Assembly (NCBI GenBank): GCA_937918935.1
Contig: CAKZSI010000031.1
Location: 1 to 64,000, forward strand
Length of the DNA: 64,000 nt
Direction of reading: 5' to 3'
Origin: an uncultured Chloroflexales bacterium
GTDB lineage: Bacteria > Chloroflexota > Chloroflexia > Chloroflexales > Chloroflexaceae
Below the pieces are notes generated by a model. The model worked only from the letters and a program-made list of their open reading frames with translations. It was not told the origin of the DNA and ran no database searches. Below, in pieces: positions 1-64,000 of the stretch; the first letter of the stretch is position 1, and every line of letters starts with the position of its first letter. The position numbers and the translations under genes are program-made.

Positions 1-126
1 TTTGCACATCTCGACTGCTTGCAGGACGAACTCGAAGCCGTGCTTGCGACCTACACTCCCGAGCGACTGCAATCACTCAGTGGCTACCCCTACCTGGTGC
101 AGACCGAGCTTGCGATGACCTCCTAG
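1..126 (+). CDS. 3' end of a truncated gene, possibly a transposase C-terminus
   Basis: Frame 1 is open from the window edge to a TAG at 124-126 and encodes the last 41 residues of a protein. The tail has the pattern LDxLxxEL...YTPERLQSLSGYPYL. That arrangement recalls the C-terminal end of IS630-type transposases, but too little is visible to be sure and the catalytic part lies outside the window. The next gene starts 18 bases later on the same strand with no clear terminator between them. A transposase is the leading guess only. Confidence 0.4.
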   Translation, partial: FAHLDCLQDELEAVLATYTPERLQSLSGYPYLVQTELAMTS

Positions 127-144
127 GGAATTGGTATAACCTCT

Positions 145-1014
145 GTGTTCCCACCACGCCAGGCACAGATCCGCTGGGCGATCATCGGCCCTGTACTCTT
201 TTTTTCACTGCTCATCCTGCTGGTCAACGGCTATGCGCCGCCGCCGCGCCCGCGCATCGCGCCAGCGTCGGCAGTGCAGCCGCTGACCGCTCCCGAGCGC
301 CCCCTGCCGCCCGGCGCGGCGACGCCCACCCCCGTGCCACTGACCGGCGATCTGCTTCAGACGGGCCTGCTCCGGATTGCTATTGACGAGGGCGCGCTGC
401 GCCCGGAGGAACAGCCGTCGGTCGCCGATGAACTGGATCGTGCCCTGGCCTACGTCGTGGCGCGCTTCGGCAGCCCTCCGACGGCGCCAATGGAGGTGTT
501 GATCGGCCTGGAACCAGCCTGCGCGCTCCACGGTATCGCCTACACCGACATCCGCAACATGCAGGTCTTCACTTGCGCCAGTTTCCCCGCTGCTCGCGCC
601 GTCAGCATCATGGCCCACGAATTCGTGCACCAGCTCTGTCAGGATCGCTATGGGGAACGGCACGTTAGCGCCGATCTGGTTTTATCTGAAGGTGTGGCGA
701 CCTGGGGGGCGGGCGCCTACTGGCTGGGCGATGCGCCGACCTTTCGCGCCTTCGTGCGCCCGTGGGTCGCCAACGGCGAGGCGCTGCCGCTCGGCATCAG
801 CTATGTGGGCCGGCCGATCAGCGATATGAACAAACTCTACTACCAGTGGGCCAGTTTTGTTGAGTTCCTGATCCAGACCTACGGCCGCGAGGCTTTCGAC
901 CGCCTGTACCTGACCGGCCAGAACGCGCCCGGATCAGCCGATTACCCCGGCGTCTACGGCAAGAGTTTTGACGCTCTGGAGGCCGAATGGCGCGCCTGGG
1001 CGCTTGGCGGATGA
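145..1014 (+). CDS. membrane-anchored gluzincin-type metallopeptidase (peptidase MA-like)
   Basis: A 289-residue protein starting at GTG. Residues about 11-29 form one hydrophobic segment with little before it, so the protein is probably an N-terminally anchored or secreted enzyme. A Pro/Ala/Thr-rich linker of about 35 residues follows. The catalytic signature HEFVH lies at 158-162 and a second glutamate, in SEGVATW, at 182. This HExxH-x19-E spacing is typical of gluzincin zinc peptidases, and the fold resembles the peptidase MA group common in Chloroflexota. The substrate is unknown. The gene is followed convergently by a small gene on the other strand. Confidence 0.75.
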   Translation: MFPPRQAQIRWAIIGPVLFFSLLILLVNGYAPPPRPRIAPASAVQPLTAPERPLPPGAATPTPVPLTGDLLQTGLLRIAIDEGALRPEEQPSVADELDRALAYVVARFGSPPTAPMEVLIGLEPACALHGIAYTDIRNMQVFTCASFPAARAVSIMAHEFVHQLCQDRYGERHVSADLVLSEGVATWGAGAYWLGDAPTFRAFVRPWVANGEALPLGISYVGRPISDMNKLYYQWASFVEFLIQTYGREAFDRLYLTGQNAPGSADYPGVYGKSFDALEAEWRAWALGG

Positions 1015-1036
1015 AGTCGCTCCGCGTGGCAGTCCC

Positions 1037-1300
1037 TCACTGACCAACCAGCCCGCCGCCGCCGCGTCCGGCGCGCCGCAGGCGCTCGATACTCGACCAG
1101 CGCGGCGCCACTGGCGTGCGGGTGGGAATCAACCCCTGGGTGATCAGCCGGGCGGCGCTGCGCCATCCCCCAACTACTTGCTCATCAGCGGCGCCACTGG
1201 CCAGGGCGGCCTCTTCTTCGAGCAGGCAGGTGATCGCTGCCATGGCCGCGGCGGCCTCTTCGGTGTCCACGGCGCCGCCGCTCAGGGTGAAGTGTGGCAT
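1037..1300 (-). CDS. small protein, reminiscent of acyl-CoA carboxylase epsilon subunits
   Basis: An 87-residue ORF with an ATG start. It has an acidic helical first half (TEEAAAAMAAITCLLEEE) and a basic second half containing WRSAARL and WSSIERLRRAG. Small subunits of biotin-dependent acyl-CoA carboxylases have a similar two-part layout of an acidic helix followed by WRxSAR, so that family is a possibility. No carboxylase gene is in the window to support it. Composition looks coding. The gene sits between convergent neighbours, about 200 bases downstream of gatD on the same strand. Confidence 0.5.
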   Translation of the reverse strand: MPHFTLSGGAVDTEEAAAAMAAITCLLEEEAALASGAADEQVVGGWRSAARLITQGLIPTRTPVAPRWSSIERLRRAGRGGGGLVGQ

Positions 1301-1335
1301 AAGGTCCTCACGTAACCATAGCCGGTTGCAAGAGT

Positions 1336-1433
1336 ACGGGCAAACCTGCTTTCCCCATTGCCCCTGCCCGCCCGGGTACAGGCAGGAACGTAACCCTCCG
1401 GGTCACGGGCCGGGGAAACCTGATTTCCCCGCG
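1336..1433. repeat. two copies of the GGGGAAACC/GGTTTCCCC palindrome family
   Basis: Two imperfect palindromes with the core GG(G/C)AAACCTGnTTTCCCC lie at about 1338-1358 and 1411-1430. Each is followed by a C-rich tail (GCCCCTGCC). They fill the gap downstream of gatD. The same core recurs in many intergenic gaps of this window. Confidence 0.7.
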
Positions 1434-1496
1434 CCCCTGCCCGGCGGGAGGGGCTGGAAGGGCACGACCCTCCCAGGACCGTCTCTTGAAATACCA

Positions 1497-2237
1497 TTAT
1501 ACAAGCCGTTCGAGCATCACGCGCTGGGCGCGCAATTCCAGCGTGGCGTCAAGCCGATCCAGGGTAGCGGCGGCGCCATAGCGCCGGCGCAGCGCCAGAC
1601 CGATCAGATGGTCGGTGAACTGGGGGTTCTTCGGCAGCAAGGCCCCGTGCAGGTAGCAGCCGAAGGCGTTGCGGTACACCGCTCCACCCACACCGTCTTC
1701 GCCGTTGTCGCCATGACCGGCCAGCACCCGGCCCAGGGGTCGCACCCCTGCTCCGTGGTAGGTGCGGCCACTGTGGTTCTCGAAGCCGACCAGGCGCACC
1801 GGCGCCCCCTCGCCCAGCCGGGCCTCGACCACGATGTTGCCGATCAGGCGCCGCTTCCCGCCGATGGTGTACACGTCCAGCGCGCCAAGACCGGGTAAAC
1901 GTTCGCCCGTGTGGGTCAGGAAGTAGTGCCCGAGCAACTGGTAGCCTCCGCAGATCGCCAGCAGCACCAGACCGTCCTCAATCGCCGCGCGCAGCCCCGC
2001 CCCCTGCCGCTCCAGCAGATCCCGCGCGATGAGCGCCTGGCCGCTGTCCTGGCCCCCGCCGAAGAAGGCCAGATCGAAATCCGACCAGTCTACCGCCATG
2101 CCCGGCTCGATCGGGATGACGCTCAGTTCAATGCCGCGCCAGGCGCAGCGTTGCTTCAGGGCGATCACGTTGCCGCGATCGCCATACACGTTCATGTGCG
2201 AACTGTAGAGATGCACCAGATGCAAACGATAGTTCAT
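1497..2237 (-). CDS. gatD: lipid II isoglutaminyl synthase, glutamine amidotransferase subunit GatD
   Basis: A 246-residue class I glutamine amidotransferase of the CobB/CobQ-like type. The nucleophile elbow AICGGYQLLG places the catalytic Cys at 96, and the catalytic His is in CYLHGALLPKNP at 197. These positions match GatD enzymes, which release ammonia from glutamine for MurT to amidate the D-Glu of lipid II. The N-terminus (YSSHMNVYGDRGN) is also family-typical. In most genomes murT lies directly beside gatD. Here the upstream neighbour is proA and no Mur ligase-like gene is next to it. Confidence 0.85.
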   Translation of the reverse strand: MNYRLHLVHLYSSHMNVYGDRGNVIALKQRCAWRGIELSVIPIEPGMAVDWSDFDLAFFGGGQDSGQALIARDLLERQGAGLRAAIEDGLVLLAICGGYQLLGHYFLTHTGERLPGLGALDVYTIGGKRRLIGNIVVEARLGEGAPVRLVGFENHSGRTYHGAGVRPLGRVLAGHGDNGEDGVGGAVYRNAFGCYLHGALLPKNPQFTDHLIGLALRRRYGAAATLDRLDATLELRAQRVMLERLV

Positions 2238-2405
2238 ATGCCAGGAAACGGCTCAAACCTGAGGCGCCACTGGAGGGGCGCGGGGAGGCTTCCCTTCCCC
2301 GCTATCCCCAAACAGTTGCGCAACAGACCGCACGGTGCGCCGCCAGTGCCACAAGGCGCCGTGAATCGGAGCGTCTGGCAGGGCGCAGCCCTCCCAGGAA
2401 CATCC

Positions 2406-3680
2406 TCAGGCGCGAGCAATATAATCACCCTCACCGATCCACTTAAACGTCGTCAGGGCCTCCAGGCCCATCGGCCCGCGCCAGTGGAGTTTCTGCGTCG
2501 AGATGGCCACCTCGGCCCCCAGGCCGAACTGCCCGCCATCGTTGAAGCGCGTGCTGGCATTGACGAACACGGCGCTGGCGTCAACCTCGGCGGTGAAACG
2601 CGCCGCCGCGGCGCGATCCTCGGTCAGAATGGCCTCGGTATGGCCGGAGCCGTAGGTGGCGATGAAGTCAATCGCTTCATCAAGGCTGCCTACAGTTTTG
2701 ATCGAAAGGATCAGGCCCAGAAACTCCGTGCCATAGTCATCGGGGCCGGCGGGAACCACGCGCCAGCCCTGGGCCGCGGGATGGTCGGCGAGGATGGCCA
2801 GGCTCTCGGGATCGCAGCGCAGTTCCACCCCGGCGGGGCAGAGGCTGGCCGCCACGGCCGGCAGCAGCCTCGGAGCGATCGCGCGCTCCACCAGCAGCGT
2901 GTCGAGGGCGTTGCACACACCTGGGCGCTGCACCTTGGCGTTGTGGATCAGCGGTACAGCCCGTTCCAGGTCGGCGCTGCGTTCGACGAAGAGGTGTACC
3001 ACCCCGATGCCGCCGGTGATTACCGGGATGGTGGCGTTCTCCAGGCAGAAGCGGTGCAACCCGGCGCCCCCACGGGGGATGATCATGTCCACGTAGCGGT
3101 CGAGCCGCAGCAGGCCGCGCACCACCTCACGGTCGGGATCGGTAATGCTCTGCACCGCCGTGGCGGGCAAACCGGCCCGTTTGAGGGCCGCGCCGATGGC
3201 CGCAGTAATCGCCGCCACGCTGCCGCTGATGTCGCTGCCCCCGCGCAGAATGGTGGCGTTGCCGGTCTTCAGGCAGAGTGCGGCAATGTCCACCGTGACA
3301 TTCGGGCGGGCCTCGTAGATCGCGCCCACTACGCCGAGCGGGGTACGGCGCCTGTGCAGCCGCAGACCATTCGGCAGATCCACTGCGTCGAAGACCACCC
3401 CCACCGGGTCGGGCAGGGAGGCGACATGGCGCGTATCGCCAGCGATACTGGCCAGGCGGGCCGGGGTAAGCAGCATCCGGTCAATCAGCGCCGCGTCGGT
3501 GCCGCCGGCGCGCGCGGCGGCCACGTCCTCGGCGTTGGCAGCGAGAATGGCCTCCTGCTGTTCCAACAGCGCGTCGGCGATGGCCTGGAGCGCCGCGTCT
3601 TTCGACGCGGTCGGCAAGGTTGCCAGCACTCGCGCCGCCGCCTTCGCCTGCTGGCCCATCCGTTCGAGATCTGTGTTCAT
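2406..3680 (-). CDS. proA: gamma-glutamyl phosphate reductase
   Basis: A 424-residue aldehyde-dehydrogenase-fold enzyme that reduces L-glutamyl 5-phosphate to glutamate semialdehyde with NADPH, the second step of proline synthesis. The catalytic Cys is in [11 protein letters not shown] at 256, and the glutamyl-phosphate binding region IYEARPNVT lies near 121-129. I chose the ATG at 3680 because a strong ribosome site (TGGAGG) sits just upstream; the open frame extends further but into repeat-like DNA. proB is not adjacent. The gap upstream is long and repeat-filled. Confidence 0.95.
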
Positions 3681-4230
3681 GATGGCCTCCAAAGGCGCTT
3701 GATCGCCGGGGTGACAGGCGCCCCGACAGCGGTTGGTAGGGTGGGGCAACCAGGTTGCCCCACGCCCCGGCCCGTAGGAGGCTTGAGGAAGGGTGGGTCC
3801 GGGGAAGGGCGAGGACTGTCTCCATCCCCCCGCCTACCAGTGGGTGTGACGCAAAGTTCTGCACGTACCGCGGCCCACTTGCCCGCCGGGCGCCTGAAAA
3901 AGCTCCGGCCAGCGTTACGAAGGCTGCCCGCGTAGCCTGCCAAAGCCGGCCTGTGTCGGCTGCGCAGGTCTTCAGCCCGTAGCTTGCACTGTAACCTGGC
4001 AGCCCCGCAGGGGCTTGCATGCACTCAGCAAGGGCTTTAGCCCCCAGCTTGCTCCGCACAGGCTTCAGCCCGCAGCTATACTTTCTTCATCTCCATCAGG
4101 CGCCGGGCGCGGGGGAACGTGCACAACATCACCACGGTGGCGCAACCCTCCGAGATGCGGTACACTACGCATACCCACATCGCATCGCACCTATATCCGT
4201 GGCGAAGGAGCCACGCGGAGGAGCGTCAGT
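3681..4230. other. 550-base intergenic region with palindromes
   Basis: The region between divergent proA and the acyl-CoA synthetase gene shows no convincing coding sequence. A perfect palindrome lies at 3741-3763 (11-bp arms GTGGGGCAACC), C-rich sequence at about 3800-3840, and a cluster of related motifs built on (G)GCTTCAGCCCGCAGCT at 3965-4080. Promoters for both genes must lie here but none stands out. Confidence 0.6.
3965..4080. repeat. three related copies of a GGCTTCAGCCC-AGCTT motif
   Basis: Three related units lie at 3965-3987, 4027-4053 and 4058-4080, sharing the core (G)GC/TTT/CAGCCC-(C/G)-AGCTT. The middle unit is self-complementary: AGCAAG pairs with CTTGCT and GGGCT with AGCCC. 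They lie upstream of the acyl-CoA synthetase gene. Confidence 0.55.
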
Positions 4231-5937
4231 ATGGAGACTACGCGCTGGAGCTACGTGAGCGGAACGAGTGACGTGCCCCTGCTGGGCGTAACCATCGGCG
4301 ATTGTTTCGACGCCATCGCCGCCCGCTTTCCCGACAACGAGGCCCTGGTGGTGCGCCAGCAGGGCCTGCGCTACACCTACGCCGATCTGAAGACCGACGT
4401 GGATCGCTGCGCCCGTGGGCTGATGGCCCTGGGGATCGCGAAAGGCGAGCGTGTCGGCATCTGGGCGCCCAACCGCGCCGAATGGCTGATCACCCAGCTC
4501 GCCACCAGTAAGATCGGCGCCATCCTGGTCAACATCAACCCGGCCTACCGCCTCCACGAACTCGAGTACGCCCTGCACCAGTCTGGCTGTAGCGCCCTGA
4601 TCTTCGCCCCGCAGTTCCGCGGCTCCGACTACAGCGCCATGCTCTACAACCTGCTGCCCGAACTGCACCAGGCCCAGCCGGGGCGCCTGGCGGCGGGACG
4701 CCTGCCCGACCTGCGCACCGTCATTCGCCTGGGCGACGAACCGGCCCCCGGCATGTTCACCTGGAACGACGTGCTGGCCGTCGCCGAACAGGTCAGCCCC
4801 GCCGACCTTGCCGTGCGACAGGCCGAACAGCAGTTCGACGATCCGATCAACATCCAGTACACCTCCGGCACGACCGGCTATCCCAAAGGCGCGACGCTCA
4901 GCCATCACAACATCCTCAACAATGGCTACTTCGTCGCTCGCCTGATGCGCTTTACCGACAAGGATCGCCTGGTGATCCCCGTGCCACTGTACCACTGCTT
5001 CGGCATGGTCATGGGCAATCTCGGCTGCATCACCCACGGCGCAACGATTATCTACCCCTCCGAGGGCTTCGAGCCGCTGGCCGTGCTCCAGGCCGTGCAG
5101 GAAGAGCGCGCCACCGCCCTCTTCGGCGTGCCGACCATGTTCATCGCCGAACTCGACCATCCCGAATTCAGCCAGTTCGACCTTGGCAGCCTGCGTACCG
5201 GGGTGATGGCCGGCGCGCCCTGCCCGGTCGAGGTGATGCGCAACGTCCACTCGCTGATGAACATGCGCGAAGTGGAGATCTGCTACGGTATGACCGAGAC
5301 CAGCCCCGTCAGCACCCAGACCCGCATCGGCGCGCCGTTGGAGAAGCAGGTCGGCACCGTCGGCCAGGTGCACCCCCACGTCGAAATCAAGATTATTGAC
5401 CCGGTTAGCGGCAAGGTGCTGCCCCGCGGCCAGACGGGCGAGTTGTGCACGCGGGGCTACTCGGTGATGCTGGGCTACTGGAACAACGAGGAAGCCACGC
5501 GCAAGGCAATTGACGCCGCCGGCTGGATGCACACCGGCGACCTGGCGGTGATGGACGAGGAAGGGTACATCAACATCGTCGGGCGGATCAAGGATATGAT
5601 CATCCGCGGCGGCGAGAATGTCTATCCCCGCGAGATCGAGGAGTTCCTCTACACCCATCCCAAGGTCAGCGACGTGCAGGTGATCGGCGTGCCCGACGAA
5701 CGCTATGGCGAGGAGATCATGGCCTGGATCAAGCTCAAGCCCGGCGAAACCGCCGACGAGGAGGAGATCCGCCACTTCTGCCGCGGGCAGATCGCCCATT
5801 TCAAGATTCCTCGTTATGTTAAGTTTGTGGAGAGTTTTCCAATGACCGTCACCGGCAAGGTGCAGAAGTTCCGCATGCGCGAGCAGAGCATCGAGGAACT
5901 GAACCTGCGCGCCGCCGCCTCCCTGCGCACGGCCTGA
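4231..5937 (+). CDS. acyl-CoA synthetase (AMP-forming), FadD-like
   Basis: A 568-residue adenylate-forming enzyme. It activates a fatty or other carboxylic acid with ATP and joins it to CoA, feeding beta-oxidation or lipid synthesis. The AMP-binding P-loop [11 protein letters not shown] starts at about residue 210. YGMTETSP follows in the middle, and the C-terminal [12 protein letters not shown] carries the catalytic lysine. The start is set by the ATG at 4231 behind GGAGGAGCGTCAGT; upstream codons in frame are repeat DNA. Chain-length preference cannot be read from sequence. A hairpin directly follows the stop. Confidence 0.9.
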
Positions 5938-5964
5938 GGCGCGGAGGGCTACGCCCTCCGCGCC
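5938..5964 (+). terminator. GC-rich hairpin after the acyl-CoA synthetase
   Basis: Arms of 12 bp (GGCGCGGAGGGC / GCCCTCCGCGCC) with a 3-base loop begin on the first base after the TGA. There is no T-run. This is one of the GGGAGGGC-type hairpins that follow several genes here. Confidence 0.6.
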
Positions 5965-5970
5965 GCCTCG

Positions 5971-6036
5971 CGTTCCGCCCGCAGCGGCGGCTGTGTCCTG
6001 ATTTCGCCAACGCGCGCGCCCGCTGCGGGCGGAACG
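5971..6036. repeat. long hairpin element, copy 1 (17-bp arms, 32-nt loop)
   Basis: Perfect 17-bp arms CGTTCCGCCCGCAGCGG (5971-5987) and its complement (6020-6036) enclose a 32-nt loop. A second copy in the opposite orientation lies at 40076-40139 with the same arm sequence, the same loop length and a loop matching at about 20 of 32 positions. This is a dispersed element rather than a chance palindrome. Confidence 0.7.
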
Positions 6037-6108
6037 GAGCTGCGAGGAGTTGAGACGCCATATACGGCAATCCAGAATCCTAAAACCACCGGAGGAACAG
6101 GTTTCCCC

Positions 6109-7035
6109 ATGCCCAAACATCCCCTCGCCATGGCCCTGGCCAAGGTCGTCATCGCTGCCGCCTGGGCCGATGGGCACCTTGCTCACGATGAAGTCAACAG
6201 CCTGAAGAACCTCCTCGCCGAAATGGGCCAGACGGTCGGCAGCGGCGAGATGGCCCTGACCATGCAGGACTGGGCCGAACTGGATATTTACCTTTACTCA
6301 CCCGTGGAAGTAGAAGAACGCCAGCGCCTGGTCACCGAACTGGCCGCGCTGATGCGCGGCCCGCGCGACCGGCAACTGGCCTTGCAGGCCCTCGACCGGC
6401 TCTTCGCTGCCGATCACGTCCAGCACGAGGCCGAGCGCCAGGTGGCCGCCGAGATCCGCGCCGCCCTGGAACGGGCCGACCCGGGGCCTCTGGCGGCCCT
6501 GGGTGGGTTCGTGCGCCGCAGTCTCGGTCTCCAGCCCGCCGGACCGAACCGCGAGCAGTACCTGGAGGAGTTCCTGAACAACCGGGTGTACTACGCCGTG
6601 CGCGTGCGCCTGGGCAAGGCCCCCGAGGAGGATCTGGGCATCCCCGCCGGGGAGGCCCGCGCCCTGGCCCTCGCTGGCGGCATCCTCGCCAGCCTGGCGC
6701 ACCTCGACGCCCAGGTCACCGAGGAGGAGCGCGAGCGCATCATCGCGGCCCTGCAGCAGGGCTGGGGTATCAGCCGCGACCGGGCGGTGCTGGTCACCGA
6801 GGCCGCCATCGTCGAGAGCAAGGAACACCTGGACCCGTATACGCTGACCAACGCCTTCGCCGAGAGCACCAGTGTCAAGGAGCGTATCCGCTTCCTCGAC
6901 GCATTGTTTGCGGTTGCCGCCGCCGACGATGGCGCCATTTCGAGCGAGGCCAGCGCCATGATCAGTCGCATCACCAGCGCCATCCGCCTGGAACAACGCC
7001 ATTTTATCGAGGCCAAACGCCGCGCCACGAGATGA
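6109..7035 (+). CDS. TerB-like helical protein
   Basis: A 308-residue, mainly helical soluble protein. Two segments look like TerB/DjlA-type domains: one near 5-110 (LAKVVIAAAWADGHLAHDEV...LLAEMG) and one near 190-305 (LALAGGILASLAHLDAQVTEEE, later LFAVAAADDGAISSEA). Acidic residues recur at the places where TerB-like domains bind metal. Such domains occur in tellurite-resistance and membrane-stress proteins, but the role here is unknown. A GGAGGAAC ribosome site precedes the ATG; part of that leader matches the dispersed TTTCCCCATGCCC repeat. The stop overlaps an upstream start option of the M14 gene. Confidence 0.65.
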   Translation: MPKHPLAMALAKVVIAAAWADGHLAHDEVNSLKNLLAEMGQTVGSGEMALTMQDWAELDIYLYSPVEVEERQRLVTELAALMRGPRDRQLALQALDRLFAADHVQHEAERQVAAEIRAALERADPGPLAALGGFVRRSLGLQPAGPNREQYLEEFLNNRVYYAVRVRLGKAPEEDLGIPAGEARALALAGGILASLAHLDAQVTEEERERIIAALQQGWGISRDRAVLVTEAAIVESKEHLDPYTLTNAFAESTSVKERIRFLDALFAVAAADDGAISSEASAMISRITSAIRLEQRHFIEAKRRATR

Positions 7036-7058
7036 CGTGGGCAAACCGGGTTTCCCCC

Positions 7059-8423
7059 ATGCCCCCGCCGCCTATGAAGCACTGCCTGCTCTGCCTTCTC
7101 GCCACCCTGCTGGCGCTGGCCGTCACCGGCCCGCCCGCCGCGCTCCCGCGCGCGGCAGCCAGCGATGCGCGCACTTTCGTGCTCGGTTACTCCGCCCAGG
7201 GCCGCCCCATCGAGGTCACCCAGTTTGGCGCCGGCCCGCGCAAACTGGTTGTCGTCGGCAATACCCACGGCGCCCCCGAGGCCAACACCTTCCGGCTGAC
7301 CCTCGAACTGATCGAGCACTTTCGCGCCCATCCCGCCCTGATCCCGGCAGGTGTGCGCCTGGCCTTCATTCCCTCGATCAACCCCGACGGTCTGGCCCTC
7401 GGCTGGCGCTTCGACGCCGCCGGTGTCGATCTGAACCGCAATATGAATACCAATCTGGACGCCTGCCCCGAAAACGACTGGCGCGTGACAGTGCAGGGCG
7501 CCTACGGCGTCGTCTCCGACACCGGCGGCCCCTACCCCGACTCCCAGCCAGAAGTGCGGCTGTTACGTTCCTTCCTCTGGGACGCCGCCGGGGCGATCTT
7601 TCTGCACTCCAACGCCGGACTGGTTTTCCCGGCGAGTTGCGAGCACGCCCCCTCCATCGCTCTGGCCGAACACTACGCCGGTGGCGCCGGCTATGCCTAC
7701 AGCCGCTTCTGGCCAAATTACACCATCAGCGGGGGCATGCACGACTGGGCCGGCAGCCTCGGCATCGCGGCCATCACCCCCGAGTTGATCACCGGCGACC
7801 AGACCGAGTTCGCCCAGAATCTCGCCGGTCTCCAGGCTGTCCTGGCCGACGCCGAGAGCCTGCTGCCCCTGCCCGAAGACGGGTTGGTAGCCGGGTTGAG
7901 CGTGCCCGCGGCGATCTACCGCTTCTGGCGCGCCCTGGGCGCCGAGGAACGCTTCGGCCCGCCCCTCGAACCGGCCCGCGCCACGGCCGACGGCCTTAGC
8001 CAGGTCTTCCGCAACGCCAGCATCAACCTCCGCGAGGATCTCCGCGACACGCCCTACTACGTGCAACCCGAACCCCTGGGGGTCGCCGCACTACGCGATC
8101 TGGCCTACGGCGGCGCCGAGGCCCTGGCGGAGCCCGCGGGCGAGGCGGCGGGCCGGCGCTTCCCCGAGACCGGGCATTCGCTGCGGGGCGCTTTTCTGGA
8201 CTTCTGGGAGCGCGGGGGAGGACTGGAAGTGTTCGGGTTGCCGCTGTCGGAGGAATTCACCACCATTGCCGCCGACGGGCAACCCCGCGTCGCGCAGTAC
8301 CTTGAACGCGCCGTGTTGGCCCTCTACCCCGAGGATGGCGGGGTGCGCCTTGAACCCCTGGGGGCGCGGACGCTGGCCCTGGAGCGCCTGCGGCAGCCGG
8401 CAACGTCATTTACGGTGCGTTAA
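7059..8423 (+). CDS. secreted M14-family zinc carboxypeptidase with C-terminal repeat domain
   Basis: About 454 residues with a signal peptide (LLCLLATLLALAVTG). The peptidase domain shows HGAPE at 70-74, the HxxxE zinc-ligand variant of one M14 subgroup, then DLNRNMN and HSNAGL. The catalytic glutamate is probably in TPELITG. The last 150 residues carry FPETGH...LDFWERGGGLEVFGLPLSEEF, a repeat domain common on secreted Chloroflexota proteins and perhaps wall-binding. An ATG at 7032 overlaps the previous stop and one at 7074 sits nearer the signal peptide, so the exact start is uncertain. The 7037-7065 stretch is itself a dispersed palindrome. Confidence 0.8.
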   Translation: MPPPPMKHCLLCLLATLLALAVTGPPAALPRAAASDARTFVLGYSAQGRPIEVTQFGAGPRKLVVVGNTHGAPEANTFRLTLELIEHFRAHPALIPAGVRLAFIPSINPDGLALGWRFDAAGVDLNRNMNTNLDACPENDWRVTVQGAYGVVSDTGGPYPDSQPEVRLLRSFLWDAAGAIFLHSNAGLVFPASCEHAPSIALAEHYAGGAGYAYSRFWPNYTISGGMHDWAGSLGIAAITPELITGDQTEFAQNLAGLQAVLADAESLLPLPEDGLVAGLSVPAAIYRFWRALGAEERFGPPLEPARATADGLSQVFRNASINLREDLRDTPYYVQPEPLGVAALRDLAYGGAEALAEPAGEAAGRRFPETGHSLRGAFLDFWERGGGLEVFGLPLSEEFTTIAADGQPRVAQYLERAVLALYPEDGGVRLEPLGARTLALERLRQPATSFTVR

Positions 8424-8467
8424 AAGGGGATGGTATGGGAGGGCTTCGCCTCCCATACCATCCCCTT
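8424..8467. terminator. bidirectional hairpin terminator
   Basis: A perfect inverted repeat with 19-bp arms (AAGGGGATGGTATGGGAGG and its complement) and a 6-base loop lies between the convergent carboxypeptidase and efp genes. The A and T flanks let it act in both directions. Confidence 0.8.
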
Positions 8468-8490
8468 GCAACGGGGGTACGGGCAAGCGT

Positions 8491-9060
8491 CTACACCCGC
8501 TCGATGTACTCGCCGGTGCGCGTATCAATCTTCAAACGATCGCCCTCATTGACGAACCCCGGCACCTGGATAACCGCGCCCGTCTCCAGCGTGGCCGGCT
8601 TGGTGACATTGGTGGCCGTATCACCGCGCACCGCCACCGCCGTCTCGGTGACTTCGAGGATCACAAAGATCGGCAGTTCGACCCCCAGCAGCGTCTCCTT
8701 CTCCGAGTCATAGACCAGATCGGCGGTTTCATTTTCCTTGAGGAAGCGCGCCGCGTCACCCACCATCGCTGCCGAGACGGGAATCTGATCGTAGGTGTTA
8801 TTGTCCATGAAAATAAAATCGTCGCCCTCACGGTAGAGGTACTGCATCGGGCGCCGCTCGATGCGCACAATATCAATATCCGCGCCCGCGCGCAAACGAT
8901 CTTCAATCACCTTGCCATTGGCGAGGTTCTTCAACTTCACCCGCACGAAGGCGCGCCAGTTGCCCGGCGCCACGTGCTGAAATTCAACCACCTGATACAA
9001 CTCGTTGTTGTAGCGGATCACCATGCCGTTGCGCAAATCTGATGTTGTGCCGGCTGCCAT
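8491..9060 (-). CDS. efp: translation elongation factor P
   Basis: A 189-residue protein with the three-domain EF-P layout. It relieves ribosome stalling at polyproline stretches. The start is the ATG at 9060 behind AGGAGATACGCAG. The loop that enters the peptidyl-transferase centre reads PGNWRAF, with Asn at position 34 where E. coli has the lysine that is beta-lysylated and other groups use arginine. No modification enzyme gene (epmA, earP, ymfI) is nearby. The family call is secure; the mode of activation is unclear. Confidence 0.95.
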   Translation of the reverse strand: MAAGTTSDLRNGMVIRYNNELYQVVEFQHVAPGNWRAFVRVKLKNLANGKVIEDRLRAGADIDIVRIERRPMQYLYREGDDFIFMDNNTYDQIPVSAAMVGDAARFLKENETADLVYDSEKETLLGVELPIFVILEVTETAVAVRGDTATNVTKPATLETGAVIQVPGFVNEGDRLKIDTRTGEYIERV

Positions 9061-9245
9061 CTGCGTATCTCCTGTTTTGAAGCATAACCCATTCCTGCAA
9101 CGGCAGGTTTCGACGAAGCCGTGCCGCTGGCTGCTACCACTATAGCCGCGCCTGGCGATCTCGGCAAGTACGGGGCGACCAGGGCCTGTGCAACCGTACT
9201 GCCGGCAAACCCGGGAGCGCGGGCCTCCGGCTCGCCTGCCCTGCA

Positions 9246-9369
9246 TTGGAGAGTCCTGTGGGCCAGGAAACAACCGCCGTGCGCGGCACGGTCACCTGCC
9301 GGGAACAGATCGCACTGCCACCGCAGGCACTCATCGAAGTGACGCTCGAGGACATCTCACGCGCCGGCA
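9246..9369 (+). pseudogene. remnant of a YbaY/YscW-type lipoprotein domain gene
   Basis: A short open stretch encodes TTAVRGTVTCRE..IALPPQALIEV.LEDISRA. This is the conserved first half of the small beta-rich domain found in YbaY-like lipoproteins (GTVxYRERIALPPxAxxEVxLxDVSRAD). There is no usual start or signal peptide, and the similarity breaks off at a hairpin at 9372. The rest of the domain is missing. I read it as a decayed gene fragment in the gap upstream of efp. The remainder of 9061-9472 shows nothing else recognisable. Confidence 0.5.
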
Positions 9370-9371
9370 AA

Positions 9372-9400
9372 GGTCTGGGAGGATGTGTCCCTCCCAGACC
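9372..9400 (-). terminator. hairpin downstream of the nicotinamidase-like gene
   Basis: Perfect 11-bp arms GGTCTGGGAGG / CCTCCCAGACC with a 7-base loop lie about 70 bases past the stop of the leftward gene at 9473. It belongs to the same GGGAGG/CCTCCC hairpin group seen after other genes. Confidence 0.5.
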
Positions 9401-9472
9401 CTCGCTCCTGGCTTCCTTCGAGAACGTCGGACAGGCGCGGAAAGAGGCAAAAGGGTACGTGTTCCGCTCTGT

Positions 9473-10186
9473 TTACGTTACCTCTCCCACCACCTCAATC
9501 CCATTCTGGGCCATGTGGTGGAGGAAGAGCACGTGGTGCAGATCGCCATCGTGGGCCATGATCCCCAGCTCGCGGGCCACCGGCACGGGGGTGTCGTAGG
9601 TGTCCACCGCGCTGGCGGGCACAATCACCCGGCGCTTGAGGTTAAGAGCGTTGGCTTCCAGGCGCAGGTGCATCGCCGCGCTGTACACGCACAGGTCGGT
9701 GCAGTCGCCGACGATGATGAAGGTGTCCAGTTCGGGGCGCTCACGCAACCAGTCACCCAGGCGCGTGCCGAGGTGCGAACTGAGCGAGTTCTTCTCAATG
9801 ACCGTGATCGTGTCGGCGAACGGCAGTTCGGTCAGTTCGCGCACGGTCTGGCTTTCGGCGGTGCCCCTGATGCAGTGCGGCGGGTAGGCCGCGAATTCGG
9901 GGGTGTTGGGATCGTGCGTATCCTGGGTCAACACAAACTGCCGCACCCCCAGGGCATAGGCCCGGGTAAGGACATCCACCACTGGCTGAATGAGCGCCCG
10001 CACCCGCGGCCCCGCCAGGGGGCCTTCGTTGCAAAAGCCGTTAATCATGTCGATGGAGAAGACTGCTACGCGCTCGGGGCGCCCACCGACGATTGTCGCC
10101 AGATCCGCCACCGGCAAGGTGGCGTACCACTCCTCCAGGTAGCGCAGAAACGGCTCGGCGCTGCTCAGGTTGATGCTCCGGCTCAT
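9473..10186 (-). CDS. nicotinamidase-like cysteine hydrolase (isochorismatase family)
   Basis: A 237-residue member of the isochorismatase-like fold. The catalytic triad is visible as D46 (FSIDMINGF), K132 (IEKNSLSS) and C166 (DCTDLCV). The metal-ligand pattern of nicotinamidases is also present: D89 and H91 (TQDTHDP) and H104 in YPPHCIRGT. This favours hydrolysis of nicotinamide to nicotinate in NAD salvage. The protein is about 30-40 residues longer at the N-terminus than small PncA enzymes. A TAGTGT-N7-ACACTA palindrome lies just upstream. Other amidohydrolase substrates cannot be excluded. Confidence 0.8.
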   Translation of the reverse strand: MSRSINLSSAEPFLRYLEEWYATLPVADLATIVGGRPERVAVFSIDMINGFCNEGPLAGPRVRALIQPVVDVLTRAYALGVRQFVLTQDTHDPNTPEFAAYPPHCIRGTAESQTVRELTELPFADTITVIEKNSLSSHLGTRLGDWLRERPELDTFIIVGDCTDLCVYSAAMHLRLEANALNLKRRVIVPASAVDTYDTPVPVARELGIMAHDGDLHHVLFLHHMAQNGIEVVGEVT

Positions 10187-10204
10187 ACGCGCTGCTCCTC
10201 TCTA

Positions 10205-10223
10205 TAGTGTTTTTATGACACTA
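10205..10223. promoter_or_regulatory. TAGTGT-N7-ACACTA palindrome, candidate operator
   Basis: Perfect 6-bp arms with a 7-base AT-rich spacer lie about 20-40 bases upstream of the nicotinamidase-like gene. The position and symmetry suit a dimeric repressor. A regulator of NAD metabolism would make sense given the gene, but the regulator is not identified. Confidence 0.5.
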
Positions 10224-10262
10224 ATTTAGCAGATCCGGCGCCCCGTGTCAAGGCGGGGAGTA

Positions 10263-10518
10263 TGGGGAAACCCGGTTTCCCCACGCCCCGGCGCTCTGCT
10301 AGAAGGGTGCGGAGAAACCGGGTTGCCCCGGGTGTGACGAAACGTTTTTCAGGATCGGGGTGCAGGCGCCGGGCGCCCGCGGCTGGAGGGGGGATGGGGA
10401 AAGCCGGTTTCCCCACGTCCCCGCTGTGGAACGGCACCGGGCGCCTTTGTCCCCCGCCGGAGGGTACGGCGCCCGGCGCCCCGGCCGCAGGGGTCTGGGG
10501 AAACCGGCTTTCCCCAGA
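10263..10518. repeat. cluster of GGGGAAACC/GGTTTCCCC palindromes
   Basis: Three near-perfect 21-base palindromes (10263-10283, 10394-10414, 10496-10516) have arms TGGGGAAAsC/GsTTTCCCCA. A fourth degenerate copy lies near 10311-10330. They alternate with GGCGCCCGG-rich spacers. This cluster fills most of the 376-base gap upstream of the nicotinamidase gene; no gene is visible in it. Confidence 0.75.
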
Positions 10519-10562
10519 CGCTTTGCATTTCCTCGCGGCGTGTGCTAGACTATCCACGATAC

Positions 10563-10639
10563 GGGCCGGTAGCTCAGTGGAGTAGAGCACTAGTCTTCGG
10601 AACTAGGTGTCGGGGGTTCGAATCCCTCCCGGCCCGCCA
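10563..10639 (+). tRNA. tRNA-Arg (anticodon UCG)
   Basis: A complete cloverleaf. The acceptor stem is GGGCCGG/CCGGCCC, the D-arm GCTC...GAGC and the anticodon stem CTAGT/ACTAG. The anticodon loop CTTCGGA gives UCG, which reads CGA. The variable region is 5 nt, followed by a T-arm with loop TTCGAAT. The 3' CCA is encoded. There is no intron. It stands alone, about 50 bases upstream of trmB. Confidence 0.9.
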
Positions 10640-10689
10640 CCCGCGACGCTGTCGCAGCGTCGCGTTTCTGTGCCTCACGGTAATTAACC

Positions 10690-11397
10690 ATGGGTCGAGG
10701 ACGCTACCCCGCCCGCCTGAAAGTCGCCCCGCCACCGCCCGAACTCGCCGCGCGCTACCTGCACGACTGGCCGGGCCGCGAGCTGTACCTGCATCCCGAA
10801 CGCTTTCCGCCGCTCTCCTCTCCCGGCTTGTTCGGCGACACCCGCCCGCTGGAACTGGACGTTGGCTGCGCCACCGGCGACCTGGTGCTGGCCCTGGCCG
10901 CCGCCCACCCCGAGGCCAACTACGTCGGCGTGGACATCGTCGCCAAGCCCCTCTGGCGCGCCGTGGAGCGGGCGGCGCGCGCCGGCCTCTCAAATGTGCG
11001 CTTCATCCATGCCGACGCGCGCCTGATCTACCGCGCCGTGCCCGATGGCGCCCTGCGGGCCGCCTATGTTCACTTCCCGGCGCCCCTGCTACGCAACCGC
11101 CAGCGCAACCAGTTGCTCATCTCCGCCGAGTTGCTGACGCAGATGGAGCGTTGCCTGGCTCCTGGCGGCGTGCTTAGCGTCGTGACCGATCACCCCGAGG
11201 TCTACGCCGAGTTGCTCAGGCTGCTCCCCCTCGCCCCCGCGCTGCATCTAGTCGAACCTGCCGACTGGTCGGCCGGATTGACCGAACTGGTCAAATCCCA
11301 CTACCATCGCCGCTGGGAGGCCCGGGGCCGCCAGATCCGGCGGGCGGAACTGGTCCGATGCCCAGACACCACCAACCGGCTCACCCCGGAGCGGTGA
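10690..11397 (+). CDS. trmB: tRNA (guanine-N7-)-methyltransferase, divergent
   Basis: A 235-residue SAM-dependent methyltransferase. The SAM-binding motif LELDVGCATGDLVLALA and the acidic end of strand 2 (VGVDI) are clear. TrmB makes m7G46 in tRNA. The usual signature FPDPWxKxRHxKRR is changed here to FPAPLLRNRQRNQ, losing the Asp and the Trp, and the C-terminal TxYE-type motif is weak. It therefore looks like a divergent TrmB. The gene lies directly behind a tRNA gene. Confidence 0.75.
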   Translation: MGRGRYPARLKVAPPPPELAARYLHDWPGRELYLHPERFPPLSSPGLFGDTRPLELDVGCATGDLVLALAAAHPEANYVGVDIVAKPLWRAVERAARAGLSNVRFIHADARLIYRAVPDGALRAAYVHFPAPLLRNRQRNQLLISAELLTQMERCLAPGGVLSVVTDHPEVYAELLRLLPLAPALHLVEPADWSAGLTELVKSHYHRRWEARGRQIRRAELVRCPDTTNRLTPER

Positions 11398-11424
11398 CGG
11401 GAGTGAAACCCGGGTTTCTCCGCC

Positions 11425-13065
11425 TCACCCCAACCCACGGGCCGCGCGGTAGCGCCGGATCAAGGCATTTGTCGAACTGTCGTGGCCCAGGGCCGGCGCC
11501 TCGGGGCTGGCCAGTTCCGGGATGATCCGCCCGGCGAGGACCTTGCCCAACTCCACGCCCCACTGGTCGAAGGGATTGATGCCCCAGATGACACCCTGGA
11601 CATAAACGCTATGCTCGTAGAGTGCCACCAGCGCCCCCAGCACCCCCGGCGTCAGGCGCTCGGCGAGGATCGTGCTGCTGGGCCGGTTGCCGGCGAAGGT
11701 ACGGTGCGGGACCAGTTCGGGCGCCACGCCCTCGGCGACAAGCTGCCCGGCGGGCTTGCCAAAGGCCAGGGCCTCGCCCTGCGCGAACATGTTGGCCATT
11801 AACTGATCGTGGTGGTTGCCGATCGGGTTCAGGCTATGGCAGAATCCGATGAAGTCGGCGGGTACCAGCTTCGTGCCCTGGTGCAGCAACTGGTAGAAGG
11901 AATGCTGGCCATTCGTGCCCGGCTCGCCCCAGTAGATCGCCCCGGTCTGGTAATCAACCGCCACGCCATCAAGACGCACCGACTTGCCGTTACTCTCCAT
12001 GGTCAGTTGCTGCAAGTAGGCCGGCAGCCGCTTAAGGTACTGGTCATACGGCAGCACCGCGTGCGTCTCGGCGCCGAAGAAGTTGGTGTACCAGACATCG
12101 AGCAGCCCGTGGATGACCGGCAGGTTGCGTTCCAGCGGCGCGGTGCGGAAGTGCTGGTCCATGGCGTGGAAGCCCTCGAGCAAGGCGCGAAAGCCCTGCG
12201 GACCGAGGGCGATCATCGTCGAAAGGCCAATTGCCGAGGTCATCGAATAGCGCCCGCCGACCCAGTCCCAGAAGCCGAACATGTTGGTGGTATCAATGCC
12301 GAACTTCTGCACCTCGGCGGCATTGGTGGAGACGGCCACGAAGTGGCGCGCCACGGCCGCCTCGTCACCCAGCGTGGCAAGCAGCCACTGGCGCGCGGTG
12401 CGGGCATTGGTCATCGTCTCCAGGGTAGTGAAGGTCTTCGAGGCGACGATAAACAGCGTGGTTTCGGGATCGAGATCGCGCGTCGCCTCGGCGAAATCGG
12501 TGGCGTCCACGTTAGAGACGAAGCGCAGCGTCAGCGCCCGATCGCTGTAGTGGCGCAGGGCCTCGTAGGCCATCACCGGGCCGAGGTCGGAGCCGCCGAT
12601 GCCGATGTTGACTACCGCGCGGATGGGCCGGCCGGTATGGCCCTTCCAGGCCCCCGCGCGCACCTGTTCGGCAAACACAGCCATGCGGTCAAGCACGGCG
12701 TGGACCTCCGGCACGACATTTGCCCCATCCACCACGATGGTCGCGTCGCGGGGGGCGCGCAGGGCCACGTGTAGCACGGCGCGCCCCTCCGTTACGTTGA
12801 TCTTCTGGCCGCTGAACATGGCCTCGATCCGCCCTTCAAGGTCGCAGGCCCGCGCCAGGGCGATCAGCAGGGCCAGGGTCTCATCGGTGATGCGGTGCTT
12901 ACTGTAGTCGAAGTACAGCCCGGCGGCTTCAGCAGCCAGGCGCGCGCCACGCTCCGGGTCCCGCGCGAAGAGATCCCGCAGGTGCAGCGGGCGCAGGGCC
13001 GCGAAATGGGCCTGCAGCGCCTGCCACTCCGGGCGGGTGGTGAGCAAGGGCATCGACTCGGTCAT
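11425..13065 (-). CDS. pgi: glucose-6-phosphate isomerase
   Basis: A 546-residue enzyme of the long (E. coli-like) Pgi class. It interconverts glucose 6-phosphate and fructose 6-phosphate. The signatures [24 protein letters not shown] and [13 protein letters not shown] are present, and the C-terminal QWGVELGK motif is intact. The start is the ATG at 13065, supported by GGAGGAGCCAG immediately upstream. A -10-like TATAAT on this strand lies at 13103-13108. It is monocistronic and converges with trmB with a gap of only 27 bases. Confidence 0.96.
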
Positions 13066-13406
13066 CTGGCTCCTCCATCTGATACGGGTGGGCCGTACCG
13101 CCATTATAGCGCGCCGGGACCAATAGGGTACAATGGGCGCGTGGCGGGAACCGGGGGTCCTATCTAGTCTGTAAACATAGTCTTTCGCTAACCCCCCGCC
13201 CCCTCCCCGACCCTCCCCCACTGGTGGAGGGAGTCCGTCCGGCGCCTCCCCCCCAACGGGGGGAGGTTGGGAGGGGGGCGGAAATGCAAGGAAACTTCGT
13301 TTACAGACCACTGATGTTCACGGTAGAAGTGTTTCTGGGAAAGCAAAGCCTTCGCAGACCCTCCCCTGGGGGGCCTGTCATCACCTTAGCACCACAGAGG
13401 AGTGCC
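13066..13406. other. 340-base intergenic region containing a MITE-like element
   Basis: Between divergent pgi and the F420-type oxidoreductase gene. It holds a pgi-proximal TATAAT (minus strand, 13103-13108), the 142-bp inverted-repeat element at 13167-13308, and the oxidoreductase leader with its ribosome site near 13396. No gene is seen. Confidence 0.6.
13167..13308. mobile_element. 142-bp MITE-like element with 10-bp terminal inverted repeats
   Basis: The ends are GTCTGTAAAC (13167-13176) and GTTTACAGAC (13299-13308), a perfect 10-bp inverted pair. Inside, a C-rich left half (GCCCCCTCCCCGACCCTCCC) mirrors a G-rich right half. It has no coding capacity. A truncated copy of the left half lies at 57189-57240. 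No target-site duplication is obvious. Confidence 0.6.
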
Positions 13407-14378
13407 ATGAGCATCCAATTCGGCGCCTTCGTGCCCCAGGGTTGGCGGCTGGATCTGGTGGAGATCACTGATCCGGTCGAGAAATACGAGGCCATGACCC
13501 GCGTCGCCCGGGCCGTGGACGCCATTCCAGCCTACGACTCGATCTGGGTCTACGACCACTTCCACACCGTGCCGAGCATCGAGCAGGAAACCGTCTTCGA
13601 GGCCTGGACCATCACCGCCGCGCTGGCCCGCGACACGCAGCGGGTCAAGGTCGGCCAGATGTGCACCTGCATTGGCTATCGCAACCCCGCCCTGGCCGCC
13701 AAGATCGCCTCCACGGTGGACGTGTTGAGCCACGGGCGCCTCTACTGTGGTATTGGCGCCGGCTGGTACGAGCACGAGTGGCGCGCCTACGGCTATGGCT
13801 TCCCCGAACGGCGCGATCGTATGCGCGCCTTCCGCGAAGCGACCCAGATCATGGTCAAAATGTGGACCGAGGAGACGCCGACCTTCGAGGGCGAATACTT
13901 CCATATTCGCGGCGCGATCAACCAGCCCAAAGGAGTACGCCAGCCGCATCCTTCGCTGTGGATCGCCGGCGGGGGCGAGCAGGTCACCCTGAAGCTCGTC
14001 GCGCAGTACGGCAACGCCGCAAACTTCATGGGCAGCCCCGAGGAGTTCCGGCGCAAGTGCGACGTGCTGCGCGCCCACTGCGCGGCCCTGGGCCGTGACT
14101 ACGATGCGATCATCAAGTCAACCAACGTCAATATCATCTTCGTCGGCCCCGGCCAGAACGCAGAGCAGGCCACTGCACCAGTTCGCGCCCTCTACAACTG
14201 GAACCTGGAGCAGACGCAGCGCAACTTCATCGTCGGCACGCCGCAGCAGGTCGCCGAACGCCTCAACGCGCTCAAAGAGGCCGGCGCGACCTACTTTATC
14301 ACCTACTTCCCCCGCGTGGCCTACGACCACACCCCGCTGCACATCTTCGCCGATGAGGTAGTTCCGTGGATATGCTGA
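13407..14378 (+). CDS. F420-dependent LLM-class oxidoreductase
   Basis: A 323-residue TIM-barrel protein of the luciferase-like monooxygenase superfamily. It fits the F420-dependent subgroup best: the N-terminal GAFVPQGW, the DSIWVYDHF region, GIGAGWYEHEWRAYG, and the late RKCDVLRAHCAALGRDY segment are typical. It would oxidise or reduce a small substrate with deazaflavin F420; an FMN enzyme is the alternative. The ATG at 13407 follows GAGGAGTGCC. Its last 13 bases overlap the start of the WD40 lipoprotein gene, so the two are probably co-translated. Confidence 0.8.
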   Translation: MSIQFGAFVPQGWRLDLVEITDPVEKYEAMTRVARAVDAIPAYDSIWVYDHFHTVPSIEQETVFEAWTITAALARDTQRVKVGQMCTCIGYRNPALAAKIASTVDVLSHGRLYCGIGAGWYEHEWRAYGYGFPERRDRMRAFREATQIMVKMWTEETPTFEGEYFHIRGAINQPKGVRQPHPSLWIAGGGEQVTLKLVAQYGNAANFMGSPEEFRRKCDVLRAHCAALGRDYDAIIKSTNVNIIFVGPGQNAEQATAPVRALYNWNLEQTQRNFIVGTPQQVAERLNALKEAGATYFITYFPRVAYDHTPLHIFADEVVPWIC

Positions 14379-16351
14379 CCGAACACCGTATCATTGGCAT
14401 CCTGACCACCCTGACGCTGGCGGTGTTGACCTCGGCCTGCGGCGGTCTGCTGCCCGGCAACCAGTCGTCCGGTCCCACGTCCACAGCGCCCGTGTACAGA
14501 CCTGTCGCGCGCCTCGGCGAAGGCACGCTCAAAACACTGGCCGTCTCACCCGATGGCACACTCGCCGCCTTTGCCACCAGCCTGGGGATCGCCCTCTACG
14601 ACCTGAGCAAGAGGCAATTCGTGCGGGTGCTGGCCCCCGCCGAGGGGGTTGAGCGGGTGGCCTTCTCGCCCGACGGACGCCTTATCGCCGCAGGGGTGTT
14701 CGTCGGGCGCACCACGGGTCGCGAGGAGCGCGGCGGCGTTCAGATGGAGACCTCGAGGGTCAGGATTGCAATCCGCCTCTGGCAAGTCGCCGATGGCGCA
14801 GCGATCAGCACCTTCGATGCGCACAACTCGTCCATCTACGGGCTGGCATTTTCCCCTGATGGACAACTGCTCGCCTCGGGCGGTCACGACGACAGTGTAA
14901 AGCTGTGGCGCGTGAGCGATGGCGCCTTGCGCTTCTCCTTCACCCATCCACGGGTCTTTGACGTGGCCTTCACACCTGACGGCGAGTTGCTTGCAGCCGC
15001 CGGAAACGAGCCGTTCATCCCACTCTGGCAGGTGAGCGACGGCACGCTGGCGGGCAGGCTGGCCGGTGGCCAGCGCGGCTTTATGGGCCTCGGCTTCGCT
15101 CCCGATGGCCGGACCCTGGCCGCCGGCTCCTTCGACCAGAGCGCGTATCTCTGGCGCCTGAGCGACGGCGCACTGCTACAGACCCTGGCCGGTCACGCCG
15201 CCTATGTCACCGCCGTTGCCTTCGCTCCTGATGGCCGGACCCTGGCCAGCAGTTCCTTCGACCATACCATCCGCCTCTGGCGCCCGGACGATGGCGCGCT
15301 GCTGCAGACGCTGGAAGGCCACACGCACTCGGTAACCGCCGTGGCCTTCACCCCAGACGGCGCCACGCTGCTCTCCGCCTCGCTGGACCAGACCGCGCGC
15401 CAATGGCGGATCAGCGACGGGCGCCTGCTGGACACCCCTGGCGCCTTCTCGGACGCCGTGCTTGACGTGGCCTTCTCCCCTGACAGCGCGCTGGCAGCCG
15501 CCGCTACGCAGGGCGAGCAGATCAAGCTCTGGCGCATCAGCGATCGCACCCTGATCCGTACCCTGGAGGGACATACGGGGTATGTAACCAGCATTGCCTT
15601 CTCACCCGACGGGCAACTGCTGGCCTCGGGCGCCTCCGACCGCACCACGCGGCTCTGGCGCGCGCATGATGGCCTCCTCCTCCATACCCTGGGTGAACAC
15701 ATCTGGGAGGTCAACGACGTTGCCTTCACCCCCGACGGGCAGACCCTGGCCACCGCGGCGAATGACGGCGCCGTGCGGCTCTGGCGCGTCAGCGACGGCG
15801 CCCTGTTGCGCGTCCTGGGGAAACCGGAGCCGCAGTTGAATGCCATACGGGCCGTCGCCTTCGCCCCCGACGGCGAAACCCTGGCCAGCGCCAGTCAGGA
15901 CGGGAGCGTACAACTGTGGCGGGTGCGCGACGGCGCGCCGTTACGCAGATTACCCGCGCCCGCGGCGAGCAACACCCCGCTCGTTACCGGTCTGGCCTTC
16001 TCGCCGAACGGCCGGCGCATCGCCGCCAGTTATGACTTCGCCGCCCCGAACGCCAGCAGCAGAAGTGAAGCGCGGGTGTGGGAAACATCGAGCGGGCAAG
16101 TGCTGCTCAACCTTACCGGGCACACCCTGCCCGTCACCGGGGTAGCCTTCGCCCCCGACGGACAGACGCTGGCGACGTCCTCCCGTGACCAGACCGTCCG
16201 GTTGTGGCGCGCCGACAGCGGCGCGCCAGCAGGCATCCTGGAAGGCCACAGCGATGCCGTCTGGTGCGTGAGCTTCGCCCCCGACGGGGCCATGCTCGCT
16301 TCTGGCGACCGAAGCGGGACAACCTTGCTCTGGTCGCTGCCGGCGCCGTGA
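14366..16351 (+). CDS. WD40-repeat lipoprotein
   Basis: A 661-residue protein with a lipoprotein signal peptide; the lipobox LTSAC puts the lipidated Cys at 25. The rest is about 13-14 WD40 repeats of the form VAFSPDG..LASGS.D.TVRLWR..DG, enough for two seven-bladed propellers. It would sit outside the membrane as a binding scaffold. No other domain is visible. It overlaps the upstream oxidoreductase gene by 13 bases. The repeats are similar at DNA level and prone to internal recombination. An in-frame ATG at 14372 is an alternative start. Confidence 0.85.
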   Translation: MDMLTEHRIIGILTTLTLAVLTSACGGLLPGNQSSGPTSTAPVYRPVARLGEGTLKTLAVSPDGTLAAFATSLGIALYDLSKRQFVRVLAPAEGVERVAFSPDGRLIAAGVFVGRTTGREERGGVQMETSRVRIAIRLWQVADGAAISTFDAHNSSIYGLAFSPDGQLLASGGHDDSVKLWRVSDGALRFSFTHPRVFDVAFTPDGELLAAAGNEPFIPLWQVSDGTLAGRLAGGQRGFMGLGFAPDGRTLAAGSFDQSAYLWRLSDGALLQTLAGHAAYVTAVAFAPDGRTLASSSFDHTIRLWRPDDGALLQTLEGHTHSVTAVAFTPDGATLLSASLDQTARQWRISDGRLLDTPGAFSDAVLDVAFSPDSALAAAATQGEQIKLWRISDRTLIRTLEGHTGYVTSIAFSPDGQLLASGASDRTTRLWRAHDGLLLHTLGEHIWEVNDVAFTPDGQTLATAANDGAVRLWRVSDGALLRVLGKPEPQLNAIRAVAFAPDGETLASASQDGSVQLWRVRDGAPLRRLPAPAASNTPLVTGLAFSPNGRRIAASYDFAAPNASSRSEARVWETSSGQVLLNLTGHTLPVTGVAFAPDGQTLATSSRDQTVRLWRADSGAPAGILEGHSDAVWCVSFAPDGAMLASGDRSGTTLLWSLPAP

Positions 16352-16413
16352 GGCACGTGTGGAGGTATGAGGGCCATGCCGTAATCAACGGGACCCGGCT
16401 ACCTCACCCCCAG

Positions 16414-17064
16414 TCATTCCCGTAAGTGCCCTGAGATTGCCGCGATCCTCCGCCGCGCCTCCTCAAGCTGCTCGGGGGTGTTCAGGCTGAACAGGGCCAG
16501 ACCATCGGGGTCATAGGCAGCATGGTCCGCCCGTTCCAGCACTCGCACCCGCACCCGCGGAAAGAACGCCGTCATCTGCCGTTCGCCGGCCTCCAGCGCC
16601 TCATGGATTACCGACAGACAGGCGCGGCTATAGATCGCGTGCAGCGGCTCGAGGCCCAGCTCGTTGCGCGTGGCGCAGGAAGCGCGGGCCCGCGGCGCCA
16701 GCACATCGTAGTCGCGCGGGAAGGCGAGCATGGCTGCCAGTAATGCGCGACTCAGGAAGGGCATATCGCAGGCCAGCACCAGCGCAAACGGGTTCGCGCA
16801 GGCCAGCAGGCCGGTGTAGACTCCTCCGAGGGGACCGGCGCCGGGAAAGGCGTCGCGCGCCAGCCGCGCCGGCAACGCCGGCCACAACTCGGGGTCGTTC
16901 AGCACCACCAGCGCCTCATCGCACAACTCACTGGCGATTGCCAGGGTGCGCTCCAGAAGTGTCGGGCCGTGCTCACCCCAGAGCCGCAGGCGCCGCTTGT
17001 CAACCCCTAGCCGCCGGCTGGCGCCTCCCGCCAGGATAATTGCGCTGATCGGTTCGTTTGCCAT
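16414..17064 (-). CDS. mobA: molybdenum cofactor guanylyltransferase
   Basis: A 216-residue nucleotidyltransferase that joins GMP to molybdopterin to form the bis-MGD cofactor. The signature LAGGASRRLGVDKRRL is near residues 12-27. GPLGGV and ACDMPF (Mg-binding Asp) follow, and the C-terminus has the family-typical NTPEQLEEA. No other moa or moe gene is in the window. Convergent with the WD40 gene, 62 bases apart. Confidence 0.9.
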   Translation of the reverse strand: MANEPISAIILAGGASRRLGVDKRRLRLWGEHGPTLLERTLAIASELCDEALVVLNDPELWPALPARLARDAFPGAGPLGGVYTGLLACANPFALVLACDMPFLSRALLAAMLAFPRDYDVLAPRARASCATRNELGLEPLHAIYSRACLSVIHEALEAGERQMTAFFPRVRVRVLERADHAAYDPDGLALFSLNTPEQLEEARRRIAAISGHLRE

Positions 17065-17387
17065 GGTATAACTCTATAATGAAAGCGCAGGTGGTGCATC
17101 CAACAGGGCCAGGGCAACATCCGCCTCTGGCGGCGGTAGGGGCGGCTATGGCGCCCACTACGGTCATGGTGCGTTGGTTCTGGTTGCGTAGCGCCAGAAC
17201 CAACGCAACGTATCGAGTCCGGGGCTTGCCCCCAGGACGTTACCCTGGCCCCGGTGCATCCACCGGGTTCTCGGACGGGAGGGTCCGGGAGGTCTGCGCC
17301 CTGCCGGGTTTCCCCCTGCCCCTGCCGCAGTAAGCCATGCGGGGCGACCAGGCTGCCCCGCAGGTTGTGTCAACTATGGTCGGCGCA
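17065..17387. other. 320-base divergent intergenic region
   Basis: Between divergent mobA and the RCK-domain gene. It holds a perfect hairpin at 17170-17207 and a palindrome of the GGGGCnACC type at 17339-17361. AT-rich TATAACTCTATAATG near 17068-17083 could include a promoter for either direction. No coding sequence is convincing. Confidence 0.5.
17170..17207. repeat. perfect 14-bp inverted repeat
   Basis: Arms TGCGTTGGTTCTGG and CCAGAACCAACGCA with a 10-base loop lie mid-gap between divergent genes. It is not followed by a T-run and is not placed after a stop codon, so a terminator is unlikely. Confidence 0.6.
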
Positions 17388-19325
17388 ATGCAAAATCGTG
17401 AGTACGACCCCATCAGTAGCAGCGAGGCCCGTCTACAACGTCTGCTGCGCCGGCGTGAACCACTCTGGCGCCTGGTCGCGGCGAGCATCTACGATGTCTA
17501 CGTGCTGGCTCGTGAGGCCCGCGTCACCCTGATCGGCTTCGCCGTCCTGGCCTGCGTCAACGTCACCTATCTTCTCTTCATCTACGACCACGTCGCCGCA
17601 GGGGTGCGTCCGTTTTCCGTCCTCTCCGCGCTCTACGAGACCATGCGCATGATGTCGCTTGAGACCGACCTTCCCATCCCCGACGGCGATGTGCTCGGCG
17701 ACGTACTGTTTTTTGTCACGCCGCTGCTCGGCCTGGCCCTGCTGTTTCAAGGTATTCTCAACTTCGGGCGCTTTGTGCTCGACAAGGGCAGTCGTCGCGA
17801 GGGCTGGCAGATATCCCTGGCGCGCACCTACCGCAACCACGTGGTAGTGTGCGGCCTTGGCAGCGTCACGTACCGTGTCATTCGCGAGTTGCTCGAAGCT
17901 GGCTACGAGGTGGTGGCCATCGAGCGGGACTGGAACAGCGAGTTCCTCGAAGCCACCCTGGCCCTCAGCGTGCCGGTGATCCACGGCGACGCCCGTAGCC
18001 GCGAGGTGTTGCGCAACGCCGGCATCACCCGGGCCCGCAGCGTCATCGCCGGTCTCAACGACGACCTGGCCAACGTCGAGATCGGCCTCTCGGCGCGCCG
18101 TCTGCGCCCGGGCATCCCGGTCGTGTTGCGGATCTTCAACGACGAACTTGACCTGAACCTGGAGCAAACCTTCGGGCACAACAGCGTGTTCAGCGCCTCG
18201 GCGCTGGCTGCTCCCACGCTGGCCGCCGCGGCCCTGGGACGCTCGATTGCCCATGTGCTGCCCCTGCCACCCCAGTTTAACTACGCCGACGGCGCGCCGC
18301 GCTTCCTGGGGGTGTTGCAGCAGCAGATCGTGCCGGGCAGCGAGTTCGTCGGCCCGCCTGAGGAGCTTGAGGAACGTTTCGAGGTACGGGTGTTGCGCCA
18401 CGTCGCGGGCGGCCCATTACGTCGCAACGGCCCCCAGAATCACCACGCCCCACGGCGCATCGAGTACGGCGACCAGGTCGCCCTTCTCGGCCCCCTCGAC
18501 CAGCTCGAGCGGGTGCGGCTCTTCGACCAGAGCGTTTTGAACCACCGGCAACCCATCGTCGGACTGCGCAGCTTCAGCCTCACGCCCCTGCCCGGCACCG
18601 ACCGGGCCTTCGACACGGTGATCGTCTGCGGACTCGGACGCATTGGCTTCCGTGTCGTACGCGCCCTGTCACTGATGCGCCCGCGCCCGCGCGTCGTCCT
18701 CGTCTACCAGCACCCCGATACCGACCGCGAACTGGTCGAGGATGTGCGCGGGCTGGTTGCCGACCTCTACCAGGGTGACGCCCGTCTCGGAACAGTGCTG
18801 CAGCACGCGGGGATCGAACGCGCCTGCGCGGTGATTGCCGCTACCGGCGACGATCTGACCAACATGCAGATCGGCCTGGCGGCGCGACGCCTGGCGCCCG
18901 ACATTGACCTGGTGTTGCGCGTGTACAATGAGGATCTGGCGGAACGCCTGGAAACCCTCTTCGGCCCCCACACGACCTTCAGCGTACCGGCCCTGGCCGC
19001 GCCGACTCTCACCGCCGCCGCCGTGGTGCAGGGCGTTGACTACGCCATCGAAGTCGCCGAGCAGATCTACTCCACCATCGCGCTGCGCGTAGAGCCAGGC
19101 GACCGCCTGCAAGGACGCACGGTGGCCGAACTCCGTCAGCAACAACGTGTCCTGGTGCTGGCGCTGCGGCGGGCCGAAGAACACGTCAAGGTAACGCTGG
19201 CGACACGGCTGCAGGCCGGCGACGAGGTGGCCGTGTTGATTAACCTGCGCCAGCTCGAACAACTGCACGCCTGGCAGGCGCCACGGCCAATGCGCCGCTT
19301 CCGACGTTTCGCCCCTGTCACGTAG
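17388..19325 (+). CDS. membrane protein with two RCK (TrkA-N/TrkA-C) modules
   Basis: About 645 residues. Two hydrophobic segments (about 46-66 and 103-125) flank a short loop, as in two-TM potassium channels. The loop lacks a TVGYG-like selectivity filter and instead holds YETMRMMSLETDLPIP. Two NAD-binding RCK domains follow, marked by VVVCGLGSVTYRVI (from about 152) and VIVCGLGRIGFRVV (from about 411), each with a TrkA-C-like segment. This resembles channel-like NAD-binding proteins of the Pollux/Castor type. The start is ambiguous: ATGs at 17337, 17376 and 17388 are in frame. I prefer 17388 because the earlier part is repeat DNA. Confidence 0.75.
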   Translation: MQNREYDPISSSEARLQRLLRRREPLWRLVAASIYDVYVLAREARVTLIGFAVLACVNVTYLLFIYDHVAAGVRPFSVLSALYETMRMMSLETDLPIPDGDVLGDVLFFVTPLLGLALLFQGILNFGRFVLDKGSRREGWQISLARTYRNHVVVCGLGSVTYRVIRELLEAGYEVVAIERDWNSEFLEATLALSVPVIHGDARSREVLRNAGITRARSVIAGLNDDLANVEIGLSARRLRPGIPVVLRIFNDELDLNLEQTFGHNSVFSASALAAPTLAAAALGRSIAHVLPLPPQFNYADGAPRFLGVLQQQIVPGSEFVGPPEELEERFEVRVLRHVAGGPLRRNGPQNHHAPRRIEYGDQVALLGPLDQLERVRLFDQSVLNHRQPIVGLRSFSLTPLPGTDRAFDTVIVCGLGRIGFRVVRALSLMRPRPRVVLVYQHPDTDRELVEDVRGLVADLYQGDARLGTVLQHAGIERACAVIAATGDDLTNMQIGLAARRLAPDIDLVLRVYNEDLAERLETLFGPHTTFSVPALAAPTLTAAAVVQGVDYAIEVAEQIYSTIALRVEPGDRLQGRTVAELRQQQRVLVLALRRAEEHVKVTLATRLQAGDEVAVLINLRQLEQLHAWQAPRPMRRFRRFAPVT

Positions 19326-19326
19326 A

Positions 19327-19355
19327 GGGAAGCACTGGCGGTGCCAGTGCTTCCC
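19327..19355. terminator. bidirectional hairpin terminator
   Basis: Perfect 13-bp arms GGGAAGCACTGGC / GCCAGTGCTTCCC with a 3-base loop lie between the stops of two convergent genes (19325 and 19361). Confidence 0.75.
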
Positions 19356-19360
19356 CCTAC

Positions 19361-20302
19361 TCATGCCACCCGGCAATGGAAGGCGCGCGCCTCCGGGCAC
19401 TCCGCCTCGATCAGCGCGCAGAAGACCCGCACCACCTCAGGGTCGAAGAGGGTGCCGGCGTGAGCCTTGAGGTAGCGCAAGGCCCGTTCCTGCGACCAGG
19501 CCCGGCGGTAGGGCCGGTCAGAGCGCAGCGCGTCCCACACATCCACCACGGAAAAGATGCGCGCCGCCAGGGGAATCTGCTCCCCGGCCAGACCCAGGGG
19601 GTACCCGCTGCCGTTCCAGCGTTCGTGGTGGTAATAGGCAATGTCCAGCACGGGGCGCGAGAAGCCGATCGGCGCCAGAAGATCGTAAGCCAGCTCAGGA
19701 TGCCGGCGCATCACCGCCCACTCCTCCTCGGCGAGGGCGCCCGCCTTGCGCAGAATGGCGTCGGGAACCCCGATCTTGCCAATATCGTGCAACATCGCCC
19801 CCTGCCGGATATGCTCCAACTCCTCGCCGTCGATGCCCAGCGCCCGCGCCAGATGCACCGTCAGCGCGGTGACGCGGGCACTATGTTCCTCCGTCTCATG
19901 ATCGCGGAGATCCAGCACCCGCGACCAGCCGGTCAGGGTGGCCTCGGAAAAGGCTCGCAGCGCGCGGTTGGCGCGTTCGAGCGCCTGCCGTTGAACCTCA
20001 AGTTGCGCAACGGCCCGCCGCTCATGTTCGACCACAACGGCAATTACTCTCGTCGCACCAGCAAATAACAGGCCCCCCGTGACGCTCACAAACGCGAGTT
20101 CATGGAGCACGTGGGTCTGCACGGCAGCAGGGTGAAGCGGAGGGAGGCTCATCAGAGACCAGAGCACTGCCAGGGCGACATAGCCAAGCACGAGCAGTCC
20201 CGCCAGGCGGCGCGGGCGCAACCCGCAGCGATCTTGCACCGCTGGAAGCGGTTCGTGGCACACATCCTCAGTGCGCTCGTTCACACGGTTCGCAATCAGC
20301 AC
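19361..20302 (-). CDS. membrane-bound HD-GYP domain protein (cyclic-di-GMP phosphodiesterase-like)
   Basis: About 313 residues from a GTG at 20302. Two hydrophobic segments near the N-terminus (LAGLLVLGYVALAVLWSL and LAFVSVTGGLLFAGATRVIAVVV) anchor it. A short coiled coil leads to an HD-GYP domain with HETEEHSARV, MLHDIGKIGVPD and HHERWNGSGYP, all metal and signature residues present. It probably hydrolyses cyclic di-GMP. The open frame runs much further upstream, but that part is low-quality, so the start was set just before the first membrane segment. It is a second HD-GYP gene in this window. Confidence 0.8.
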   Translation of the reverse strand: MLIANRVNERTEDVCHEPLPAVQDRCGLRPRRLAGLLVLGYVALAVLWSLMSLPPLHPAAVQTHVLHELAFVSVTGGLLFAGATRVIAVVVEHERRAVAQLEVQRQALERANRALRAFSEATLTGWSRVLDLRDHETEEHSARVTALTVHLARALGIDGEELEHIRQGAMLHDIGKIGVPDAILRKAGALAEEEWAVMRRHPELAYDLLAPIGFSRPVLDIAYYHHERWNGSGYPLGLAGEQIPLAARIFSVVDVWDALRSDRPYRRAWSQERALRYLKAHAGTLFDPEVVRVFCALIEAECPEARAFHCRVA

Positions 20303-20962
20303 AGAACCTGATCCTTCCGCCGCGGGTATGCCGCTACCGCGCACAGGAAGCCGTGATGAAGAGCAACGTAGATAGGCGCCGCGCACGACGCATACCCGGA
20401 TCGGCGACCAGGTCGCGGCGTCGTTGGCGCGGGTGCGAGATCCATACACGTATGCGGTTTTCGCAACTTTTATTGTATCATAGGTGGAGGGTATGTGGCA
20501 CACCGGCGCCTTCACACCGGGTTGTGATTTCCCATCCGTGGGGAAACTCGGGTGCACGCGGCCCCCTCGAAGGGCGCTCGTCTGGCGCGGCGAAGCCGCG
20601 CCAGGCAAAGGAATCTTAAGGGGGACCCCGGCCCCTGCTCCCCCGCCGTGACGAAGTCTCGGTGGAGCGCCAACCTTCCGTGAACGAAATACCACCTCCA
20701 GTTATCGTTCTATTGACAGAGATGAACAAAAATGACGGAGATCTCAGCTTCTGTGTATGCCGTTTGTAACGGACTTGCGGTATGATAGGTATACGAGATG
20801 TCGTGATGCGGCGAACAACGTACACCGCGGTACGCGCCCACCGGCACTCATCGCGAAGCTCTGGATTGGGTACCGGAGCGGATCAGCCGACATTCCCCCC
20901 GGCATCGCACCCGGCGTCGCAGCAGCCCGGCTGAACCGGCACCCACAGAAAGGACGCCTGCT
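20303..20962. other. 660-base intergenic region, no gene seen
   Basis: Upstream of two divergent genes. A hairpin CTGGCGCGGC-GAA-GCCGCGCCAG is at 20582-20604. A minus-strand TATGAT at 20477-20482 could serve the HD-GYP gene. AT-rich sequence at 20700-20800 with TTGACA at 20713 and TATGAT at 20781 could hold a promoter for the rightward gene. Short ORFs here lack ribosome sites and family features. Confidence 0.5.
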
Positions 20963-21373
20963 GTGACCGACATCGACATTGAGGCCATGAGCATCGAAGA
21001 GTTAGAACGGCTGCGCGACGCCGTGAACCAGCGTCTGTTGCGGCTGCGCTACAGCAACCGGCATACGTTGCCCGAACTGCTCCGGATGCTGGAGGAACTC
21101 AAGGCGGTGCTCAACGACCAGGGCAAGCATTGGCGCTCACTCGAGCGCTGGCAGTGGATGGACGGTCAGATCCGGTTCTGGCTGAACCCCACCGACCAGG
21201 TCCAGTACCAGTCCGGCTGGTACACTATCGACGAACTCATCCAGTGGTCGCAGGGGTACGGCCCGGTCCTCGTGCGTGAGGAAGAGGAGGAAGAAGAGGA
21301 GGAGATCTGGACTGATGTTGACGGGGTGCGGATTCGCTGGCTCCCCGATGGGACGATGCAGCGGGAGGGTTAG
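20963..21373 (+). CDS. hypothetical acidic protein
   Basis: A 136-residue protein of unknown function. The first half is helical with heptad-like spacing (SIEELERLRDAVNQRLLRLR). The middle is rich in Trp and Gln, and a run of nine glutamates lies near 106-114. It ends in TDVDGVRIRWLPDGTM. The GTG at 20963 follows an AAGGA; an ATG at 20987 is a possible alternative. A strong hairpin follows the stop, so it is probably a separate transcription unit. I do not recognise a family. Confidence 0.6.
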   Translation: MTDIDIEAMSIEELERLRDAVNQRLLRLRYSNRHTLPELLRMLEELKAVLNDQGKHWRSLERWQWMDGQIRFWLNPTDQVQYQSGWYTIDELIQWSQGYGPVLVREEEEEEEEEIWTDVDGVRIRWLPDGTMQREG

Positions 21374-21379
21374 CCGATA

Positions 21380-21409
21380 ACGGGCGGGTGCGTTGGCGCA
21401 CCCGCCCGT
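21380..21409 (+). terminator. GC-rich hairpin
   Basis: Perfect 13-bp arms ACGGGCGGGTGCG / CGCACCCGCCCGT with a 4-base loop begin 7 bases after the stop of the acidic protein gene. There is no T-run. Confidence 0.65.
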
Positions 21410-21490
21410 GCCTGACACCGTCCTCCCGGCGGGTTGCCAGAGGTCCACTCTACGCCCGACCGTCCGCCGCGCACCGGAAGATATGCGCCT

Positions 21491-22258
21491 ATGCGCTCCG
21501 CCCTCTTCGGCCTGTACTTCGACGGCCCGCCCTTTACCCTGTTCTCACTGGCGCACCTGCTTCCCCTGGCCGCGATTGTCCTGATCTGTGCGCTGATTGG
21601 CCTGTTCACCCCGCGCCTGGGTTCGACGGGGCTGGAACGCCTGCGCTGGGGACTGGCGCTCTTCGCCTGCGCCAACTGGATCGGTTGGGACCTGTGGCAA
21701 CTGGCTAATGGGATCTGGAGCCTGACCTACTCCCTCCCCCTGCACCTCTGCACCTTCTCGGTGCCCCTGTCGGCACTGATGCTCGCCACCCGCAACTACC
21801 GTCTCTACGAGGTTCTCTACTTCTGGGGCTTCGCCGGCGGCACGCAGGCCCTGATCACTCCCGACCTTACTGCCAGCGGCTTCAATTTCCCGCACTTCGT
21901 CTACTGGATCTTCTGGACCTCCCACGGGGTCGTTCTCTGGGCCGTGGTGTTCGCCGCCGCCGCCTGGCGCTACCGCCCCACCTGGGGCTCGATTGGCCGT
22001 GTGGCGATCTTCACCGCCCTGTTCGCCCTGGTCGTGGCCCTGGTCAACTGGCTCACGGGCGGGAACTATCTCTTCATCGCCCGCACGCCGGAGTTTCCCT
22101 CGTTGATCGACCATCTTGGCCCCTGGCCCTGGTACATCGTTCCCCTCGTGATGCTCAGTCTCCTCGCCTTCCTGCTTGTCTATCTGCCCTACGCCCTGAG
22201 CGATTGGCTGCGCACGCGCAATCTCCTGACCCCCTCAGGTCGCCTGGGGCAGGAATAG
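21491..22258 (+). CDS. TIGR02206 (YwaF-like) integral membrane protein
   Basis: A 255-residue protein with about seven membrane helices. The conserved features of the YwaF/TIGR02206 family are visible: an N-terminal FTLFSLAHLLPL, the SLPLHLCTFSVPL motif in the third helix region, GFAGGTQALITPDL, and a late NYLFIARTPE followed by WPWYIV. The molecular function of the family is not known. The ATG at 21491 was preferred over the longer frame because the hydrophobic protein starts there. The gap after it holds a dispersed palindrome. Confidence 0.8.
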   Translation: MRSALFGLYFDGPPFTLFSLAHLLPLAAIVLICALIGLFTPRLGSTGLERLRWGLALFACANWIGWDLWQLANGIWSLTYSLPLHLCTFSVPLSALMLATRNYRLYEVLYFWGFAGGTQALITPDLTASGFNFPHFVYWIFWTSHGVVLWAVVFAAAAWRYRPTWGSIGRVAIFTALFALVVALVNWLTGGNYLFIARTPEFPSLIDHLGPWPWYIVPLVMLSLLAFLLVYLPYALSDWLRTRNLLTPSGRLGQE

Positions 22259-22344
22259 GTCAAACGGGGCAACCCTGCTGGCCCACACCTCCCACCGCCA
22301 GGACCGTGAGGCAAAGAGTTTTCCTACACGCTTCCACCAGCAGA

Positions 22345-22376
22345 GGGGTGGGAAAACTGGCTTTCCCCATCCCCCC
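22345..22376. repeat. GGGGAAA-type palindrome
   Basis: GGGGTGGGAAA...TTTCCCCATCCCC, an imperfect copy of the dispersed family, lies between the convergent membrane-protein and murA genes. It may also serve as a terminator. Confidence 0.6.
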
Positions 22377-22382
22377 GCAAAC

Positions 22383-23720
22383 TCACAACACCGTCGCGAC
22401 AGGCACGCGCTCGATGCGCAGGTTCATCTGCGACAGCCGGGGAACCACGTCGCCGTAGCCGCGCTCCAGCAGATGAATACCGCGAATGATCGAGACGCCC
22501 CGGGCGATGGCGGCGGCGATGATATAGGCCAGACCGGCCCGCAGGTCGGGAATGGCAATGATGTTGCCGTCGGCCCGCAGCGGGGTCGGCCCGACGATGA
22601 TGGCGCTATGTTCGTGGTTGCGATCGCGGTAGCGACAGGGCAAGCCCCCGAGGCAACTGGTAGTTAACTGGGTGTTGGCGCCAAGCTGATTCAGGGCCTT
22701 CAGGTAGCCAAAGCGGTTCTCGTAGACGGTCTCGTGGATAATCGAGATCCCGTGGGCCTGGGTGAGCATTACCGCAAAGGGTTGCTGCCAGTCGGTTGAA
22801 AAGCCGGGGTAGACATCGGTCTCCACTACCGTGGGCGAGAGACGTGTGCGGCGAAAGAAGCGCACGGTCTCGGCATCGAGCAATTCGAACCCGCCCCCCA
22901 CCTGCTGGAAGTGGGCCAGAAAGTTGCCGAGAATGTTCGGGTTGATCCCCCGCACGGTAATGTCCCCGTCGGAGGCGCCCGCAAGACAGGCCCACGAAGC
23001 CGCCTCAATTCTGTCACCCAGGATGGGCATGCGCGTGCCGCCCAGGCGCTCAACGCCCTCGATGCGGATCTCCCGGCCCGCCGAGGTGAAGATAACCGCC
23101 CCCATCGCCCGCAGCATGGTGATCAGTTCGATGATTTCCGGTTCGATTGCCGCGTTGGCGATCACCGAGCGTCCCTGCGCCAGAACGCTGAGGAAGAGGC
23201 AGGTTTCAGTGGCGCCGACGCTGGGGTAGGGCAACTCCACCACTGCGCCTTTCAGTCGCCCGCGCCGGCGGGCCATGTAGCCCTCGCCGGTCGTGCTCAC
23301 CTCGCCGCCGAAGCGCTCGATCGCCATCAGGTGGAAATCTACCGGACGCTCACCGATTCGGCAGCCGCCGACGACGGGCACAGCAACCTCTTCGAAACGG
23401 TGGAGCAATGCGCCCAGCAGCAGGATCGGCACCCGGTTGCTGCCCGAGTCTGGAATCGGAACGCGCGAGGTGTGGATGCCCCGCGGGTCAATCCGCAGCC
23501 ACCCTTCCACCACCTGCACCGTGGCGCCGATGGCTTCGATCATGGCGCGGGTAATCGCCACGTCGCCAATCGGTGGGCAGTTGAACAACTCGGACGGTGA
23601 GTCGGCAAGCAGCGCAGCCACCATGGCCTTGGTGGCAAAGTTTTTGGCTCCGAGGCACGTAATTTGCCCCACCACGGGCTCGCCGCCCCGGATGCGATAG
23701 GCCAGTTCCTCTTGCACCAT
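22383..23720 (-). CDS. murA: UDP-N-acetylglucosamine 1-carboxyvinyltransferase
   Basis: A 445-residue enzyme that transfers enolpyruvate from PEP to UDP-GlcNAc, the first committed step of peptidoglycan synthesis. The PEP-binding lysine is in LGAKNFATK (K26). The active-site loop reads VGGCRIGERPVDFH with Cys at 120, so it should be fosfomycin-sensitive in type. It is somewhat longer than the usual 420 residues. The ATG at 23720 follows GAGAGGGT. A TATGAT box on this strand lies about 50 bases upstream. A second paralogue (murAB) elsewhere cannot be excluded. Confidence 0.9.
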   Translation of the reverse strand: MVQEELAYRIRGGEPVVGQITCLGAKNFATKAMVAALLADSPSELFNCPPIGDVAITRAMIEAIGATVQVVEGWLRIDPRGIHTSRVPIPDSGSNRVPILLLGALLHRFEEVAVPVVGGCRIGERPVDFHLMAIERFGGEVSTTGEGYMARRRGRLKGAVVELPYPSVGATETCLFLSVLAQGRSVIANAAIEPEIIELITMLRAMGAVIFTSAGREIRIEGVERLGGTRMPILGDRIEAASWACLAGASDGDITVRGINPNILGNFLAHFQQVGGGFELLDAETVRFFRRTRLSPTVVETDVYPGFSTDWQQPFAVMLTQAHGISIIHETVYENRFGYLKALNQLGANTQLTTSCLGGLPCRYRDRNHEHSAIIVGPTPLRADGNIIAIPDLRAGLAYIIAAAIARGVSIIRGIHLLERGYGDVVPRLSQMNLRIERVPVATVL

Positions 23721-23767
23721 ACCCTCTCTCGCCCAACAACACGGCGCAACGCGCACCGCCTGGGGCG

Positions 23768-23796
23768 ATCATACAGGAAAACACCAGTTCTGTATC
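23768..23796 (-). promoter_or_regulatory. candidate murA promoter
   Basis: On the minus strand GATACA is followed after 17 bases by TATGAT, about 50 bases before the murA start. The -35 match is weak and the -10 match good. Confidence 0.45.
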
Positions 23797-23949
23797 TTAC
23801 ATGTGGATGATATCGTGCAAACCCATCCATCGGTATGTGAGCGTATGCGAAGCTGGCGGATACACCACTAACGTTCTCAGGTTCACTCCAGTAGCTTCGC
23901 TGCCGGAGCAGAGGGTTGGCGCCTGCCCGGATGACGTTGCAACAGACTT

Positions 23950-23958
23950 TGGTATAAT
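23950..23958 (+). promoter_or_regulatory. extended -10 (TGGTATAAT)
   Basis: A perfect TATAAT with the TGn extension lies about 104 bases before the ATG of the small secreted protein. No -35 is evident. Confidence 0.5.
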
Positions 23959-24061
23959 TCTGTCCTGAGGGGCGCGTATGGAGGGCGTAGCCCTGATGAT
24001 TGGCGCATGTCGTTGTGCGGCAAAGCCGCATAGCTGCATGAGGGGACAGGAGATAGAGACC

Positions 24062-24535
24062 ATGGTGCCTTACCGCAGAATCGGCGCACCGTTGCTGATC
24101 CTCATACTGGCTCTTGTGTGTAGCGCTCCTGCGCGTGGCCAACCCAACACAACCCAGGTTTATCTGCCCGTTCTCGCTCGTCCGCCCATCGTCACCGTAC
24201 AGTTCGCAGCCACAGCCAACCGGGAAACCGGTGAGCTGCTCAACCCGGCAACCGAATTTGATGCCGGCCTCGACCTGTTGTGGGTTTCAGTGCGGCTTGA
24301 AGGCTATTCCCCTGGAAGGTTGATGCGCCTTGACTTCACCTACCCCAATGGCGAGAGCCTTTCAGGCAGCAGTCGGACCATCACCGGTCTGGACTTCCGC
24401 TTTACTACTGCCTATTGCCTCACTACGGCTTTTACATGCGATAGTGGACGGGTACCCCTGCCCTCTGGACCTTACACTGCGCGCGTCTTTGTTGACGGGC
24501 AGCAGGTGTCTGAAGCGGTGGCGACCATCCGTTGA
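24062..24535 (+). CDS. small secreted protein of unknown function
   Basis: A 157-residue protein with a signal peptide (LLILILALVCSAPARG, cleavage after ARG likely). It is followed by the motif TQVYLPVL, which is frequent just after the signal peptide of secreted Chloroflexota proteins. The mature part is predicted beta-rich and resembles an extracellular immunoglobulin-like sensor (RLEGYSPGRLMRLDFTYPNGES...GPYTARVFVDGQ). Two cysteines (YCLTTAFTC) may form a disulfide. AGGAGATAGAGACC precedes the ATG. No family is firmly recognised. Base composition is slightly more AT-rich than its neighbours. Confidence 0.65.
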   Translation: MVPYRRIGAPLLILILALVCSAPARGQPNTTQVYLPVLARPPIVTVQFAATANRETGELLNPATEFDAGLDLLWVSVRLEGYSPGRLMRLDFTYPNGESLSGSSRTITGLDFRFTTAYCLTTAFTCDSGRVPLPSGPYTARVFVDGQQVSEAVATIR

Positions 24536-24554
24536 CGTTTGTCTTCCCGTCATA

Positions 24555-24581
24555 GCAGGGCGTGGGGCCGGGTTGCCCTGC
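24555..24581 (+). terminator. weak hairpin after the secreted-protein gene
   Basis: 7-bp arms GCAGGGC/GCCCTGC enclose a 13-base loop, 20 bases past the stop, with a TTCTTGCT stretch shortly after. Confidence 0.4.
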
Positions 24582-24682
24582 GCCCTTCTTGCTGGTACTG
24601 TGTGACATAACGGATGTGTGGTCGAAACGCAGCTATGTCATGGCTTCAGGAAGCGCTCGGCACAGTTGAGTGCACCGAAGGT

Positions 24683-25123
24683 TTACCTTTTGCCTGGCAC
24701 CTTCCGCCGTGGTCCAGCCTCAAGCAGAGCAAACACCCCCCGCCAGCCGCCCAGGATTACCAGTGCCACAAGAAATGTGATGACGTAAAATGAGATAGGG
24801 CTGAAGCGCCCGATCAAGATTGCGCGGAATACCGCCCCGAGGATCAGCCCGCCCGTCCAGCCGAGCAAGGTGGTGAGCAGCATGGTGCCAGGCCCCCGCG
24901 TGCGCGCCGGAGTGTAGGCCCCGGCCAGACTCGCGGCGATCAGCCAGCCGAGGATGAAGGGCGCAGCCGTGCGCGCCACCTCCAGTATGGCCCCTGGTCC
25001 CGCATCCTCGCCGTGGCTGCGCCGCCCAATGGCAGCGAACACCAGTAAGGCGACAATGTCACCCGCCACGAGGATGGCCATGCGCCGACCCGATGCACGC
25101 AACTCGGTTTGATGTGTCGCCAT
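24683..25123 (-). CDS. DUF3054 membrane protein
   Basis: A 146-residue protein with four predicted membrane helices. The DUF3054 pattern is present: DIVALLVFAAIGRRSHGED early, APFILGWLIAA, and a later AVFRAILIGR followed by SFYVITFLVAL. The family is widespread in Actinobacteria and Chloroflexota and has no known biochemical role. The start at 25123 follows a GGGAGCCACACC leader. A TATAAT box on this strand lies about 32 bases upstream. It is divergent from the photolyase gene. Confidence 0.75.
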   Translation of the reverse strand: MATHQTELRASGRRMAILVAGDIVALLVFAAIGRRSHGEDAGPGAILEVARTAAPFILGWLIAASLAGAYTPARTRGPGTMLLTTLLGWTGGLILGAVFRAILIGRFSPISFYVITFLVALVILGGWRGVFALLEAGPRRKVPGKR

Positions 25124-25303
25124 GGTGTGGCTCCCTTCTGTGGGTGAATGCTTGCTATTATACGCTCTCTTGCCCCAGGGTACGGGGAAACCCCGGATCG
25201 ATGCGACGTCCGCCTCCGGCAGCGGGTTCGGGGCGGCCGGGCCGCCCCGGGGGTTGTAGATGCTACCGCGCCCACAGGTTCCGTTGCTGTCCAGGAGTGA
25301 CCT

Positions 25304-26761
25304 ATGCCTCGCATCATCCACTGGTTTCGCCGCGATTTGCGCCTCGGCGATAACGCCGCCCTGACGGCTGCGGCCCACGCCAGCGGCGGCGCGGTGCTCC
25401 CGGTCTTTATCCTCGACGAGGCGATCCTCTTCGGGCGCTTCGCCAGCCCCGGGCGCACCGCCTGGTTGCTGGCGAACCTGCGCGCCCTCGATGAGGCGCT
25501 GCGCGCCCACGGCATGCGGCTGATCCTGCGGCGCGGCGATCCGCTGCGAGAACTGCTTGCCCTTGCCCGCGAGAGCGGCGCCGCCGGGGTGTACTGGAAC
25601 CGCGACTACACGCCCTACGCCATCCGACGCGACACCGCGGTGAAGGAGGCTCTGCGCGCCAGCGGCCTGGCCGCGCACAGCTTCAAGGACGCGGTGATCT
25701 TTGAGATGAACGAGGTGCTGACGGAGGCGGGAACTCCCTACAGCGTCTACACCCCCTACGCCCGCCGCTGGCGCCAGCGCCTGGCTGCCGAAGGCTGCCT
25801 CACCTATCCCCCGCCGCAACTGATCCCCAGCGAGCCATGGCCCGCCGGGCCGCTCATCCCTACCCTGGGAGACCTGGGTCTCCGCTATGATCTGCCGCTG
25901 CCCCCGGCGGGGGAGGCCGCGGCTCGCGAACGCCTGGCAATGTTTGTGGATCTCCAGCGCCTACCAGGCATCGCCACCTATGCCGAACAACGCGAGTATC
26001 CGGGCAGCGACGGCACCTCACGCCTGTCACCCTACCTGCGCCTGGGGGCGCTGGGCATCCGCACTGCGCTGCGCGCCGCACTCGACCTCGAGACCACGCC
26101 GGCAACGCTCACGCCCCAGATCCGCGATTCGCTCAATCGCTGGGTCGGCGAACTGGCCTGGCGTGATTTCTACGTGCAGGTACTGTACCACTTCCCCCAC
26201 GTGCTGCGTGGGGCCTTCAAGCGCGAGTACGACGCCCTGGAGTGGGAAAACGACCCGGACTTGCTCGCCGCCTGGCAGGAGGGCCGCACCGGCTACCCCA
26301 TTGTAGACGCGGCGATGCGCCAGTTGCGCCAGGAGGGCTGGATGCACAACCGCGCGCGCATGATCGTTGCCTCGTTTCTCACCAGGGACCTGCTGGTAGA
26401 CTGGCGCCAGGGCGAGCGCCACTTTATGCGCCTGTTGCTCGATGGCGATCCAGCGGCTAACAACGGCGGCTGGCAGTGGGCCGCGGGCACCGGCACCGAC
26501 GCCCAGCCCTACTTCCGCATCTTCAACCCGGTCAGCCAGGGCCAGAAGTTTGACCCCGAGGGAGTCTATGTGCGCCGCTATGTGCCCGAACTGGCCACCG
26601 TGCCCGCGAAGTACCTTCACACCCCCCACCTGCTGCCACAGGCAGAGCAGATCCGCGCCGGCGTGCTCCTCGGGCGCGACTACCCCCTGCCGATTGTTGA
26701 TCACCAGGCGCGCCGGGCAAGGGCGTTGGACGTATATGGCAAGGTAAAAGGCAAAAGGTAA
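25304..26761 (+). CDS. phr: deoxyribodipyrimidine photolyase
   Basis: A 485-residue class I cryptochrome/photolyase. The N-terminal DNA-photolyase domain (IIHWFRRDLRLGDNAAL, residues 1-130) would bind an antenna pigment. The C-terminal FAD domain carries ELAWRDFYVQ, the WMHNRARM region and DGDPAANNGGWQWAAGTGTDAQPYFRIFNP motifs diagnostic of CPD photolyases. The last contains tryptophans of the electron-transfer chain. It repairs UV-induced cyclobutane dimers using blue light. It is followed after 100 bases, in the same direction, by a B12-binding protein gene with a light-sensor motif. Confidence 0.93.
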   Translation: MPRIIHWFRRDLRLGDNAALTAAAHASGGAVLPVFILDEAILFGRFASPGRTAWLLANLRALDEALRAHGMRLILRRGDPLRELLALARESGAAGVYWNRDYTPYAIRRDTAVKEALRASGLAAHSFKDAVIFEMNEVLTEAGTPYSVYTPYARRWRQRLAAEGCLTYPPPQLIPSEPWPAGPLIPTLGDLGLRYDLPLPPAGEAAARERLAMFVDLQRLPGIATYAEQREYPGSDGTSRLSPYLRLGALGIRTALRAALDLETTPATLTPQIRDSLNRWVGELAWRDFYVQVLYHFPHVLRGAFKREYDALEWENDPDLLAAWQEGRTGYPIVDAAMRQLRQEGWMHNRARMIVASFLTRDLLVDWRQGERHFMRLLLDGDPAANNGGWQWAAGTGTDAQPYFRIFNPVSQGQKFDPEGVYVRRYVPELATVPAKYLHTPHLLPQAEQIRAGVLLGRDYPLPIVDHQARRARALDVYGKVKGKR

Positions 26762-26861
26762 ACCTCTCTTTCAACAGAATTGCAACTCCGCGACGCGCAA
26801 CCCGCCAATCATCGGCTATACTCGAAAGAAGCGCCCCGCGGGTGAACGGAAGAGGTGAGCT

Positions 26862-27923
26862 ATGAGCAGCGCAGCCACAATCCATGAACTGCAGCGCGAC
26901 TATCTCGACGCGCTGCTGGCCGGCAGCGGTCGCGCCGCCGACCGGGTGGTCGAACGCGCCCTCGACGGCGGGTTGACGCCGCAGCGCATCTACCTCGACC
27001 TGTTCCAACCCACGGCCTATGCCATCGGGCGGCTCTGGCAACGCAACCGTGTGAGCGTGGCCCAGGAGCATCTGGCAACGGCGATCATCGAGCGGCAGAT
27101 GGGCGAGTTGCACCCCCTCTTCCGCCCTCAACAACAGCGCGGCCACACCATCGTCATCGGCTGCGTGCCCGATGAGTGGCACCGCGTCGGCGCGCGCATG
27201 GTCGCCGATTTCTTCGAAGCCGATGGCTGGACGGTCCACTACCTTGGCGCCGCCGTGCCAGTGCGCGATCTGGTGGCGATCGTCCGCGACAGCCAGGCCG
27301 ACCTGGTGGGCGTCTCGGCGCAGATGCTCTTCAACTTGCCGCGAGTTCAAGAACTGGTGCGGGCCCTCGACGCCGCCGGTCTGGCCGGGATTCCGGTCAT
27401 CGCCGGGGGTATGCCCTTCGCCGAGCAGCCCGATCTGGCCCCGGCGCTCAATGTGCACGGCAGCGGCGCCGACGCGGCGGCGGCCCTGCGGGTGGCCGAG
27501 GAGGCGCTGCTCAGCACCTCGCCGCCGCCCGCGCCTCCACTGCCGAACACGACGGCGGCGACCCTCGAACGGCTGCGCGAGCGCATCGTGGCTACGGCCA
27601 CGGCCCGCTGCCTGGCCGATGGCGACAGTGACGAAGAGGTGATCCGCGCCGGTTTTCACTTCACTACCCGGATGCTGGCCGCGGCCATCGCCGCCGGCAC
27701 CCCCACGCCCCTCGATGCCCAGGTGGCCTGGGTCAACGAACGCCAGCCCCACGATGGGGTCGCGCCGATGCAGATCCTCGCCCGCCTCTCCCGCTACGCG
27801 GCCACCCTGCGCGATGTGCTTCCCGGCCCCGAGGGCGCAACCGCCGGGCGCTACGCCGATTACCTCATCACTCTCCAGCGGCGCGCCCTCATTCCCGTCG
27901 CAGGCGATCAGGCCCCGCGCTGA
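26862..27923 (+). CDS. stand-alone cobalamin-binding protein with Wx9EH photoreceptor motif
   Basis: A 353-residue protein without a DNA-binding domain. Residues 1-90 form the helical cap of B12-binding modules and 91-200 a Rossmann-like cobalamin domain. The His lower ligand is H106 in DEWHRVG. The cap contains W59-x9-E69-H70, the signature of CarH/AerR-type domains that sense light through adenosylcobalamin. The C-terminal ~150 residues (from TTAATLERLRERI) are helical and unassigned. The start at 26862 follows GAAGAGGTGAGCT. Placement behind photolyase supports a light-related role. A methyltransferase corrinoid protein is less likely because no partner gene is present. Confidence 0.8.
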   Translation: MSSAATIHELQRDYLDALLAGSGRAADRVVERALDGGLTPQRIYLDLFQPTAYAIGRLWQRNRVSVAQEHLATAIIERQMGELHPLFRPQQQRGHTIVIGCVPDEWHRVGARMVADFFEADGWTVHYLGAAVPVRDLVAIVRDSQADLVGVSAQMLFNLPRVQELVRALDAAGLAGIPVIAGGMPFAEQPDLAPALNVHGSGADAAAALRVAEEALLSTSPPPAPPLPNTTAATLERLRERIVATATARCLADGDSDEEVIRAGFHFTTRMLAAAIAAGTPTPLDAQVAWVNERQPHDGVAPMQILARLSRYAATLRDVLPGPEGATAGRYADYLITLQRRALIPVAGDQAPR

Positions 27924-27972
27924 CAGGGCCGTGGGCAAACCGGGGATTTCTCACCGTTGCCGAACCACCTGA

Positions 27973-28039
27973 CTCGTGCTACCATACGCGGAAGACGCGC
28001 ACGAGGTCAACCCTGAAGCGTGGATGCAACATCCACGCT
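27973..28039 (+). promoter_or_regulatory. two hairpins in the tyrS leader
   Basis: CTCGTGC (27973-27979) pairs with GCACGAG (27999-28005). AGCGTGGAT (28017-28025) pairs with ATCCACGCT (28031-28039) around a 5-base loop. The second stem ends 13 bases before the tyrS ATG and could affect its translation. The leader is too short and lacks the motifs of a T-box. Confidence 0.4.
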
Positions 28040-28052
28040 CTCTTCATACCGT

Positions 28053-29225
28053 ATGAACATTGATGAACTGCTGACCCGCGGGGTCGCCGAGGTCATCATC
28101 GAGTCGGAACTGCGCCAGCGCCTCGCCGAAGGCGTGCCGTTGCGCCTCAAACAGGGCTTCGACCCGACAAAGCCCGATATGCACATCGGCCACGCCGTCG
28201 GCCTGCGCAAGCTCCGGCAGTTCCAGGAACTCGGACACCAGGTCGTGCTCATTGTCGGCGACTGGACGGCGCAGATCGGCGATCCGTCGGGCCGCGATGA
28301 GACCCGCCAGCGCCTCAGCGCTGCCGAGGTGCGTGCAAATGCCGAGACCTACATGGAGCAGTTCTTCCGCGTGGTCGATCGGCAGCGCACCGAGGTGCGC
28401 TGGCAGAGTGAGTGGTTCGGGAGCTTCACCCTGGAACACGCCCTCGACCTGGCCGGGCGCTTCACCCTGGCCCAGATGCTCGCCCACGAGACCTTCCGCC
28501 GTCGCTACGAGTCGGGCGCGGGCCTGACGATCCTCGAGTTGATGTACCCCATGCTTCAGGGCTACGACTCGGTGGCGATCCGGGCCGACGTGGAATTCGG
28601 CGGCACCGACCAGAAGTTCAATATTCTAGCGGGGCGCGAGTTGATGGCTCAGTTGGGCATGCGCCCCCAGCAGGTCGTCCTGGTTCCGCTCATCCCCGGT
28701 ACCGACGGGCGCAAGATGAGCAAGACCTTCCTCAACACGATTGACATTCGCACGCCGCCCGCCGAGATGTTCGGCCGGGTTATGTCGATGTCCGATGCGG
28801 TGATCCCCCTGTACTTCGAGGTGTTCACCGACGCGCCCCTGGAGGAACTCGCCGAGATCCGTCGCGCCCTGGCGGAAGAGGCGGTTAACCCACGCGATCT
28901 GAAGGCGCGGATCGCCTATGAGATCGTGGCCCAGTTCCACAGCCCCGCAGCGGCACAGGAGGCTGAAGCGGCCTTTGTTCGGCAGTTCGTGCAGCGCGAA
29001 GCGCCCGCCGAGATGCCCGAACATCCGCTGCTTGCTCCGACCACGATCGTTGATCTGATGGTTGCCGCCGGGTTGGCCTCCTCCAGGAGCGAGGCGCGGC
29101 GCCTGATCGATGGCGGCGGCGTCAGGGTGAATGGCGAACGCGTCGAGGGCTACGACCTGGGGCTACAACCCGGCGCCAACGCGGTGGTCCAGGTTGGACG
29201 GCGCAAGTTCGTGCGTGTGGTGTAA
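28053..29225 (+). CDS. tyrS: tyrosyl-tRNA synthetase
   Basis: A 390-residue class I synthetase charging tRNA-Tyr. The HIGH motif is PDMHIGHA at 44-47, and KMSKT is in DGRKMSKTFLN near residue 221. The C-terminal S4 RNA-binding domain (ARRLIDGGGVRVNGERV) is complete. It belongs to the shorter, Thermus/cluster-2 type of TyrRS rather than the E. coli type. The ATG at 28053 was chosen because the family N-terminus begins there; a GTG at 28020 is in frame but lies inside a hairpin. No strong ribosome site is visible. Confidence 0.93.
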   Translation: MNIDELLTRGVAEVIIESELRQRLAEGVPLRLKQGFDPTKPDMHIGHAVGLRKLRQFQELGHQVVLIVGDWTAQIGDPSGRDETRQRLSAAEVRANAETYMEQFFRVVDRQRTEVRWQSEWFGSFTLEHALDLAGRFTLAQMLAHETFRRRYESGAGLTILELMYPMLQGYDSVAIRADVEFGGTDQKFNILAGRELMAQLGMRPQQVVLVPLIPGTDGRKMSKTFLNTIDIRTPPAEMFGRVMSMSDAVIPLYFEVFTDAPLEELAEIRRALAEEAVNPRDLKARIAYEIVAQFHSPAAAQEAEAAFVRQFVQREAPAEMPEHPLLAPTTIVDLMVAAGLASSRSEARRLIDGGGVRVNGERVEGYDLGLQPGANAVVQVGRRKFVRVV

Positions 29226-29301
29226 CGCCGGCGAGAGGGGTGGAGGGAAAGCCGAGGTTCACCACCGGCCCTCCAGCCAGCCTCGCGGGAGTGTGTGGCG
29301 A

Positions 29302-29340
29302 CCCGGTTTCCTCAGTGGGCAGGGGCATGAGGAAACCGGG
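29302..29340. repeat. palindrome pair of the GGGGAAACC family
   Basis: CCCGGTTTCCTCA (29302-29314) and its exact complement (29328-29340) form a 13-bp stem with a 13-base loop. Two inverted copies of the family core lie next to each other, downstream of tyrS. Confidence 0.65.
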
Positions 29341-29401
29341 TTCCCCATATCCATAACAGTGGCGTGCAGCTTCACCGCACGGGGCGCAGAAGGAAAAAAC
29401 T

Positions 29402-29884
29402 ATGAACACGCACGAGGAAGTGCGCCTCGCGCCACTGGACCCGGCTGACATTCCATACCTGACGCGGTTGATGGCCGCGACCTTCGACGCTGACGTTCCG
29501 TCCTTCGAAGAGGTCAGCCCCGATCTGCTCCAGTGTTATTACACCGACGACCTGTTCCAGAAGTGGCCGCCCGGTTGCATCGACGCGGAACGCTTCAGCG
29601 TCGCAGTGCGCGACACCCTGGTGGGCGCGGTGGTCATCTGGCACTACCCAGGCGATACCAGCGTACTGGGGTTGCTGTTCGTCACCCCTGAATACCAGGG
29701 GTATGGCATCGGGGCCTACATCTGGCGCTTCCTGGAGGAACGCTACGACGAAACCGCCCGCTGGCTCGTTGCGGCGCCGGGGTGGTCGAGTAATACCCAG
29801 CGCTTCTACCGCTACACGTGTGGATTCACCCCGGTGCGCTTCGAAGGGGCCTACGTGATCCTGGAGAAAGCAATTATGCGCTGA
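29402..29884 (+). CDS. GNAT-family N-acetyltransferase
   Basis: A 160-residue acetyltransferase fold. The acetyl-CoA binding motif A is LLFVTPEYQGYGIGAYIWRFL (Q/RxxGxG-type loop QGYGIG). A later NTQRFYRYTCGFTPVRFEGAY matches motif B. The substrate is unknown. The N-terminus (EEVRLAPLDPADIPYLTRLM) is typical for the superfamily. It converges with the next gene with only 7 bases between the stops. Confidence 0.8.
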   Translation: MNTHEEVRLAPLDPADIPYLTRLMAATFDADVPSFEEVSPDLLQCYYTDDLFQKWPPGCIDAERFSVAVRDTLVGAVVIWHYPGDTSVLGLLFVTPEYQGYGIGAYIWRFLEERYDETARWLVAAPGWSSNTQRFYRYTCGFTPVRFEGAYVILEKAIMR

Positions 29885-29891
29885 TCGGGCG

Positions 29892-30485
29892 TCAATCGCC
29901 CTTGATCTGCCGCGAAATATTGCGCACGTTATCGGCCCACCCGTCAAGCATATCGCCCAACCCGCTAAATAGACCTGGCGCCTGACGCCGTCCTGTGCGC
30001 GCATGGGGCATCGAATACACTGGCGGCCGCCGGGGTTCGGCGCCGCTGGTCGGCGTGCCGGCGCGGTGCTCCGACGGCTGCGCCTCCTCCGAGAGGGGAG
30101 GCAGGCCGGGCATGGCCAGGTCAATCACCGGCGGCAGCCCGCGCGACGAACGCAGGTAATCGAGGGCCTCGACTTCGTTGCCAAACAGGCCGATCCCACT
30201 GACCAGCTTCACCAGAGGCGCGAAAATCAGCAGGTGGTGCTCGCTCACGACGAAGGCCAGGTGCCCCAGCCGGGGATGGTGAGCGACCTGCTCCATCCGT
30301 CGGCGCGCCGCGGGACTGGCGCCGCTGATCCGCCGGCCATCAACCAGCAGATCGGTTGGCTGCGTGCAGGTGTCGAACAGCGTCCATAACTCGTTGAAGT
30401 AGGAATTCGCCTGATCCAGAGCCAGATGGCCTTCGACAACGACCCAGAACAGGTCCTCGTTATGACGGGTGATCCGGTAGGGCAT
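29892..30485 (-). CDS. SpoIIAA/STAS-like protein with a disordered C-terminal tail
   Basis: A 197-residue protein. Residues 1-125 have the alternating beta/alpha pattern of STAS or SpoIIAA-like proteins (MPYRITRHNEDLFWVVVEGHL, DLLVDGRRISGASPAARRRM). The remaining 70 residues are Pro/Arg-rich and probably disordered, ending in a short amphipathic stretch (GLGDMLDGWADNVRNISRQI). Chloroflexota have many such single-domain STAS-like proteins of unknown role. AGGAG precedes the ATG. A good promoter lies at 30554-30582. Confidence 0.6.
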   Translation of the reverse strand: MPYRITRHNEDLFWVVVEGHLALDQANSYFNELWTLFDTCTQPTDLLVDGRRISGASPAARRRMEQVAHHPRLGHLAFVVSEHHLLIFAPLVKLVSGIGLFGNEVEALDYLRSSRGLPPVIDLAMPGLPPLSEEAQPSEHRAGTPTSGAEPRRPPVYSMPHARTGRRQAPGLFSGLGDMLDGWADNVRNISRQIKGD

Positions 30486-30553
30486 CGGCGCGCTCCTCCC
30501 CAGGTAACCGCCCCCCTGCGGGCGAGACGAATGGGCCTGGACCAGGTGTGCCC

Positions 30554-30582
30554 ATTATACAAGCTCATTCTCTATATGTCCA
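30554..30582 (-). promoter_or_regulatory. sigma70-type promoter for the STAS-like gene
   Basis: On the minus strand TGGACA is followed after 17 bases by a perfect TATAAT. The start site would be about 60 bases upstream of the ATG at 30485. This is one of the best-matching promoters in the window. Confidence 0.75.
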
Positions 30583-30613
30583 TACATATACGCAAGAAAG
30601 AACAGGGGTAATA

Positions 30614-30622
30614 TGCTATACT
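30614..30622 (+). promoter_or_regulatory. extended -10 (TGCTATACT)
   Basis: TGC precedes TATACT, pointing rightward to the SDR gene at 30773 with a leader of about 140 bases. No clear -35. Confidence 0.5.
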
Positions 30623-30772
30623 GGCCCCGGCCCGCCGTACCGGGAGCGCTTCGCCCTGCGGCGCCTTCATGTTGAACGCAGGGGCTGCGCATCATCGCCT
30701 GGTCTCATCCGGACGGCACATACGGCAATCCAATGTCCGCAATTCACGATCCGAAATCTAGAGGAGGCCGTC

Positions 30773-31690
30773 ATGATCTTCATCGTCGGCGGAACGGGAA
30801 CCCTGGGGCAGACGCTGGTGCGCATGCTGCGCGAGCAGGGGCGTCCGGTGCGGGTGCTGGTGCGGCCCGGCTCGGTCGCCAGGGCCGAGCCGCTGCGCAC
30901 CCTCGGCGCCGAGTTGATCGGCGGCGATATCCGCGACCCCGGCAGCCTGGAGATTGGCTGCCGCGGCGCAACCCATGTCATATGCGCCACCAGCGCTGGC
31001 GCCGACCGGCGCGACGAGTCGCGCCGTATGGCCGAATATCAGGGGCCGGTCAACTTGCTGCGGGCCGCCGAACGCGCCGGGACGGTGCGGCAGTTTATCT
31101 TTACCAGCACGCTCTTTCCGCGCAATCCCGTCGGCTATAAGTTCGTCTGGGCCAAGCTCATGGCCGAAGAGGAGATCCAGCGCGGCGGCGTTCCTTACAC
31201 CATCTTTCGTCCCTGCGGGCTGTTCTACGAGATTGTGCAGCGCGGCGAGCCAATCGTCGAGCGATTTGGCTTCTTCCCGGTGATCGGCGCGGCCGGCAAG
31301 CGCACCCAGATGCTGGCAATGGTGGACGTGGCCCGCGCCTTCGTGAACGCCCTGGATAACCCCGAAGCGATCAACCGCATCTTCGAACTTGGCGGCCCCG
31401 AACATGCCACCTTCGAGGAAATCGTCGCCACCTGGTCACGGGTGAGGGGGCGTCCCATTCGGGTGATTCATGTGCCCGTCTGGTTGATCAAAATCCTCGG
31501 CTTCGTCCTCAAGCCCTTCAACCCTTCGGCGCCGGGAATAATGGAACTGCTCGAGTTCAGCTACGATGAGATGAGTTGCGACATGCGCGAGACTAGCCGC
31601 ATCCTGCGCCTGGGCCAGATGCAGAGCCTGGAGGAGTATTGCCGCGAGTACTACGCCGGTCAGGGCCGGGCCGCGCCCGTGCCGGCGTGA
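30773..31690 (+). CDS. atypical SDR, NAD(P)-binding NmrA/Ycf39-like
   Basis: A 305-residue protein. The Rossmann motif is GGTGTLG at residues 6-12. There is no YxxxK active site at the usual place; the region reads NPVGYKFVWAKLMAEE. This is the pattern of atypical SDRs such as Ycf39, NDUFA9-like or NmrA proteins. In phototrophs some relatives act in chlorophyll or photosystem assembly, but nothing specific ties this one to that. GAGGAGGCCGTC precedes the ATG. Its last 31 bases overlap the end of the convergent glycosyltransferase gene. Confidence 0.75.
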   Translation: MIFIVGGTGTLGQTLVRMLREQGRPVRVLVRPGSVARAEPLRTLGAELIGGDIRDPGSLEIGCRGATHVICATSAGADRRDESRRMAEYQGPVNLLRAAERAGTVRQFIFTSTLFPRNPVGYKFVWAKLMAEEEIQRGGVPYTIFRPCGLFYEIVQRGEPIVERFGFFPVIGAAGKRTQMLAMVDVARAFVNALDNPEAINRIFELGGPEHATFEEIVATWSRVRGRPIRVIHVPVWLIKILGFVLKPFNPSAPGIMELLEFSYDEMSCDMRETSRILRLGQMQSLEEYCREYYAGQGRAAPVPA

Positions 31691-32652
31691 GGAGGCCGCC
31701 ACCGCCGCGCCAGCCCTACCGGATAGCCCGTCATCTTTGCCAGATCGCCGACCAGGCGAATGACGGGCACCAGGGCCAGCGCCGCGGCGCGTTCCCACGG
31801 CGCCCGTCCGGCCAGATGCGGCCAGAGCCGGCGATAGGGGCCATACGTGTAACCCGCTACCCCCAATCCGATCAGCGCCACCGCGGGAAGGCGCACCGCA
31901 GGCCAGCGCGCCGCCGCCGCCAGCAGCGCCAGCAAGCCCGCGTAGGCCCCGTAGCGCGCCGCGTGGCGCCGCGGCCACAATCCCCCCACGCCGTCGCCGC
32001 GCGCGTAGAGGTAGTACTGCCGCGCGAAGGCCCGCAGCGATGACCGTGGCCGGAAACGCACGACCGCCGCCGGCGCGAACGCGCGGCGAAAGCCGCGCCG
32101 TTCCGCCTCCAGATCGAAGTACAGGTCCTCGCTGTGGCTCAACCACTCCGGGAAGCCGCCAACCGCCATCCACACCTCCCGGCGAAAGGCCATGCAGTTG
32201 CCGAAGGGTAGAAAACGCCCCGGATCGATCTCCTTCAGCGTGCGGTAGTTCGTCCAGGCAAGCGCCAGTTCGAAGAGCGTGCGCGGATCGGGCGCGTAGA
32301 AGCCCCCGGTCAGGTCGGCCTCTCCCGCTTCGATGGGCGCCACCAGGGCCGCCAGCCAGTCACGATTCAGGGTCAGCCCGGCGTCGGTGCAGGCGATGAC
32401 GGCCCCCCTCGCGGCGCGAATGGCGTTGTTGCGCCCCGAGGGGATGTTGTGCCCCCCCGCCACCAGCCTGATCCGCGGCTCGCGGGCGGCGTAGGCCCGC
32501 ACGATCGCCGGCGTCGCGTCCCGGCTCAAACAGTCGTTGACCACGATTTCATCGGGCTGGCGCGTCTGCGCCAGCATTGAGTCGAGCAGCGCGCCGACGC
32601 TCTCGGCTTCATCGCGCACCGTGCAGATCAGCGAGAGATGGACTGGGGTCAT
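31660..32652 (-). CDS. family 2 glycosyltransferase with C-terminal membrane segments
   Basis: A 330-residue protein with a GT-A fold. The nucleotide-binding start LSLICTVRDEAESVGALL, the acceptor DAGLTLNRDWL (DxD-like site CTDAG) and the later SHSEDLYFDLEAERRG are typical of family 2 enzymes that build cell-surface polysaccharides. The last ~100 residues hold two to three hydrophobic segments (YGAYAGLLALLAAAARW, LPAVALIGLGVAGY). Donor and acceptor are unknown. It overlaps the convergent SDR gene tail to tail. Confidence 0.8.
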   Translation of the reverse strand: MTPVHLSLICTVRDEAESVGALLDSMLAQTRQPDEIVVNDCLSRDATPAIVRAYAAREPRIRLVAGGHNIPSGRNNAIRAARGAVIACTDAGLTLNRDWLAALVAPIEAGEADLTGGFYAPDPRTLFELALAWTNYRTLKEIDPGRFLPFGNCMAFRREVWMAVGGFPEWLSHSEDLYFDLEAERRGFRRAFAPAAVVRFRPRSSLRAFARQYYLYARGDGVGGLWPRRHAARYGAYAGLLALLAAAARWPAVRLPAVALIGLGVAGYTYGPYRRLWPHLAGRAPWERAAALALVPVIRLVGDLAKMTGYPVGLARRWRPPHAGTGAARP

Positions 32653-32725
32653 GGCTTGACACTATTTCGGATTGTTGTCCATGAGCACCAATGGGACCTG
32701 GGGGTAGAGAGTGGTTCGGGCAGGG

Positions 32726-32752
32726 GCGTGGGGAAACCCGGTTTCCCCACGC
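32726..32752. repeat. perfect 27-base copy of the dispersed palindrome
   Basis: GCGTGGGGAAACC-C-GGTTTCCCCACGC: 13-bp perfect arms around one base. This is the best-preserved copy of the family. It lies between divergent glycosyltransferase and SEC-C genes. Confidence 0.8.
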
Positions 32753-32903
32753 TTTTCCACCCGGCTGCGGGGCGCCAGGCGCTCTGACGCCCTCCGGGCC
32801 AGGCCGCGAGCGCATCTGGTACGCTTCGTATGGTACAATCTGCGCTGTCGCGTCGTGCCGGGGCGGCGCCGGCTCGTCCCCATATCCCGCCAGTGAGGTG
32901 CAT

Positions 32904-33806
32904 ATGGCAAAGCCCGCGGAGAAGCAACGCAAGCCTGGCCGCAATGATCCCTGCCCGTGCGGCAGCGGCCGCAAGTACAAGGAGTGCCATCTGCCCCTCG
33001 AACAGGCCGCGCGCTCCGAGCAACTGCTGCTGCGCCAGGCCCAGGATACCCTCCTGCCGAAGATTATCGAGGCTGCGCGGAGCGTTCCTGAGTCCTTCCC
33101 CGCCGCCTTCGCTCGCTTCTGGCAGGGTAAGTATACGCCAGAACAGATGCCGGAGCTTGATCAGTTGGAGGATCGCGGCGCCGAACGCTTCCTCACCTGG
33201 TTCGCCTTCGATGCGTGCGACGAGGACGGGCGCACCCTGGTGGAGCGCCTGGCCGAGCAGGACGATTTTACCTCCGATCCCTACGAGCGGCGGTTGCTGG
33301 ATCAGTGGCGCGCGGTGCGCCTGGGGGCCTATGTGGTGGAAGAGGTGCGGAAGGGCCAGGGCCTCACCGCGCGCGATCTGCTCACGGGCGAGCGACGCCC
33401 CGTCGCCGACTACCACGCCTCGAAGCGTCTGGCGCCGGGTGAGGTGATCATCGGCCACCTCGTGCCTGCCGACACCGCCCCGGGTGCGACCACGCCCACC
33501 TGCTACCTTGCCGGCGCCGCCGCACAGCTTACCGAAGATACCGCCGGGACGTTGCTCGAGTTTGCCGAACTGCACCTCGCCGATATGCGCCGCGCCCACC
33601 CTCAGGCTACCTGGGCCGACCTGATCGCCACACGGAGCGAGGTGCTCAATCACTTCGTCATGGCCCTGCCCACCGAGGAACGCGACCCGACCATCCTCGA
33701 TCGGTTGATCAGTGATGGTCGTATCGCCCTGCAACTCACCGCCGAGAGCGTCGCGGCCCTCCTTGGCCGCCCCGCCCCTGACGCCGCCGATGAGGAGCGC
33801 CGCTAA
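32904..33806 (+). CDS. SEC-C motif protein
   Basis: A 300-residue protein. Residues 12-30 form a SEC-C zinc motif (GRNDPCPCGSGRKYKECH), the CxCx8-CH metal site found at the end of SecA and in many stand-alone proteins. The rest is a helical and mixed domain (DPYERRLLDQWRAVRLGAYVVEE..., GQGLTARDLLTGE), a layout seen in other SEC-C proteins of unknown role. There is no membrane segment. The ATG at 32904 follows GTGAGGTGCAT. Confidence 0.75.
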   Translation: MAKPAEKQRKPGRNDPCPCGSGRKYKECHLPLEQAARSEQLLLRQAQDTLLPKIIEAARSVPESFPAAFARFWQGKYTPEQMPELDQLEDRGAERFLTWFAFDACDEDGRTLVERLAEQDDFTSDPYERRLLDQWRAVRLGAYVVEEVRKGQGLTARDLLTGERRPVADYHASKRLAPGEVIIGHLVPADTAPGATTPTCYLAGAAAQLTEDTAGTLLEFAELHLADMRRAHPQATWADLIATRSEVLNHFVMALPTEERDPTILDRLISDGRIALQLTAESVAALLGRPAPDAADEERR

Positions 33807-33848
33807 GAGCCGTGGGGAAAGCAGGTTGCCCCGTACCGGGGGGCTGGT

Positions 33849-33906
33849 CCTCACCCTCCCCCCGATCCCTTCCCTCTCCACCGCAAGTGCAGAGGGGGGA
33901 TGAGGA
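33849..33906. terminator. C-rich/G-rich inverted repeat between convergent genes
   Basis: TCCTCACCCTCCCCCC near 33849 is complementary, imperfectly, to GGGGGGATGAGGA at 33895-33907. A similar arrangement lies at 46952-46996, also between convergent genes. Confidence 0.45.
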
Positions 33907-35970
33907 TCATGGCCGGCTCCACTCACCCCCCGCCTGGCCGAAGGCGTAGGCGATCCCATCCTGAAGCGTGCCGCGCGTCAGGATGCCGCTCAGATCCACA
34001 CCCAGATGCACCAGGGTCTGTGCGACTTCGGGACGTATCCCCGTAAGCACCACCCGCGCGCCGAGCAGACGCACCGCCCGCGCCGCCTGAATCAGCGTGT
34101 TCGCCACCTGGGTGTCCACCACCTGCACGCCGGTGATGTCGATCAGTGCAATGTCGGCGCGATGCTCGGCGACGCCCTGGAGCAAGGTTTCGATCAACTG
34201 AAGCGCTCGCTCCGTATCCATCGAGCCGATGATCGGCAACAGCACGACCCGCTTCGACAGCGGCAGCAGCGGCGTGGACAACTCACGCAGCGCGTGCTGC
34301 TGGGCCTCGATGATCTGCTCCTGGAAGGCCAGACGCTCCTGCTCGATCCGTCGCCGCTCGGTTACATCATCGCAGATCACCAGCAGGTAGGTTGGCTTTC
34401 CGCGCTCATCATAGAGCGGGATCTTGGTTGTTCGCACAATGCGTGGGCCGAGGCTCGGACTATCCACCGGTTCTTCAGGAATCACCTCGGTGACCCCGCG
34501 CGCGAGCACCTCGCGATCCTTGGCCCGGAAAGCATCGGCCTGTTCCCGCGGGAAGAAATCGTAGTCGGTCTTGCCGATCACTTCCTCGGCGCGTAACCCG
34601 AAGAGCTGTTCGCTGGCCGCGTTCCAGAGGACAAAGCGCCCGTCCATGGCCGTCTTCAGCAGCACCGCTACCGGCAGATGCGCGAACAGCGTCTGGAACA
34701 ACTGCTGGCTTTCCCGCAACGCCTCTTCAGTACGCTTCAGATCGGTAATGTCCTCGTAGGTGCCAAGAATGCCGATAACCTTGCCGTGGCGATCGTGCAG
34801 GGGGATCTTGTTCGTGCTGGCCCACGCTACCCGGCCGTCGGCCTGGGTCTGGGTTTCGACGATGTGCAGCACTGCCTCGCCCGACTCCATCACCTGCCGG
34901 TCGAAGGCACGGTAGGAGTCAGACTCCTCTCTGGTCCAGGGCAGATCGTAGTCGCTCTTGCCCACAATCTCGGCGGGTGACGCTAGTCCGGCAAAGCGGG
35001 CGAAGGTTCTGTTGCAACCCTGGTAGATCGAGTTGCGGTCCTTCCAGAAGACTGCCCCGGGCAGGCTGTCAATGATCAACTGGAGCCGCTCGCGGGCCTG
35101 GCGCAGTTGCTCTTCGACCCGGACCCGGTCGGTAATATCGGTCGAGAACCCGCTGATCGCGAAGACATTGCCGTGCTCGTCGTACATCGGCGCGCGAATG
35201 GAGAGAAAGGTATGCACGCCATCGGGCATCGGGGCCGTTTCTTCCTGGACCACGACCTGGCCCGTTCGTGCGGCTTTCTGCTCGGCGGCCCGCCACCGGG
35301 CAACATGCGCTTCGGCGAAAAACTCGCTGTCGGCATGCCCGATCAGATCGTCTGGCGCCCGGCCAACCACTGCGGCGGCGTTGCGGTTGAGCAAGATGAA
35401 CCGCCCTTCGAGATCTTTGATGTAGATCGCCGCCGGCGAGGCATCGAGCACATGGTGGAGAAACCGCTCGCTGCGTTCCAGAGCAGCGGTGCGCTCGGCC
35501 ACCCGCTGCTCCAGTTCGGCATTCAGATGTCGTAACTCCTGTTCTACCTGTTTGCGCTCCGTAATGTTTTCGAACATCACCGCCAGTTCATCGTTCGGCA
35601 ATGGAACGGCACGCACCGCGAAAGCGCTGGTGATCACCCGCTCGTCACCGTAAGTCACATCGAAGGTAAGCGGCTGCCCCGTGCGCACAACTTTAGCGTA
35701 AGACTGTGGCACACCCTGTTCGCGCAACCCGGGGAAGTTCTCGTCGAGGGTTCTGCCGACAACGTCCGCCGGTTTCACCCCGGTCATCTCCTCAACTATC
35801 GGGTTCGCCGCCACCATGCGCAGCGTTCGGTCGTCGTCGCGATCTTCCAGCCGGTAGACATGCACCCCGAGGCTGAGATGTTCAAAAATCGCCCGGTAGC
35901 GCGCCAGTTCGGCGCGCAACGCATTGTTTTCCGCGCTGAGCGCCTCGGGTGTGGTGGGAATGGTGGACAT
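33907..35970 (-). CDS. four-PAS sensor with C-terminal STAS domain (RsbR-like)
   Basis: A 687-residue cytoplasmic protein. Four PAS domains lie at roughly 20-145, 165-290, 295-415 and 420-545, joined by short coiled coils; three end in the typical DITD/EDIT/DVTERR linkers. A STAS domain (about 570-680) has the RsbR-type core IDITGVQVVDTQVANTL with the phosphorylatable Thr. No kinase domain is present. RsbR-like proteins feed signals into a stressosome or partner switch. No RsbT/W-type kinase is in this window. It is divergent from bchH with a gap of 184 bases. Confidence 0.88.
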   Translation of the reverse strand: MSTIPTTPEALSAENNALRAELARYRAIFEHLSLGVHVYRLEDRDDDRTLRMVAANPIVEEMTGVKPADVVGRTLDENFPGLREQGVPQSYAKVVRTGQPLTFDVTYGDERVITSAFAVRAVPLPNDELAVMFENITERKQVEQELRHLNAELEQRVAERTAALERSERFLHHVLDASPAAIYIKDLEGRFILLNRNAAAVVGRAPDDLIGHADSEFFAEAHVARWRAAEQKAARTGQVVVQEETAPMPDGVHTFLSIRAPMYDEHGNVFAISGFSTDITDRVRVEEQLRQARERLQLIIDSLPGAVFWKDRNSIYQGCNRTFARFAGLASPAEIVGKSDYDLPWTREESDSYRAFDRQVMESGEAVLHIVETQTQADGRVAWASTNKIPLHDRHGKVIGILGTYEDITDLKRTEEALRESQQLFQTLFAHLPVAVLLKTAMDGRFVLWNAASEQLFGLRAEEVIGKTDYDFFPREQADAFRAKDREVLARGVTEVIPEEPVDSPSLGPRIVRTTKIPLYDERGKPTYLLVICDDVTERRRIEQERLAFQEQIIEAQQHALRELSTPLLPLSKRVVLLPIIGSMDTERALQLIETLLQGVAEHRADIALIDITGVQVVDTQVANTLIQAARAVRLLGARVVLTGIRPEVAQTLVHLGVDLSGILTRGTLQDGIAYAFGQAGGEWSRP

Positions 35971-36097
35971 ATGCTGCTACTTTCTCTTTACCATCCAGAT
36001 GCAACCGGCTGCGGCAATAATAGTTCACCCCTGTAACCACGCGATTACGCGCAAGCGAATACCATACTGCACAGCCTTTTTTCCGTAATTGCAAAAG

Positions 36098-36126
36098 TTG
36101 AATAATTCCCGACTTAAAGCATAATA
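36098..36126 (+). promoter_or_regulatory. candidate bchH promoter
   Basis: TTGAAT, 17 bases, ATAATA (or CATAAT at 16 bases) in an AT-rich stretch ending about 28 bases before the bchH ATG. The matches are moderate. Confidence 0.4.
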
Positions 36127-36154
36127 AGAGCAGCCGAAGATGAGGAGGACTGCA

Positions 36155-39100
36155 ATGGCGCGCCCAATCGAATTTGTGCTGATCCTTGGTCTACAACGCT
36201 ACAGCCACGATCTGTTCCGCCAGGCCGAGGCCCAGGTGCGTACCGAGGTTCCGGAGTTTAGGGTGCACGTGTTCGAGGATAGCGATGTGCAGCGCCGACC
36301 CCAGGAGGTCGAAGCCGCGCTTGCGCGCTGCACCTGTCTGATAGCCTCGATCATCACTCTTCACGAAACCGCCGAATGGCTCGTGCCAGCCGTCGAGCGC
36401 CTCGACCCGCCGGTGGTGTTCTGCTTCGAGAGCGTCCCCGAGGTAATGCGGCTGACCAGGGTGGGCAACTACTCCATGCGCGGCAAGGGCGGCGGCATGC
36501 CCAAACCGGTGCAGAATGTTGCCCGCCTGCTGGTCGGCAACCGTGAAGAAGATGCCTATTATGGGTATGTCAAGCTCCAGAAGATCACCTCGAAACTGGT
36601 CAATTTCCTCCCCGGCAAGCGCCTCAACGACTTCCGCAACTGGACTAACGTTACCACCTACTGGAATAATCGCGATGTCGCCAACACGGCGAACATGTTC
36701 AAGTTGATCCTGCGCGAGTACGGTGGTCTCCCGAAGCTCCACGTGGAGCCTGCCGTGGAACTGCCGGGAATGGGCTTTGCCCATCCCGATGCGCCACGCT
36801 ACTTCGGCAAGCCCGAGGAGTATGTGCGCTGGGAGAAAGAGCGCGCCCGGACCCGGGGCAAAGTCGCCCGCCCGCCGGCAACGCCCCTGGGCACGGTGGC
36901 GATACTCTCTTTCCGCGCGCATATTCTCGGCGGCACCCACTACCACGCCGACCTGGTGCGCACACTCGAGGCCGCCGGTCTGCGCGTGCTGCCGATCTTC
37001 GTCCAGGGTATCGAGAGCCATGTCGTCGTCCGCGAGTGGCTCACCAGGCTCAATGTGGATGTAGTGATCAACACGATGGGTTTTCCACTCGTGGGCGGGC
37101 CGGCTGGGTCTTCCAAGGCTGGCCTGACCGTCACCGTGGCCCGGGAACTGCTCGGGAAGCTCGACGTTCCGTATATCGTGGCTTCGCCACTCTTTGTGCA
37201 AGATGAGGACCACTGGCGTGAACATGGGGTTGGCCCGCTGCAGGCTGCCATCCTCTACTCATTGCCCGAGATGGACGGCGCAGTGGCTCCCGTAGTCCTC
37301 GGCGGTATGCGTGGCACCGAGATCGGCACTGTGCCCGACCGCCTCGAACGACTCGCCACCCTTGCCCGCGGGTTCGCGCGCCTGCGTCATACGCCCAATC
37401 GCGAAAAGAAACTGGCCCTGGTGGTCTACAACTATCCCCCCGGTCAGGGCAATACCGCCACCGCGGCCCTGCTCGATGTGCCCGCCACGTTGATCGCCCT
37501 CCTCGACCGGCTCAAGGCCGCTGGCTACAGCGTCGGCGAGTACCCGCGCGACCCGGCACAACTGGCCCGCTGCCTGGAGGCCTCCATCCGCGCCGATCTG
37601 CCCGAACTGCCCCCCGGTCATCCCCCGGTGTCGCGCCCCATGGCCGGCCGCGAGCACTTCCATACCTGGCTGCGTCCTGTGGATCAGGAGCGCATCAACG
37701 CCCGCTGGGGGCCCTTTCCCGGCGATCTTGCCCCTGCCGGACGCGATGCCGTGCGCCTCGGCGGGATGACCCTGGGCAATATCTACATCGGCGTCCAGCC
37801 GATGATCGGCATGCCCGGCGACCCCATGCGCCTGCTCTTCGACCGCGAGAATACCCCGCACCACCAGTACGCCCTGTTCTACAAGTACCTGACCGAGCAG
37901 TTCGGCGCCCACGCCATCGTCCACGTGGGTATGCACGGCACGGCGGAGTGGATGCCTGGCGTGCAACTCGGCGTCACCGAGCACTGCTGGCCCGATGTGC
38001 TCCTGGGTGCCGTGCCCAACTTCTATATCTATCCGATCAACAACCCCGCCGAGGCCAACATCGCCAAGCGCCGCGGGTTCTCGGTGATCGTCGGGCACGC
38101 CATTCCGCCCTACGGCCGCGCCGGGTTGTACAAGGAACTGCAGGCTCTCAAGGACATCCTCGAAGAGTACCGCGAACGCCCGGTTGAGGATCTTGAGGCG
38201 GCCATTACGCAGAAGATCGAACTCCTCAACCTCGATGTAGAACTGGCACGCTACCAGGACGAGCCGTTCGCCGACTTCGCCTCGCGGGTCTATGCCTACC
38301 TGCGCGATCTGGAGGCCACGCTGATCACCGATCGTCTCCACGTCCTTGGCAGCGCCCCGCCGGCCGAGGAGCAACTGACCCTGGTGGTCGAGGCGCTCAA
38401 GATCCCCCGCGACGGCAACCCTGGCCTGGGCGACCTGGCGATGAGCGCGGTGACCGGGCGCGCCGCCGGCGAAGGGCAGGCTCAGGACGGCTACACCGCC
38501 CTGCTCGCCCAGGCGCGCCGGGGCGACCTCGCCGCGCTGGAACTGCGCGACCGCGTCGAGACGGTCTGCAATGAGTTCGTGCGGCGGGCCGTGTTCCACG
38601 GCGAAGCGCCCGAACGGGCCTGGCAGGCCGTTCTGGGCATCAGCGAGGCCGGAGCCGCGGCCTGGAACATCTTCCTCGTGCCACTCACCGAACTGGGGCG
38701 GGCCATGCTCGCCGCCCTGCGTGATAATACCCAGGAACTGGACTTCCTGCTCCGCGGCCTCGATGGGCGCTACATCCCCGCCGCCCCCGGTGGCGACCTG
38801 ATCCGCGACGGCCTGGCCGTCTTGCCCACCGGGCGCAACATTCACAGCCTCGACCCCTTCCGCGTGCCCTCCGATAGCGCCTACCAGCGCGGCGTGCGCA
38901 TCGCCGAGGCCCTCATCGCCGCCCATCGCGCCCAGCACGACGGAGCCTACCCCGAAACCATCGCCCAGGTCCTCTGGGGCCTCGATTCGATCAAGACCAG
39001 GGGCGAAGCGATCGGCACCGTCCTCGGCCTGATCGGCGCCCGCCCGGTCAAGGACGGCCAGGGCAAGGTGGGACGCTACACCCTCATCCCCCTCGAGGAA

Positions 39101-40009
39101 CTGGGCCGCCCGCGCATTGACGTGCTGATGACCGCCTCGGGCATCTTCCGCGATACTTTCGCCGGTACGATCGATCTGCTCGACCGCCTGGTCTGCGACG
39201 CCGCCCGGGCCGAAGAACCGGAGGACCTGAACTTCATCCGCAAGCACGTGCAGGCGCTGCTCGCCGAGGGCAAGACCTGGGAGGCGGCGACGGCACGTAT
39301 CTTTACTCAGGCCGAGGGCGCCTACGGCACCGATGTGGACGAGGCCATCGAGGGCAGCGCCTGGGAAGACCGCCGCGAACTCGAAGAACTGTTCATCAAG
39401 CGCAACGCCTACGCCTTCGGCGGAGAAAAGGGTGGTGCGGCCCGGCCCGACGTGCTGCGCTCACTGCTCAAGACAGTGGACCATGTGGCCCAGGAGATCG
39501 ACTCGGTCGAATATGGTTTGACCGATATGCAGCACTACTATGGCTACTCCGGCGCCCTCAAGGCCGCCGCCGAACGTGCCACCGGCAAGGCGGTGCCCCT
39601 CAGTTACGTCGAGAGCTTCACCGCCGAGACCCGCGTGCAGAGCCTGGAGCAGGTGCTGCGGGTCGAGTATCGCACCCGCCTGCTCAACCCCAGATGGTAC
39701 GAAGGCATGCTCAAGCATGGCCACAACGGCGCCGCCGAGATTGCCCACCGTTTCACCTACATGCTTGGCTGGAGCGCCACCACCGGCGCGGTGGACAACT
39801 GGGTCTATGACCAGGCTGCGGCAACCTTCATCCTCGATGATGCCATGCGCCAGCGCCTGGAGGCCGCCAACCCTGAGGCCGCCCGCAATGCCGTCGGGCG
39901 GTTGCTCGAAGCCCACAGTCGCGGCATCTGGCAGACCGATGAGGAGACCCTCGATCGCCTGCGCGCGCTCCACGCCGACCTTGAAGATCGCCTGGAGGGG
40001 GTGCGTTAA
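36155..40009 (+). CDS. bchH: magnesium chelatase subunit H (BchH family)
   Basis: A 1284-residue protein of the CobN/BchH large-subunit family. It binds protoporphyrin IX and, with BchI and BchD, inserts Mg2+ in the first committed step of bacteriochlorophyll synthesis. The N-terminal DUF3479-type domain (IEFVLILGLQRYSHDLF...) and the full-length CobN-type core (GGTHYHADLVRTLE, HVGMHGTAEWMPG, NPAEANIAKRRGFSV) are intact. The HGTAEWMPG stretch is somewhat between the BchH and CobN consensus. GAGGAGGACTGCA precedes the ATG. No bchI, bchD or other bch gene is adjacent. Chloroflexales usually have several BchH paralogues, so this may be one of them; CobN is the alternative. Confidence 0.85.
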   Translation: MARPIEFVLILGLQRYSHDLFRQAEAQVRTEVPEFRVHVFEDSDVQRRPQEVEAALARCTCLIASIITLHETAEWLVPAVERLDPPVVFCFESVPEVMRLTRVGNYSMRGKGGGMPKPVQNVARLLVGNREEDAYYGYVKLQKITSKLVNFLPGKRLNDFRNWTNVTTYWNNRDVANTANMFKLILREYGGLPKLHVEPAVELPGMGFAHPDAPRYFGKPEEYVRWEKERARTRGKVARPPATPLGTVAILSFRAHILGGTHYHADLVRTLEAAGLRVLPIFVQGIESHVVVREWLTRLNVDVVINTMGFPLVGGPAGSSKAGLTVTVARELLGKLDVPYIVASPLFVQDEDHWREHGVGPLQAAILYSLPEMDGAVAPVVLGGMRGTEIGTVPDRLERLATLARGFARLRHTPNREKKLALVVYNYPPGQGNTATAALLDVPATLIALLDRLKAAGYSVGEYPRDPAQLARCLEASIRADLPELPPGHPPVSRPMAGREHFHTWLRPVDQERINARWGPFPGDLAPAGRDAVRLGGMTLGNIYIGVQPMIGMPGDPMRLLFDRENTPHHQYALFYKYLTEQFGAHAIVHVGMHGTAEWMPGVQLGVTEHCWPDVLLGAVPNFYIYPINNPAEANIAKRRGFSVIVGHAIPPYGRAGLYKELQALKDILEEYRERPVEDLEAAITQKIELLNLDVELARYQDEPFADFASRVYAYLRDLEATLITDRLHVLGSAPPAEEQLTLVVEALKIPRDGNPGLGDLAMSAVTGRAAGEGQAQDGYTALLAQARRGDLAALELRDRVETVCNEFVRRAVFHGEAPERAWQAVLGISEAGAAAWNIFLVPLTELGRAMLAALRDNTQELDFLLRGLDGRYIPAAPGGDLIRDGLAVLPTGRNIHSLDPFRVPSDSAYQRGVRIAEALIAAHRAQHDGAYPETIAQVLWGLDSIKTRGEAIGTVLGLIGARPVKDGQGKVGRYTLIPLEELGRPRIDVLMTASGIFRDTFAGTIDLLDRLVCDAARAEEPEDLNFIRKHVQALLAEGKTWEAATARIFTQAEGAYGTDVDEAIEGSAWEDRRELEELFIKRNAYAFGGEKGGAARPDVLRSLLKTVDHVAQEIDSVEYGLTDMQHYYGYSGALKAAAERATGKAVPLSYVESFTAETRVQSLEQVLRVEYRTRLLNPRWYEGMLKHGHNGAAEIAHRFTYMLGWSATTGAVDNWVYDQAAATFILDDAMRQRLEAANPEAARNAVGRLLEAHSRGIWQTDEETLDRLRALHADLEDRLEGVR

Positions 40010-40222
40010 GCCCTGGCACACACCTGCATTGCGGTTGGGAGCGGCGCGGGAAGGCTCTGACTCCCCGCAACCCCTGTTCCGCCCGTGGCGGGCCCGCACC
40101 CTGGTGAAAACAGGTCATGTCTACCGCCGCGGGCGGAACCACCGGTTCGCACAGGGCTGTGCCCTCCGCACCTCCGCCGAATGGCAATCCAAAAGGCTGC
40201 GCAGCGAAATGATCTCCAGGGG
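40010..40222. other. gap after bchH
   Basis: A 213-base gap between convergent genes. It contains the long hairpin element (40076-40139) and a GGGCTGTGCCCT palindrome near 40157. Nothing coding is convincing. Confidence 0.5.
40076..40139. repeat. long hairpin element, copy 2
   Basis: Arms GTTCCGCCCGTGGCGG (40076-40091) and CCGCCGCGGGCGGAAC (40124-40139) pair with one G-T wobble and enclose a 32-nt loop. Arms match copy 1 at 5971-6036. The loop is the same length and matches copy 1 in reverse complement at about 20 of 32 positions. Confidence 0.7.
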
Positions 40223-40423
40223 CTATTTCTTCCGCCGGCGCCGGCGCATGTGCCAGCGCCACACGGTAGGGCGTTGCGGCAAGCCCACCGATGCGGGTGA
40301 CGCAGGCGTGGCTGGCAGGGCCTCATCGGACGGGTGCGTCACCGGTTCGGGCGCGGCAGTCTCTTCATCGCCTGCCCGTTCACCGTCTTCCCGGCGCCCG
40401 CGCCGTTCTTGCTCCTCAGACAT
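40223..40423 (-). CDS. small hypothetical protein with Arg-rich C-terminus
   Basis: A 66-residue ORF. It is acidic at the N-terminus (MSEEQERRGRREDGERAG), has a Pro/Ala-rich middle, and ends in a basic tail WRWHMRRRRRKK. GGGAGCAGGT precedes the ATG. It is probably disordered. It resembles no family I can name and could be spurious. It is convergent with bchH. Confidence 0.45.
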   Translation of the reverse strand: MSEEQERRGRREDGERAGDEETAAPEPVTHPSDEALPATPASPASVGLPQRPTVWRWHMRRRRRKK

Positions 40424-40745
40424 ACCTGCTCCCTGGCGCGCTTACTGCAATTGACGTGTTCGATTGTACAAACGCGCAGTGGATCGGACGCGTTGCACCG
40501 TTGACAAAAGTGTTATCTACGACATACCATATCAAAGCTTGTTTGATTGATGAAAACCTGCTCTTGCTTGAAGAGGAAGGGGCAAATCAGATTTCACCGT
40601 TTCCTATCCAATCGTCGCTGGAGCGGCGGGCGCCCCACGGCCCACCACCGGAGGCGGACGTTGCACAGATCCTGCTCCTGAACCTTCCCAGGCCTGGTGA
40701 TCTGCGCGCCTTCGTGGCATATTTGTTAATCAGGAGGATTTCTAT
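40424..40745. other. 320-base upstream region of the SDR gene
   Basis: AT-richer than its surroundings. It holds the promoter at 40501-40530 and a ribosome site (AGGAGG) at about 40731. No gene is visible. Confidence 0.5.
40501..40530 (+). promoter_or_regulatory. candidate promoter (TTGACA-18-TACCAT)
   Basis: A perfect -35 hexamer is followed after 18 bases by TACCAT. It would drive the SDR/alkyltransferase-like pair with a leader of about 210 bases. Confidence 0.45.
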
Positions 40746-41504
40746 ATGTGGCCGGAGTTTAGAGGTAAAGTCGTACTGGTTACCGGCGCCGCTTCAGGCA
40801 TCGGTCGCGCCTCGGCCCTCGCCTTTGCCCGCGCTGGCGCGAAAGTGGTGGTCGCCGATGTTCAGGTCGAGGCCGGAGAAGAGACGACGGCTCTGGCCCG
40901 CGCCGAGAATACCGATGCGATCTTCGTGCGCGCCGATGTGTCCCAACGCGCCGACGTCGAGGCGATGATTGGCACGGCCCTGGAAATGTATGGCCAGCTC
41001 GATATTGCCCACAACAATGCCGGCATCTCCGGCCCCCAGGCCATGCTGGCCGACTATCCCGAAGATGCCTGGGATCGGGTCATCGGCATCAACCTGAAGG
41101 GTGTCTGGCTGTGCATGAAGTACGAATTGCAGCAGATGCTCCGGCAGGGCGGCGGGGTGATCGTCAACACTTCTTCGACCGCCGGACAGGCCGGTTCCCG
41201 TGGGGTCTCGGCCTACGTGGCGAGCAAGCACGGCATTGTTGGGCTCACCAGAGCCGCCGCACTTGAGTATGCGCGCAACAATATCCGGATTAATGCCGTG
41301 TTGCCCGGCACGATCCACACCCCGTTGATAGACGTGTTTACCGGTGGCGATGAACGTCTCCTGCAACAGTTCGCCGAGAGCGAGCCGGTGGGCCGCCTCG
41401 GCACCCCTGAGGAGGTGGCCTCGGCGGTGCTCTGGCTCTGCTCCGATGGCGCCTCGTTCGTCACCGGCGCGACGCTTGCCGTAGACGGTGGGCGCCTGGC
41501 CTGA
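40746..41504 (+). CDS. classical short-chain dehydrogenase/reductase
   Basis: A 252-residue classical SDR. The cofactor motif is TGAASGIG (residues 14-21), NNAG follows near 91, and the active site is S-...-YVASK (Tyr/Lys pair in GVSAYVASKHG). The acidic residue after the second strand (VVVADVQ) suggests NAD preference. It is nearest to FabG/glucose-1-dehydrogenase-like enzymes; the substrate is unknown. CAGGAGGATTTCTAT precedes the ATG. The next gene starts 8 bases after its stop, suggesting a two-gene operon. Confidence 0.88.
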   Translation: MWPEFRGKVVLVTGAASGIGRASALAFARAGAKVVVADVQVEAGEETTALARAENTDAIFVRADVSQRADVEAMIGTALEMYGQLDIAHNNAGISGPQAMLADYPEDAWDRVIGINLKGVWLCMKYELQQMLRQGGGVIVNTSSTAGQAGSRGVSAYVASKHGIVGLTRAAALEYARNNIRINAVLPGTIHTPLIDVFTGGDERLLQQFAESEPVGRLGTPEEVASAVLWLCSDGASFVTGATLAVDGGRLA

Positions 41505-41511
41505 GCCGTCA

Positions 41512-41823
41512 ATGAATAGTTACACGGCGATCTACGCAGTGGTCCGGCAGATCCCCTGCGGACGGGTGTGCAGCTACGGCCGGGTAGCCATCCTCGCAGG
41601 GTGTCCTGGCCACGCCCGTCTGGTGGGCTATGCCCTGCACGCCCTTCGCGCCTCCGGCGGCGACGACGTGCCCTGGTGGCGCGTCATCAACCGCAACGGC
41701 TTCATCAGCAACGCCTACGAGCCGGCGCTGCAACGGGCGCGCCTGGAAGCCGAAGGCGTCCAGGTGGATGAGAGCGACCGGGTGGATCTGGAGCGTTACC
41801 TCTGGGATGGTGCGGTCGGATAG
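41512..41823 (+). CDS. atl: alkyltransferase-like protein (Atl)
   Basis: A 103-residue homologue of the DNA-binding domain of O6-alkylguanine-DNA alkyltransferases. The usual active-site PCHRV is replaced by PWWRV, with Trp in place of the acceptor Cys. That is the hallmark of Atl proteins, which bind O6-alkylguanine without repairing it and pass the lesion to nucleotide excision repair. The helix-turn-helix with the arginine finger is seen in GHARLVGYALHALR. It is likely co-transcribed with the SDR gene just upstream. Confidence 0.88.
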   Translation: MNSYTAIYAVVRQIPCGRVCSYGRVAILAGCPGHARLVGYALHALRASGGDDVPWWRVINRNGFISNAYEPALQRARLEAEGVQVDESDRVDLERYLWDGAVG

Positions 41824-41936
41824 GGGCGAACAACCTTTCGCCCGCTCCTTTGGAATGGTGGCCGCGGGGTAGGGGTGGAGTGCGTTTCGCCCCTACCAGC
41901 CCCCACGTTGGTAGACGGAGCATCGGGAAAGCGGAG

Positions 41937-42018
41937 TTCTCCCCACGCGCAAGGGGCGAGCGGAGGACACCGCCATTACGCGGGGAAAACTCGACTTCTC
42001 CCCACGCGCAAGGGGCGA
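41937..42018. repeat. 23-bp direct repeat, two copies
   Basis: TTCTCCCCACGCGCAAGGGGCGA occurs at 41937-41959 and again, identically, at 41996-42018. The spacing is 59 bases. Each is preceded by GGGGAAAnC-like sequence, so they may be derived from the GGGGAAA palindrome family. They lie between the convergent atl and HprK-like genes. Confidence 0.65.
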
Positions 42019-42056
42019 TCTTCGCCCTCCCCAACCCTCCCGCGCATAGCCTCGGT

Positions 42057-43016
42057 TCACCGCAACCCGCCTCGCTCCACCAGGTGCCCAATGAGCGCCA
42101 CGGCGGTTCGCGGGTCAGCGCCTACCCGAAGCAAATAGGCGTTCTCACCGCTCAGCCTGGCAAGCAGCGCCGATGCGCCAGGGTCAACCTCATGTGTACG
42201 CGCCGCGAGGGCCAGCGCCTCATCGCAGGTAAGCCACTCAAGGTGGCTGGCCTGCCCGGTGGCAGGCTCCACCAGGCAGAGGCTGGCCCGCGGGATATGG
42301 GTCGCCAGCCGCTCCACGCCGAGAGCGGCCACGTCCAGTTCGATCAGGGTTGACGCTCCGCCCAGGGTGCGCCATGGCAGATCGGGGAAGAGGCGCGCGG
42401 CCCCGAGCGGCAGGCGCGCCGTCCCCGGATGCCCCCAGAGCATCGGTGAGGGCCCCGCACCCAGATGGACCACCTCGGCGGCCAGCAGCGCGGCGCCGGC
42501 GCGGGTACAGCCAACAGCGAGCATTGCGCTCAGGGTCACACCGGACCCAACGAAGAGCAGACCGCGCCCGTGCCACACCACTGCTCCGGCGTGCAGCGGC
42601 GTTCGCCCACGGGCGCCGGCCAGGGCCAGGGTTACCCGCTCGAGCACCTCGCGGCGCAGGCACGGTTGATCAGCCGCCACCTCCGGGGTAATGAAGGCCA
42701 GCGCGCGCCCGCTCGCTGGTAGCGCGCTGAGCAAACACCCGCCACCCGCGGCCATCAATGCGCCCGCATGGCTGCGCGTCACCAGCGTTCCACCCAGCGC
42801 CAGTTCGTCGGGCGCCAGGGCCTGCACGATGATCTCCACCTGCCCCGGCGCCCCCGGTTCGACCAGCGCCGCCGGCAGGCCGAGCCATGGCCCGAAGACC
42901 TGCTCCGTGGCGCGGATGACTTCCGCGCTATTGGTGCGAAAGACGAACGGCACGCCAAGCACTGGCGCCTCAAAACGTTCTGGTAACGCTCCGCCTGGTT
43001 TTCCTGTGTTGATCAT
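42057..43016 (-). CDS. HprK-like protein with degenerate P-loop
   Basis: A 319-residue protein resembling the HPr kinase C-terminal fold found in stand-alone proteins of PqqD-associated and other clusters. The pattern LHAGAVVWHGRGLLFVGSG is where such proteins carry HAAAV...GPSGSGKST, but here the P-loop reads GSGVTLSAML and lacks the GK(S/T). ATP binding is therefore doubtful. The Asp pair after it is also changed (AAEVVHLG). No PqqD, asparagine synthetase or lasso-peptide gene is nearby. The function is unknown. Confidence 0.6.
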   Translation of the reverse strand: MINTGKPGGALPERFEAPVLGVPFVFRTNSAEVIRATEQVFGPWLGLPAALVEPGAPGQVEIIVQALAPDELALGGTLVTRSHAGALMAAGGGCLLSALPASGRALAFITPEVAADQPCLRREVLERVTLALAGARGRTPLHAGAVVWHGRGLLFVGSGVTLSAMLAVGCTRAGAALLAAEVVHLGAGPSPMLWGHPGTARLPLGAARLFPDLPWRTLGGASTLIELDVAALGVERLATHIPRASLCLVEPATGQASHLEWLTCDEALALAARTHEVDPGASALLARLSGENAYLLRVGADPRTAVALIGHLVERGGLR

Positions 43017-43369
43017 CGTTGGCGTAACCTTTGCCTTTAGCAGTCCTCTTCAGGTTGTGCAGCCTGGAGTATCAGAGGTCCCCGTAAGGACGCAGCGCAT
43101 TGCATCCTTACGCACGGTCGCTGTTGAGAGATAGCGTAGGACGGCTATATATGTGGGAAAACCGGATGTCCCCACACCCCTGCCCGGTGGGAAGACCCGG
43201 GAGCGCTTCGCCCCAGCGTCCCCTGCCCTTTGTGGAATGATTGTACACCTGCCATTCATTGGCGCGAAAGGCAGGGGATGGTATAATGTGGTCTCAAACC
43301 GGCATCAGGCAATGCTCTTCTATCATAGACCTCTACCAGACGGGGGCCGATCAACCAGGCGCCATAACC
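43017..43369. other. 350-base region before the radical SAM gene
   Basis: It holds a hairpin CGTAAGGA...TCCTTACG (43083-43090 / 43105-43112), a GGGGAAA-family palindrome at 43152-43176, and the promoter at 43259-43287. The first two lie upstream of the promoter and of the HprK-like gene, which starts at 43016. No gene is visible. Confidence 0.5.
43259..43287 (+). promoter_or_regulatory. promoter of the radical SAM gene
   Basis: TTGGCG, 17 bases, TATAAT. The ATG at 43286 overlaps the -10 and so cannot be the translation start; this places the start downstream at the GTG at 43370. Confidence 0.7.
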
Positions 43370-44902
43370 GTGGAATACCAACCCGACGTCAAAAGGATTA
43401 CCGGCGAGGGAGGCGTAATTGTTGCCGTTGCGCCCGGCAGCATCGCTGCCGCGATCGGTTTGAAGCCCGGCGATGTGCTCGTGGCCGTAGGCGCGCAGCG
43501 TCTCCGCGATGTGATAGATTATCGCTTCGCCATCGCCGAAGAGCGTCTGGAACTGCTCGTCCGTTCCGGCGATACAGAAGTACTGATCGAGCTTGAAAAG
43601 GACCCGGACGAGGATCTGGGCATCGAGTTTAGCGAGCCGCTGTTCGACCGCCTGCGCACCTGCAACAATAAGTGCCCCTTTTGCTTCCTGACCCAGATGC
43701 CAAAGGGCTTCCGCAAGACGCTCTATCTTAAGGACGACGATTACCGGCTCTCCTTCCTCTATGGTAATTTTGTCACCTTCACCAATCTGAGTGAGGCTGA
43801 CTGGGAACGGATCGAACAGCAGCGCCTCTCCCCCCTGCACATCAGTGTACACGCGACCGACCCCTTCTGGCGCGCGGTCATGCTCGGCAAGCGGGACGCG
43901 CCCGATGTCCGCGCGCAGATCCGGCGCCTGGGCGCAATGGGGATCGAGGTGCACACCCAGATCGTAGCCTGCCCCGGCGCGAATGACGGCGAGGTCCTGC
44001 GGCAAAGCATCGCCGACCTGATCGCTCTCTACCCTACGGTGCAATCTATCGCGGTGGTGCCGGTAGGGCTGACAAAGTACCGCTTTGATGGTAAGCGCCC
44101 GAACAGCCTCAAGTCCGCCATTCAGTTACACGAAAGCCCTGACTGGATCGACACCAACTGGGAGCGCCAGCCGTTGTGGGAGCATACTACCGGCCAGCCG
44201 GCCGTTGCGCTGGACGACGGCGATGCCCCGCTCCACGACCCCGCCCTGGGCTTCTGCTCGCGGCTCGCGGCGGCGAGCGACATCCCCCTGCGCTGTTACA
44301 CCGCGGACGAAGCTGCCGCGATTGTTGATCTGGTTGAGTCCTTCGGCGCCTGCTGCCGCGATAAACTCGGTATGACCTTCGTCTATCCGAGCGACGAGTT
44401 CTACCTCCTGGCCGGACGTTCCGTGCCCCCCGCCGATCATTACGATGGGATGCCCCAGTATTCCAACGGCGTGGGTATGGTTCGCGATTTTCTCGACCTC
44501 TGGGCCAGGGCGCGCCGGCGCCTGCCAACCCGCCTGCCTCAACCCACCAGTCTGGCCATTGTCTGCGGCACACTGGTGGCCGGGCTGATGGAACAGGTCG
44601 TCGCGCGCCTGAACCGGATCGAGGGCCTGACGGCGCGGGTCATGCCGGTGACAAACGCCTTCTTTGGCCCAACCGTGACCGTGAGCGGCCTGCTTACCGC
44701 CGAAGACGTCGTGTCCGTCCTGCGGGCCAGCGGCTGCGCCCGTGCCCTGCTGCCACGGGTGATGTTTGATTACCGTGGCGAACGCACCATCGACGATTGG
44801 CACCCGCAACGGATTGCCGAAGCCGCAGGGGTGCCGGTTGCTCTCGCCGCCGATCCCGAGGAACTGGTACACTATGTTCGCGCCCTGGCGCACAGCGCCT
44901 GA
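43370..44902 (+). CDS. PDZ / radical SAM / DUF512 protein
   Basis: A 510-residue protein. A PDZ-like domain comes first (GGVIVAVAPGSIAAAIGLKPGD, about residues 12-70). A radical SAM motif CNNKCPFCF (CxxxCxxC) follows near 100, and a DUF512 region fills the second half. The same architecture (TIGR03279-type) is conserved in cyanobacteria, Firmicutes and Chloroflexota as a putative iron-sulfur oxidoreductase of unknown substrate. The GTG start at 43370 was chosen because a TATAAT box lies at 43282. It is monocistronic. Confidence 0.85.
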   Translation: MEYQPDVKRITGEGGVIVAVAPGSIAAAIGLKPGDVLVAVGAQRLRDVIDYRFAIAEERLELLVRSGDTEVLIELEKDPDEDLGIEFSEPLFDRLRTCNNKCPFCFLTQMPKGFRKTLYLKDDDYRLSFLYGNFVTFTNLSEADWERIEQQRLSPLHISVHATDPFWRAVMLGKRDAPDVRAQIRRLGAMGIEVHTQIVACPGANDGEVLRQSIADLIALYPTVQSIAVVPVGLTKYRFDGKRPNSLKSAIQLHESPDWIDTNWERQPLWEHTTGQPAVALDDGDAPLHDPALGFCSRLAAASDIPLRCYTADEAAAIVDLVESFGACCRDKLGMTFVYPSDEFYLLAGRSVPPADHYDGMPQYSNGVGMVRDFLDLWARARRRLPTRLPQPTSLAIVCGTLVAGLMEQVVARLNRIEGLTARVMPVTNAFFGPTVTVSGLLTAEDVVSVLRASGCARALLPRVMFDYRGERTIDDWHPQRIAEAAGVPVALAADPEELVHYVRALAHSA

Positions 44903-45201
44903 CGCTTCTAATATAGTAGAACCGGCTTTCGTCGTTTCGGACAAAGAACAACCTAGAACCCACGGCCCGGGTGTCTGGCGGCGCTTCTTCCCCCGACTAC
45001 GCGCCGCTCTACGGCCCTTGTACCAGACCCACGGTCGCCGTTTGCGGCGACCTGAGTGACGCGATCATCGCCCCAGGGCAACGATCCGACAGCGGCGCTG
45101 TCGCCGGCTACGCGCCGCCTGATGCTTGTGTACGGTCCGGTCAACCGTTGCTGTGCGCCTCGTAGTGGCGCCTGTTCGCTTCGAGGCCCCTGGAGGTCAG
45201 T
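44903..45201. other. 299-base gap, nothing recognised
   Basis: GC-rich sequence upstream of a GAF-GAF-HD-GYP gene. It has small inverted repeats (GTCGCC-GTTTGC-GGCGAC near 45032) but no promoter or riboswitch I can identify. I looked for cyclic-di-GMP riboswitch features and did not find them. Confidence 0.4.
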
Positions 45202-46938
45202 ATGTCTTTACGTGAGACGCGCTTCCAGCGCTTTGTTCAGGCAATGCAGCACGCCGATCAACTCTTGACCGCCACCGCGCTCGATGACCTTTTCGAGCAG
45301 ATGCTCGATCTGATGGTCTCCGCCACCGAGGCCGAAGCCGGCACCCTCGCGCTCTATGACGAAGACACGCAGACCCTCGTGATCCGGGCAGTAACCGGAC
45401 TTTCGGGAGCACAGCGGCTCCTCAACACGCGGGGCGCGGCCAGCCAGGGCCTCGCAGGGGACGCGCTGCGGCGGGGCACGGCGTTGTTCGTTGCCAACGC
45501 ATCGCGCGACCCGTACCAGGACTGGATATCCGATATGGCAGCCGTGCTACCGCTGCGCACGGTTCATTGCCAGCCGCTGGTGAGTCAGGGGCGACCACTT
45601 GGCTGTATTCATGTATTCAATCTACCTGATACGCTCAGCGAGGAGAGCGAAGAACTGGCCCTGATCAACCTGCTTGGATCGCGCCTGGTGAGCGAATTAG
45701 AGAAAGCGCAGATCCTGGCTGAGGCCCAGCGCCGCGAACGTCGCCAACAGGCGCTGCTGGAGATCGTCTCACATCTGACCACCACCCTTGACCGCGACGA
45801 GTTGCTCAATCGGATCATGAGTCACGCCTGTGAGTTGCTAAACGTCGAGGCCACCTCCATCTGGTTGCGGGATTCGGCCCGCGATGACCTGGTCCTGCAC
45901 ATCGCCGCCGGCTCCAACCGCGAACGTATTGTAGCCCAACGGGTGCCTGCGCGACACGGGATTATCGGCCATGTGGTAGCAACCGGTGAGACAGTGGCAG
46001 TCAACGATGTGAGCAGCGATCCACGTTTCTACCGGCAGATCGATGCCAGCAGCGGCTTCGTTACCCGCTCCATTCTCTGTGTGCCACTCAAGGCGCCGCG
46101 CATCCAACTTGGCGACGCCCGCGGGATCGCCGAGGAGCGGATCATCGGTGGGGCCCAGGCGCTGAATCCACGCGATGGCGCTGGATTCGCGGCGGATGAT
46201 ATCGCCCTCTTTGAAACTCTGGCCAGTCAGGCAGCCACGGTTATTCGCCTGGCTCAATTGTATGCCGAGGTATCGGCGCTCTCCACCCGTATCATTGATG
46301 CCATTACCGGGGCGATTGATTTAAAAGACCCCTATACGCGCGGTCACAGCCAGCGCGTGAGTGATTTCTCAGTGGCGATTGCCGAGGAACTTGGTCTGAG
46401 TTCCGATGAGGTCTATCGGGTACGCATTGCCAGCAAGCTCCACGATGTAGGTAAGATCCGGGTGCCCGACCGCATTCTCAAGAAGCGCCGACCGCTGACC
46501 GACGCTGAGTTCGCGCAGATGCGCCAGCATCCAGAGTACGGGTTGGAGTTTCTCAAAGAGAATGGCCTGCTTGAACTCGAGGTGCTGCGGGATAGCTGGA
46601 CGGCCCTTTCCCAGCATCACGAGCGTCTGGATGGGCGTGGGTACCCCGGAGGTCTCAGCGGCGACGAGATCTCGCTGGTGGGCCGCATCGTTGCCGTGGC
46701 CGATGTCTTCGACGCCATTACCAGTCATCGCCCCTACCAGCCGGCTCGCTCGGTAGACGAGGCGATTAGCATTCTGCGCAGCCTGGCGGGGGTTGAGTTC
46801 GACAGCGATTGCGTAGAGGCGCTGGTGCGCGCGCGCGCCAGAGGTCTCATCCATACCCAGGAGGAGCGCGGCGAGCGCGACCACACACCGAAGCGGCGGC
46901 GCCCCACCCGGCGCCGCAGCGTCTGGATGGCCGGCTAA
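45202..46938 (+). CDS. GAF-GAF-HD-GYP protein (cyclic-di-GMP phosphodiesterase-like)
   Basis: A 578-residue soluble protein. Two GAF domains (about 20-165 and 195-365) would bind a small ligand. The HD-GYP domain (about 375-555) shows HSQRVSDFSVAIAEE, KLHDVGKIRVPD, QHHERLDGRGYPGG and VADVFDAITSHRPY, all signature residues intact. It should be an active phosphodiesterase. The C-terminus is Arg-rich (PKRRRPTRRR). TGGAGGTCAGT precedes the ATG. No diguanylate cyclase gene is in the window. It converges with recJ. Confidence 0.9.
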   Translation: MSLRETRFQRFVQAMQHADQLLTATALDDLFEQMLDLMVSATEAEAGTLALYDEDTQTLVIRAVTGLSGAQRLLNTRGAASQGLAGDALRRGTALFVANASRDPYQDWISDMAAVLPLRTVHCQPLVSQGRPLGCIHVFNLPDTLSEESEELALINLLGSRLVSELEKAQILAEAQRRERRQQALLEIVSHLTTTLDRDELLNRIMSHACELLNVEATSIWLRDSARDDLVLHIAAGSNRERIVAQRVPARHGIIGHVVATGETVAVNDVSSDPRFYRQIDASSGFVTRSILCVPLKAPRIQLGDARGIAEERIIGGAQALNPRDGAGFAADDIALFETLASQAATVIRLAQLYAEVSALSTRIIDAITGAIDLKDPYTRGHSQRVSDFSVAIAEELGLSSDEVYRVRIASKLHDVGKIRVPDRILKKRRPLTDAEFAQMRQHPEYGLEFLKENGLLELEVLRDSWTALSQHHERLDGRGYPGGLSGDEISLVGRIVAVADVFDAITSHRPYQPARSVDEAISILRSLAGVEFDSDCVEALVRARARGLIHTQEERGERDHTPKRRRPTRRRSVWMAG

Positions 46939-46951
46939 GGCGGCGCAGGAC

Positions 46952-46996
46952 TCCTCACCCTCCCCCCTCGCTATGCTCGGCGCGGGAGGGTGAGGA
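46952..46996. terminator. 13-bp stem between convergent genes
   Basis: TCCTCACCCTCCC (46952-46964) pairs perfectly with GGGAGGGTGAGGA (46984-46996), with a 19-base loop. It lies between the HD-GYP gene and recJ. Confidence 0.55.
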
Positions 46997-47051
46997 CCCA
47001 ACACGCCAGCCGATCTCAGTGGAACGCCATCTACGGGCATCCCGAATCGCA

Positions 47052-48776
47052 TCACCCCCTGGCGCGACGAAAATCCTTGATGTTTAACTGCAAGCGCGTT
47101 TCGCCGTTCCACTGGTTGGCTTCGAGATGGTAGGCCACGTCAATGACGGGATGCCGGCGCAGGGCCTCGGCCAGGTGGCCGAGGCGGAAGGCGATGCCCT
47201 CGTAGGTGGCTCCGTCACGCCGCAGGATCAGGCGCAGGTGCTGCCCATCGCCGCCCCGGGGTCGGGCATCGATCACCTGCACCCCCGGGCTCATCAGCGT
47301 GGGGAGAGGGTTGGCCTGGCCGAACGGTTCGAGGCGGCGCAACTCGGCCAGCAGGTCATGACTGACAGCATTCAGGTCGAGGGTGGCATCAATGGTCAGC
47401 GCAGGCTGGAGCATGGCATCGGTGAGGCGCTCTTCGGCCAGGGCAAGCAGGTGTTGCTCCAGGCGCGGGAGGTTGGCATTCGCAATGGTGAAGCCGGCTG
47501 CGGCGGCATGGCCGCCGAAGCGCACGAAGAGGTCGCTGCAACTGGCCAGGGCTTCAACAATGCTGAACCCGGGGATGGAACGGGCCGAGCCGCGTGAATG
47601 CTCGGCGCCACGCTCGATCAGCAGTACCGGACGCCCCCATTCCTCCACCAGTTTCCCCGCCACCAGGCCCACCACGCCAGCCGGAAACTCCTCGCTGGCG
47701 ATCACCACTACCCGCTGGCGGTGCTTTCCGGTTGCCTCGGCCTGGGCGCGCGCCGCTGCCTGCACCTGCTTCGTCAACTCCTGCCGCTCACGGTTGGTCC
47801 GGTTCAACTCCTCGGCGAGCGCCCGCGCGCTGGCGTAGTCTTCCGCAAGCAGCAACTGGTAGGCCCGCACGGCATCATCGAGCCGGCCCGCAGCATTGAG
47901 CCGCGGGCCGAGCATAAAGCCAATGTCGGTGGCGGTGATCTGCCCCTGTACCAGCCCCGATACTTCGATCAGCGCCTTGAGGCCCGGGCGCCGGGTGGTG
48001 TTGAGCGCCTGCAGGCCAGCTTTGACCAGTACGCGGTTCTCGCCGGTGAGCGGACCCATGTCGGCGACGGTGCCCAGGGCCACGACATCGAGCAGGTCGC
48101 GGCCCCGCACCGCCCCGAGCGACAGCCCGCGGCGGACCAGGGCCTGCACGAGCTTGAAGGCAATCCCCACACCGACCAGTTGTTTGTAAGGGTAGACGCA
48201 GCCGGGCTGTTTGGGGTTGACCACTGCCAGCGCGGCGGGGAGCGTTGCCGGTGGAGTATGGTGGTCGGTCACAATCACGTCCAGACCGATGCGGGTCGCT
48301 TCCTCCACCTCGGCCACATTGCTGATGCCACAGTCCACCGTGATCAGCAGGCGCACCCCCTCGCTGGCCAACTGGGAGAGGGCCTGCATGTTCAGCCCGT
48401 AGCCCTCACGCAGCCGATGGGGAATGTAGGGGCGGATGTTCGCGCCCATCGCGCTCAGGGCCTGCACCAGCAGCGTCACCGCGGTGACCCCATCGGTGTC
48501 GAAGTCGCCATACACTGCCATCGGCTCGCCGCGGGCGATGGCCTCGGCAATGCGGGCGCTGGCCTCGGCCATGCCGCGCATGCGCAGCGGATCGTGCAGG
48601 TCGCGCGAATAATCAGCCTCGAGGAACAGGCGTGTCGCGTCGGGATCGCGCAGATCGCGGTGATAGAGCAGCGAGGCCAGGAGCGGACTCAGACCGCTCT
48701 GGCGCACAAATTCCGGCGGCGCCGGAGGGAGAATGTTCCAGTGCCGGTTGCGGGCAGAGAGGGGGCGCTGGGTCAT
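47052..48776 (-). CDS. recJ: single-stranded-DNA-specific exonuclease RecJ
   Basis: A 574-residue DHH-family nuclease, degrading single-stranded DNA 5'-3' in recombination and base-excision or mismatch repair. Motif I GDFDTDGVTAV lies near residue 100 and the DHH motif is VTDHHTPP. A second metal motif occurs at DCGISN. The DHHA1 domain (GVVGLVAGKLVEEWGRPVLLIE...FGGHAAAAGFTI) is complete. The ATG at 48776 fits the family start, though no strong ribosome site is visible. A dispersed palindrome lies just upstream (48792-48824). Confidence 0.92.
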   Translation of the reverse strand: MTQRPLSARNRHWNILPPAPPEFVRQSGLSPLLASLLYHRDLRDPDATRLFLEADYSRDLHDPLRMRGMAEASARIAEAIARGEPMAVYGDFDTDGVTAVTLLVQALSAMGANIRPYIPHRLREGYGLNMQALSQLASEGVRLLITVDCGISNVAEVEEATRIGLDVIVTDHHTPPATLPAALAVVNPKQPGCVYPYKQLVGVGIAFKLVQALVRRGLSLGAVRGRDLLDVVALGTVADMGPLTGENRVLVKAGLQALNTTRRPGLKALIEVSGLVQGQITATDIGFMLGPRLNAAGRLDDAVRAYQLLLAEDYASARALAEELNRTNRERQELTKQVQAAARAQAEATGKHRQRVVVIASEEFPAGVVGLVAGKLVEEWGRPVLLIERGAEHSRGSARSIPGFSIVEALASCSDLFVRFGGHAAAAGFTIANANLPRLEQHLLALAEERLTDAMLQPALTIDATLDLNAVSHDLLAELRRLEPFGQANPLPTLMSPGVQVIDARPRGGDGQHLRLILRRDGATYEGIAFRLGHLAEALRRHPVIDVAYHLEANQWNGETRLQLNIKDFRRARG

Positions 48777-48791
48777 AGCTCGCACTGGGTA

Positions 48792-48824
48792 GGGGTGTGG
48801 GGAAACCTGGTGTCCCCACACCCC
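48792..48824. repeat. GGGGTGTGGGGA palindrome of the dispersed family
   Basis: 12-bp arms GGGGTGTGGGGA / TCCCCACACCCC enclose AACCTGGTG. It lies about 15 bases upstream of recJ, in what would be its leader or promoter. Confidence 0.65.
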
Positions 48825-48972
48825 TTCAATCGCCGGTCAATGGTTTTAAGAGCGTTACGCAGAGCGAACGCGGGTGTTCCTGCAATGGGTATACCGGTAG
48901 CGACTCGCCGGGGTTACGGAGGCATAGTCTTCGCTCCGCCACCTGCCTGCGTCGGCCATACCCTGCCGGCCG

Positions 48973-50604
48973 TTATCGGCGCGTGATCAGCGATTCGCCG
49001 GTCATATCCGCGGCTTCAGGCAAACCGAGGAGTTCCAGCAGGGTCGGGGCGACATCAGCGAGACGGCCGCCCGAGCGTAGAAAGACTTCGTTTTTGCCGA
49101 GACCCAACCCCTCGGCGGCCACGAGGATGCAGGGCACCGGGTTGGTGGTATGGGCCGTATGGGCGCCGCCGGTTTCGGGGTCGATCATCTGCTCGGCGTT
49201 GCCATGGTCGGCGATGATCAGCAAGGCGCCGCCGCGGGCCAGCACCTCGGGCGCCACCGCGCCCATCCCGGCGTCCACAGTCTCGCAGGCCTTGATCACC
49301 GCCGGGATGACGCCGGTATGCCCGACCATATCGGGGTTGGCGTAGTTGACGACGATGAAATCGTACTGGTCGCTGCGAATGGCCTCGATCAGGCGCTCGG
49401 TGACCTCGGGGGCGCTCATCTCAGGTTGCAGGTCGTAGGTCGCCACCTTGGGCGACGGGACAAGCAGGCGATCCTCGCCGGGGAACGGCTCCTCGCGGCC
49501 ACCGTTGAGAAAGAAGGTAACGTGGGGATATTTCTCGGTCTCAGCGATGTGGAACTGGCGCCTGCCGGCGGCGCTCACCACGGCAGCGATCGGCTCGACC
49601 ACGGGGCGAGGGGGGAAGGCGACCTGCACGGGCAAGCCCTCCTCGTACTGGGTCATGGTCACCATATGGAGGTTCTGCAACTGGCGGGGGCGCTGCCAGA
49701 TCGTATCGGGTAGCTTGAGGCCCTCTTCCTTTTGCCTGGCATAGTGGCGCTGGATCTGCTCATTGATGTCGGGCAGCACCAGGGCGCGGGTGAGTTGCCG
49801 GCCCCGGTCGGGGCGAAAGTTGGTGAAGATCACTGCGTCACCGTCCTTCACCGTTGCCACCGGCGCGCCATCGCGAACGATTACCGTCGGCAGGACAAAC
49901 TCGTCGCTGATATCGGCGGCGTAGGCTTGCTCGATCGCGGCGCGGGCATCAGGCGCGGTTTCCCCCCGACCCTCGACAATGGCGGCGTAGGCGCGTCCGG
50001 TGCGCTCCCAGCGCTTGTCGCGGTCCATCGCGTAATAGCGCCCCGAAACGGTAGCCACGACCCCGACGCCGGTTCGGGCGATGGCGGCTTCGAGGGCATC
50101 GAGGAACCCGAGGGCGCTGCGGGGCAATACATCGCGGCCATCAAGGAACAGGTGCAGGTAGACCCGATCAAGCCCTTCGCGGCGGGCCAGTTCAAGCAGG
50201 GCGTGGAGGTGATCCTCGTGGGCGTGCACACCGCCGGGGCCGAAGAGCCCCATGAGGTGCAGGGCGCCCCCGGTGGCCTTTGCGTGCGCGATGGCGCCAC
50301 GGAGGGCCGGGTTGGTAAAGAAATCCCCGTCGGCAATCGCCTTGCTGATGCGGGTCAGTTCCTGGTAGACCACAAAGCCGGCGCCAATGTTCAGGTGGCC
50401 CACTTCAGAGTTGCCGATCTGCCCTTCGGGTAGACCCACGTCCAGGCCAGAGGCACAGAGGGTGGTGTAAGGACACTCGGCGATCCAGCGATCAACATTG
50501 GGTGTATGGGCCAGATCCACGGCATTGCCTGGTCCGGGAGGAGCGAGGCCCCAACCGTCCATGATCGCCAGGACGACGGGCCGCGGAAGGGCATGCGCGG
50601 GCAT
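48973..50604 (-). CDS. gpmI: 2,3-bisphosphoglycerate-independent phosphoglycerate mutase
   Basis: A 543-residue Mn-dependent enzyme interconverting 3- and 2-phosphoglycerate in glycolysis. The N-terminal metal motif (VVLAIMDGWGL) and the serine nucleophile in GNSEVGHLNIGAG are intact. The substrate-clasping domain shows GLFGPGGVHAHEDH and FLDGRDV, and the last metal motif is IADHGNAEQM. AGGAGGTTCT precedes the ATG. A long gap with palindromes separates it from the operon upstream. Confidence 0.95.
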   Translation of the reverse strand: MPAHALPRPVVLAIMDGWGLAPPGPGNAVDLAHTPNVDRWIAECPYTTLCASGLDVGLPEGQIGNSEVGHLNIGAGFVVYQELTRISKAIADGDFFTNPALRGAIAHAKATGGALHLMGLFGPGGVHAHEDHLHALLELARREGLDRVYLHLFLDGRDVLPRSALGFLDALEAAIARTGVGVVATVSGRYYAMDRDKRWERTGRAYAAIVEGRGETAPDARAAIEQAYAADISDEFVLPTVIVRDGAPVATVKDGDAVIFTNFRPDRGRQLTRALVLPDINEQIQRHYARQKEEGLKLPDTIWQRPRQLQNLHMVTMTQYEEGLPVQVAFPPRPVVEPIAAVVSAAGRRQFHIAETEKYPHVTFFLNGGREEPFPGEDRLLVPSPKVATYDLQPEMSAPEVTERLIEAIRSDQYDFIVVNYANPDMVGHTGVIPAVIKACETVDAGMGAVAPEVLARGGALLIIADHGNAEQMIDPETGGAHTAHTTNPVPCILVAAEGLGLGKNEVFLRSGGRLADVAPTLLELLGLPEAADMTGESLITRR

Positions 50605-50955
50605 AGAACCTCCTCATGGTTCGCGCGCCGGGGCGCCTGCCAGGGCACGCCCCGGCGCGTGTTTGATACGGCATAAATGATACCACAAGCGCTGGCGGGC
50701 GAACCGGTGCTAATACCGGATGACCGCTCCGGGAGGGTCTGAGAGGGCGCGGCCCTCGCAGGAACGCCGGGTCCTCGCTCGTCGGGAGGGAGGTGGGGAA
50801 ACCAGATTTCCCACCCCCCTCCCGATTACGCACAGGGGCCGGGAGAGCTGCGCCCGCGGCGATGGGCGTTCTTCCATCCGCGACGGGCGTAGCCGAAGTG
50901 GATGCGAGGAGGCATACCCTCCCCGCACACCGTGAGGACGGTCATTGCTCAAGAC
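50605..50955. other. 350-base region upstream of gpmI
   Basis: It contains GGGAGGGTCTGAGAGGGCGCGGCCCTC near 50730 and a GGGGAAACC-family palindrome at about 50790-50815, both lying between gpmI and the end of the leftward operon. AT-rich TTTGATACGGCATAAATGATACC near 50663-50685 could be the gpmI promoter. No gene is visible. Confidence 0.5.
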
Positions 50956-51204
50956 TTAACCCAGGCCGAAAGCCACCATCAGGATGCGCCAGCCGGCGAG
51001 CAGGCCAAACACGCCGGTGACGAGCAGGGGCGCGCCGACCATCACGAGCGTACCGATCCGCGTTCCCGAGGAGACGCCGGCGCTAACGAAGTGTATGGGC
51101 AGTTCCCGTGACAGGGTGATCCAACCGCCCCAGAGGGTCAGGGCGCCGAGGATGGCGAAGGCGATCGCCGAGCCAATCGCGATAATGACGCCAAGTGCGA
51201 ACAT
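50956..51204 (-). CDS. small two-helix membrane protein
   Basis: An 82-residue protein with two hydrophobic segments (ALGVIIAIGSAIAFAILGALTLW and GTLVMVGAPLLVTGVFGLLAGW) and a short loop between. GGAGGACCAGC precedes the ATG, which decides the start over the longer frame. It is the last gene of a leftward run with ppgK (20 bases upstream). The function is unknown. Confidence 0.6.
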   Translation of the reverse strand: MFALGVIIAIGSAIAFAILGALTLWGGWITLSRELPIHFVSAGVSSGTRIGTLVMVGAPLLVTGVFGLLAGWRILMVAFGLG

Positions 51205-51224
51205 GCTGGTCCTCCTTCTGCAAG

Positions 51225-51980
51225 TTACTCCGGCGGGAGTGCCGGCAGACACGAAGCGGCATACAGGGCCGCGCCAATCATTCCCGCCTCGTTGCGCAAA
51301 TGAGCCGGAACCACCTCAACCGGCGCCGACAGCAGGGGGCCGAACTCATCGAAAGCCTTGCTGGCGCCGCCGCCGACGATAATCAGATCGGGCCAGAGCA
51401 GCGCAACTACGCGGTTGAGATACTCATCGAACAACGGGGCCCACGCGGTGAAGCTGAGGCCCTTGCGCTTGCGGGCGGCCTCGGAGGCGCGACGTTCGGC
51501 GTCTTTGCCGCGGATTTCGATGTGCCCCAGTTCGGTATTCGGCAGCAGTGCGCCATTAACAAACAGGGCCGTACCAATGCCGGTGCCTACAGTCAACATC
51601 AGCACCACGCCGTCGCGCCCGCGCCCGGCGCCAAAACGCATCTCGGCGATCCCGGCAGCATCGGCGTCGTTGAGCAGGGCCACAGGTCGGCCCAGGGCCT
51701 CCTGGAGGCGCTGACGCCCATCAAAGCCGATCCATTCGGGCGCAATATTCGATGCCGTGCGCACGATCCCATCCTTGACGACGGCTGGCAATCCACAACC
51801 AACGGGGCCGTCCCAGCCGAAGGATTGCACCAACCGGGCCACAGCGATGCTGATCGCCTCAGGGGTCGCCGGTTGGGGGGTCAGGACACGTTGCCGGGGC
51901 GTGAGCAGGGCGCCCGTGGTCACATCAACCACTGCCGCTTTGATCCCTGTGCCGCCGATGTCTACACCCAGGACGTGCAT
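51225..51980 (-). CDS. ppgK: polyphosphate glucokinase
   Basis: A 251-residue ROK-family kinase. The phosphate-binding start GVDIGGTGIKAAVVD, the catalytic-base region NDADAAGIAE and LTVGTGIGTALF fit PpgK. The polyphosphate-binding signature SFTAWAPLFDEYLN distinguishes it from ATP-only glucokinases only partly. It phosphorylates glucose with polyphosphate (and usually ATP), feeding glucose 6-phosphate to pgi, also in this window. It starts 9 bases after the upstream gene's stop and lies in a leftward operon with a GlcE-like oxidase and small membrane proteins. Confidence 0.88.
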   Translation of the reverse strand: MHVLGVDIGGTGIKAAVVDVTTGALLTPRQRVLTPQPATPEAISIAVARLVQSFGWDGPVGCGLPAVVKDGIVRTASNIAPEWIGFDGRQRLQEALGRPVALLNDADAAGIAEMRFGAGRGRDGVVLMLTVGTGIGTALFVNGALLPNTELGHIEIRGKDAERRASEAARKRKGLSFTAWAPLFDEYLNRVVALLWPDLIIVGGGASKAFDEFGPLLSAPVEVVPAHLRNEAGMIGAALYAASCLPALPPE

Positions 51981-51989
51981 ACAGGTTAC

Positions 51990-53255
51990 CTAGACCACGA
52001 AACGACCGGGGTTCAGAATACCAGCCGGATCCCAGCGCGCGCGCAGGGCGCGCATCACATCGATGCCCTCGGGGATCGGCCCCCAGAGATCGAGGGCCCC
52101 GGAGAGGGCGGGAGGCGCTTCTTCAACCACGAGATAGCCGCCGAGCGTGCCGAGTTCGATGCGCGCCTCGAGCAGAGCCTGATCCACAGCCTCGACGCTG
52201 GCCGCACCGGTAAACCAGCGGCTGAACATAAGACCGGCAGCGGCAACGCCAATCTGGGCCGGCAGCCACCCATTGCGGCGGGCTATGCGTTCCAGCAAGC
52301 CGGCCACCGCGCCCAGAGCACTGGAGGGAGCGCCGGCGCGAAGCAGGAGCGCGCCGTCGGCGGCGGGCGCCATTGCGCCCGAAATGGCGCGCCACACCAG
52401 CGCATCTTCCGCCGGGGGCGCGGCGATAACCCGCGCGCCGAGATTGGCGCACCGACGTTCGGCCTCGTGCACCTGGCGTGACACGACCGCACCGGCGCCG
52501 GCAAAGCGGGCGATGACCGAAATATGATCAGGCTGACCCTCCAGCAAGGCCCGAAGCGCCGGGATACGATCAGCGGCGTGGCGGTTGAGCGCCACCAGGG
52601 CCAGAGGTTGCAGCGGCGCGGCGCGGAGGTGTTCAACGGCGCGCACCGGTAATCGCAGGTCGGTAAACACGGCGATGAGCGTGCGAAAGTGTTCGGGCAG
52701 CGGCGCGACCTTAAACGTGGCCTCGGCGATAACACCAAGGGTGCCGAAGGCGCCAATATGGAGCTTGTGGGCATCGCAACCAGCCACATGCTTCATCACC
52801 TGGCCGCCGCTCTTCACCAGACGCCCATCCCCCAGAGCAACGCGCATGCCCAGGGTCCAGTCGCGTGGCGAGGCATGGCCAAGACGTATAGCCCCCGTGG
52901 CGCCACTGGCGAGCAGGCCGCCAATGGTGGCACGTTCGGGGTGCGCAGGGTCCCAGGGGAGCCACTGACCATGGCGAACCAGACACGTTTGCAGAGTGTC
53001 CAGCGTCACACCCGACTCAACCGTGATCACCTGTTCTTCGGGATGATAGGCTACGATACGATTGAGGCGCCGGGTAGTGAGGGCCAGATCGTAGCGCGTG
53101 GGCCGGCGCCCGACATGCTGGCGCGTGCCGCCGCCCCAGGGCACGAGCGCCAGGCCGCGCTCGTGGGCCTGGCGCAGCGTCTCCGCCAGTTCAGCGGGAC
53201 TGGCCGGTTCGGCAACGGTATGGGGTCTCAGGCCGTGCAGGGCGTACTCGTGCAT
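51990..53255 (-). CDS. FAD-binding oxidase, GlcE-like subunit of glycolate oxidase
   Basis: A 421-residue member of the FAD-linked oxidase family. The FAD motif is WGGGTRQHVG (about 40-49), with later SGVTLD, WDPAHPERATIGGLLASGATG and PRDWTLGMRVAL. The last 40 residues carry the GVDVMRALRARWDPAGILNPGRF-like tail. It resembles GlcE more than GlcD. The usual partners GlcD and GlcF are not adjacent. The start is uncertain: ATG at 53255 (family-like) or TTG at 53279. It is followed after 9 bases by ppgK. Confidence 0.8.
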   Translation of the reverse strand: MHEYALHGLRPHTVAEPASPAELAETLRQAHERGLALVPWGGGTRQHVGRRPTRYDLALTTRRLNRIVAYHPEEQVITVESGVTLDTLQTCLVRHGQWLPWDPAHPERATIGGLLASGATGAIRLGHASPRDWTLGMRVALGDGRLVKSGGQVMKHVAGCDAHKLHIGAFGTLGVIAEATFKVAPLPEHFRTLIAVFTDLRLPVRAVEHLRAAPLQPLALVALNRHAADRIPALRALLEGQPDHISVIARFAGAGAVVSRQVHEAERRCANLGARVIAAPPAEDALVWRAISGAMAPAADGALLLRAGAPSSALGAVAGLLERIARRNGWLPAQIGVAAAGLMFSRWFTGAASVEAVDQALLEARIELGTLGGYLVVEEAPPALSGALDLWGPIPEGIDVMRALRARWDPAGILNPGRFVV

Positions 53256-53318
53256 CTTCCACTGCTCGAGGAGGAACAACCGATGCGTTCAGGAACCGGC
53301 GCGACGGAAGCCTGACGG

Positions 53319-53672
53319 CTACTTGGTGCGCACCCGGCGCTTCAGATCCGCGGCTGGCTTGCGGAACGACAGGACATCCAGCGTACCCCGCGGATAGCTT
53401 TTCGTAAACTGCGCCAGGCCAGCAGGGCTGCGACGCCAGTAGATCGAAATCGCCAGCACGCCCAGCAGCAGCGGCATGACCACGAGGAGACTGGCCGGCT
53501 GGCCGCTGTTCAGGCTGTAGGCCAGGTAGCCAAAGACGCCCAGCATCAGCAGTGCCTGCAAGGCCGGCAGCAGCAACATCCGCTCACGCAGTTGCACATA
53601 GGCATATACAAACGCAAACGCGTACCATACCTCGATGACAACCACGACGAGGAAGAAAGCCCAGAGCCACAC
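53319..53672 (-). CDS. small membrane protein of unknown function
   Basis: A 117-residue protein with three predicted membrane segments (LWAFFLVVVVIEVWYAFAF, LLPALQALLMLGVFGYLAY, SLLVVMPLLLGVLAIS) and a basic soluble tail ending in RKPAADLKRRVRTK. The GTG start follows AGGAGCATACC. It is probably first in the leftward operon with the GlcE-like gene (63 bases away). A TGCTATGAT promoter box lies at 53707-53715. I do not recognise a family. Confidence 0.6.
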   Translation of the reverse strand: MWLWAFFLVVVVIEVWYAFAFVYAYVQLRERMLLLPALQALLMLGVFGYLAYSLNSGQPASLLVVMPLLLGVLAISIYWRRSPAGLAQFTKSYPRGTLDVLSFRKPAADLKRRVRTK

Positions 53673-53706
53673 GGTATGCTCCTGTTTGCGCGAAATTGTT
53701 TATCGT

Positions 53707-53715
53707 ATCATAGCA
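53707..53715 (-). promoter_or_regulatory. extended -10 (TGCTATGAT), leftward
   Basis: On the minus strand TGC precedes TATGAT, about 35 bases before the GTG of the small membrane protein gene. It forms a divergent pair with 53744-53752. Confidence 0.55.
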
Positions 53716-53743
53716 TACCCTGGCCGTTTTGGTACGCAACGTA

Positions 53744-53752
53744 TGCTATAAT
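53744..53752 (+). promoter_or_regulatory. extended -10 (TGCTATAAT), rightward
   Basis: A perfect TATAAT with a TGC extension. The start site would be near 53759, about 36 bases before the glycosyltransferase ATG. No good -35 is visible. Confidence 0.65.
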
Positions 53753-53794
53753 CGCCACCTGGTTGCAGCGGCGATCCAGCGTATCGAGGGGCCT

Positions 53795-54556
53795 ATGAAC
53801 GATCGTCCAAGTATCACGGCATTCTTTCCAGCGTTCAACGATGCTGGCACGATCGGGAGCATGGTCGTCGGGGTCATCCGCACCCTGGAGGAACTGACCG
53901 ACGATTACGAGGTGATCGTCGTCGAAAACGGCAGCACCGACTACACCGTGCCGGTCCTCGAGGAGTTGGCCCGGCACTACCCCCGCCTGCGTGTGTTCAC
54001 CCACCCCCAGCCCCTGGGCTACGGCGGCGCCCTGCGGGTCGGCTTTGCCAGCGCCACCAAGGACCTGATCTTCTACACCGACGGCGACGCGCAGTACGAT
54101 CCGCGGGAACTTAGATTGCTGCTGCCCGCCCTGCGGGATGATGTTGATATCGTCAACGGGTGGAAGATTGACCGGGGCGATCCGCTGCACCGCAAGATCA
54201 TCGGGCGCGTCTATCACCATACGGTTAAGTTTCTGTTCGGCTTCCGGTTGCGCGACGTGGACTGCGATTTCCGACTCATCCGGCGCCACGTTTTCGACGT
54301 GATTGAACTTGAGTCGGACAGCGGCACGATCTGTCTGGAACTGGTAAAGAAGCTCCAGGACGCCGGCTATCGCTTCGCCGAGGTACCGGTGCACCACTAT
54401 CACCGGACCTATGGCCAGAGCCAGTTCTTCAATTTTCCGCGGCTCTGGCGCACCGGCGTGCAGTTGATCCAGCTCTGGTGGAAACTGGTCATCCGGCGCG
54501 AACATATGGCGCAGATCGCACAGCGCCGCGCAGAGGTTGCGGAGGTGCAGGGCTAG
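53795..54556 (+). CDS. family 2 glycosyltransferase, DPM1-like
   Basis: A 253-residue soluble GT-A enzyme. SITAFFPAFNDAGTIGSMV starts the fold, VVENGSTDYT follows, and the DxD site is FYTDGDAQYDP. It resembles dolichyl- or polyprenyl-phosphate mannosyltransferases and has no membrane segments. It would transfer a sugar to a lipid carrier for surface glycan synthesis. GAGGGGCCT precedes the ATG. The following epimerase gene is 70 bases away and probably in the same unit, so they may build one sugar product. Confidence 0.85.
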   Translation: MNDRPSITAFFPAFNDAGTIGSMVVGVIRTLEELTDDYEVIVVENGSTDYTVPVLEELARHYPRLRVFTHPQPLGYGGALRVGFASATKDLIFYTDGDAQYDPRELRLLLPALRDDVDIVNGWKIDRGDPLHRKIIGRVYHHTVKFLFGFRLRDVDCDFRLIRRHVFDVIELESDSGTICLELVKKLQDAGYRFAEVPVHHYHRTYGQSQFFNFPRLWRTGVQLIQLWWKLVIRREHMAQIAQRRAEVAEVQG

Positions 54557-54626
54557 CGCCCCCCGACCTCCCCGGCCCGGCAGACCTTTCAGGTCCGAGC
54601 AAACCATATCGCGAACCAGCGAACCC

Positions 54627-55631
54627 ATGGATCGAACCGCTGAATTGCGCGCGACATTCGAGGGTAGCCGGGTACTGATCACCGGCGGGGCCGGGTTCAT
54701 TGGATCGAACCTGGCCCACGTGCTGTGCGATCTCGGCGCCGAGATCACGATTGTCGACTCGCTGATTCCTGAATACGGGGGCAACCTGCACAACCTCTTC
54801 GCCATCCGCGACCGGGTGCGCCTGAACATCGCCGATGTGCGCGATGAGCACTCGATGAACTACCTGGTACAGGGCCACGATTACCTCTTCAACCTCGCCG
54901 GCCAGACCAGCCATCTGGACTCGATGCGCGATCCGTATACCGATCTGGAGATTAACTGTCGCTCCCAGCTTTCCATCCTCGAATCGTGCCGCAAGCACAA
55001 CCCCACCATCAAGGTAGTCTATGCCTCGACTCGCCAGATCTACGGCAAGCCCGATTACCTGCCGGTGGATGAGCGACACCTCCTGCATCCCACCGATGTC
55101 AACGGCATCAATAAGATGGCGGGTGAGTGGTACCACATTCTGTACAACAACGTCTATGGCATTCGCGCCTGCGCCCTGCGCCTGACCAACACCTACGGCC
55201 CGCGCATGCGCGTCAAAGATGCCCGGCAGACCTTCCTGGGCATCTGGATCAAACGGGTCATTGATGGCGAGCCTGTGCAGGTCTGGGGAGATGGCCTGCA
55301 AATCCGCGATTTCACCTACGTAGATGATTGTGTGGAGGCGCTGCTGCTGGCAGCGAAGGAGCCAGGCGCCTACGGCCAGGTCTTCAATCTGGGTAGCGAT
55401 GAGACGATCAACCTGCGCGACCTGGCGGCGCTGCTCATCGAGGTCAATGGCGCAGGTTCCTACGAGATCATCCCCTTCCCTGCCGACCGTAAGCCGATTG
55501 ACATCGGCGACTACTACGGCGACTACCGGCGCATCCAGGGACGCCTGGGCTGGGCGCCGCGCGTGCGTCTGCGCGAGGGACTGGCGCGCACCCTGGCGTA
55601 CTACCGCGAGCACCGCGAACACTACTGGTAG
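54627..55631 (+). CDS. extended SDR, NAD-dependent sugar epimerase/dehydratase family
   Basis: A 334-residue protein. The N-terminal Rossmann motif is ITGGAGFIG near residue 19, and NLAGQTSHLDSM follows. The active-site Ser/Thr is in VVYASTRQIYG. The usual YxxxK reads VNGINKMAGEW, with Asn at the Tyr position and Lys kept. Substrate-binding GDGLQIRDFTYVDD and the C-terminal region are complete, as in UDP-/GDP-sugar epimerases and dehydratases. It probably acts with the GT2 gene upstream. Loss of the catalytic Tyr makes ordinary epimerase chemistry uncertain. Confidence 0.8.
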   Translation: MDRTAELRATFEGSRVLITGGAGFIGSNLAHVLCDLGAEITIVDSLIPEYGGNLHNLFAIRDRVRLNIADVRDEHSMNYLVQGHDYLFNLAGQTSHLDSMRDPYTDLEINCRSQLSILESCRKHNPTIKVVYASTRQIYGKPDYLPVDERHLLHPTDVNGINKMAGEWYHILYNNVYGIRACALRLTNTYGPRMRVKDARQTFLGIWIKRVIDGEPVQVWGDGLQIRDFTYVDDCVEALLLAAKEPGAYGQVFNLGSDETINLRDLAALLIEVNGAGSYEIIPFPADRKPIDIGDYYGDYRRIQGRLGWAPRVRLREGLARTLAYYREHREHYW

Positions 55632-55824
55632 TCACCATGCGGCTGCGCTCCGCGACAGCGACCGCAGGTTCCCTGAGAAGACCAGGCCCTCGCGGCGGGC
55701 GCGGCTGCGCCCTCCCAGACTCTCCCACGCGAGGCCGATAGTTCCAGGAACTGCAACAAAGCCGCCGTGCCATCCGTCTGATACGCAGAAGCCGCCTGGC
55801 TGATAACGGAAAAGGAGTGCAACC

Positions 55825-56316
55825 ATGTATCCAGCCCCCCGGCTCGAGCGTAGCCGTTCCGATGCCATGATCGCCGGTGTCTGCGGCGGTGTGGCCAGGT
55901 ATTTGAATATTGACTCGACGATTGTGCGCCTGGTATTTGTGCTGCTGGCATTCAGCGGCCCGGCGCTATTGATCTATCCGTTGCTCTGGCTGGTCATGCC
56001 CCGCGAGCGTCCGATGAACCCCGGCACGCCGGCGACGCCCCCCGGGCAGGTGTTTGTCGCCACGGGCGAGACCCGGCGCCTGCGCCTCGACCCGATGACG
56101 GGTGCGCCAGACGAACCGGAGGAGATTCCGATCTCCAACCTGGGAACGGGTTCGACCGCCAATCGCGCTAACGGGCGCGGGCGGCTCCTGGGCTACATCT
56201 TGCTGGGTCTGGGGGTGTACCTTGTCTTGCAGATGGTCTGGCCAGGCATCGGGGCACTGCTCTTCCCGGCGCTGCTGATTGTTGGGGGGATTTATCTGCT
56301 GCGCCGGGCTGGATGA
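55825..56316 (+). CDS. PspC-domain membrane protein
   Basis: A 163-residue protein. The N-terminal PspC domain (RLERSRSDAMIAGVCGGVARYLNID..., about 5-65) includes the amphipathic start and one membrane helix (LVFVLLAFSGPALLIYPLLWLVM). A Thr/Pro-rich loop follows, and two more hydrophobic segments (GYILLGLGVYLVLQMVW, GALLFPALLIVGGIYLL) end the protein. PspC proteins sense membrane stress; there is no pspA gene in the window. A strong terminator follows. Confidence 0.8.
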   Translation: MYPAPRLERSRSDAMIAGVCGGVARYLNIDSTIVRLVFVLLAFSGPALLIYPLLWLVMPRERPMNPGTPATPPGQVFVATGETRRLRLDPMTGAPDEPEEIPISNLGTGSTANRANGRGRLLGYILLGLGVYLVLQMVWPGIGALLFPALLIVGGIYLLRRAG

Positions 56317-56334
56317 TCAACGGCTTGTTCTGAG

Positions 56335-56369
56335 GAATGACCGGGAGGGCTTCGCCCTCCCGGTCATTC
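56335..56369. terminator. bidirectional hairpin terminator
   Basis: Perfect 15-bp arms GAATGACCGGGAGGG / CCCTCCCGGTCATTC with a 5-base CTTCG loop lie between the convergent pspC-like and crp-like genes. Confidence 0.85.
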
Positions 56370-56379
56370 ATTTCTGGCA

Positions 56380-57045
56380 TCAATTCTGGGCCAGTTCCCG
56401 CAGCCGGGAAGGATTGAGCAGGGTAATCCCCGAGCGATCCACATCGAGCAGCCGGGCGTCGCGGAACTGGTTGATCACCTTGGTGACCGTCTCACGGTAG
56501 GCGTTGATCATTTCGGCAAGTTGCTGGTGGGTGCGGCGTGGCACGCGCTGCTGAGGCTTCTGCCCGGAGGTCTGATCTTCTGACATCTCGAGCAACACCG
56601 AGGCCAGGCGCGCCGGCACGGACTTGAAGGCCACCTCGTCGATGCGCCGACTGACGGTCAGGCGATACTGGCCAAGGACCTCGATCAGTGCGGCTCCCAG
56701 GTCGGGCTGGCCATGCAGGGCCTGAAGCACGGCAGCGCGGGGGACGGCAATTACTCGCACCGGTTGCAGCGCCACGGCGAAGGTATCGTAGCGCTCGCTG
56801 CCATCAAGGGCGCTGTGACCGAAGACCTGCCCTGGCTCGACCACCTTGACAGTAAGCACCCGCCCCTCGCTGGACAGCATCTGGAGGCTCACCTGGCCCG
56901 CCTGGAGCAGGTACAGGGTCTGCGCGGGCTGGCCAGGGGTGTAGATTGAGTTGTGGCGCCGGAAGGCCTGATTCGAGCCCAGGGGCTCGAGCACGGACCA
57001 CAGCCGCTGCTGTACCGACTCGTCGCCACGATGTGCGGTTGTCAT
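56380..57045 (-). CDS. Crp/Fnr-family transcriptional regulator
   Basis: A 221-residue protein. The cyclic-nucleotide-binding-like beta roll (RHNSIYTPGQPAQTLYLLQAGQVSLQ...GQVFGHSAL) spans about 25-120. A long helix and a winged helix-turn-helix (RTHQQLAEMINAYRETVTKVINQFRDARLLDVDRSGITL) follow at about 165-215. No cysteine cluster of FNR type is visible, so an effector cannot be named. The ATG at 57045 follows GGAGGAACGC. Its target genes are unknown. The upstream gap holds a truncated copy of the 142-bp element. Confidence 0.9.
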   Translation of the reverse strand: MTTAHRGDESVQQRLWSVLEPLGSNQAFRRHNSIYTPGQPAQTLYLLQAGQVSLQMLSSEGRVLTVKVVEPGQVFGHSALDGSERYDTFAVALQPVRVIAVPRAAVLQALHGQPDLGAALIEVLGQYRLTVSRRIDEVAFKSVPARLASVLLEMSEDQTSGQKPQQRVPRRTHQQLAEMINAYRETVTKVINQFRDARLLDVDRSGITLLNPSRLRELAQN

Positions 57046-57188
57046 GCGTTCCTCCAGCTTGCCGAAGATTCTCACGCTGCTCGCCTGTGCGGCCTGGTCG
57101 CAACATACCGGGTGGGAGACTGTCTCCCTGGGAGGGCGAAGGCTTCCCCAACACTTCCCATTCACCGGGCGGGGTATGCCCCTGAGCA

Positions 57189-57240
57189 CTCTGTAAACAA
57201 CGTCTTTCGCCAGACCCCCGCCCCCTCCCCAACCCTCCCA
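57189..57240. mobile_element. truncated copy of the 142-bp MITE-like element
   Basis: CTCTGTAAACAACGTCTTTCGC... matches the first ~50 bases of the element at 13167 at about 9 of 10 positions. The right half and terminal repeat are missing. Confidence 0.55.
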
Positions 57241-57449
57241 TCGACCGGGCCGGGCAGGAGCGGAAGAGCCTCGCCCGCCACTATCGTATCATCTGGCGGG
57301 CCAGGGCGTCCCGGTCGTTCCGATCGTTTGCTTCGATTGTTATATTGTATCATACGTCCATTACGTTATCCGAACACGTCTGAGCAGATTCCGGAAGGGC
57401 ACAGCCCTCCCGGACCCTCCCACGGATGAACCCTGCTCCCTTCGGCAAC

Positions 57450-57458
57450 TGCTATAAT
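57450..57458 (+). promoter_or_regulatory. extended -10 (TGCTATAAT) next to a start codon
   Basis: The expected start site is near 57465, the first base of the ATG of the lipoprotein gene. This predicts a leaderless or nearly leaderless mRNA. Confidence 0.55.
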
Positions 57459-57464
57459 GTGCGC

Positions 57465-59198
57465 ATGAGCATGCTTCCCACCCGTCACCTGTTCTGGGCC
57501 AGCCTGGTGGCGGCCCTGGCGTTCCTGGCAGTGTTGGCCGGCTGTGATCTTGCCGGCGGTCCCCTGGCTTCCAACCCTGGCGCCCAACCCACCCCTTCTG
57601 TCGCCGCCACCGTCGCGCCGCCGACGCCGACGTCGCTCCCCCGCGGCGGCAACCTGACGGTGCGTCTGGAGGCCGATGTTCCCGAGTTGCGCCCCTGGCA
57701 GCCCCGCTCGCGGGGCGAGGAGCAGGTAATCAGCCTGCTGTATGGAGGATTGATGCGGCTCGACGCCCAACTGCGGCCCGTGCCCGATCTGGCCGAAGGC
57801 TGGGAGACGACCCCCGATGGCCGGACGCTGACCTTTACGCTGCGCAGCGGTCTGACATGGCACGATGGAGCGCCGCTCGACGCCTCGGACGTGCTGTTTA
57901 CGCTGGAGCGGCTGCGGGGGTTGCCGCTAACCTCGACGGCGCTGCTGGCCGATCTGCGCTACATCAGCGCGGCTACGGCGCCGACGAGCAACACCGTGGT
58001 GCTGACGCTCACCAGCCGCTTCGCCCCGCTGCTGGCCTCCCTGGCCGTGCCGGTGCTGCCCGCCCACGTGCTGGAGAACCGCGACATCGCCAGTTTTAAC
58101 TTCTGGGAGGCCCCGGTTGGCAGCGGTCCTTTCCGATTGGCCGAGCGTGATCCTGGCCAGGCCATTGTGCTTGAACGCTTCGAGGCGTTTCACCGGGGGG
58201 CGCCATTGCTCGACCGGGTAGCCTTCGTGGTCGCCCCCGATCCCGAGGTGGCCCGCCAGGCCCTGACCGATGGCCGGCTACTGGTGGCGGAGTTGCCCTG
58301 GAGCGATCCCGCCTCCCTGGCCGCCCGTCTGCCCGGCGCGTATCTGAGCGCGTACCCCGAGAACGGGTACTACTTCCTCGGCTTCAACCTGCGCGAAGGG
58401 CGCCCCTTCGCCGACCGGCGCCTGCGGCACGCGCTGGCACTGGCGGTGGATAGGCCCCGACTGGTCGAAGCGGTGACCAATGGCCAGGGCATCCCGATCA
58501 ACTCGAGCGCGCTCCCCGGTTCCTGGGCCGACCTCACCCCTCCGCCCGGCGGGGGGGCCGATCTCGACGCGGCGCGGGCGCTGCTTAACGAAGCGGGCTG
58601 GACGCTGCCTGCGGGGGCGACCATTCGCGAGCGCGAGGGGAAACCGCTGCGGGCCACCCTCTACGTGCGCGGTGATGACCAGCGCCGCGTTGCTGCCGCC
58701 GCGCGCATCGCCGAAACAGCCGCGGCGATCGGTATGCAGATCGAGGTGCAGCCCGCCGACTTCACCTCGGTAATCCTGGCGCGTTATGCCCCGCCCTTTG
58801 ACTTTGACCTGCTGCTGGGAAGCTGGAGCAATGGCGCCGGCGATCCGGACTTCGCCGATGTCATGTTCTACGACCCCGACGATTTCGCGTTGTTTCACTC
58901 CAGCCAGCTCATCCAGGGTGAAAGTGACGTGCGTTCGACGCGCAACTTCGTTGGCTTTAGCGACCCGGCCTACGACAATCAGGCCCAGGCCGCCCGCCAG
59001 CTCTACGGCCTTGAGGAGCGCGCCGCGGCGATCGTCCAGGCCCAGGCGCGCATCGCCGAAGAATTGCCCTACCTCTTCCTCTGGGCCGATCGCCTGCCCG
59101 TGGCCCTCAACGGGCGTGTGAGCACCCTGGACGGCCCGGTAACGCTCGCGTCGCCCCTGTATATGTGGAACATCGAACGCTGGTACCTGCTGCCATGA
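57465..59198 (+). CDS. ABC-type substrate-binding lipoprotein (family 5)
   Basis: A 577-residue lipoprotein. The lipobox LAVLAGC puts the lipidated Cys at 27, followed by a Pro/Thr-rich linker. The remainder is the SBP_bac_5 fold of oligopeptide and related importers (LLYGGLMRLDAQLRPVPDLAEGWE, TFTLRSGLTWHDGAPLDASDVLFTL, GSGPFRL). No permease or ATPase gene is adjacent. Instead the stop overlaps the start of an AAA-type ATPase gene. The ATG at 57465 was chosen because the longer frame starts upstream of the -10 box; an ATG at 57471 is close by. Confidence 0.85.
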   Translation: MSMLPTRHLFWASLVAALAFLAVLAGCDLAGGPLASNPGAQPTPSVAATVAPPTPTSLPRGGNLTVRLEADVPELRPWQPRSRGEEQVISLLYGGLMRLDAQLRPVPDLAEGWETTPDGRTLTFTLRSGLTWHDGAPLDASDVLFTLERLRGLPLTSTALLADLRYISAATAPTSNTVVLTLTSRFAPLLASLAVPVLPAHVLENRDIASFNFWEAPVGSGPFRLAERDPGQAIVLERFEAFHRGAPLLDRVAFVVAPDPEVARQALTDGRLLVAELPWSDPASLAARLPGAYLSAYPENGYYFLGFNLREGRPFADRRLRHALALAVDRPRLVEAVTNGQGIPINSSALPGSWADLTPPPGGGADLDAARALLNEAGWTLPAGATIREREGKPLRATLYVRGDDQRRVAAAARIAETAAAIGMQIEVQPADFTSVILARYAPPFDFDLLLGSWSNGAGDPDFADVMFYDPDDFALFHSSQLIQGESDVRSTRNFVGFSDPAYDNQAQAARQLYGLEERAAAIVQAQARIAEELPYLFLWADRLPVALNGRVSTLDGPVTLASPLYMWNIERWYLLP

Positions 59199-60223
59199 AC
59201 CCGTTTACCCAACGTGAGCGCATCACCGATCCGGAACGCTTCGCCGGACGCTGGCGCGAGGTCGGCATGGTTTTTGAGCGTATCGAAGCGCGTCGCCCGG
59301 TGCTCCTGACCGGGGCGCGCGGCACGGGCAAATCGTCGTTGTTGACCCACGTGGGCCAATCGGCGGGCGCGGTGCTGGAGGATCCGACCCTTGAGGCGCT
59401 CTACCTCGATGTGGCCCTGCTGCCCGACGCGGCCACGGTCTACCGGCTGATTGCCAGCGCACTGGGGGGCCGCGGCGATAGCCTGGACGGAGTGGAGACG
59501 GCCCTGAGCCGCGCGGGGCGCACGGTGCTGGTGTGCCTGGATCATACCGAGGCAGCGGTTGAAGCTGGATGGGGCGAGGATATGCTGGAACGCCTGGCCC
59601 GTCTGGCGCGCCGGAGCATTCCGGGTGAACCGGGCGGCCTTGCGCCCCGCGGCGAGGGAGTCTTCGACTTGCTGCTGGTGGCTGCGGGAGGCGCTACAGC
59701 GCCGGAGCTGAGCGAGCCGTTCGCCCAGGTGCGCCTGGGGGCCTTCGCACCCGCCGAAGTGCGGCTGTTCGCCGAGGCCTACCTCGATGAGACGGGGGTG
59801 GCCTTCACCTCCGCCGAACTGCGCGAAGCGGCCGCGATCAGCGCCGGCCATCCGGCCTATCTGCAACGGGCGATGTTCCACCTGTTCGAGGCCCATGGCC
59901 GTCCCGACTACGACTGGCGCGCGGCCTACCTGGCCGAGGCCCGCGAGCGGCCGGTGCCCGGCGCGCCGCTGCCCCCCGAGGCCTTTGTGGGCCAGGGCGA
60001 CATGGCGCGCGATGAGGGCCAGGGCGGCGACCTGGCCACCCGGCAGGCCCCCGCGTTGCCCGCCGCACCCCTCGGCGGCGACCTGGGCGGGCTGCTCAAC
60101 GCGGCGCTGCCCCTGGTGCTGGCCCTGATGGCCCTGCAGGTCCTGGAAAACTGGTTCGTGGCCCTGGCAGTGCTGATCGCCGGGTACGGCGTTGTGGCGG
60201 CACTGGCGCGCCGGGGGCGCTAG
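59195..60223 (+). CDS. AAA-type ATPase with C-terminal membrane segments
   Basis: A 342-residue protein whose start overlaps the previous stop (ATGA). The Walker A motif is GARGTGKS at 40-47, and a Walker B-like LVCLDHTE lies near 112. The fold resembles ORC/STAND-type ATPases (bacterial AAA family). Residues after 290 hold one or two hydrophobic segments (LLNAALPLVLALMALQVL, WFVALAVLIAGYGVVAAL), so it is membrane-anchored at its C-terminus. Coupling to a substrate-binding lipoprotein is unusual. The function is unknown. Confidence 0.7.
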   Translation: MNPFTQRERITDPERFAGRWREVGMVFERIEARRPVLLTGARGTGKSSLLTHVGQSAGAVLEDPTLEALYLDVALLPDAATVYRLIASALGGRGDSLDGVETALSRAGRTVLVCLDHTEAAVEAGWGEDMLERLARLARRSIPGEPGGLAPRGEGVFDLLLVAAGGATAPELSEPFAQVRLGAFAPAEVRLFAEAYLDETGVAFTSAELREAAAISAGHPAYLQRAMFHLFEAHGRPDYDWRAAYLAEARERPVPGAPLPPEAFVGQGDMARDEGQGGDLATRQAPALPAAPLGGDLGGLLNAALPLVLALMALQVLENWFVALAVLIAGYGVVAALARRGR

Positions 60224-60328
60224 TACGATTTTGGATTGTGGGTTGTCGTATATGGCGTGTCAGAGGGAACTGATGATTATGAATAGCTAAAGTGTCTGTG
60301 AAACCAGATCCAGGGAGAAGGAGGAGCA

Positions 60329-61093
60329 ATGCCTGGCCCAAAGAACTATCTGATTGACATGGACGGGGTGCTGGTGCACGGGTCAAAACCTATTCCCGGG
60401 GCCAATGAGTTCATCAAACGTCTGCGCGCCGCCGGAGCGCCGTTCCTGGTGCTCACCAACAACCCGATCTATACGCCGCGCGACCTGTCGGCACGCCTGG
60501 AACGCATCGGCCTGGAGGTGCCCCCGGAGGCAATCTACACCTCGGCGCTTGCCACTGCCCGCTTCCTGCACAGCCAGCATCCCGATGGTACGGCGTATGT
60601 AATCGGCGAGGCGGGCCTCACCACCGCTATGCACGACATTGGCTACACCATGACCGACCACGACCCGGACTATGTCGTCGTCGGCGAGACGACCGCGCTC
60701 ACTTACGAGCGGCTCACACGGGCAGTGCGCTTCGTGGCGGCAGGGGCGCGGTTCGTCGCCACCAATCCTGATGTGAGCGGCCCCGGCGACGGGGGGATCG
60801 TGCCGGCCTGCGGGGCGATCACCGCCCTGATCGCCGCCGCCAGCGGCGTCAAACCGTACTTCGTGGGCAAGCCCAATCCGCTGATGATGCGCACCGCCCT
60901 GCGCACCCTCGGCGCCCACTCCGAAGAGTCGGTGATGGTCGGCGACCGGATGGACACCGACATTATCGGCGGCACCGAGAGCGGTATGGAGACCATCCTG
61001 GTGCTTACCGGCGTGACCCGCCGCGAGGATGTGGATCGCTTTCCGTACCGTCCAACGCAGGTGCTGGGGTCGGTGGCGGAAATCGAGGTGTAG
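60329..61093 (+). CDS. HAD-IIA phosphatase, NagD-like
   Basis: A 254-residue haloacid-dehalogenase-fold protein. Motif I is DMDGVLVHG (D10/D12), motif II LVLTNN, and motif III/IV include [11 protein letters not shown] and GDRMDTDI. The cap is of the C2a type found in NagD, 4-nitrophenylphosphatase and phosphoglycolate phosphatases. It dephosphorylates a small molecule; the substrate is unknown. GGAGAAGGAGGAGCA gives an excellent ribosome site. A hairpin overlaps the stop and converges on the LmbE-like gene. Confidence 0.87.
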
Positions 61094-61111
61094 GGAGGGC
61101 TGCGCCCTCCC
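61093..61111. terminator. GGGAGGGC hairpin
   Basis: 8-bp arms GGGAGGGC/GCCCTCCC with a 3-base loop start at the last base of the NagD-like gene and end 31 bases before the stop of the convergent LmbE-like gene. Confidence 0.55.
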
Positions 61112-61142
61112 AGACCCGCTCACAAACTTGCCGGAGGCGCCG

Positions 61143-62045
61143 CTAAAACCGGACCCCCTCGAAGAGATCGCGCTCACGGAGGCCGGGCGGCGCTTCGGGA
61201 TAGGCGCGCATGAAGGTCTCGTAGCCGCCGAAGAGGCTGAGGAGGCGCGTCAGGAGGCCCGCCCGGCCGCCGCCCTGGCTGGCGTGGCAGGCCCCGGCTG
61301 CCTGGCGCGCCTCCAGCACCGGCAGCACGTCGATGCGGGCGTGAACAGGAAACTCCACTTCGGCCAGGGCGGCGAGATCCACGTCCTGGTTCCGCCCAAA
61401 ACGCCGCGGATCGCGCCCGAACAGGGGCATGAGCCGCACCACGGCGCGCAGTAGCCCCCGCGGGAAGGTAAGAAAGTAGAGCTTCTGCGGCTGGTGGGCC
61501 GGCAGGTCACCGGGGTAACGCGCCGGGTCGCCCGCCGCGTGAAAGGCCGCGACGGCGGCCCGTTGAATGGCAATATGGTCGGGATGGCGATAGCCCCCGA
61601 TCGGGTCGAAGGTGATAACCACCTGCGGGCGCAGCCGGCGGATCTCCTGGGTGACGCGGGCGGTCACGGCGTCGAGGGGTTGCGCCGCCAGGGCCTCGGG
61701 GTGCTGGTTGGCGGGCGAACCAGGCATCCCCGAGTCGCGGTAGCCGAGCATGGTCACACTGCTCAACCCCAGAGACCGGGCCGCGCAGTTCAACTCGTCA
61801 CGGCGGCGCTCGGCGAGGGAGGCGTAGCCCTCCAGGTGCTCCGGGTCGCTCGAACCTTCTTCGCCGCCAGTGGCGCAGATCAGGTGCACACGGGCGCCGC
61901 TCCAGGCGTAGCGCGCCAGGGTGCCCCCACACCCGAAGCTCTCATCGTCGGGATGGGCGAAGATCGCCAGGAGCGTCGGCCACAGGCCATCCGTGGCCGT
62001 AGTCGGGTCATTTTCGGGCCTGAAAAGCTGTTCGTCGGTAACCAT
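61143..62045 (-). CDS. PIG-L/LmbE-family N-deacetylase
   Basis: A 300-residue zinc-dependent deacetylase fold. The metal motif AHPDDESFGCGG starts at residue 30, and the second site is GGYRHPDHIAI near 150. Relatives act on N-acetylglucosaminyl groups, as in MshB or BshB of low-molecular-weight thiol synthesis, or in PIG-L. The C-terminus is longer than in BshB and the substrate is unknown. The ATG at 62045 was chosen because a TATTAT box lies about 10 bases upstream and the family match begins after it. Confidence 0.82.
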   Translation of the reverse strand: MVTDEQLFRPENDPTTATDGLWPTLLAIFAHPDDESFGCGGTLARYAWSGARVHLICATGGEEGSSDPEHLEGYASLAERRRDELNCAARSLGLSSVTMLGYRDSGMPGSPANQHPEALAAQPLDAVTARVTQEIRRLRPQVVITFDPIGGYRHPDHIAIQRAAVAAFHAAGDPARYPGDLPAHQPQKLYFLTFPRGLLRAVVRLMPLFGRDPRRFGRNQDVDLAALAEVEFPVHARIDVLPVLEARQAAGACHASQGGGRAGLLTRLLSLFGGYETFMRAYPEAPPGLRERDLFEGVRF

Positions 62046-62173
62046 AGTTGTATAATACTCAGAGGTTTTGTCCGCTCCTTGTAGTATAGCCCGATTCATC
62101 GACGGCAAACGGGCCGCGACCGCAAAACGGAGGGTTTGGGAGGGCTGCGCCCACCCACGAAGAATCTCAACGT

Positions 62174-63007
62174 ATGACCAACCAGCGCAAGTATCCCTAT
62201 GCCGTGCACCGCGTCGCGGCGGAGTTGACCCCCATTCCCCACCTGCAACGCGCGCCTTATAGCGGCCCGACCGAGCCGCGACGCATCGTTACGGACGATG
62301 GGGTAAGCCTCGCCGCCACCCTGTGGCGACGGGGCGCCAGCCGGCTGGTGATCATCTGTCACGGCTTCGCGGCCTCGCAGCGGACGGCCTCGATTGTCTG
62401 GCTGGCCGAGCACCTGGCCGGCCCCTACGATGTGTTGACCTTCGACTGGCGCGGCTACGGGCAGAGCGAGGGCCTGGCCACCTTTGGCGGGGCCGAGGCC
62501 CACGACCTGGCCGCCGTGCTCACGGCAGCCCGCGAGTGGGGTTACCAGCGGGTAGTAGTGGTGGCCGAGAGCATGGGCGGGCTGATCACCCTGGCGTCGC
62601 TCGGCGCCGCGAGCAACAGCGCGGATTTCCCCCTCCCCGACGCGGTGGCCACTGTCAGTGCCCCGGCGGCCTACGAACTTACCGGCGGCCTGCGCCCGCA
62701 CCTGGTCAGGCACGTGGCCCCCGTCTCCTGGCTGCGCCCGGTGGCGCCATTGCTCGGGTTTCGCCTGGGGGAGGTGCAGCCGCCCACGCCCCTCGAGGTG
62801 GTAGAGCGTATCCGTCTGCCGCTGCTGGTCATCCACGGCGACCGCGATACGACCGTGCCGGTGCGCAACGCCTATCTGCTCAACGAGCGCAACCCGGCGA
62901 TCAGCCTGCGCGTCTACCCCGGCGTCGATCACGCCATCGTGGGTATGCGCGCGCGCAGCCCGCGCCTGCTACTGGCCGACCTGCGGGCGCTGGTGGAGGG
63001 AGAGTGA
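62174..63007 (+). CDS. alpha/beta hydrolase
   Basis: A 277-residue alpha/beta-hydrolase fold protein. The oxyanion-hole motif is CHGFAAS, and the nucleophile is probably the Ser in VVVAESMGG. An Asp in IHGDRDTTVPV and a His in GVDHAIVG complete the triad. The short cap region suggests a serine aminopeptidase or esterase (Hydrolase_4-like). The substrate is unknown. No partner genes help. Confidence 0.82.
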   Translation: MTNQRKYPYAVHRVAAELTPIPHLQRAPYSGPTEPRRIVTDDGVSLAATLWRRGASRLVIICHGFAASQRTASIVWLAEHLAGPYDVLTFDWRGYGQSEGLATFGGAEAHDLAAVLTAAREWGYQRVVVVAESMGGLITLASLGAASNSADFPLPDAVATVSAPAAYELTGGLRPHLVRHVAPVSWLRPVAPLLGFRLGEVQPPTPLEVVERIRLPLLVIHGDRDTTVPVRNAYLLNERNPAISLRVYPGVDHAIVGMRARSPRLLLADLRALVEGE

Positions 63008-63011
63008 TGTT

Positions 63012-63046
63012 ATTGTAGATTGTAGATTGTAGATTGTGGGTTGTGG
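63012..63046. repeat. 7-bp tandem repeat (ATTGTAG)
   Basis: Three perfect ATTGTAG units followed by ATTGTGG and GTTGTGG, with more GGATTGTGGATT sequence at about 63069-63082. A similar GGATTGTGGGTTGT stretch lies at 60234-60247. AT-rich against a GC-rich background. Confidence 0.7.
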
Positions 63047-63101
63047 TAGGGGTGATGTTATGTTATTTTGGATTGTGGATTCTGGTTTTTGATTGCTGAA
63101 G

Positions 63102-64000
63102 ATGGCTGACATAACCCTGTTGATCGGCCCCGCCGCGGCAGGCAAGACTGAAGCGGCGCTGCGCGAACTGGCCGCGCCGCGACGGGGTCGCGCCATCCTG
63201 CTGCTCCCAGGCGAACTGCATCGCCAGCGCCTCTTGCCGCGCCTCACGTTAAGCCGGCTCACGGTGGGACCCTTCGCGCGTGTGGCGGGTGCGCTGGCAC
63301 GCGCCAGCGGGTCGAGCCAGCGGCTGGCGAGCCGGGCCGCACGCGCCACTGCGCTGCGTGCCGCGCTGCGCGCCGAGGTGGCCGCGGGCCGGTTGCCCCG
63401 GTTTGCCGGGGTGGCGACAAAGCATGGTCTGGTGCAAGAGGCCCTGCGCCTGATCGGTGAGTTGCGCGCCAGCGCGATTGACCCCGACCGCCTGGCCAGC
63501 GCCGGTGTGACGCCCTACGACGCCGAACTGGCGGCGATCTACCGCGTCTACCTGGCAGCCCTCGATCGGCTGGGCATGACCGATGAGGAGGGGCTCATCA
63601 TCCGCGCCCGCGACCTGGTGGCGACTAACCCGGGCCTGACACGTTCCCTGGACCTGCTGGTGGTGGATGGCTTCGACCAGATGACACCGGTGCAGGTGAG
63701 CCTGGTGCAGGCACTGGCCGGGCGGGCGGGGCGCGCGCTGATTACCCTCACCGGCGAGGCGAGCGAACGCCCGGCGCACCAGCGCTTCGCCCGCGCCATA
63801 GAGTCCCTGCGGGCGGCGCTGCCCGAGGCCCGCGTCGCCTACCTGCCGCGTCGCCCCTCCTTTGCGCCCGCCCTGACGCACATCGAGCGTCATCTGTTCA
63901 CGCTCAACCCTGGGCCACTGGCGGACGCCGGCGGCGCGGTGAGGATCATCGGCGCGCCGGATCGGGAACGGGAAGTGCGGGCGGCCCTGCGTCACGTCCG
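63102..64000 (+). CDS. AddB/RexB-like helicase-nuclease subunit, N-terminal part
   Basis: An open frame from the ATG at 63102 runs off the window; 299 residues are visible. The start MADITLLIGPAAAGKTEAAL contains a Walker A motif (GPAAAGKT, residues 9-16). The following helical region with DLLVVDGFDQMTPVQ (a Walker B-like stretch) fits the N-terminal half of AddB/RexB, the ATP-dependent exonuclease subunit of double-strand-break repair. The iron-sulfur and nuclease domains would lie beyond the window. The assignment rests on this half only. The upstream gap contains the 7-bp tandem repeats. Confidence 0.6.
   Translation, partial: MADITLLIGPAAAGKTEAALRELAAPRRGRAILLLPGELHRQRLLPRLTLSRLTVGPFARVAGALARASGSSQRLASRAARATALRAALRAEVAAGRLPRFAGVATKHGLVQEALRLIGELRASAIDPDRLASAGVTPYDAELAAIYRVYLAALDRLGMTDEEGLIIRARDLVATNPGLTRSLDLLVVDGFDQMTPVQVSLVQALAGRAGRALITLTGEASERPAHQRFARAIESLRAALPEARVAYLPRRPSFAPALTHIERHLFTLNPGPLADAGGAVRIIGAPDREREVRAALRHV

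Follow-up and report, generated by a model that had tools for sequence, protein, structure and literature searches.

Elements of the IS5 group are marked by 3-bp TNA duplications at their insertion sites. Prokaryotic MITEs include Chunjie (235 bp), QMITE2 (about 190 bp) and Correia (reviewed in PMC10969869). Repeated extragenic palindromes in an inverted arrangement form the REP/REPIN/BIME sequences that are associated with RAYT (PMC3116915; PMC2817692; PMC3733652); a palindrome of REP type is defined by a tag, either GTAG or CGTC, at one of its ends (PMC3733652). Finally, small hairpin-loop inversions were described at single loci in chloroplasts, where loops of 4–24 nt are involved (PMC6824564).

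The repeat reported here resembles prokaryotic MITEs by its size of less than 500 bp, its terminal inverted repeats, its mostly intergenic dispersal, its many partial copies and its strong predicted folds. Unlike typical MITEs, it is GC-rich, contains three separate internal palindromes and carries its loop in both orientations and, unlike the MITEs cited above, its parent element was not found among PF01609 in its own genome or PF13340 in the genus. The analyzed stretch of DNA, hereafter the window, is 64 kb long and belongs to contig C31 of a genome of 4.6 Mb in 85 contigs (G000), which was compared with four genomes of the same genus (G001 to G004).

The original prediction pointed to two hairpins with shared arms and the same 32-nt loop length at 5971–6036 (copy 1) and 40076–40139 (copy 2), and the measurement of the arms bore it out. 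The 17-bp arms of copy 1 (5971–5987 and 6020–6036) are 100% complementary and the 16-bp arms of copy 2 (40076–40091 and 40124–40139) are 94% complementary, with 32 nt between them in both cases. The announced likeness of the loops once one hairpin is inverted was likewise recovered, the loop of inverted copy 2 reading CCTGTTTTCACCA and that of copy 1 CCTGATTTCGCCA. Compared with dinucleotide shuffles, the folds reach z-scores of -5.3 and -5.4 on the two strands for copy 1, and of -5.8 and -3.7 for copy 2. The similarity between both hairpins is not due to chance. A covariance model of the 64-nt core, built from own-genome copies and used with a cut-off of E ≤ 0.01, identified 65 distinct places in G000 (82 matches, of which 17 repeat a listed place on its other strand), and the reading of a coincidence was thus not borne out. 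A pattern search of the same genome for the hairpin gave 87 matches vs. 18 in the reversed control. The 66-base hairpin proposed as the unit is real, but the true unit is 206 bp long and the hairpin represents only its middle third.

Indeed, alignment of the flanks uncovered conserved left and right halves on either side of the core. The consensus element is non-coding and measures 206 bp (186–213 bp in the copies, mostly near 206 bp), and is composed in order of GACATGGTTTCGCTGCGCGGCC..., hairpin A (GCGGAGGGCnnnGCCCTCCGC), the core, hairpin B (GCGGGGAGGCnnnGCCTCCCCGC) and ...GCAGGTGTGAACCATGTC. Its terminal inverted repeats GACATGGTT...AACCATGTC are short, with 9 bp in the consensus, and imperfect in single copies. 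In the central one of the three internal palindromes, arms of 16 bp enclose a loop of 32 nt. Hairpin A alone, with at most one mismatch, occurs at 29 places vs. none in the control. Deletion derivatives (L127, L143, L128, L139, and L141) have kept the ends and lost the loop or whole hairpins. An apparent subfamily, formed by L053, L078, L095 and partly L087, presents outer ends GTGTGGAGGGC...CACGAACTGCTCT on the left and CTCCGCCAGGAGGCGTTTTGCA on the right. At L084, the downstream gene appears to start at the ATG of the element's right terminus (GAACCATGTCTGAG); its G002 ortholog starts with a similar ACCATGTCT, which may reflect a remnant or chance.

Within the window, copy 2 is a complete element of about 207 bp (40010–40216, minus strand) located directly 3' of the stop codon of bchH, a gene (36140–40009) that encodes a BchH-like protein with CobN/Mg-chelatase and DUF3479 domains. 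On the same strand, it comprises a left terminal region (40201–40216, GAGATCATTTCGCTGC for a consensus GACATGGTTTCGCTGC), the left palindrome or hairpin A (40149–40169), the core hairpin with its asymmetric loop in the common forward orientation, the right palindrome or hairpin B (40046–40068) and a right terminal region (40010–40026, CAGGTGTGTGCCAGGGC for a consensus CAGGTGTGAACCATGTC). The TAA stop of bchH (40007–40009, TTA on the element strand) adjoins this right end and represents a putative 3-bp target. Copy 1 (about 5936–6053, plus strand) is truncated and lacks both ends; it retains hairpin A (5941–5961), the core (5971–6036), recognized by its arms, its fold and the covariance model, and the start of the right part. 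Its start falls on the TGA stop codon, ending at 5937, of a gene encoding an AMP-binding enzyme, so that both hairpins lie just after a gene, as had been claimed. Two degraded copies are also present, one made of a left part fused to hairpin B and the right end without core (2248–2340, minus strand, left boundary set by eye), the other of a shortened core followed by hairpin B (50847–50931, plus strand).

The window harbors further features. A second palindromic repeat, GTGGGGAAACCnGGTTTCCCCAC, is commoner, with 15 core matches vs. 0.1 expected (at 1330, 1404, 3735, 10256, 10388, 10489, 22342, 32722, 43147, 48791, and others). Repeats around GCAATCCAAAATCC / ATTTTGGATTGTGG are located at 6054–6089, 30712–30747, 60228–60254, and 63012–63091, and are frequent in G002 too. 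The ORF at 14366–16351 contains 126-bp tandem repeats, possibly beta-propeller repeats. Contigs C282 and C35 of G004 imply an inversion of the whole segment from 5934 to about 40600, and a TerB-domain gene (6109–7035) is unmatched at the inversion junctions. Copies 1 and 2 were considered as the ends of this inversion and rejected, since the right breakpoint lies 300–500 bp beyond copy 2.

The core model was searched in 41 genomes. In the congeners, it yielded 37 matches in G002, 97 in G003, two in G004 and one in G001, both strands of a place being counted, and it had no match in 20 genomes of the family from 17 other genera. Two genomes of the order gave one match each (E 0.004 and 5e-6). 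At least 50 of the 65 checked copies are intergenic, whereas coding frames occupy 78% of the window; gene context was assigned with a codon-position filter that over-counts coding sites, and an ORF-based count was dropped as unreliable in GC-rich DNA. These intergenic sites, some of them right behind stop codons, most likely reflect tolerated insertion rather than a role as RNA.

Past mobility of the element is well supported, and the mobile, MITE-like nature that had been proposed agrees with the dispersed copies, the terminal inverted repeats, the T-N-A flanks and the empty sites in congeners. At the site of copy 2 in G002, the stop of bchH runs to the downstream sequence with 4 bases replacing 218; the site is empty in G004 too, and G003 carries the element, altered by further sequence. 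Similarly, G003 carries the copy at C30:197464, which G002 and G004 lack. The copies at C72:74162 and C45:7246 do not provide clean empty sites because the orthologous sites may hold remnants or other indels. Individual empty sites were given up as a source of a clean target duplication, the flanks being too diverged at most loci. Among the left flanks, T is found at -3 in 35 of 62 and A at -1 in 31 of 62; right flanks show T in 32 of 46 and A in 27 of 46, with a mixed middle base. The two flanks carry the same trinucleotide in 4 of 29 copies vs. 1.4 expected from shuffles (p 0.03), many copies being mutated, and the middle base is equal in 12 vs. 6.6 expected (p 0.015), both p-values being somewhat optimistic since some copies in the test are orthologous pairs. 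Copy 2 has no clean duplication, as TTA on one flank faces CTG on the other, and the target duplication is a statistical signal across copies only. Taken together, the T-N-A flanks, the trinucleotide agreement and the empty sites suggest a DDE-type mechanism with a 3-bp duplication.

This flanking signature is like that of the IS5 group, but no matching transposase or ends were found and filing the repeat under IS5 is unjustified. Searches with PF01609 in G000 gave sub-threshold matches only, and PF13340 across the genus matched only in G001 (sub-threshold in G002), without the ends of the element. DDE_Tnp_1 and DUF4096 (IS5-like), the two DDE-type families searched, were thus discarded as parent, none having matching ends. 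A parent was also sought through the left end, and the coreless matches inspected in the own genome proved to be non-autonomous copies, fragments or solo left ends. An exact scan of genome contigs for the left end retrieved two loci in the Chloroflexaceae MAG SKW209, the sole named source of such matches, with no transposase recognized nearby. Together with the BchH-like gene, these matches identify the host as a phototrophic member of the Chloroflexaceae.

The asymmetry of the loop makes its direction relative to the ends of the element readable. Among 93 clearly oriented copies from the own genome and congeners, 70 loops are forward and 23 inverted, and the orientation is discordant in 3 of the 19 flank-matched pairs listed. 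The best pair associates L011 (own genome, C6) with L166 (G002), whose flanks match over 599 bp at 91%. Their element parts are co-directional on either side of the core (71/80 and 55/70), and their loops match at 28 of 32 positions when one is inverted vs. 15 of 32 otherwise. Since these loops are reciprocal best matches among 127 copies and the surrounding parts are co-directional, the loop is unlikely to have been replaced by that of another copy, and the alignments show convincingly that the two species differ in loop orientation at the same site. L001 and L250 are likely discordant as well, judging from their loops (26/32 inverted vs. 16/32 otherwise), which are best matches in one direction only, the right part of L250 aligning poorly. 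L024/L218 was rejected as a third discordant pair, its element parts being too diverged to count. Assembly errors could in principle produce flipped loops, but a typical read is longer than the 64 bp of the core. As in the chloroplast inversions (PMC6824564), a loop between short inverted arms occurs in both orientations among relatives, but here the loop is of 32 nt and is inverted in 23 of the 93 oriented copies that belong to a single family of bacterial repeats. A literature search retrieved no in-place loop inversion in bacterial MITEs, which is not proof of novelty.

Other explanations were considered for the repeat as a whole. A palindrome of REP/REPIN type, moved by a RAYT (Y1 tyrosine) transposase, would fit the many intergenic palindromes, their inverted arrangement and the presence of several hairpins per unit, which recall BIME/REPIN layouts. 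On the contrary, the family has a 206-bp unit with terminal inverted repeats, T-N-A flanks and empty sites, and a GTAG or CGTC tag is not evident on reading the consensus. Moreover, PF01797 was unmatched in G000, G002, G003, and G004 (the control was positive in 5 of 14 genomes) and only G001, which has a single core copy, presents one fragment barely above the cut-off. Membership in REP/REPIN fails because no RAYT/Y1 transposase is found in the genomes with most copies; the suggested REP/RAYT link was accordingly given up, and we consider this origin very improbable. A site-specific invertase acting on the 16-bp arms in a programmed way (inverton) could be invoked for the two loop orientations, of which one orthologous pair is convincing. 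Such a system seems scarcely credible, however, as 32 nt would be a very short spacer for a recombinase to act on, the copies are dispersed and neither a promoter nor an invertase was noticed in linkage with them, and chloroplast hairpins invert loops between short arms without it (PMC6824564).

The possibility that the hairpins are under selection as a structured RNA, or as a stabilizer or terminator at the 3' end of mRNAs, is unlikely, although less so. The folds are indeed very stable and the copies adjoin genes, right behind stop codons in the window. Furthermore, complementary double changes reach 23 vs. 15.4 in shuffles (p 0.026) across 97 copies, related ones included. Yet in 18 own-genome copies compensatory changes do not exceed shuffles, and arm changes across the 97 copies are 347 one-sided vs. 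42 two-sided; this at most weak excess of complementary pairs makes a selected RNA unlikely. In addition, several copies lack whole hairpins, and no T-run follows the core in copies 1 and 2. The small RNA initially envisaged also found no match in Rfam, which returned only one tRNA for the window, and the mutations of the arms are mostly uncompensated.

The explanation that we favor, and regard as probable, is an old and decaying family of non-autonomous MITE-like DNA transposons with T-N-A insertion and arm-mediated turning of the loop. A DDE-type transposase acting in trans probably cut at the GACATGGTT/AACCATGTC ends, and insertion would have targeted T-N-A sites and duplicated 3 bp. The family spread in a lineage ancestral to part of a single Chloroflexaceae genus. 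Decay is apparent from the copies, most of which are degraded and some deprived of whole hairpins. The arms allow the loop to turn in place, as the inversion between species at one site shows, most likely by strand switching within the hairpin during replication or repair. As far as could be seen, the repeat family is new and unusual by its internal loop turned in place.

A more tentative proposal, toward which the balance does not quite lean, is that the central loop flips in place at many sites, the copies forming a natural record of these events, and that it possibly still flips in living populations. In-place loop inversion was found documented mainly in chloroplasts and is here countable in bacteria; with about 100 aligned hairpins bearing such countable inversions, the rate and the cause of hairpin-mediated inversion become testable. 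The analysis accounts for a striking repeat found in phototrophic Chloroflexaceae, which places ready-made hairpins after bchH and other genes and whose dispersed copies, if the proposal is true, would record the frequency at which short DNA is inverted by hairpin-mediated strand switching.
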